From: a virus
Length of the DNA: 21,562 bases
Reading direction: 5' to 3' (one strand)
IMG/VR virus record: IMGVR_UViG_3300017760_000127
Location: 1 to 21,562 of that record
Part shown: positions 1 to 21,562 of the stretch, one piece after another
How the letters are laid out: every line of letters begins with the position of its first letter
Position numbering within the stretch: position 1 is the stretch's first letter
Program-made: the position numbers and the translations under genes
The notes under the pieces: model-generated
Databases searched by the model: none
The model's input: only the letters and a program-made list of their open reading frames with translations
What the model was told of the DNA's origin: nothing

Positions 1-39
1 GCCAAGGACATAGCGTTGCGCTTATAGGGGATAGAACAC

Positions 40-504
40 ATGGCAAAGAAGCCAACACATTTAAGGGTAGTGGGAAAAGAAGAGAGACCATTGACAGGGA
101 AGCAGGAAGCATTCGCAAAGCTGGTGGCTAGTGGGTCAATGCTCAGTGATGCCTACAGGGAATGCTATTCGGCTGACAATATGAAGTCTTCCACTTTGTG
201 GAGTGAGGCTTGCCGCCTTGCACAAAACCCCAAGGTGTCCACAAGGATAAAGGACATTCAAGCCGATATGGAGCAATCGCAACGCATGAGGCTACTCAGA
301 CGAGAGGAATGGGTTTTGAAATCACTTCAAGAGGAAGCGGTATCGGCTGACAATGCCTCTTCCAGAATTAGGGCGTTGGAGCTGGTTGGGAAGACGGTGG
401 GTATGTTCACAGATAGGGTGGAGCAGTCCGACACGACAGAGCGGTCAGCGTCCGATATCGAGCGAGATCTGAGGGCGAAACTTGATCGGCTGATCGGCTC
501 GTGA
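40..504 (+). CDS. Terminase small subunit (TerS-like)
   Basis: The product is probably the DNA-recognition subunit of the packaging motor, which binds phage DNA and hands it to the large terminase. Residues about 18-75 start with LTGKQEAFAKLVASG and continue with a DAYRECY segment and an NPKVSTRI segment. This is the pattern of the N-terminal helix-turn-helix of phage TerS proteins (Terminase_2-like). The C-terminal half is charged and helical, with a coiled-coil-like stretch around 75-95, and would form the oligomer. Its length of 154 aa is usual for the family. An AGGGG Shine-Dalgarno lies about 9 nt before the ATG. It is unusual that TerL is 3.2 kb downstream, beyond a block of leftward genes. 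The family call rests on pattern recognition alone. Confidence 0.75.
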   Translation: MAKKPTHLRVVGKEERPLTGKQEAFAKLVASGSMLSDAYRECYSADNMKSSTLWSEACRLAQNPKVSTRIKDIQADMEQSQRMRLLRREEWVLKSLQEEAVSADNASSRIRALELVGKTVGMFTDRVEQSDTTERSASDIERDLRAKLDRLIGS

Positions 505-644
505 TTATGGCCGGATCGGGACTATCTGGTTTTCGTTGGGGGCTGGCTTCCTATTCACGAAGCCTTGGTGACCCCACCTACCCCCTTCCACCCCATATAG
601 TCATGCGCCTACCCACGCACCCTACATGAGGTTCTGCACATACG

Positions 645-863
645 ATGACAGGTATTTTCGTAAAACCTTCCCCTTGTGTAGGTGTATGCACCATTGATGA
701 GTGTAGTAATCTGTGCCTAGGGTGTAACAGGACTATGGAGGAGATAGTCCTTTGGGGCGATTTAACGCCCTCTGAGGCGGTCTTGATGATGGAAGTGGTG
801 CGTACCCGTACCCTCTTTCTTTGGCAGGCGTGGGAGGAGCTTGAGAGACCTACCCTTCAGTAA
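645..863 (+). CDS. DUF1289-type small cysteine protein
   Basis: This 72-aa protein has the signature of the DUF1289 family: SPCVGVC at residues 9-15, C20, then CLGCNRT at 24-30, followed by EIVLWGDLTPSEA. The five cysteines (11, 15, 20, 24, 27) suggest a metal or Fe-S site. The family is common on proteobacterial chromosomes and has no firm biochemical role. Here it follows TerS in the same direction and ends in a terminator-like hairpin, so it closes the first rightward unit. Its presence in a phage packaging region suggests capture from a host. The family call is firm and the function unknown. Confidence 0.85.
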   Translation: MTGIFVKPSPCVGVCTIDECSNLCLGCNRTMEEIVLWGDLTPSEAVLMMEVVRTRTLFLWQAWEELERPTLQ

Positions 864-904
864 GAAAAAAGGGTAGGAATCCTAGGGGGTAAAAAATTTT
901 TTTT
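849..904 (+). terminator. Terminator-like hairpin between convergent units
   Basis: A perfect 9-bp stem (CCTACCCTT at 849-857 with AAGGGTAGG at 869-877, 11-nt loop) overlaps the stop codon of the DUF1289 gene. A run of six A and eight T follows at 891-904. The T-run is 13 nt beyond the stem rather than adjacent, so this is not a textbook intrinsic terminator. It nevertheless sits exactly where rightward and leftward transcripts converge. Confidence 0.5.
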
Positions 905-917
905 AAAAAATTTCAAA

Positions 918-985
918 TTGGAAGTCTCTGTACTTAGGTGACCCATAACTTTTGGAGGTCTCTGTACTTAGGTGACCCATAACTT
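918..985. repeat. 34-bp tandem direct repeat, two copies
   Basis: Two head-to-tail 34-bp copies (918-951 and 952-985) differ at a single base (GGAAGTC against GGAGGTC). The core reads CTGTACTTAGGTGACCCATA. They occupy the convergent gap between the DUF1289 gene and the end of the leftward operon. No spacer separates them, and no third good copy is seen. They could be protein-binding sites, a recombination scar at a cassette edge, or a recent slippage duplication. Confidence 0.9.
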
Positions 986-991
986 TGGGAT

Positions 992-1252
992 CTAGGTGTT
1001 TTCCCCATATGGGTCTTCTAATTTTTCCCTGTTTGACTTCTCGCCTTCGGCCTTTGATTTTCTCTCGCAGTCTATCTTGAATAGCATGTTGATAGAGTAT
1101 TGACCCTGTAGCCTGTATGTCTCACATATCTTTCTTGCCTGTTCTGCCGCAAGAGCTGAGTGCGTTGGATTTGTCATTGGCTCGCCGTTTATACCCACAC
1201 AATAGAACATATCGTGATTATCGTTTGGCCTTCTTAATACCGAATAAACCAT
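992..1252 (-). CDS. Hypothetical protein, last gene of leftward operon
   Basis: I do not recognise this 86-aa protein. It starts MVYSVLRRPNDNHDMFYCVG, has a mixed alpha/beta-looking middle (about 25-60), and ends in a strongly charged tail rich in Lys and Glu. There is no signal peptide, membrane segment or metal motif. A GGGGAC Shine-Dalgarno lies directly upstream on the minus strand, and a 9-nt gap separates it from the preceding gene. That spacing and the shared direction make it the promoter-distal gene of a six-gene unit. The tandem 34-bp repeat begins just beyond its stop. It is a probable gene of unknown role. Confidence 0.6.
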   Translation of the reverse strand: MVYSVLRRPNDNHDMFYCVGINGEPMTNPTHSALAAEQARKICETYRLQGQYSINMLFKIDCERKSKAEGEKSNREKLEDPYGENT

Positions 1253-1261
1253 TTTGTCCCC

Positions 1262-1465
1262 CTACTGGTTTGTCACTATGACCCACTTCACATTGTTTTC
1301 TGTGCTGGTGGTTCTGAAATTTCCTGCCTTTGACCAGTCTATCTGCTCTATGCCCTCGTCAAATACGTAGTTTATCTGTTTATCTTCCATGACCTCTACA
1401 TCATCTGTCTTGTTGTAGTGGTGCATTCCGTATGCCAAAGCACCTAAAATTAGTAACGCTTCCAT
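1262..1465 (-). CDS. Small protein with N-terminal hydrophobic segment
   Basis: This 67-aa protein begins MEALLILGALAYGMHHYNK. That gives one short hydrophobic stretch (residues 3-14) followed by a polar, mostly acidic domain. The stretch could be a short membrane anchor or an export signal, but it is brief and lacks a clear cleavage site. The remaining residues (about 25-67) look like a small beta-rich domain. An AGGAGA Shine-Dalgarno lies 5 nt before the ATG. It is packed between neighbours with gaps of 9 nt on each side, as expected in an operon. I recognise no family. Confidence 0.55.
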   Translation of the reverse strand: MEALLILGALAYGMHHYNKTDDVEVMEDKQINYVFDEGIEQIDWSKAGNFRTTSTENNVKWVIVTNQ

Positions 1466-1474
1466 TTTTGTCTC

Positions 1475-1714
1475 CTAAGTTCCATATAACTTTTTCGGCG
1501 ATAGTGTGTAACCGAGAACATTGTAGCAAGCCTCAAGATCTGTGATCCTTGGTACAGTTCTTGTTCTCCAGTCTTTCAATGTGTTTTTATTGATGCCTGT
1601 CCTTTCGGACATATCAATCACACCTATTTGCTGGTGTCGCATTTTTTCAAACAGGTCTTTTACCATCGGGTTGCACCGATTGGGTATTGTGACCCTAGTA
1701 TACCTCTCCCTCAT
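1475..1714 (-). CDS. Helix-turn-helix (XRE-like) regulator
   Basis: This 79-aa protein has a lambda-repressor-like DNA-binding fold over roughly residues 18-70. The recognition core is IDMSERTGINKNTLKDWR, where the usual pattern is a helix, a turn at TGI, and a second helix carrying N, K and W. The later segment DLEACYNVLGYTL matches helices 4-5 of the fold. It is a single-domain protein with no ligand or protease domain, like small phage Cro-type regulators. Its ATG overlaps the TGA of the preceding gene (ATGA), so translation is coupled. The palindromes at 2897-2934, at the head of its own operon, are the natural candidate operators (inference). Confidence 0.75.
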   Translation of the reverse strand: MRERYTRVTIPNRCNPMVKDLFEKMRHQQIGVIDMSERTGINKNTLKDWRTRTVPRITDLEACYNVLGYTLSPKKLYGT

Positions 1715-1932
1715 TCACAGTCCTTTTCGCCAGCACAATTTACATCAAAGCAATGTACATCCATTTTGTAATATTCGTTTGTGTATGTAGATGCCCACAT
1801 TCCCTTGTCAATCAGATATACACATTGTGCCTCTGTCATAGGCTGCTGTAGTGTAATCTGGTTTCCAATATATTCCCATTGTGCGCCGTTGTAGCCCCAC
1901 ATTGTTATGACAAGAACATATAAACTTTCCAT
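1711..1932 (-). CDS. Small putative exported cysteine protein
   Basis: This 73-aa protein has a hydrophobic start (MESLYVLVITMWG) and four cysteines at 37, 61, 66 and 72, in AQCVYL, VHCFDVNC and KDCE. That suggests export and disulphide formation in the periplasm, although no clean signal-cleavage site is visible. It resembles two other small proteins in this window (3468-3674 and 14901-15071) in overall plan, not in close sequence. Its stop overlaps the start of the HTH gene, and a 1-nt gap separates it from the gene upstream. Function unknown; an anti-host or envelope role is only a guess. Confidence 0.6.
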   Translation of the reverse strand: MESLYVLVITMWGYNGAQWEYIGNQITLQQPMTEAQCVYLIDKGMWASTYTNEYYKMDVHCFDVNCAGEKDCE

Positions 1933-1933
1933 A

Positions 1934-2140
1934 TTACCAGTTGTTATCTATTGATTCGATAACATCTTCCCACTCAGCCATTTTTCTTAACTCTTCAATT
2001 ACCGCTTCGACAATGTCTGAATGCTCTCCAATGCCAGACGGGTTTTGAATGTAAACATCAATGTTTGTTTTATGCACGGCTATTTTGCCCTCGGCGTATT
2101 TTCTTGCAGCACCAAGAACGTCAGGGTGTGTATCACGCAT
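1934..2140 (-). CDS. Conserved phage hypothetical protein
   Basis: This small acidic helical protein contains the segment VYIQNPSGIGEHSDIVEAV, a pattern I remember from uncharacterised proteins of marine phages and cyanophages. No catalytic or metal motif is visible. Two ATGs are possible, at 2146 and 2140. I chose 2140 because the GGGAG Shine-Dalgarno would have a 6-nt spacing there but none for the first ATG. The chosen form is 68 aa. The start overlaps the end of the 244-aa gene by 8 nt, indicating translational coupling. Function unknown. Confidence 0.65.
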   Translation of the reverse strand: MRDTHPDVLGAARKYAEGKIAVHKTNIDVYIQNPSGIGEHSDIVEAVIEELRKMAEWEDVIESIDNNW

Positions 2141-2867
2141 CGTCATCTCCCAAAGTAAGGTTCCCGTATGCTTCTTTAGCAGCTTGCTCTAAATCATCTT
2201 CTGCATAAAGATTATCAAATATTTGATTAACATCAAGTGTATAGTCAAGATCTGATTTTGAATAGTGAATATGCTGGGATGGCAGGAAGTCTGGTGCGCC
2301 TTCACCTGTCTCAAACCAAGCTGGGTGTGTCACCCTTACCCGATTGTTTGGAAGTGCCACTATGTTACCTGTCCATTTGCCTGCATCCAGTAGCTCTAAG
2401 ACGTGGCTTTGTTTGTGCTGTGCTGGATCATCGGCTATCTCGCTATCGGTGTAATCGACAGTGAAATAATATTTTGCCGGATAGAACTCGCCATCAACCT
2501 TTACAAGCCAAGGGCATGGTGTTGCTCTGTTGAGTGTGTAAACAGCGTGGGTGTGTGACATGCAGTCCCAAGGCTGTGCAGCATGCACTGGCATTGGCTC
2601 AGGCCATTCATCAAACGGTGTGTCCCCGACTAACGCAGTTATCGGCATTCTGGCCCACATGGCACCGCCGTGAACATTTGGCTCGTCTTCGTCATCTGTT
2701 TCACAACCTGTGAAAATAACCTGAAAGCTCAGGCACCGATTTGGCATTGTTGTCACAGCAATACACATGGCGTGTAAGAACTCGCCGTGGTAGTTCACAT
2801 GATTGCATGTATATTCACGCCGTACCCAACACTTGAAGTGTGGTATATTACTCTGTAAAAAAGGCAT
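2133..2867 (-). CDS. Conserved hypothetical protein, first gene of leftward operon
   Basis: This 244-aa protein is rich in Trp, His and Cys and has no transmembrane segment. The first half contains CWVRREYTCNHVNYHGE and a Trp/Pro-rich middle. The second half (about 125-195) looks beta-rich, with KYYFTVDYTD and VRVTHPAWFETG. The C-terminus is an acidic helical tail ending in GDDDA. I do not recognise the fold with confidence. The scattered His and Cys could bind metal, but no spacing pattern is diagnostic. The start is supported by GGGAGA 6 nt upstream on the minus strand. As the largest, promoter-proximal gene, it may be the main effector of the cassette (inference). Confidence 0.7.
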   Translation of the reverse strand: MPFLQSNIPHFKCWVRREYTCNHVNYHGEFLHAMCIAVTTMPNRCLSFQVIFTGCETDDEDEPNVHGGAMWARMPITALVGDTPFDEWPEPMPVHAAQPWDCMSHTHAVYTLNRATPCPWLVKVDGEFYPAKYYFTVDYTDSEIADDPAQHKQSHVLELLDAGKWTGNIVALPNNRVRVTHPAWFETGEGAPDFLPSQHIHYSKSDLDYTLDVNQIFDNLYAEDDLEQAAKEAYGNLTLGDDDA

Positions 2868-2896
2868 CTTTGTCTCCCGAAAAAACCCTTAGTTAG

Positions 2897-2934
2897 TATA
2901 TTATAATATATTAATCATATATTATATAATATAT
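2897..2934. promoter_or_regulatory. Divergent AT-rich control region with two palindromes
   Basis: Between the leftward operon and the rightward zinc-ribbon gene, 2897-2944 is A/T except for one C. It holds a perfect 14-bp palindrome (2897-2910) and a perfect 18-bp palindrome (2917-2934). Their centres are 22 bp apart, about two helical turns. TATAAT boxes occur on both strands, for example plus-strand 2925-2930 and minus-strand 2905-2900. This fits a bidirectional promoter with paired operators for the HTH regulator at 1475-1714. AT-only DNA makes palindromes by chance more often, so the operator reading is tentative. Confidence 0.5.
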
Positions 2935-2956
2935 TATATATATTAGGGAGAAAAAA

Positions 2957-3118
2957 ATGAATTGTTGGCACTGTAAAACAGAGCTTATCTGGGGTGGAGA
3001 TCACGACATTGAAGAAGAGGATGATTCGTACTCAATGGTAACAAACCTGAGTTGCCCCCAGTGCGGTTCTCACGTTGATGTATATTATCCAAAAGAAAAC
3101 ATGGACGGGGATAGCTAA
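2957..3118 (+). CDS. Small zinc-ribbon protein
   Basis: This 53-aa protein begins MNCWHCKTELIWGGDHD and ends with a second knuckle, SCPQCGSHVDVYYP. The two CxxC pairs (residues 3/6 and about 34/37) form a typical zinc ribbon. The acidic middle (EEEDD) separates them. I remember this protein type, with the same CWHC-TELIWGGDHD opening, from many marine phages, where its role is unknown. The Shine-Dalgarno AGGGAG lies 6 nt before the ATG, just beyond the AT-rich control region. It is the first gene of the main rightward transcript. Roles in transcription or nucleic-acid binding are possible but unproven. Confidence 0.8.
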   Translation: MNCWHCKTELIWGGDHDIEEEDDSYSMVTNLSCPQCGSHVDVYYPKENMDGDS

Positions 3119-3145
3119 TTGGGTTTATAGAAGATATACTTTAGT

Positions 3146-3214
3146 GGGGTGTAAGTCTCCCAACACCCCCGGCGGGTTGAGCGAGTCCTCTCCGCTCCCC
3201 GCCGTTATTATTTT
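3146..3214 (+). terminator. Two tandem hairpins with T-rich tail upstream of the packaging genes
   Basis: The first hairpin pairs GGGGTGT (3146-3152) with ACACCCC (3163-3169). The next base begins a second, stronger hairpin: CGGCGGG (3170-3176) with CCCGCCG (3198-3204), continued inside by GAGCG (3179-3183) with CGCTC (3193-3197). TTATTATTTT (3205-3214) follows at once, as in an intrinsic terminator. The Shine-Dalgarno of the next gene (AAAGAGG, 3215-3221) is right behind it. The element could end the zinc-ribbon transcript, work as an attenuator ahead of the terminase operon, or mark the 3' end of a small RNA. Structure is seen; role is inferred. Confidence 0.65.
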
Positions 3215-3226
3215 AAAGAGGTTGGT

Positions 3227-3475
3227 ATGTCTGACAATATTATACAGTTTCCTAATAGCAGTATGCCTACTGATGACGATCCTCTTGAGCCTAATGAAAT
3301 GCTCAATAACATCTGTGAAGAAATCGACATGATGGAGGCTCTTGTTGTTGGTTGGACGAAAGAGGGAAGGTTATTTGTTGGCACATCACATGGAAAAGCC
3401 CCTGATATGGTATTTTTATTGGAGTTAGCAAAGTCGGTTTTGCTTACAAGATGTTTGGGAGAAGAGGATGTTTGA
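3227..3475 (+). CDS. Hypothetical protein (MSDNIIQFP-type)
   Basis: This 82-aa acidic protein opens MSDNIIQFPNSSMPTDDDPL. It then has a compact domain (about 28-75) containing ICEEIDMMEALVVGWTKEGRLFVGTS, which reads as a helix followed by a beta hairpin. I remember similar short proteins with an IIQFP-like start in other phages, always uncharacterised. No catalytic or metal motif is present. A GAGG Shine-Dalgarno sits 5 nt before the ATG, immediately after the hairpin element. Its last 8 nt overlap the next gene, so it belongs to the operon leading into the large terminase. Confidence 0.65.
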   Translation: MSDNIIQFPNSSMPTDDDPLEPNEMLNNICEEIDMMEALVVGWTKEGRLFVGTSHGKAPDMVFLLELAKSVLLTRCLGEEDV

Positions 3476-3674
3476 AGCTGCAATACTGGTTTGCCTTGCC
3501 TCTCTTCCTGATTTTTGTGTTGAGTTGATAGATGACAGAGGGCCATACTCAACAAATCAACAATGCGTAGAGAGGGTTGCTGAAATGATACAGGACACCA
3601 AAAGATTCGGGCCAGAGTATTTTACAGCAAATTATAAATACCACTGTGAAAAATTAGACATGCTAGGCACATGA
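3468..3674 (+). CDS. Small putative exported cysteine protein
   Basis: This 68-aa protein starts MFEAAILVCLASLPDFC, a short hydrophobic N-terminus that may direct export. It then carries NQQCVERVAEM and ends YKYHCEKLD. Cysteines lie at 9, 17, 33 and 60; the C33/C60 pair could form a disulphide. The plan resembles the products of 1711-1932 and 14901-15071. The gene overlaps its upstream neighbour by 8 nt and the large terminase by 4 nt (ATGA), so it is translated with the packaging gene. Function unknown; a membrane or periplasmic role is inferred from composition only. Confidence 0.6.
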   Translation: MFEAAILVCLASLPDFCVELIDDRGPYSTNQQCVERVAEMIQDTKRFGPEYFTANYKYHCEKLDMLGT

Positions 3675-5179
3675 AAGAACTAGCTGCCGTAAAATCAAAA
3701 ATCAATCAACTGCCCCTAGAAGATCAAAAAGAAATGCTTGATCTTTTACTTGAGCTTGAGAACGCAAAAGAAAAAGAAGCCTCAAGAGAGGACTTTTTAT
3801 CCTTTGTAAAAAAGATGTGGCCTGCATTTATTGGCGGTAAACATCACGAGGTTATGGCAGATGCGTTTGAGCGTGTCGCAAATGGTGATTTAAAGCGCCT
3901 GATAATAAACATGCCCCCAAGACACACAAAGTCTGAGTTTGCGTCCTTTTTGTTTCCGGCTTGGTTTTTAGGTAGATACCCAGAAAAAAAGATCATTCAA
4001 ACTGCACACACAGCAGAACTTGCTGTAGGATTTGGTCGTAAGGTTAGAAACCTTATTGGTCAGGAGGACTTTCAACAGGTCTTTCCGGGTATAGAACTGT
4101 CCTCTGACTCGAAAGCTGCTGGAAGATGGAACACAAACAAGCGGGGTGACTATTTTGCTATTGGTGTTGGTGGTGCAGTTACTGGTAAAGGTGCTGACGT
4201 TCTCATTATTGATGACCCCCACTCGGAGCAGGAGGCGGCACTGGGGGCTTACAACCCAGAAGTCTACGACAAAGTCTACGAATGGTACACATCAGGCCCA
4301 AGACAGAGACTACAACCGGGTGGGTCTATAATAATTGTTATGACAAGATGGTCTACAAGAGACCTGACGGGCAAAATAATTAAATCTGTGACCCAAAGAG
4401 AGGGTGTTGATGACTGGGAAATCATAGAGCTTCCAGCAATTATGCCCTCTGGTGACCCCTTATGGCCTGAGTTCTGGCCTTTAGAACAATTAGAGGCTCT
4501 AAAAGCTGAACTACCAGTCTCAAAATGGTCTGCACAGTACCAGCAAGACCCAACTTCTGAAGAAGGTGCGTTAATTAAGCGTGAATGGTGGCAGGAATGG
4601 GAAAAAGATAGCCCTCCATCCTGTGAAGCCATTATTCAAAGCTGGGATACGGCCTTTTTGAAGACACAAAGAGCCGATTATAGCGCCTGTACCACTTGGG
4701 GAGTGTTTCAACACCCTAATGAAAGTGGTGATTTGCAGCCAAATCTGATATTATTGGATGCATACAAGGAAAAACTGGAGTTTCCAGAGTTAAAACGCGC
4801 TGCGTATGACAAATATTGGGAGTTTGAGCCAGATCAGATGATTGTTGAGGCAAAAGCCTCCGGTTCTCCTTTAATTTTTGAGCTTAGGGCTATGGGAATA
4901 CCTGTGACAGAGTTTACTCCGTCAAGAGGACAGGACAAAATAGCCCGTGTAAACGCTGTTAGTGATCTTTTTGCTAGTGGTGTGATATGGTGTCCACCAA
5001 CTAGGTGGGCTGATGAGGTAATAGAGGAATGTGCTGCTTTTCCGGCTGGAGACAATGATGACTTGGTTGACTCTACAACTCAGGCGTTGCTGAGGTTTCG
5101 TCAGGGCGGGTGGATTAGAAGCACTATGGATGAATGGGATGATGAACCAAAGTATAGAAGACCAGTTTCATACTACTGA
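3671..5179 (+). CDS. terL: Terminase large subunit (ATPase and nuclease)
   Basis: This 502-aa protein is the motor that cuts concatemeric DNA and pumps it into the prohead using ATP. The N-terminal ATPase shows a variant Walker A, MPPRHTKSE (81-89), a Walker B, VLIIDD (177-182), and the motif MTRW (224-227) that couples hydrolysis to movement. The C-terminal RNase-H-like nuclease shows SWDTAF (D326), VEAKASGSP (E393) and DDLVDSTTQAL (D464 and D467), the expected acidic set. Length and order match the TIGR01630-like terminases with Terminase_6-type domains. Its start overlaps the previous stop (ATGA). All key residues appear present, so it should be active. Confidence 0.97.
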   Translation: MKELAAVKSKINQLPLEDQKEMLDLLLELENAKEKEASREDFLSFVKKMWPAFIGGKHHEVMADAFERVANGDLKRLIINMPPRHTKSEFASFLFPAWFLGRYPEKKIIQTAHTAELAVGFGRKVRNLIGQEDFQQVFPGIELSSDSKAAGRWNTNKRGDYFAIGVGGAVTGKGADVLIIDDPHSEQEAALGAYNPEVYDKVYEWYTSGPRQRLQPGGSIIIVMTRWSTRDLTGKIIKSVTQREGVDDWEIIELPAIMPSGDPLWPEFWPLEQLEALKAELPVSKWSAQYQQDPTSEEGALIKREWWQEWEKDSPPSCEAIIQSWDTAFLKTQRADYSACTTWGVFQHPNESGDLQPNLILLDAYKEKLEFPELKRAAYDKYWEFEPDQMIVEAKASGSPLIFELRAMGIPVTEFTPSRGQDKIARVNAVSDLFASGVIWCPPTRWADEVIEECAAFPAGDNDDLVDSTTQALLRFRQGGWIRSTMDEWDDEPKYRRPVSYY

Positions 5180-5333
5180 GGATAAATCAGGAACATATAG
5201 ATTTATTCCGCACAAAGAGATAAAAAGTTTTAAGAGTTTAGGGTGGAAAGTTGTAAGTAACATGAGAGGCTCCCATCATGCCCGTCATGCTGTTATAATG
5301 AAAAAACCCGACACCGAGAAAAAGGAAATATAA
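5130..5333 (+). CDS. Small conserved protein between TerL and portal
   Basis: This gene of up to 67 aa overlaps the end of the large terminase by 50 nt and fills the gap to the portal gene, ending 1 nt before the portal ATG. The core is GTYRFIPHKEIKSFKSLGW followed by KVVSNMRGSHHARHAVIM. I remember similar small proteins (a W-x-V-V strand followed by a His-rich turn) in phage genomes. It is probably a small alpha/beta fold of unknown role. In-frame ATGs at 5130, 5139 and 5142 are all possible, and none has a strong Shine-Dalgarno, so the start is uncertain. The C-terminus is basic and flexible. Confidence 0.6.
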   Translation: MNGMMNQSIEDQFHTTEDKSGTYRFIPHKEIKSFKSLGWKVVSNMRGSHHARHAVIMKKPDTEKKEI

Positions 5334-5334
5334 A

Positions 5335-7779
5335 ATGGCTATTGAAAAACCAATGGTGCCATCATCCGTTGATGTTGAGGGTACGGATGAAATTAGTGTT
5401 GAGGTTGTTAATCCTGACGCTGTTAGCATCGGTGATGAAGACGGGGCCATGATTATTGATTTTACAGGAGACATTGCAGAGGAGGTCATGGGGCCAGACC
5501 ATGATGCGAACTTAGCAGAGTTTATTGAAGAGGCTGATTTGCAGGCTTTAGCCTCTGAATTGGTAGAGGACTTTATCTCTGATCGTCAGTCAAGAAAGGA
5601 CTGGGCTAGGTCGTATGTAAAAGGTCTTGATCTTCTTGGTATGAAGATTGAGGAAAGAACGCAGCCTTGGCAGGGAGCTTCAGGCGTGTTTCACCCTATT
5701 CTGACAGAGGCAACAGTAAGATTTCAGGCTCAGGCTATGGGTGAGATATTCCCTGCGTCCGGGCCAGTAAGAGTTAAACTTGTTGGTAAAAAGGACTATG
5801 AAAAGGTACAGCAGGGCGAAAGAGTCGAGCATGAAATGAATTATCTCCTTACGGAGGAGATGACAGAGTATCGTGATGAAACAGAACAAATGTTGTTCAG
5901 GCTTCCTCTTGCAGGATCATCTTTCAAAAAAGTTTATTATGATCCAATCATGGAGAGACCATGCGCCATGTTTGTTCCTGCTGAGGATTTTGTTGTTTCT
6001 TACGGAGCTTCGGATCTGATGACATGCCCTCGTTACACTCATGTAATGAAGAAAACCCCGAATGAAATAGTAGAGCTTCAGGTTAATGAATTTTATTTAG
6101 ACGTAGATCTTCCAGATCCTGAACCAGATATTTCTGACATACAGGAAAAGTATGATGAAATTGAAGGCGAGATGGCTGTCCTTGAAGAGGATGACAGGCA
6201 CACCTTGCTTGAAATGCATGTTGATCTTTTGATGCCTGAGCCTTTTGAGGATGAAGATGGCATAGCTAGACCTTACATCGTAACCATAGATAAGTCCTCT
6301 GAGACCATCTTGGCGATTAGGAGGAATTGGTATGAGGACGATTCTAAAAAACGTAAAAGACAACACTTTGTTCACTACAGATACCTACCGGGGCTTGGGT
6401 TCTATGGAACGGGTCTTATTCATCTTATTGGTGGTCTTGCTAAAAGTGCCACAAGTATTCTTCGTCAACTCATTGATGCGGGTACACTTTCTAATCTCCC
6501 CGCTGGTCTTAAAGCTCGCGGACTTCGTATTAAGGGTGACGATTCGCCTCTCATGCCGGGTGAGTTCCGCGATGTTGATGTACCGGGTGGTGCAATTCGG
6601 GACTCGATTGCATTCCTTCCTTACAAGGAGCCATCATCGGTATTATATCAACTTCTCGGAAACATCGTGGAAGAGGGGAGACGGATTGGCTCCGTTGCTG
6701 ACGTACAAATTGGTAACCTCAACCCGCAAGCTCCGGTCGGAACTACGCTCGCGCTAATGGAGCGAAGCATGAAGGTTATGTCTGGCGTTCAGGCCAGAAT
6801 ACATCATTCTTTAAAAAATGAGCTTAGACTACTTGCAAAAATAATAAGGGATTACATGCCGCCACAGTATTCTTATGAAGTTGACGGTGATCACAGCAGG
6901 CAACAAGATTTTGATGGCCGTATTGATGTAATACCCGTCTCTGATCCTAATGCCGCAACAATGTCTCAGAGAGTTGTTCAGTATCAGGCTGCTATGCAAC
7001 TAGCTCAACAGGCACCACATCTTTATGATCTTGGTAAATTACATCGTCAGATGCTTGAGGTTCTGGGTATCAAGGATGCTGGAGAAATAATTAAACTTCC
7101 AGATGATATTGAATCAGCAGATCCTGTTAGTGAGAATATGTCTATTTTGAAACAAGAGCCAGTCAAGGCATTTAAGTATCAGGATCACGAGGCACATATT
7201 TCTGTACATTTGGCTGCTGCTGAAGATCCAAAACTAAAAGAGATTGTTGGTCAATCACCGTTTGCTGGCGCAATACAGGCTGCTTTAGCTGCTCACATAA
7301 CAGAGCATGTTGCATTCCAGTACAGAAAAGAAATAGAGAAAAACTTGGGTGTTAGTATGCCTGATGAGAATGCGCCCCTTCCAGACGATGTTGAGCTTGA
7401 GCTTAGTAGACTATCTTCTGAGGCCGCACAAAAGTTGCTCCGCAAGGATCAGGCTGAAATGCAGCAAAAAGAAAACATGAAACAACAGCAAGACCCTCTT
7501 ACTCAAATTCAACAAAGAGAGCTTGGTCTTAAAGAGGCTGAGTTTGCACATAAAAAAGAAATGGATATCGCTAAGTTGCAGGCTGATATGCAGTCGAAGT
7601 CTCAAAATATTACCATGCAAAAGGATAGGCTTGCGTCAGAAGAACAAAGAGAAGGTGCTAAACTCGGAATAAAAATAGCAAGCGAGCTTGAACAATCACA
7701 AAAAGAAGATATAAGAGAAGGCACTGAAATTGGATTGGAAATAGCTAGGGAGCTAAGTAACAGAAATGGCGAACAATGA
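5335..7779 (+). CDS. Portal protein
   Basis: At 814 aa this should form the dodecameric ring at the head vertex through which DNA passes. After an acidic N-terminal arm of about 90 residues, the conserved portal core starts with DRQSRKDWARSYVKGLDLLG and QPWQGASGVFHPILTEA. It continues with the long membrane-free alpha/beta region typical of P22-type and related podovirus portals. The segment HFVHYRYLPGLGFYGTGLIH with the following IDAGTLSNLPAGL is especially typical. The last 110 or so residues are a charged coiled coil rich in Gln, Lys and Glu, like the barrel or tail of large portals. Codon choice changes within 6460-6775 (see findings). It lies directly downstream of TerL, as usual. Confidence 0.93.
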   Translation: MAIEKPMVPSSVDVEGTDEISVEVVNPDAVSIGDEDGAMIIDFTGDIAEEVMGPDHDANLAEFIEEADLQALASELVEDFISDRQSRKDWARSYVKGLDLLGMKIEERTQPWQGASGVFHPILTEATVRFQAQAMGEIFPASGPVRVKLVGKKDYEKVQQGERVEHEMNYLLTEEMTEYRDETEQMLFRLPLAGSSFKKVYYDPIMERPCAMFVPAEDFVVSYGASDLMTCPRYTHVMKKTPNEIVELQVNEFYLDVDLPDPEPDISDIQEKYDEIEGEMAVLEEDDRHTLLEMHVDLLMPEPFEDEDGIARPYIVTIDKSSETILAIRRNWYEDDSKKRKRQHFVHYRYLPGLGFYGTGLIHLIGGLAKSATSILRQLIDAGTLSNLPAGLKARGLRIKGDDSPLMPGEFRDVDVPGGAIRDSIAFLPYKEPSSVLYQLLGNIVEEGRRIGSVADVQIGNLNPQAPVGTTLALMERSMKVMSGVQARIHHSLKNELRLLAKIIRDYMPPQYSYEVDGDHSRQQDFDGRIDVIPVSDPNAATMSQRVVQYQAAMQLAQQAPHLYDLGKLHRQMLEVLGIKDAGEIIKLPDDIESADPVSENMSILKQEPVKAFKYQDHEAHISVHLAAAEDPKLKEIVGQSPFAGAIQAALAAHITEHVAFQYRKEIEKNLGVSMPDENAPLPDDVELELSRLSSEAAQKLLRKDQAEMQQKENMKQQQDPLTQIQQRELGLKEAEFAHKKEMDIAKLQADMQSKSQNITMQKDRLASEEQREGAKLGIKIASELEQSQKEDIREGTEIGLEIARELSNRNGEQ

Positions 7780-7960
7780 TACAGTATATTCACCAATCAA
7801 AGCCAAGATTAGAGAGTATCTAAATGCTCTCGCTGACCATATGGCCTGCGGTGGGTGCAAATCCTTTGAGGAATACAGGGAAGCTGTGGGTAAAGTTGAG
7901 GCTCTCGCTGCTGTTGAAAGAGACATTATCGACTTGGAAGAAAAATTCATCAACGACTAG
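7766..7960 (+). CDS. Small helical conserved protein
   Basis: This 64-aa protein overlaps the end of the portal gene by 14 nt. It is predicted all-helical: IREYLNALADHMACGGCKSF, then YREAVGKVEALAAVERDIIDLEEK. I remember short phage proteins with the same ADHMA-GG-C-FEEYR pattern next to portal genes, without a known function. The two cysteines (28 and 31, in ACGGC) could bind metal but lack a partner pair. A helical hairpin that binds the portal or another head protein is plausible but unproven. The overlap indicates translational coupling with the portal. Confidence 0.65.
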   Translation: MANNDTVYSPIKAKIREYLNALADHMACGGCKSFEEYREAVGKVEALAAVERDIIDLEEKFIND

Positions 7961-7980
7961 GACTTCCGTTTCAGGCAAGT

Positions 7981-8003
7981 GTATTGTATATTGTAAACAA
8001 TAC
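7981..8003 (+). other. Short inverted repeat before the co-chaperonin gene
   Basis: In the 101-nt gap before the GroES-like gene, GTATTGT (7981-7987) pairs with ACAATAC (7997-8003) around a 9-nt AT loop. No T-run follows, so a terminator is unlikely. It could be an operator or part of a leader for a new transcript. I could not identify a convincing -35/-10 pair in this gap. The downstream gene has a good AAGGAG Shine-Dalgarno at 8050-8055. Confidence 0.35.
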
Positions 8004-8061
8004 TATTCAGGGGGCTGTCCCTGCACGGCGCTGTGAGCCTTAATCACTGCAAGGAGATCAG

Positions 8062-8430
8062 ATGTATTCTGCAAGCAAAGAAGTCAACGAAACAGTTGCA
8101 AATAAAATACCCGTACCCGCTGGGTATAAACTTTTGATTAAACCACTTGAAGTCAAAGAAAAAACAGACTCAGGCATCTATATGCCGGACGCACTGAAGA
8201 ACGCGGAGCAAACCGCATCAGTGATAGGGTTTGTTGTTAAAGCTGGGCCTGACGCATACAAGGACGCAGATAAGTTTCCTAACGGCCCGTATTGTAAAGA
8301 GGGTGACTTTGTCATCTTTCGATCCTATTCCGGCACACGGTTTAAGATTGAAAAGCAAGAGTTCCGTCTTATCAATGATGATACAGTAGAGGCTGTTGTC
8401 GATGACCCAAGAGGATATTCAAGAGTATGA
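8062..8430 (+). CDS. GroES-like co-chaperonin
   Basis: This 122-aa protein has the beta-barrel plan of GroES/Cpn10. It opens VPAGYKLLIKPLEVKEKTDS, followed by a mobile loop (about 32-50) with GIYMP. The tripeptide GIY (38-40) sits where GroES has the hydrophobic residues that grip GroEL. The barrel continues with SVIGFVVKAGPDAY, EGDFVIFRSYSGTRFKI and a final DDTVEAVV strand. It is longer than bacterial GroES (about 97 aa), with about 15 extra N-terminal residues. Its place ahead of scaffold and capsid genes suggests it redirects the host GroEL to fold capsid protein, as phage T4 gp31 does. The fold call is strong; the client is inferred. Confidence 0.9.
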   Translation: MYSASKEVNETVANKIPVPAGYKLLIKPLEVKEKTDSGIYMPDALKNAEQTASVIGFVVKAGPDAYKDADKFPNGPYCKEGDFVIFRSYSGTRFKIEKQEFRLINDDTVEAVVDDPRGYSRV

Positions 8431-9359
8431 GCGAGCCACAAGCCGTTGCTCAGGCTGAAGAGCAGGAAAAAGTTACCGATAACTTTCAAGAAGTGGAAGA
8501 TAGCGGTTTTGAGTTAGAGATCATTGAGGACACTCCTGAAGAGGAGAGGCCTCGCCGTGCAGAGGGTGCTGAACCAAAAGTACCTGATGATACTGAGATC
8601 GAACAATATAGCGATAATGTGCAGAAGCGCATTAAGCAGTTAAAATTTGAATACCATGAAGAGCGTAGAAGAAAAGAAGAAGCCTCTAAAATGCAAGATG
8701 AGGCTGTTAGCTACGCTAAACAGGTATATGAAGAGAACCAAAAACTTCGCAAAGCATTGGAAGATGGCGAGGGTGTTTTGGTGGAGCAGGCTAAGGGCCG
8801 AGTAGACGCAGAGCTTGATAAAGCAAAGAACGAATACAAGGCCGCTTATGAAACTGGAGATCCTGATGCGTTAATTAACGCTCAAGAAAAACTTAGCAAG
8901 CTCCAAAATGAAAAGTTTAGAGTGGAGTCTTACAAACCTAAGAAGCGAGAGGCACCTGCTCCAGAGCCTATAATCAGTAAGCCCAAGGTGGTAGAGCCTG
9001 ATGCAAAGGCAAAAGATTGGGGTGTTAAAAACGCTTGGTTTGGTGAAGACAGCGAAATGACAGGTTATGCTTTTGGTGTACATGAAAAACTTGTTAAAGA
9101 AGGTGTCAACACAAAAAGCGATCAGTATTATGAGCGCATTGATGAAGCAATGCGTAAAACATTCCCAGACAAGTTTGATGAGCAAATTGAGGAAGCACCT
9201 GTTCGTCAAACTGGTTCCGTGGTTGCCCCCCAGAGCAGGAGTGCAAAAAAACCACGCAGAGTGCAACTAACCTCAACACAAGTCTCGCTCGCCAAAAGAC
9301 TTGGCCTTACGGCAGAACAATATGCGGCGCAACTCTTGAAGGAGTCTTCAAATGTCTGA
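8427..9359 (+). CDS. Capsid scaffolding protein
   Basis: This 310-aa protein is acidic at the N-terminus, then strongly helical and charged. A long coiled-coil stretch (about 60-165) begins with NVQKRIKQLKFEYHEERRRK. The C-terminal 40 residues form a basic segment, KKPRRVQLTSTQVSLAKRLG, with LTAEQYAAQLLKE. Scaffolding proteins bind the inner capsid surface through such a basic helical tail and are removed before DNA entry. Position supports the call: it lies between the co-chaperonin (ATGA overlap of 4 nt) and the decoration and major capsid genes. No protease motif is visible, so a separate or no maturation protease must be assumed. Composition and order carry the identification. Confidence 0.8.
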   Translation: MSEPQAVAQAEEQEKVTDNFQEVEDSGFELEIIEDTPEEERPRRAEGAEPKVPDDTEIEQYSDNVQKRIKQLKFEYHEERRRKEEASKMQDEAVSYAKQVYEENQKLRKALEDGEGVLVEQAKGRVDAELDKAKNEYKAAYETGDPDALINAQEKLSKLQNEKFRVESYKPKKREAPAPEPIISKPKVVEPDAKAKDWGVKNAWFGEDSEMTGYAFGVHEKLVKEGVNTKSDQYYERIDEAMRKTFPDKFDEQIEEAPVRQTGSVVAPQSRSAKKPRRVQLTSTQVSLAKRLGLTAEQYAAQLLKESSNV

Positions 9360-9795
9360 TAGAAGCCCACGCACTAATGACACTCGCGCTACTGCGGAGC
9401 GTCCTAAAACTTGGAAACGTGCTGGTACGCTACCAACCCCCGAATCCCGCGATGGAATAAAATATCGTTGGATACGCACCTCAACTCTGGGTAATAGCGA
9501 TAATACTAATGTTTCTTCTAAGTTTCGTGAAGGCTGGATACCAGTCAAAGCTGAAGATCATCCTGAGTTACAAGTGTTGCCTGATATCGACTCTCGATTT
9601 CAAGGTAATGTTGAGGTTGGAGGATTGCTCTTATGCGAAAATTCAGCCGAATATGTAGAATCTCGCAGTCAAGCCCACAGGGAAATGAACAAGAATCAAA
9701 TCGAATCTGTGGACAATAACTTTATGCGAAATTCTGATTCTCGTATGCCCGTTCTGCCCCCAGAACGAAGCACAAAAACAACCTTTGGCAAGTGA
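9352..9795 (+). CDS. Conserved head-region protein of unknown function
   Basis: This 147-aa protein overlaps the scaffold gene by 8 nt. Its first 45 residues are polar and likely flexible. The core reads DGIKYRWIRTSTLGNSDNTN, then SSKFREGWIPVKAEDHPEL, then a NVEVGGLLLCENSAEY segment. The tail is polar with many Arg and Asn. I remember this protein, with its RWIRTS and FREGWEPV-like patterns, beside scaffold and capsid genes of marine phages, without an assigned function. A minor head or assembly role is the best inference. Its Arg codons are mostly CGN, as in the capsid gene, unlike many neighbours further downstream. Confidence 0.65.
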   Translation: MSDRSPRTNDTRATAERPKTWKRAGTLPTPESRDGIKYRWIRTSTLGNSDNTNVSSKFREGWIPVKAEDHPELQVLPDIDSRFQGNVEVGGLLLCENSAEYVESRSQAHREMNKNQIESVDNNFMRNSDSRMPVLPPERSTKTTFGK

Positions 9796-9836
9796 CCTGA
9801 GCGGGAGCTTGCCGTAGATAATAAGGAGGGACAATC

Positions 9837-10439
9837 ATGTCCGCTACTGCCGCTCCCTTTGGACTGCGCCCAGTAGGAAACCTCGGAGGTAACTATAACG
9901 GTTCCTTCCGTCAGTATCCTATTCTGAGTACAGAATCCACAGCGATTGTTTTTGGTGATGTCGTCAAGCTAACTGATGCTGGCACAACCACCACAATCCA
10001 GAAAGATACTGGCACAACTTCTGCCACGCCTATTGGTATCTTTATGGGCTGTCGCTACACAGATATCAGCACTGGTCAGACCCAATTCAGCCAAGTTTGG
10101 TCTGGCGCTGCCCATACAAATGGTATGGTTTATGTTGCTGATGATCCGAATATCCTTTTTACAATCCAAGCTGACTCAACCGTCAATGATGACGATATCG
10201 CAGCTAACTGCGCTCTTGTGCAAGGAACCGCAAATACCACTTTAGGTATTTCACGGGTTTCTTTGGACATCAGCACAGCCGCAACAACTGCCGCTCTCCC
10301 GATTCGTGTCGTGGATTTCTTAGGTGGTTTTGACGGTGATGAAAAGGGAACAGCATTCCCAATTATGGTATGCAAGTTTAATACTGGTCATCAACTCGGA
10401 ATCGGTGTCGTTTCTGGCAACGCTCCATCAGCAGCTTAA
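9837..10439 (+). CDS. Probable capsid decoration/stabilising protein
   Basis: This 200-aa protein, rich in Thr, Ala and Gly and low in charge, opens with MSATAAPFGLRPVGNLGGNY. It contains beta-rich stretches, including ATPIGIFMGCRYTDISTGQT and ALPIRVVDFLGGFDGDE. It has no membrane segment or coiled coil. Proteins of this kind with a PFGLRPV start are usually found directly before the major capsid gene in phage genomes. They are thought to be decoration or minor capsid proteins. The Shine-Dalgarno TAAGGAGGG (9822-9830, spacing 6 nt) is near-perfect, which suggests high expression, as expected for a virion component. Identity rests on position and composition. Confidence 0.65.
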   Translation: MSATAAPFGLRPVGNLGGNYNGSFRQYPILSTESTAIVFGDVVKLTDAGTTTTIQKDTGTTSATPIGIFMGCRYTDISTGQTQFSQVWSGAAHTNGMVYVADDPNILFTIQADSTVNDDDIAANCALVQGTANTTLGISRVSLDISTAATTAALPIRVVDFLGGFDGDEKGTAFPIMVCKFNTGHQLGIGVVSGNAPSAA

Positions 10440-10457
10440 GAAAGGAGTTGTAATATT

Positions 10458-11363
10458 ATGGCTATTTCTCGCGCCCAGCTCCTTAAGGAGCTTCTGCCCG
10501 GTCTAAACGCATTGTTCGGCCTTGAGTACGGCAAGTACGAAAACGAACATTCGGAGATCTATGAAACCGAAACTTCAGAGCGTAGCTTTGAGGAGGAGGT
10601 CAAACTTTCAGGCTTTGGTGCTGCACCAGTTAAGCAAGAAGGTTCACAGGTCTCATTTGACACGGCTCAAGAGTCTTTCACAGCTCGCTATAACCATGAG
10701 ACCATTGCTATGGGCTTTTCGGTTACAGAAGAAGCTATGGAAGATAACCTGTATGATTCTTTGTCTGCTCGTTACACTAAAGCCCTTGCACGGGCAATGG
10801 CGTACACAAAGCAGGTCAAGGCAGCTTCATTGTTGAACACTGGTTTTGATACCTTCACATCTGGCGATGGCGAGTTTCTTTTTGATACTGACCACCCGAC
10901 AGTTGCTGGCGGTAACAACGCTAACCGTCCATCAGTAGCCGCTGACTTGAATGAGACATCATTGGAAGATGCTGTTATCAACATTGCAGCTTTCGTTGAC
11001 GAGCGTGGTCTTTTGATCGCAGCCCGCCCACGCAAGTTGATTGTACCGCCTGCATTGATGTTTGTTGCAACTCGTTTGCTCCAGACTGAAGGCCGCGTAG
11101 GTACTGCTGATAACGATCTGAACGCTATTCGTTCAAACGGTTCGATTCCAGAAGGTTACACTATCAATCACTATCTGACTGATACAGACGCCTTCTTTAT
11201 CACAACCGATGTTCCAAACGGCATGAAGCACTTTGTTCGTACTCCAATGTCAACATCTATGGATGGTGACTTTGATACAGGCAATGTTCGCTACAAGGCC
11301 CGTGAGCGTTACAGCTTCGGTGTATCAGATCCATTGGGCATTTATGGCTCACCGGGTGCTTAA
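10458..11363 (+). CDS. Major capsid protein (HK97 fold, Mu gpT-like)
   Basis: This 301-aa protein looks like a full-length major head subunit. The start, MAISRAQLLKELLPGLNALF, and the segment YENEHSEIYETETSERSFEE match the N-terminal arm and E-loop of Mu gpT-type capsid proteins. Further typical pieces are FDTAQESFTARYNHETIAMG, the spine-helix region SLSARYTKALARAMAYTKQV, and the late segment YKARERYSFGVSDPLGIYG. Shine-Dalgarno AAAGGAG sits 10 nt before the ATG. Arg codons are mostly CGT and CGC, a sign of high expression. A strong intrinsic terminator follows, so the gene ends the head transcript. No separate N-terminal delta domain is obvious. Confidence 0.92.
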   Translation: MAISRAQLLKELLPGLNALFGLEYGKYENEHSEIYETETSERSFEEEVKLSGFGAAPVKQEGSQVSFDTAQESFTARYNHETIAMGFSVTEEAMEDNLYDSLSARYTKALARAMAYTKQVKAASLLNTGFDTFTSGDGEFLFDTDHPTVAGGNNANRPSVAADLNETSLEDAVINIAAFVDERGLLIAARPRKLIVPPALMFVATRLLQTEGRVGTADNDLNAIRSNGSIPEGYTINHYLTDTDAFFITTDVPNGMKHFVRTPMSTSMDGDFDTGNVRYKARERYSFGVSDPLGIYGSPGA

Positions 11364-11389
11364 TTAAATTAAGCTAATACTATTTGATT

Positions 11390-11418
11390 GGGCGGCTTTC
11401 ATGCCGCCCTTTCTTTTG
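11390..11418 (+). terminator. Rho-independent terminator after the major capsid gene
   Basis: GGGCGGC (11390-11396) pairs perfectly with GCCGCCC (11403-11409) around the 6-nt loop TTTCAT. The stem is followed at once by TTTCTTTT. This is a textbook intrinsic terminator 26 nt after the capsid stop codon. Confidence 0.92.
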
Positions 11419-11425
11419 CTATAAT
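11417..11425 (+). promoter_or_regulatory. Candidate extended -10 promoter
   Basis: TGCTATAAT matches the extended -10 consensus TGnTATAAT exactly. It lies directly downstream of the capsid terminator, with the predicted start near 11432. No good -35 box is seen 17 nt upstream (TTTCAT in the terminator loop), which is acceptable for an extended -10 promoter. It would restart transcription for the gene at 11486. Confidence 0.55.
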
Positions 11426-11448
11426 AAACGAAACCCTGACAGCCGCAT

Positions 11449-11477
11449 CCTGTGGCTGACACTAGCCACGACAGGAG
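11449..11477 (+). promoter_or_regulatory. Leader hairpin that overlaps the ribosome-binding site
   Basis: CCTG (11449-11452) and TGGCT (11453-11457) pair with CAGG (11472-11475) and AGCCA (11464-11468), leaving a 3-nt bulge (11469-11471). The Shine-Dalgarno AGGAG (11473-11477) of the next gene is partly inside the stem. Folding of this leader could therefore limit translation of the 11486 gene or protect the mRNA's 5' end. Confidence 0.5.
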
Positions 11478-11485
11478 TGACTCAA

Positions 11486-12112
11486 ATGGCTACTACTACT
11501 TTTACTGGAGCGGTACGCTCCAAAGGCGGATTTACCTCTGTAAGCCAAAACGCTACAACAGGTGCATTCTCCACTCTTTCAAGCATCAGCTCAACTGGTG
11601 TATCTTCCTTTGATGCGAACACAATGGCTGTAGAAGCTGGCACTGGTATTACAACTGGTAGCGGCACTGTCTATCGTAGCTCAGTGCAGCGTGTAGGCGG
11701 CATCATTACAACTCGTATTCTTATTGACCTGACTGGTCTACGCTCAACAGGTGGTGCAGACATCATTGGTGTCAACGGCACAGCACTTGTTTGTCACATT
11801 GGTCAGATTACTGCTGCGAAAAACGGCACCATCTTGACTGGAAGCATGGAGTGTTTTGAAGCACCTACTGGTGGTGACCCAGATATTAATGTGCATTCTG
11901 CAACAGAAGGCACAGGTGTTGAGGATGGGGCAATCGGTGATTTGACTGAAACGCTTCTTGTCAATGCTGGTGACGCTACACTAGGAAGTAAAGTTTACTT
12001 TACTGCCGTCCCCGCTGCCGATCAGTTTTTGTATCTAACAACAGGCGCAGCTACAGACGCTGATTACTCTGCTGGCAAACTCTTTATTGAATTGATGGGC
12101 TACGAAGCCTAA
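11486..12112 (+). CDS. Thr/Gly-rich virion structural protein
   Basis: This 208-aa protein starts MATTTFTGAVRSKGGFTSVS. An upstream in-frame ATG exists at 11384, but it lies before the terminator and reads through the hairpin. The ATG at 11486 has AGGAG 8 nt upstream and is preferred. The product is beta-rich, low in charge and full of Thr, Gly, Ala and Ser, like decoration or spike proteins. Segments include TTRILIDLTGLRSTGGADII and DQFLYLTTGAATDADYSAGK. I remember similar proteins after the capsid gene of marine phages, uncharacterised. It is bracketed by two intrinsic terminators and has its own candidate promoter, so it may be made in its own amount. Confidence 0.7.
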   Translation: MATTTFTGAVRSKGGFTSVSQNATTGAFSTLSSISSTGVSSFDANTMAVEAGTGITTGSGTVYRSSVQRVGGIITTRILIDLTGLRSTGGADIIGVNGTALVCHIGQITAAKNGTILTGSMECFEAPTGGDPDINVHSATEGTGVEDGAIGDLTETLLVNAGDATLGSKVYFTAVPAADQFLYLTTGAATDADYSAGKLFIELMGYEA

Positions 12113-12116
12113 TAAT

Positions 12117-12144
12117 GAGAGGGGTTAATCCCCCTCTCCTTTTT
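12117..12144 (+). terminator. Rho-independent terminator
   Basis: GAGAGGGG (12117-12124) pairs with CCCCTCTC (12131-12138) around TTAATC, followed by CTTTTT. It begins 4 nt after the stop codon of the preceding gene. The Shine-Dalgarno of the next gene (AAGGAG, 12147-12152) follows immediately. Confidence 0.92.
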
Positions 12145-12158
12145 ATAAGGAGATTGAA

Positions 12159-12758
12159 ATGGCAAGATCAGACGTAAAGGTTCAACTCATTAGCGATGAG
12201 GTGGCGGCAGACGATGATTTCATTGTTACGGCAGCTAGACCAAACACGGCAGCAACCCTAGCAAATTCGTCTTTTGCATCTGGAGGTGCAAGGCTTCTTG
12301 GTGTTACCACAACAGGCACTGGTGACAATGCTAAAACTAATACTATTGTTGGCACAGACGTTTTTGATAATGCGCTCACTGAAGTAATAGTTTCAACGGG
12401 TTCAGCCGCACAGGTTGATGGAACGAAGTTTTTTAAAACAGTAACTTCTATTACAAGCTCTGCACAATTCGCGGCAAACATAAAAGTAGGCTCTCTCGCC
12501 TCTGCCGCGCAGGCTGTTTTTGGCGGTCGAGTTAGGTTAAAAGGATATTCAATCGTTTCAGGTGGTACTGCTGGTGTAATTGAGTTTATTAATGGCACTC
12601 CTGAAGATGGAACTGTTTTATTTAAAGCCAGAACCATTGGAACTGACAACACAACGCTAGATAACACAATCCCAGAAGATGGTATTGTTTTTGAGAATGG
12701 GCTTTCTATCAAGTACACAGTGGGTACTATTGATATGATGAATATTTTCTATGCCTAG
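12159..12758 (+). CDS. Beta-rich structural protein of unknown role
   Basis: This 199-aa protein opens MARSDVKVQLISDEVAADDD. It is rich in Thr, Val, Ala and Gly with alternating hydrophobic residues, typical of a beta-sandwich virion protein. Later segments include FGGRVRLKGYSIVSGGTAGV and FENGLSIKYTVGTIDMMNIF. No known catalytic motif is seen. The gene follows a terminator with a close AAGGAG Shine-Dalgarno, so it depends on readthrough or a promoter I cannot see in the 14 nt left. It overlaps the next gene by 8 nt. A head, decoration or tail-fitting role is inferred from location and composition. Confidence 0.65.
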   Translation: MARSDVKVQLISDEVAADDDFIVTAARPNTAATLANSSFASGGARLLGVTTTGTGDNAKTNTIVGTDVFDNALTEVIVSTGSAAQVDGTKFFKTVTSITSSAQFAANIKVGSLASAAQAVFGGRVRLKGYSIVSGGTAGVIEFINGTPEDGTVLFKARTIGTDNTTLDNTIPEDGIVFENGLSIKYTVGTIDMMNIFYA

Positions 12759-13041
12759 GAAAAAAGAAACACCGATAAGAACATCGGTCAAGTCTGGTAA
12801 TTTTCGCGCCACTAAAAAAGGCGCGGGAATGACCGCTAAAGGAGTCAAGGCGTACAGGGCTGCAAATCCCGGAAGCAAGCTAAAGACTGCCGTCACAGGC
12901 AAGGTAAAGCCGGGTAGCGCGTCTGCTAAAAGGCGTAAGTCATTCTGTGCAAGATCAGCAGGTCAAATGAAAAAATTTCCAAAGGCTGCTAAGAATCCAA
13001 ATAGCAGGCTTAGGCAAGCAAGAAAACGGTGGAAATGTTAA
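12751..13041 (+). CDS. Small highly basic conserved phage protein
   Basis: This 96-aa protein is extremely rich in Lys and Arg. The conserved pattern is NFRATKKGAGMTAKGVKAYR, NPGSKLKTAVTGKVKPGSA, RRKSFCARSAGQMKKFPKAA and a final NSRLRQARKRW. I remember this family (KGAGMT...NPGSKLKTAVTG...RRKSFCARS) in many marine phages and cyanophages as a domain of unknown function. Its charge suggests binding to DNA or RNA, perhaps as a packaged internal protein, but this is inference. The gene overlaps the previous one by 8 nt, lacks a clear Shine-Dalgarno, and is probably translated by coupling. Confidence 0.8.
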   Translation: MPRKKETPIRTSVKSGNFRATKKGAGMTAKGVKAYRAANPGSKLKTAVTGKVKPGSASAKRRKSFCARSAGQMKKFPKAAKNPNSRLRQARKRWKC

Positions 13042-13250
13042 TGAAACTTGAACAACAGCAAGTTCAGGAACTTACTGTAGAACAGGTTATGGCAGAGCTT
13101 GTGAAGCATGAGGCCGAATGCAATCTGCGATATCAACGCATTGAAGAGCGTCTTGATGACCATAAGGGTCACATGTGCAAGTTAGATCAGCGTCTATGGT
13201 GGATTGTTGGTCTTGTGATCCTTGCTCCATTTTTACAGAGATTACTGTAA
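13041..13250 (+). CDS. Small protein with C-terminal membrane anchor
   Basis: This 69-aa protein has a helical, coiled-coil-like body (about 1-48, including VEQVMAELVKHEAECNLRYQ and RIEERLDDHKGH). It is followed by one transmembrane helix, WWIVGLVILAPFLQRLL, at the very C-terminus. The plan is like small XhlA-type phage membrane proteins found with lysis genes, but similarity is only in layout. The chosen ATG shares its A with the TAA of the upstream gene. An ATG 6 nt earlier and a GTG at 13029 are alternatives. Its stop overlaps the next start the same way. A lysis or entry role is possible but not shown. Confidence 0.65.
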   Translation: MKLEQQQVQELTVEQVMAELVKHEAECNLRYQRIEERLDDHKGHMCKLDQRLWWIVGLVILAPFLQRLL

Positions 13251-13630
13251 TGACAATTAGTAGAGCTTCAATGCAGAAACAGTTAAAGGGGAATAAGATG
13301 CCTAAAAAAATGAAAAAGAAGCCAGTAACAAAGGCGTTTATGGGTTTGTTGACATCATCGCCAGCTTTGAAATTTCTAAAAGACAAGGGAATTATGAGCG
13401 GTGGCGCTCTTGGTCTGGGGCAGTTGGCAGCAAAAAAATTAAGAAATAAAAAGAAAGGCTCCGCTCCTGCGCCAGCAGCAGCAGCTAAAACTATGGGTAA
13501 GAAAAACCCTATGGGTGATCCCGGTCAGTTTGCTCCAGCCACACCAATGACAATGAGTAAAGGTGGTGCCATGAAGCGTAAGCGTCCGATTGATGGAATC
13601 GCACAGCGCGGAAGAACAAGGGCAAAGTAA
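13250..13630 (+). CDS. Basic Ala/Lys-rich protein with a GG...DGIAQRGRT motif
   Basis: This 126-aa protein begins MTISRASMQKQLKGNKMPKK at the ATG sharing its A with the previous stop. A later ATG at 13298 is the alternative start. The sequence is very basic, with a mildly hydrophobic helix around GGALGLGQLAAKK and an Ala/Pro linker. It ends SKGGAMKRKRPIDGIAQRGR followed by TRAK. I remember the ending, KGG...DGIAxRGrT, as a recurring tail in proteins of marine phages. Its role is unknown. The gene joins a run of similarly basic small proteins. DNA binding or a virion-interior function is inferred from charge only. Confidence 0.65.
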   Translation: MTISRASMQKQLKGNKMPKKMKKKPVTKAFMGLLTSSPALKFLKDKGIMSGGALGLGQLAAKKLRNKKKGSAPAPAAAAKTMGKKNPMGDPGQFAPATPMTMSKGGAMKRKRPIDGIAQRGRTRAK

Positions 13631-13890
13631 TGCGCCGTAGGGATTACGCATCTGAGTATAAAAATTATCAAAGCAAGCCGTCTCAAAAAAAGAAAAGGGC
13701 TAGTAGGAATGCTGCGAGAAGAAAAATGATGTCTGATGGCAGAGTGTCTAAAGGTGATGGAAAAGATGTGTCCCATAAAAATGGCAACCCAAGGGACAAC
13801 AGATCATCTAATCTAAAGGTTGTTAGAGCGTCTGTTAATAGATCGTTTAGAAGAACAAGCACGGCAAGAAAGGCCAATAGGAAGTCCTAA
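13630..13890 (+). CDS. Small basic protein with HNH-like motif
   Basis: This 86-aa protein is rich in Arg, Lys and Ser. The central segment, KDVSHKNGNPRDNRSSNLKV (45-64), matches the H-x-x-GNP-x-N-x-x-x-NL core of HNH and homing-type endonucleases, where the His and Asn line the metal site. It lacks the extra domains of homing nucleases and is shorter than most. The N-terminal half (RDYASEYKNYQSKPSQKKKR) is a basic helix. I remember similar short proteins next to structural genes of marine phages. Possible roles are nicking near packaging, or binding without cutting. Start and stop overlap neighbours as TAATG. Confidence 0.7.
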   Translation: MRRRDYASEYKNYQSKPSQKKKRASRNAARRKMMSDGRVSKGDGKDVSHKNGNPRDNRSSNLKVVRASVNRSFRRTSTARKANRKS

Positions 13891-14000
13891 TGGCGAGGAG
13901 AGTAGAAAGTGTACACATCAAGCGGAAACGGATTCGCCGTCCCGGCAAACACAAAAAGAATGTCAACAAGCGAAACAAAGTCAAAACATTCTTTGGTTAA
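13890..14000 (+). CDS. Very small basic peptide (36 aa)
   Basis: The ATG shares its A with the TAA of the upstream gene and encodes MARRVESVHIKRKRIRRPGK followed by HKKNVNKRNKVKTFFG. About half the residues are Lys or Arg. The HIKRKRIRRPGKHKKN pattern is like short basic proteins of other marine phages that carry an RPG-H-K motif. The exact TAATG overlap, the same style as its neighbours, supports a real gene despite its length. The next gene begins inside it in another frame. It probably binds nucleic acid or a virion surface; function unknown. Confidence 0.6.
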   Translation: MARRVESVHIKRKRIRRPGKHKKNVNKRNKVKTFFG

Positions 14001-14154
14001 GGAGCATTGCGGCCCCAGATGTCCTAGATGTCAAGGCAGCTTAAAAACAGTTAATGTACATGGTCACGATCAGTGTGTTGTTTGTGGATCTGTAATAGAT
14101 GATTGTTGTCAAGGAGAAGTATTGTGCGAAGGTGTCCAACCAAAAAACCAGTAG
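13960..14154 (+). CDS. Small zinc-ribbon protein
   Basis: This protein is about 64 aa from the ATG at 13960; a GTG at 13909 would add 17 residues that duplicate another gene's frame. The C-terminal part is diagnostic: HCGPRCPRCQGSLKTVNVHG, then DQCVVCGSVIDDCCQGE. Two CxxC knuckles (CPRC and CVVC) make a zinc ribbon, with further cysteines after it. I remember the NVHGH-QC-C-S-V-DDCCQGE pattern from many phage genomes, without known function. No good Shine-Dalgarno precedes the ATG. The gene overlaps its upstream neighbour by 41 nt and its downstream neighbour by 31 nt, in three different frames. Confidence 0.7.
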   Translation: MSTSETKSKHSLVKEHCGPRCPRCQGSLKTVNVHGHDQCVVCGSVIDDCCQGEVLCEGVQPKNQ

Positions 14155-14900
14155 CTATGAAGAGTGGGGGAAGTGCAACTGTAAAAAACCCAGTAGCTAA
14201 AGCTGTAAAAAAAATTAAACCAAGCATAGTAAAGCCAAAGAAAGGTAAGGGGTCTTACAATAGGAAGGCCTCTTCTTTTAGTTCTGGTGGTGCAGCAAAG
14301 GTAAGATCTGCTGGCAAGGATTATATGGCAAGCGTTAGGGCAAAGACTCCAGCAACTGGAGTAAGGGCCAAAGCAAGGCAAAAGGCCGCAAAAGAAAAGA
14401 TTGAGAAAGATTTGAATAAATCCCGCAAGGGTTTTGCCACCCCAGCCAGACAAGCAGAATTGAAGTCAGGCGGAAACGTAAAGAAGAAGGTTGGCAAAGT
14501 AGTAAAGGCTCTAAAGAAAGCCTCTAAGTCACATGCTGGTCAGGCCAAGACACTATCTGCTCTTAAATTAAGAGAGGGTGGGTCTACAACAAAAAGAAAG
14601 CCAAAGTTAAAAACGCCAAAAGGCACGAAGGGATTTAAGGGAATCCAGCCTTTGAAACCCACTACCATGAGGGCAAGTAGATATGAGTCTGGTGGTGATG
14701 TTGAGCCAATGAAAAAGGGCGGCAAGACAAAGTCCCGTGTTAATGAAGCAGGAAACTACACAAAGCCCGCGTTAAGAAAAAGAATATTCAATAGAAGTAA
14801 GGCTGGCGGAAAAGGTGGCGCTCCGGGTCAGTGGTCAGCAAGAAAAGCGCAAATGATGGCATCAGCTTATAAAAAAGCTGGCGGTGGATACCGAGACTAG
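14124..14900 (+). CDS. Long basic repeat protein with GQWSARKAQ C-terminal domain
   Basis: This protein has about 258 aa from the GTG at 14124, chosen because AAGGAG lies 7 nt upstream; a TTG at 14103 has no such site. The body is extremely rich in Lys with few acidic residues. It carries spaced GG motifs: KSGGSATVK, SSGGAAKVR, KSGGNVKKK, REGGSTTKR and ESGGDVEPM. The last 55 residues form a conserved domain, KPALRKRIFNRSKAGGKGGA, PGQWSARKAQMMASAYKKAG and GGY. I remember this tail from phage and giant-virus proteins (a DUF, I believe DUF5872). DNA compaction or a virion-interior role is suggested by charge only. Confidence 0.72.
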   Translation: MRRCPTKKPVAMKSGGSATVKNPVAKAVKKIKPSIVKPKKGKGSYNRKASSFSSGGAAKVRSAGKDYMASVRAKTPATGVRAKARQKAAKEKIEKDLNKSRKGFATPARQAELKSGGNVKKKVGKVVKALKKASKSHAGQAKTLSALKLREGGSTTKRKPKLKTPKGTKGFKGIQPLKPTTMRASRYESGGDVEPMKKGGKTKSRVNEAGNYTKPALRKRIFNRSKAGGKGGAPGQWSARKAQMMASAYKKAGGGYRD

Positions 14901-15071
14901 ATGTTCAGATATATATTATTTTGCGCCGTTGTTAATACTTCGTCAGTTGAAATAGAAACAGAAATAATAAGTATGCATGACACCATATCTGAGTGTCATG
15001 TGGCTAGTACGGTTCATGGCTTTGACAACGAAAAAGATCAGTGTTTTTGCATAGATATGGAACTTAGATAA
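14901..15071 (+). CDS. Small putative exported cysteine protein (56 aa)
   Basis: The ATG follows the previous TAG with no gap. The product starts MFRYILFCAVVNTSSVEIET, with a short hydrophobic N-terminus. It then has ISECHVASTVHGF and ends DQCFCIDMELR. Cysteines at 8, 32, 48 and 50 suggest disulphides outside the cytoplasm. The gene ends 1 nt before the next ATG, which supports it as part of the operon. The plan is like 1711-1932 and 3468-3674 in this window. Function unknown. Confidence 0.6.
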   Translation: MFRYILFCAVVNTSSVEIETEIISMHDTISECHVASTVHGFDNEKDQCFCIDMELR

Positions 15072-15072
15072 T

Positions 15073-15567
15073 ATGATTGCAGAGACCCTCGCGGGTATAT
15101 CATTATTCAAGGCGGCAGTTGATGGCATTAAAGGTGCTATCGGCACAGCTAATGATGTGGGTGATATAGCAAGTTATATAGATAATTTATTTGAGGGTGA
15201 AAAACAGGTACAGAAGTTAAGAAGTAAAAAATCAGGTGTTGGTGGTGTTGCTGATCAATTTGGTGTAAAATCAGTAGCAACTGAGGTTATTAATGCAAAA
15301 CTTGCTAAAGAGCAAATGCAGGAAATAGCCTCTATGGTTGATATGAGGTTTGGTCACGGTACTTGGAAAAGTATAACTGAGGAAAGGGCCAAAAGAATAA
15401 GGGAAGCAAAGGAAGCGGCGGCAGCAGCCAAAAGAGAGCAGATAAAAAAACAAAGAGAGTTGGAAAATAACATAAAAATGGGTTTGGGTATTTTTGCTCT
15501 TACAATAATAATCATTGGTCTTTTTGTTTTTTTAATGGTTTCGGTAGCCGCAGCTCTTAATGTTTAA
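15073..15567 (+). CDS. Conserved phage membrane protein
   Basis: This 164-aa protein starts MIAETLAGISLFKAAVDGIK and continues with AIGTANDVGDIASYIDNLF. The middle is a helical region with MQEIASMVDMRFGHGTWKSI and a long charged, probably coiled-coil, stretch (EAKEAAAAAKREQIKKQREL). One transmembrane helix near the C-terminus (IFALTIIIIGLFVFLMVSVA) ends the protein. I remember relatives with the same order (helical start, TWD/TWKSI segment, charged helix, terminal membrane span) in T7-like marine phages, uncharacterised. A role in DNA ejection, entry or lysis is possible; none is shown by the sequence. Confidence 0.7.
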   Translation: MIAETLAGISLFKAAVDGIKGAIGTANDVGDIASYIDNLFEGEKQVQKLRSKKSGVGGVADQFGVKSVATEVINAKLAKEQMQEIASMVDMRFGHGTWKSITEERAKRIREAKEAAAAAKREQIKKQRELENNIKMGLGIFALTIIIIGLFVFLMVSVAAALNV

Positions 15568-15584
15568 AAGTTATAGGGAACTTT

Positions 15585-15845
15585 ATGCCGTTAAAAAAAT
15601 CGCAAAGAAGTTTGAAGTCTTGGACTAAGCAGAAGTGGAGAACCAAGAGTGGAAAGCCGTCCACACAAGGGCCGAAGGCAACGGGAGAAAGATATCTTCC
15701 GGCATCAGCTATTAAAGCCCTCTCGTCTAAGGAATATGCGGCCACCACCCGTGCTAAAAGAAAAGCAACTAAGGCTGGTAAGCAGTTTGCAAAGCAGCCT
15801 AAAACGATACGAGCTAAAGTAAAGCCGCATAGGAAGGTCAAATAA
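15585..15845 (+). CDS. Small basic conserved protein (WTKQKWRTKSGKPS family)
   Basis: This 86-aa protein is rich in Lys. It contains SLKSWTKQKWRTKSGKPSTQ, then GERYLPASAIKALSSKEYAA and TTRAKRKATKAGKQFAKQPK. I remember the WTKQ-WRTKSGK-GERYLP pattern as a widespread small protein family in phages and some giant viruses, of unknown function. The fold seems to be a short alpha/beta core with a basic tail. Spacing to the previous gene is 17 nt with an AGGG Shine-Dalgarno. Its stop overlaps the start of the adaptor gene (TAATG), tying it to the connector genes. Confidence 0.8.
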   Translation: MPLKKSQRSLKSWTKQKWRTKSGKPSTQGPKATGERYLPASAIKALSSKEYAATTRAKRKATKAGKQFAKQPKTIRAKVKPHRKVK

Positions 15846-16525
15846 TGGCTGTTGTAACACCCGACCTACCAGAGATATTTGAAGAGGCGTTTGAAAGAGC
15901 GGGACTCTCTTTACAAACTGGGTATGATCTTAAAACCGCTAGGCGGAGTTTTAACCTTTTAACATTGGAGTGGCAAAATCGTGGACTTAATTTGTGGACT
16001 ATCAATGCTGGGACGCAAGCTCTTACAGCAGGCACAGCAACTTATACGTTACCTACGGGAACGATTGACCTTATTGAGCAACAAATTCGTACAGGTACTG
16101 GCACGAATCAAGTCGATACTGACGTTCAGAGGATTTCGGTTTCTACATACGCTAAAACAAGCAATAAAAACGCTCAAGGCAAGCCTTCGCAGATCTTTGT
16201 GCAGAGACTGGCAACGTCTACAACTTTTACTCTCTGGCCTGTACCAGACAGTGCGGCATCGTATACGCTCGCTTATTACTACCTTCTGGGGATAGATGGG
16301 ATAACTTCCGGCATATCTGGTACAGCCGCTGTACCACCTAGGTTTGTGCCTTGTCTGGTGACAGGATTAGCGTATTATATAGCTATGAAGAAACCAGAAG
16401 TGGCAAATAGGGTTGCCCCCCTAAAGCAGGAATATGAGTTCCAGTTTGAACTGGCAGCAAACGAGGACACTGATTCCTCTGCGTTAAAATTTGTACCATA
16501 CGACACATTTTACCTAGGAGGGTAA
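15845..16525 (+). CDS. Head-to-tail adaptor / tail tubular protein A-like
   Basis: This 226-aa protein is probably a connector ring that docks under the portal. The N-terminal helices are FEEAFERAGLSLQTGYDLKT and ARRSFNLLTLEWQNRGLNLW, followed by a beta segment (TATYTLPTGTIDLIEQQIRT) and GKPSQIFVQR. The C-terminus is a helical bundle, VPPRFVPCLVTGLAYYIAMK. This order matches the T7 gp11 / P22 gp4-type adaptors seen in podoviruses. The protein at 18028-18705 has the same overall plan. The call rests on the motif order and on its place after the head genes. Confidence 0.8.
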   Translation: MAVVTPDLPEIFEEAFERAGLSLQTGYDLKTARRSFNLLTLEWQNRGLNLWTINAGTQALTAGTATYTLPTGTIDLIEQQIRTGTGTNQVDTDVQRISVSTYAKTSNKNAQGKPSQIFVQRLATSTTFTLWPVPDSAASYTLAYYYLLGIDGITSGISGTAAVPPRFVPCLVTGLAYYIAMKKPEVANRVAPLKQEYEFQFELAANEDTDSSALKFVPYDTFYLGG

Positions 16526-16526
16526 T

Positions 16527-17498
16527 ATGCCTATAGTAATTAAAGAATTAGATCCCAAGACAGGAAAGCCAAAGTCAAAAGCAAAGAAAAAGAAGAATCC
16601 ACCACAGGTTGCAAAAGGTGGCGGCATGATGAAGAAAAAGGGCATGCGCCGTGGCGGTATGATGAAGTCAAAAGGTATGGCTGCTGGTGGTAAACTTAAA
16701 ATGGTTGAAAAAGATGGAAAGAAAGTTCCATTCTTTGCTGCTGACGGTAAGGGCAAAATGGCTGCTGGTGGTCGCATGAAGAAAAAGGGCATGAAAAAAG
16801 GTGGCATGATGAAGAAGGGCTACGCCAAAGGCGGGGCTGTAAAGGTTAAGTCAGGCGATACCCTGTCTCAGATTGCCAAGTCAAAAGGTCTTACTCTCAA
16901 GTCTTTGATGGCTGCTAATCCCGGAATCAAAAACGCCAATGAAATTCGCGTTGGACAAAGCATTAAGATGCCAACTGGTGGCGCAAAAACAAGGTCACAA
17001 ATAGCATTTCAAAATGTCGATAAAAATCTAAACAGACGCGATAACGTTTATGCTGGAATGACAAAATCTTCTATGAAGGCACTAGCTGATGATACTGCGG
17101 CTAAAAGATCAAAGAAAGCTGGAACGCCAGTTTCTAAAAAACAGTCTGAAACAGCAAATAAAAGAGCTAGGGTAGGAACTCGCCTCAATCAGCTTGGCGC
17201 AATCAATAAGGAGCGTAGAGCAGCAGATGCCAGTAAAAAGCCGGTAAAAGCAAATAAAATACCGACTGGAAAAACATTAGCAAACACACCTAAGTCAGGT
17301 GCTGCTAAGGTTGCTGAAACTCGTATGGCTAGGTTGGCTAACAAAAACAAATTAGCCCGTAGAGCAGGTGGCGGTGCCATGAAGAAAAAAGGCTATGCTA
17401 TGGGTGGAATGATGAAGAAAAAGGGTATGGCTAAAGGTGGTGTAATGCGCGGTACTGGTGCAGCCACAAAGGGTAAGCGCTTTGGACGCGCAGGCTAG
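16527..17498 (+). CDS. LysM protein with Lys/Gly/Met repeats
   Basis: This 323-aa protein has three parts. Residues 30-104 are short repeats such as GGGMMKKKGMRRGGMMKSKG and MAAGGRMKKKGMKKGG. Residues 105-149 are a LysM domain, VKVKSGDTLSQIAKSKGLTL with LKSLMAANPGIK and IRVGQSIKMP, which normally binds peptidoglycan. The remainder is basic and helical, ending with the same repeat style (RRAGGGAMKKKGYAMGGMMK). It has an ideal AGGAGGG Shine-Dalgarno (16516-16522). LysM in a virion protein suggests cell-wall contact during entry, while the basic repeats may bind DNA or membrane. No lytic enzyme domain is seen. Confidence 0.8.
   Translation: MPIVIKELDPKTGKPKSKAKKKKNPPQVAKGGGMMKKKGMRRGGMMKSKGMAAGGKLKMVEKDGKKVPFFAADGKGKMAAGGRMKKKGMKKGGMMKKGYAKGGAVKVKSGDTLSQIAKSKGLTLKSLMAANPGIKNANEIRVGQSIKMPTGGAKTRSQIAFQNVDKNLNRRDNVYAGMTKSSMKALADDTAAKRSKKAGTPVSKKQSETANKRARVGTRLNQLGAINKERRAADASKKPVKANKIPTGKTLANTPKSGAAKVAETRMARLANKNKLARRAGGGAMKKKGYAMGGMMKKKGMAKGGVMRGTGAATKGKRFGRAG
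16629..17431. repeat. Short intragenic repeats (ATGAAGAAAAAGGGCATG)
   Basis: An 18-bp unit occurs exactly at 16629-16646 and 16776-16793. A one-mismatch copy lies near 17412-17429, and a more diverged copy near 17379. All are in frame within the LysM gene and encode MKKKGM. They lie on both sides of the LysM domain, so the repeat array seems to be interrupted by it. Confidence 0.75.
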
Positions 17499-17501
17499 TA
17501 A

Positions 17502-18023
17502 ATGCCTAACGCGGTAGGAAAACACGCATATGGTGTATGTGATAAAACAGGGTTCAGATATAAGTTATCTGACCTTGTTTTTGAAATAAGAAACGGAACC
17601 AGAACAGGTATGCGTGTTGGAAAAGATGTGGTTGACCATGACCACCCGCAAAACTTCATTGGCAGGGTAAGAACCTCTGATGGTCAGTCACTGCCTAATG
17701 CAAGGCCAAATAGACTAGAGCCTGATGTAATTAATCTTTTGCAAGATAACCCGTTTACGACTGGCGCTTCTGGCGGAGTAACAACAACCATAACGGTGAC
17801 AGAAGTTAATCACGAAAGAGACACGGGAGACACTGTAAGGTTTAGAACTGTCGAGCCGTTTGATGGCATAACTCAGGCGGTGATGGAACTGTCTACTGGG
17901 TATTCTATAACAAAAGTATCAGATGATACTTATACCGTTTCTGTTTCTGGCGGTGCAACAACGGGATCTGTTTCTGGCGGCGGCTTTTTTGCAAGCGCTG
18001 GGCCAGTAACAGCTTTAGGGTAG
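17502..18023 (+). CDS. Virion-associated protein with C-terminal beta domain
   Basis: This 173-aa protein has two parts. The N-terminal half (about 1-85) reads GKHAYGVCDKTGFRYKLSDL and HPQNFIGRVRTSDGQSLPNA, a type I remember from phages next to connector genes. The C-terminal half (about 90-173) is a beta-rich domain: TTITVTEVNHERDTGDTVRF, then YSITKVSDDTYTVSVSGGAT and a Gly-rich end. This second part resembles a small Ig-like or hinge module seen in several phage structural proteins. Spacing to the LysM gene is only 3 nt. A tail or connector accessory role is likely; the exact function is unknown. Confidence 0.65.
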   Translation: MPNAVGKHAYGVCDKTGFRYKLSDLVFEIRNGTRTGMRVGKDVVDHDHPQNFIGRVRTSDGQSLPNARPNRLEPDVINLLQDNPFTTGASGGVTTTITVTEVNHERDTGDTVRFRTVEPFDGITQAVMELSTGYSITKVSDDTYTVSVSGGATTGSVSGGGFFASAGPVTALG

Positions 18024-18027
18024 TAAA

Positions 18028-18705
18028 ATGTCTTTTACATTTGGTGAGCTAAAAACCGCTATTCAATCTTACACTGACAACAGCGAGGCAACTTTTGTTG
18101 CTAATATCTCAAACTTTATAAAAGCAGCAGAACAAAGAATATTCTCTAATGTTGATTTAGAAAACTTTAGAAAGAACGCTACTGGTGTAATGGCTACGGG
18201 TAACCAGTATCTAAAAACCCCTACAGATTTTCTTGCCCCATTTTCCTTATTCATTACAACCTCTGGGAGTGAAGGCTTCCTTTTGGAAAAGGATGTCAAC
18301 TTTATGAGGGAGGCATTTCCTGATGTAACATCAACGGGAAAGCCGCTGTATTATGGTTTCTTTGATTCATCTGTCACATCTGCAAGTGGTCTTGTAAATG
18401 CTAGTTTTATATTAGGGCCAACCCCTAATGCGGATTATACAGTTGAATTACATTATTATTACAGGCCAGCCAGCCTTACAACTTTGGCAGACACAGAGTA
18501 CACATGGCTTAGTCAAAACTCTCCAAACTCTCTTTTGTACGGCTCTTTGATAGAGGCTTACATATTTATGAAGGGTGAACCTGATATAATTTCACTGTAT
18601 GAATCTCGATTTGCAGAAAGTTTATCTAGGTTAAAAGACTTAGCAGAGGCCAGAGAAAACTCGGATGCTTACAGAGAGGGGCTTCCAGAAAGACCGAGGA
18701 CATAG
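18028..18705 (+). CDS. Second adaptor / connector-like protein
   Basis: This 225-aa protein opens MSFTFGELKTAIQSYTDNSE, then FVANISNFIKAAEQRIFSNV, a helical start common to phage adaptor proteins. The middle is beta-rich (YLKTPTDFLAPFSLFITTSG, GKPLYYGFF, then TVELHYYYRPASLTTL). The end is a helical bundle with NSLLYGSLIEAYIFMKGEPD and YESRFAESLSRLKDLAE. Its plan parallels the product of 15845-16525 piece by piece. It probably forms or caps part of the short tail or connector. The TAG of the previous gene is 4 nt before this ATG. The fold call is moderately sure; the exact position in the virion is not known. Confidence 0.78.
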   Translation: MSFTFGELKTAIQSYTDNSEATFVANISNFIKAAEQRIFSNVDLENFRKNATGVMATGNQYLKTPTDFLAPFSLFITTSGSEGFLLEKDVNFMREAFPDVTSTGKPLYYGFFDSSVTSASGLVNASFILGPTPNADYTVELHYYYRPASLTTLADTEYTWLSQNSPNSLLYGSLIEAYIFMKGEPDIISLYESRFAESLSRLKDLAEARENSDAYREGLPERPRT

Positions 18706-18712
18706 GGAGACA

Positions 18713-19390
18713 ATGAAAATAGCTATAGTAGGGCTTGGTAGCAGTTACGCTGATTACGTTTCTGCGAGAATAGCCTCACAACATTTTGATGAAGTTTGGG
18801 GAATAAACTGCATAGGGGCGATCATACACGTTGATAAAACCTTTATGATGGATCCTGTGTCTAGGTTTTTAGATACAGAAAACGCGGGTACACAAACGGG
18901 TGTTGCCCGTGAATTTTTATCAAAAAACACAAAACCAGTGATTACCTGTCAACTGGACGATAGAATAAGTTACCTAGAACTTTTCCCATTGAAGGAGGTG
19001 GCTACAGACTTGGGCTTTTGTTATTTTAATAACACTGTGGCTTACGCTGTGGCATACGCAATATGGAGCAAGGTTGAGACTTTATGTCTTTACGGCATAG
19101 ACTACACTTACAAAAATGTCAGCATGGCAGAGTCTGGTAGGGCATGTGTAGAGTTTTGGTTGGCTATAGCTGTTTCTAAGGGGATAAAGATAGAGGTGGC
19201 TCACAACTCGACACTTCTGGACACAAATGTTCCTGATAATGAAAAGTTGTATGGCTATCACAGGCTAGATGATCCACTTGTCCAGACGGTAAGAGATGGT
19301 GCGCTGCTAATAACAAGGCAGTCAGAATTTGCTCCGCCAGAGCCGCAAGATGATAAACCAGTTATATTTGGGAGGCATGATAATGTTTAG
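18713..19390 (+). CDS. Rossmann-like protein (MAF/DUF115-like), function unknown
   Basis: This 225-aa protein starts MKIAIVGLGSSYADYVSARI, a nucleotide-binding Rossmann opening with GxGSS. The ATG at 18713 follows an AGGGAG Shine-Dalgarno; a longer form from 18665 overlaps the previous gene. Later features are FDEVWGINCIGAIIHVDKTF, MMDPVSRFLDTENAG, the strand-helix VETLCLYGIDYTY, and AESGRACVEFWLAIAVSKGI. These recall the DUF115 / MptE / motility-accessory-factor group. Relatives occur in many marine phages and are uncharacterised. It may use a nucleotide-linked substrate, perhaps for sugar transfer or modification, but no catalytic residue set can be confirmed here. Confidence 0.65.
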   Translation: MKIAIVGLGSSYADYVSARIASQHFDEVWGINCIGAIIHVDKTFMMDPVSRFLDTENAGTQTGVAREFLSKNTKPVITCQLDDRISYLELFPLKEVATDLGFCYFNNTVAYAVAYAIWSKVETLCLYGIDYTYKNVSMAESGRACVEFWLAIAVSKGIKIEVAHNSTLLDTNVPDNEKLYGYHRLDDPLVQTVRDGALLITRQSEFAPPEPQDDKPVIFGRHDNV

Positions 19391-19670
19391 TCCGGGAGAA
19401 ATGGCATTAGGGCCAGTAAATGTTATGACTTCAGATGAGGGTGGCCTTTCAAACGATCAGATTGCGGAGATGGCTACAAATAAGATTGTTTATGTTTCCG
19501 AAGACTCTCCAGAAGAAATAAGGCTTCAAGCAGAGGCATTTAGAGACAAAGTTAGAAATCTTCTACAATTCTATGTGGAGTTGGCGAGGAGGGAGGAACG
19601 TGCTACAATATGCGCTAAGGTTCGTGAAGCGGGTCAATTAGAATTAGCAGATGCTATAAGGAGAATATAA
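19383..19670 (+). CDS. Conserved small helical phage protein
   Basis: This 95-aa protein starts at the ATG at 19383, which has GGAGG 7 nt upstream and overlaps the previous gene by 8 nt; a longer ORF begins at 19329. It opens MFSPGEMALGPVNVMTSDEG. It continues with NDQIAEMATNKIVYVSEDSP, which has a PEEIRLQAEAF helix, and ends with a longer helical segment. The C-terminal helices suggest a small oligomer. I remember such proteins before tail-fibre genes in marine phages, with no known role. Its stop shares one base with the next ATG (TAATG). Confidence 0.68.
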   Translation: MFSPGEMALGPVNVMTSDEGGLSNDQIAEMATNKIVYVSEDSPEEIRLQAEAFRDKVRNLLQFYVELARREERATICAKVREAGQLELADAIRRI

Positions 19671-20122
19671 TGGCAATCGCACAAGCAATGTGTACATCTT
19701 TCAAGAAAGAGCTAATGTTGGGTACACACAACTTTGCCACAAATGGCAATGCTTTCAAGCTGGCTCTTTTTGCAGAGGGCAGTGGGGGTAAGTCAAGCTC
19801 CACAGCTACTTTAGGTGCTACAACGACAGTGTTGGTAACGACTGGTGAGGTTGCGTCAAGCGGAACTTATGCTACTGGTGGGGGTACATTAACCAAGGTT
19901 GCCCCGAATACATCAGGCACAACAGCCTTTACAGATTTTGCTGATATAAGTTTTACTACAGCAACAATTACAGCAATGGGCGCTTTAATATACAATAGCA
20001 CAAATAGTAACAAGGCTGTGGCTGTGCTGGATTTTGGATCAAACAAAACGTCAACATCAGGCACTTTTACTGTTCAGTTTCCTACAGCAGACGCGAGCAA
20101 TGCGATTATTCGCATAGCTTAG
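19670..20122 (+). CDS. Conserved virion structural protein
   Basis: This 150-aa protein begins MAIAQAMCTSFKKELMLGTH. It is followed by a beta-rich, Thr/Ala/Ser-rich body: GNAFKLALFAEGSGGKSSST, FADISFTTATITAMGALIYN and AVAVLDFGSNKTSTSGTFTV. The ending FPTADASNAIIRIA is typical of a family I remember in many phages, usually annotated as a structural or tail protein. It has low charge and no membrane segment. Its position between the small helical protein and the tail-fibre genes supports a tail role. Confidence 0.75.
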   Translation: MAIAQAMCTSFKKELMLGTHNFATNGNAFKLALFAEGSGGKSSSTATLGATTTVLVTTGEVASSGTYATGGGTLTKVAPNTSGTTAFTDFADISFTTATITAMGALIYNSTNSNKAVAVLDFGSNKTSTSGTFTVQFPTADASNAIIRIA

Positions 20123-20133
20123 TGGAGTAAACA

Positions 20134-20913
20134 TTGGCTAATATTACCGGATGGGGTAGAGGCACTTGGGGCCAAGGGACTTGGAGCAGCCCTATCGCTG
20201 TGGAAGTTACTGGTTTTTCTGCCACTGCATCATTGGGTACAGCAGTATCTGACACAGGTATTGTATTCGGTGCTACTGGTGTTTCCGCCTCCGCGTTAAT
20301 AAGCCAGCATGTTGCGACTACAGTAACTTTGGCTGTAACTGTAGTTAATCCCGGATCTGGTAATAAATATTATATAGACGGCGTACAGCAGGCAACACTA
20401 ACACTATACGAAGGAAACACATATAGATTTGATCAGTCTGACAGCAGTAATAGTGGTCACCCATTAAGATTAAGTGAAACATCTAACGGGACTCATGCTG
20501 GTGGATCTGCTTATACTACAGGCGTAACAACAAACGGCACTCCGGGAAGCTCTGGCGCTTATACAGAGATCACGGTAGCGTCAGGCGCTCCGACACTGTA
20601 TTATTATTGTAGTAATCACAGTGCTATGGGAGGCACTGCGAATACACCAGCCATTTTAGGCTTCCACATTGTGCCTACTGGTGTGTCTGGCACAACGGCT
20701 ATTGGCACAGCCACCTCTGCTGCTGCTGGGGCGACAGTTCCCGTCACTGGTGTTACGGCAACAAACTCTATTGGTAGCAGCGTTTTTGTTTCTCCCGTGT
20801 CATTAGGGGTTTCTGTCACAGGTGTGGCGGCTACTGGCAGAGTCGGAGAAGAAATTTTCTGGGAGGTTATAACGCCTTCACAAACACCAAACTGGTTAGA
20901 TATAGCGGCATAA
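20134..20913 (+). CDS. Tail/fibre protein with cupredoxin-like domain
   Basis: This 259-aa protein starts at TTG, with GGAG 6 nt upstream and no ATG nearby. After GWGRGTWGQGTW come repeats of a VTGVxATxxxG type (about 24-55 and 180-235). Between them, residues 65-172 look like a cupredoxin: TYRFDQSDSSNSGHPLRL supplies H109, and YYYCSNHSAMGG supplies C159, H162 and M165. This is the type-1 copper ligand set with amicyanin-like C-x2-H-x2-M spacing. The protein therefore seems to carry a copper-type domain inside a repeat fibre. Similar tail proteins occur in marine phages (memory). Copper binding itself is inferred. Confidence 0.78.
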   Translation: MANITGWGRGTWGQGTWSSPIAVEVTGFSATASLGTAVSDTGIVFGATGVSASALISQHVATTVTLAVTVVNPGSGNKYYIDGVQQATLTLYEGNTYRFDQSDSSNSGHPLRLSETSNGTHAGGSAYTTGVTTNGTPGSSGAYTEITVASGAPTLYYYCSNHSAMGGTANTPAILGFHIVPTGVSGTTAIGTATSAAAGATVPVTGVTATNSIGSSVFVSPVSLGVSVTGVAATGRVGEEIFWEVITPSQTPNWLDIAA

Positions 20914-20923
20914 GGACAGTAAA

Positions 20924-21562
20924 ATGGCAAGCACCTATGTAAATGATTTAAGACTTAATGAGCTGGGTACTGGCGATGGCTCTGGTACTTGGGGGACTAC
21001 AACCAACACAAACTTTGAGCTTATTGCAGAGGGTTTTGGTTTTGGCACAGAAGCCATAACTACAAACGCAGATACTCATTCCAGCGTAGTGGCAGACGGT
21101 TCGAGTGATCCTGTTCGTAATATGTACATAAAGTACACGGGTGCTTTAGACTCCGATTGTACAATTACAATTACGCCTAATACCATAAGTCGAGTTCATT
21201 TTATTGAAAACGCTACAACGGATAGCGGTAGTTCTGGCCCGTACAATATTATTATAAGCCAAGGATCTGGGGCAAATATAACTATACCTAATGGTGACAC
21301 TAAAATTGTTTACCTTGATGGCGCAGGGTCTGGGGCGGCTGTTGTTGATGCTTTGGCTTCATTAAGTGTAGTTAATTTAAAGGCAACTGGCGATATTACA
21401 GTAACTGATGATCTTACAGTTGGTGACGATTTATTACTAAATTCTGATAGCTCTTTAATTAGTTTGGGAGTGGGTGCCGATGCAACAATAACTCACGATG
21501 GCACAACCGGAGTGACTATTGCAGCAACTCCTATATCTATAGATTCAACTGGAGAGCTACAC
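20924..21562 (+). CDS. Tail fibre/structural protein, 3' end outside window
   Basis: The open frame continues to the window end (213 codons, no stop). It opens MASTYVNDLRLNELGTGDGS, followed by GTWGTTTNTNFELI, FGTEAITTNADTHSSVVADG, then SSDPVRNMYIKYTGALDSDC. This start is typical of a long fibre or structural protein family in marine phages. The later part has short beta repeats (ATGDITVTDDLTVGDDLLLN and SLGVGADATITHDGTTGVTI) like the shaft of a trimeric fibre. The Shine-Dalgarno is a weak AAGGACA. It follows the cupredoxin protein by 10 nt. The C-terminal receptor or chaperone domain is not seen. Confidence 0.8.
   Translation, partial: MASTYVNDLRLNELGTGDGSGTWGTTTNTNFELIAEGFGFGTEAITTNADTHSSVVADGSSDPVRNMYIKYTGALDSDCTITITPNTISRVHFIENATTDSGSSGPYNIIISQGSGANITIPNGDTKIVYLDGAGSGAAVVDALASLSVVNLKATGDITVTDDLTVGDDLLLNSDSSLISLGVGADATITHDGTTGVTIAATPISIDSTGELH

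Follow-up and report, generated by a model that had tools for sequence, protein, structure and literature searches.

A predicted cupredoxin module with a full type-1 copper ligand set in marine phage tail proteins

Cupredoxins and metal sites in phage tails

Cupredoxins are a known class of proteins, in which type-1 (blue) copper sites are recognized by the order of their ligands, His...Cys-x(2-4)-His-x(2-4)-Met. An Asn in the second shell, directly after the first His ligand, is common, though not universal, in type-1 copper proteins, and the loop that contains the Cys, His and Met ligands is the face on which partner proteins dock. Metal sites are also already known in phage tail fibres in the form of iron HxH motifs, and metal-binding tail tips with such motifs have been proposed for marine phages (PMC11705849).

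The domain described here, located in a tail gene of a virus, resembles in its predicted fold plastocyanin and azurin (PF00127), amicyanin, rusticyanin and the N-terminal domain of three-domain nitrite reductase. It shares with the small blue-copper proteins the order His...Cys-x2-His-xn-Met and a loop of amicyanin length, but differs from them in being embedded in phage tail proteins without a signal peptide and in having a long mid-domain insert (GTHxGGSxYTTGVTxxGTPG). As in the Ferrojan Horse HxH iron fibres, a metal site, predicted in the present case, lies in an adhesion protein of a marine phage (PMC11705849), but the domain uses H, C, H and M and has a different fold. What appears to be new is the presence, in the tails of phages, of a cupredoxin module that has all the type-1 ligands: its cupredoxin identity is unnamed in Pfam, NCBIfam and PHROGs, and the open-access literature, searched for cupredoxins in connection with phages, tail fibres, cyanophages, SAR86 and virions, yielded no paper on the domain.

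The tail gene and its domain

The window, i.e., the whole stretch of DNA analysed, is a 21.6-kb virus fragment (21,562 nucleotides) with SU10-type portal and adaptor genes. Its terminase and portal are nearest to those of phage 023Pt_psg01, which contains the same domain within its own structural-gene region, and of the pelagiphages HTVC023P and HTVC027P. Several other genes of the window deserve mention: a 244-aa protein at 2133-2867 (-) that matches PHROG 3704 'ferredoxin' (5e-28) and no Pfam family, and is possibly a redox gene; a phage GroES-type co-chaperonin at 8062-8430 (+) (Cpn10, Pfam 2.9e-14); a tail region encoding two distinct SU10-type adaptors (15845-16525 and 18028-18705, +); and a LysM domain in a very Lys/Gly/Met-rich protein with KKKGMKKGG repeats (16527-17498, +).

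The domain-bearing gene lies after the adaptor genes, among tail genes. The features relevant to it are as follows.

17502-18023 (+): 173-aa gene, here without the domain; its homologues in sister phages contain the domain at the C-terminus (alternative docking site)
20134-20913 (+): tail protein gene, 259 aa (ORF and translation), with a TTG start preceded by GGAG
20188-20320 (+): upstream VTG(F/V)SATxxxG repeats (from the translation), breakpoint region of the cassette swap
20326-20652 (+): cupredoxin-like domain, residues ~65-173 (~110 residues)
20458-20460 (+): His109, predicted copper ligand 1, codon cac; followed by Pro110, where Asn is usual
20608-20610 (+): Cys159, predicted copper ligand 2, codon tgt; the nearly invariant Cys of the family
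20617-20619 (+): His162, predicted copper ligand 3, codon cac
20626-20628 (+): Met165, predicted axial copper ligand, codon atg
20653-20850 (+): downstream VTGVxATxxxG repeats (from the translation), breakpoint region of the cassette swap

According to the translation and an alignment of 14 relatives, the protein consists, from the N- to the C-terminus, of a GWGRGTWGQGTW segment, VTGV repeats, the cupredoxin-like domain, further VTGV repeats and a conserved ...TPSQTPNWLDIAA tail. The gene starts with GTG in L001, a close relative. The protein matches PHROG 30742 (tail fibre) with E 2.7e-25, and this similarity, together with the position of the gene, indicates that the product is probably a phage tail or fibre protein. 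Relatives annotated as tail fibres agree with this assignment, which had been proposed in an earlier note on this DNA. The same note had placed a domain at 20326-20650, between VTGVxATxxxG repeats and as if inserted, with a His upstream of a Cys-His-Met loop. The interval given by the family profile is essentially identical (E 8e-63, for a profile that contains the window sequence itself), repeats are found on both sides with the edges of natural swaps inside them, and H109 and C159-x2-H162-x2-M165 were all found when the codons were read, with a His-to-Cys spacing of 50.

Conservation and joint loss of the ligands

Among 72 diverse homologues, the four predicted ligands occupy ranks 1 to 4 of 111 columns by conservation, which rules out a chance occurrence of the four-residue pattern. 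The Met is the only invariant column (72/72), the Cys and both His are each present in 71 of the 72 copies, and the C-x2-H-x2-M spacing is found in every one of the 72 alignment rows. The type-1 order is found in the window sequence and in 71 to 72 of its 72 homologues. The exception is the stand-alone 112-aa copy that follows the tape-measure gene of cyanophage PSS2 (L082, 2492-2830), in which His, Cys and His were lost together. A search bias due to ligand-containing patterns was rejected, as copies retrieved with ligand-free motifs have the full set in 183 of 184 cases, the sole exception being devoid of all four ligands.

Similarly, in 19 phage genomes, each copy with the Cys has all four ligands. 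Degenerate phage copies without the Cys have usually lost the other ligands too (states HATA, DATM, LET- and KDH-), as in the second domain of a 1443-aa protein of P-SSM4. This nearly all-or-none loss is what is predicted for a shared metal site. The full type-1 set claimed in the earlier note was thus borne out by residues that are kept or lost jointly and do not vary freely among homologues. Ligandless copies nevertheless persist in some cyanophages, alongside intact ones, suggesting that the fold can persist without metal. The residue following the first His is Pro in 67 of the 72 homologues, whereas it is Asn in all seven PF00127 controls, and the second shell is therefore unlike that of classical blue sites. 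Overall, the conservation pattern makes it probable that the domain binds copper, or at least a metal.

Predicted fold

A single AlphaFold2 prediction of the domain, built from 44 close homologues, gave an all-beta model with a short helix (pLDDT 93.9, pTM 0.86). When it was compared with solved structures using Foldseek, rusticyanin, the blue-copper domain of a three-domain nitrite reductase, plastocyanin, amicyanin and the purple cupredoxin of Nitrosopumilus ranked high, with modest TM-scores of 0.5-0.6 to solved cupredoxins; a few Ig-like matches were also present. VIA returned Z 8.9 (3.2 Angstrom over 101 residues) for the N-terminal domain of the H. denitrificans nitrite reductase and Z 8.0 for rusticyanin, and the rows listed were cupredoxin-fold proteins. 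The Z values were mostly 7-9, and middling values of this kind are common. The all-beta model and its solved neighbours are consistent with the Greek-key beta-sandwich of 7-8 strands expected of a cupredoxin. The cupredoxin likeness raised in the earlier note thus persisted at the structural level, with mostly cupredoxin neighbours, and the domain of about 110 residues is almost certainly, as modelled, a cupredoxin fold. Modelling of all 259 residues gave a poor result (pLDDT 43), so that the structural claims made here stop short of the flanks.

The domain model also matched three entries of BFVD (A0A481Z6J5, A0A481Z7Q7 and A0A481YVH3; E 2e-6 to 3e-5, TM ~0.64-0.71), all of them small proteins labelled 'beta-sandwich' from giant viruses of pithovirus- and marseillevirus-like type.

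Relationship to copper protein families

No Pfam family was matched by the window copy, PF00127 and PF25489 included. Other members of the family do reach PF00127: L148 (Woeseiaceae) passes its gathering score with 25.4 vs 21.2 bits, and L146 was above the cut-off in a genome search. The family therefore overlaps with PF00127 (plastocyanin/azurin, Copper-bind), with the window copy falling outside it. PF25489 (At5g54830-like) is the best-scoring named Pfam family by E-value; it matches 13 of the 72 members, among which L160 exceeds the cut-off (31.7 vs 27 bits).

The phage family is bridged to PF00127 by L189 (Prochlorococcus, 148 aa) and L217 (Bacteroidetes, 134 aa), two cupredoxins that are secreted, stand alone and share an HPF motif. 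The family profile finds the secreted 148-aa PF00127 protein of Prochlorococcus with E 4e-7, and a profile-profile comparison with both proteins gave E 2.6e-10, with the ligands in register except for a loop difference of two residues before the Met; H109 of the window was aligned with H50 of the Prochlorococcus protein. When the profile was compared with that of seven bona fide PF00127 proteins, the match was moderate (E 4.7e-5, 68%), with the first His misaligned. An alignment based on sequence alone matches three residues, the first His, the Cys and the second His, to ligands of plastocyanin and puts the Met in the following loop; this alignment was taken from weak PDB profile matches (E 0.2) and was not counted as proof. 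A search of the PDB with the single sequence returned antibody noise only.

Distribution in phages and cells

Among 50,697 phage records, at least 363 match the domain, including Synechococcus, Prochlorococcus, Pelagibacter and Methylophilales phages and marine single-virus genomes, and in at least 599 IMG/VR stretches. The carriers comprise tail fibres of both T7 and T4 type, gp9-like connectors between baseplate and fibre, and further virion proteins, some other phages having tandem copies. The domain is contained in PHROG 677 (baseplate wedge tail fibre connector, T4 gp9-like) and PHROGs 30742 and 693 (tail fibre), but these families are defined on whole proteins and give the domain neither a name nor a function. 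An accessory photosynthesis plastocyanin gene was rejected as an explanation, since the domain sits inside structural proteins. It was also observed that 2OG-Fe(II) oxygenase/PiuC genes lie near domain-bearing tail genes (L084, 4634-5227; L226, 1-515; P-SSM2 and MED4-213).

Cellular copies amount to 77 loci, although the matches are partly phage contigs in bins or prophages. They include SAR86 lipoproteins of ~165 aa made of a lipobox and the domain only, marine archaeal lipoproteins with collagen-like repeats, and flavobacterial surface proteins of at least 4,000 residues. The short SAR86 lipoproteins with an LAACGGGG lipobox (L140, L142, L144, L145 and L155) are candidate new marine blue-copper lipoproteins. 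No match was obtained in the plasmid collection searched. The domain is an exchangeable module that marine tailed phages and marine bacteria have in their tail fibres, their baseplate connectors and their surface lipoproteins, respectively.

Cassette exchange and selection

Nearly identical phages exchange the domain segment as a cassette. Upstream of the swap, L001 and L080 are 98-100% identical in DNA over more than 1.6 kb, and the same holds for ~0.8 kb downstream, yet their domains are 33-80% identical from segment to segment, and the swap has its edges within the VTGV repeats. Through the upstream repeats, identity drops from 1.0 to 0.33; it recovers to 0.93-1.0 in the downstream ones. 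Two further swap pairs, L304/L301 and L298/L303, were found at another gene, with less identical flanks. An assembly chimera in L001/L080 is unlikely, given that the two come from different metagenomes and that these less identical pairs exist. L001 and L080 also differ by a second cassette in the next gene downstream, where a segment of ~200 bp is present or absent (4222-4460 of L001). Strong purifying selection acts on the domain: among close relatives, its dN/dS is 0.03, compared with 0.43-0.57 for the flanks.

The alternative docking site was surveyed in 34 well-covered loci, chosen by the neighbouring gene and not by the domain, the upstream gene being the homologue of 17502-18023. The domain was found only in the upstream gene in 13 loci, only in the downstream gene in 12, in both in none and in neither in nine (Fisher p 0.0006 for the one-site-only pattern, ignoring relatedness among the loci). 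This split implies that a phage of this lineage has a single module, placed at either of the two tail sites, or none within the region seen.

Possible functions of the module

It is reasonably likely that the domain is, as a whole, an exchangeable cupredoxin module with an amicyanin-type loop and an upstream His in the tails of marine phages. It would fold as a cupredoxin barrel inside a repeat-rich tail protein, as prediction and homology suggest, and would bind one copper ion, as the conservation and joint loss of the ligands suggest. The copper would probably be loaded after lysis, since the protein is synthesised in the cytosol of the host and lacks a signal for export; cytosolic assembly gives poor access to copper, and zinc at the site is plausible. 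Copper could then lock the Cys-His-Met loop, allowing the module to make contact with the host surface during adsorption. This role in attachment through the ligand-loop face is proposed tentatively. Exchange of the module between nearly identical phages fits a role in specificity, and surface contact is favoured over electron transfer because of the cassette swaps and of the location of the domain in attachment proteins.

The strongest rival is a scaffold in which a metal, possibly cytosolic zinc, purely stabilises the fold, the domain being a generic structural or adhesive beta-sandwich of the tail. Consistent with such a scaffold are the phage copies whose site is destroyed, found next to intact ones, the cytosolic synthesis without a signal peptide and the weak similarity of a few members to CBM_4_9, below the cut-off. 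However, a C-H-H-M set is typical of type-1 copper and not of structural zinc, and the ligands are more conserved than the core; we consider this scaffold rather unlikely. Ligandless copies alongside intact ones count against a redox-active blue-copper centre, by which the tail would pass or take an electron at the host envelope, for example to detect that a membrane active in respiration or photosynthesis has been reached and to set off the following step of infection. The full type-1 set with its amicyanin Cys-His-Met loop points towards such a centre, as do the hosts of many carriers, which are cyanobacteria or oxic marine bacteria with electron-transfer proteins in their envelopes. It remains improbable, since the copies are located in structural repeats, the His-Pro second shell is unlike that of the PF00127 controls and no partner or catalytic neighbour was identified.

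A copper-loaded tip could also mimic a copper carrier and dock on a copper-uptake receptor of the host, in line with the metal-binding tail tips with HxH iron motifs proposed for marine phages (PMC11705849). The retrieved carriers are marine phages and the module is swappable, but no HxH motif is present in the 259-aa protein, a buried type-1 site is not an obvious transport ligand and nothing ties the domain to TonB receptors, making this piggyback quite improbable. Finally, the likeness could be accidental, the domain being a non-cupredoxin Ig-like sandwich with residues conserved for other reasons, as the Ig-like Foldseek matches and the commonness of middling Z values might suggest. Family members nevertheless exceed the Pfam plastocyanin/azurin cut-off, and the ligand columns fall on copper ligands in sequence-only profile alignments. 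An Ig-type disulphide was rejected because the conserved Cys is single. The accidental reading is highly improbable and already close to refuted.

Implications for marine phages

In its most far-reaching form, the proposed surface contact would mean that ocean phages have blue-copper tail tips whose copper site is used in host contact, with cassette exchange tuning host range. Contact may then correspond to docking on redox or copper-handling proteins of the envelope, or to a redox-triggered step. This extended version is speculative and, at present, doubtful. If copper is bound, marine phage particles would constitute a pool of protein-bound copper and the phage would carry a copper centre up to the surface of its host. 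The domain offers a directly testable entry to the recognition of SAR11, picocyanobacteria and other hosts by ocean phages, for which the natural swap pairs and the natural ligand-loss copies are ready-made test material.
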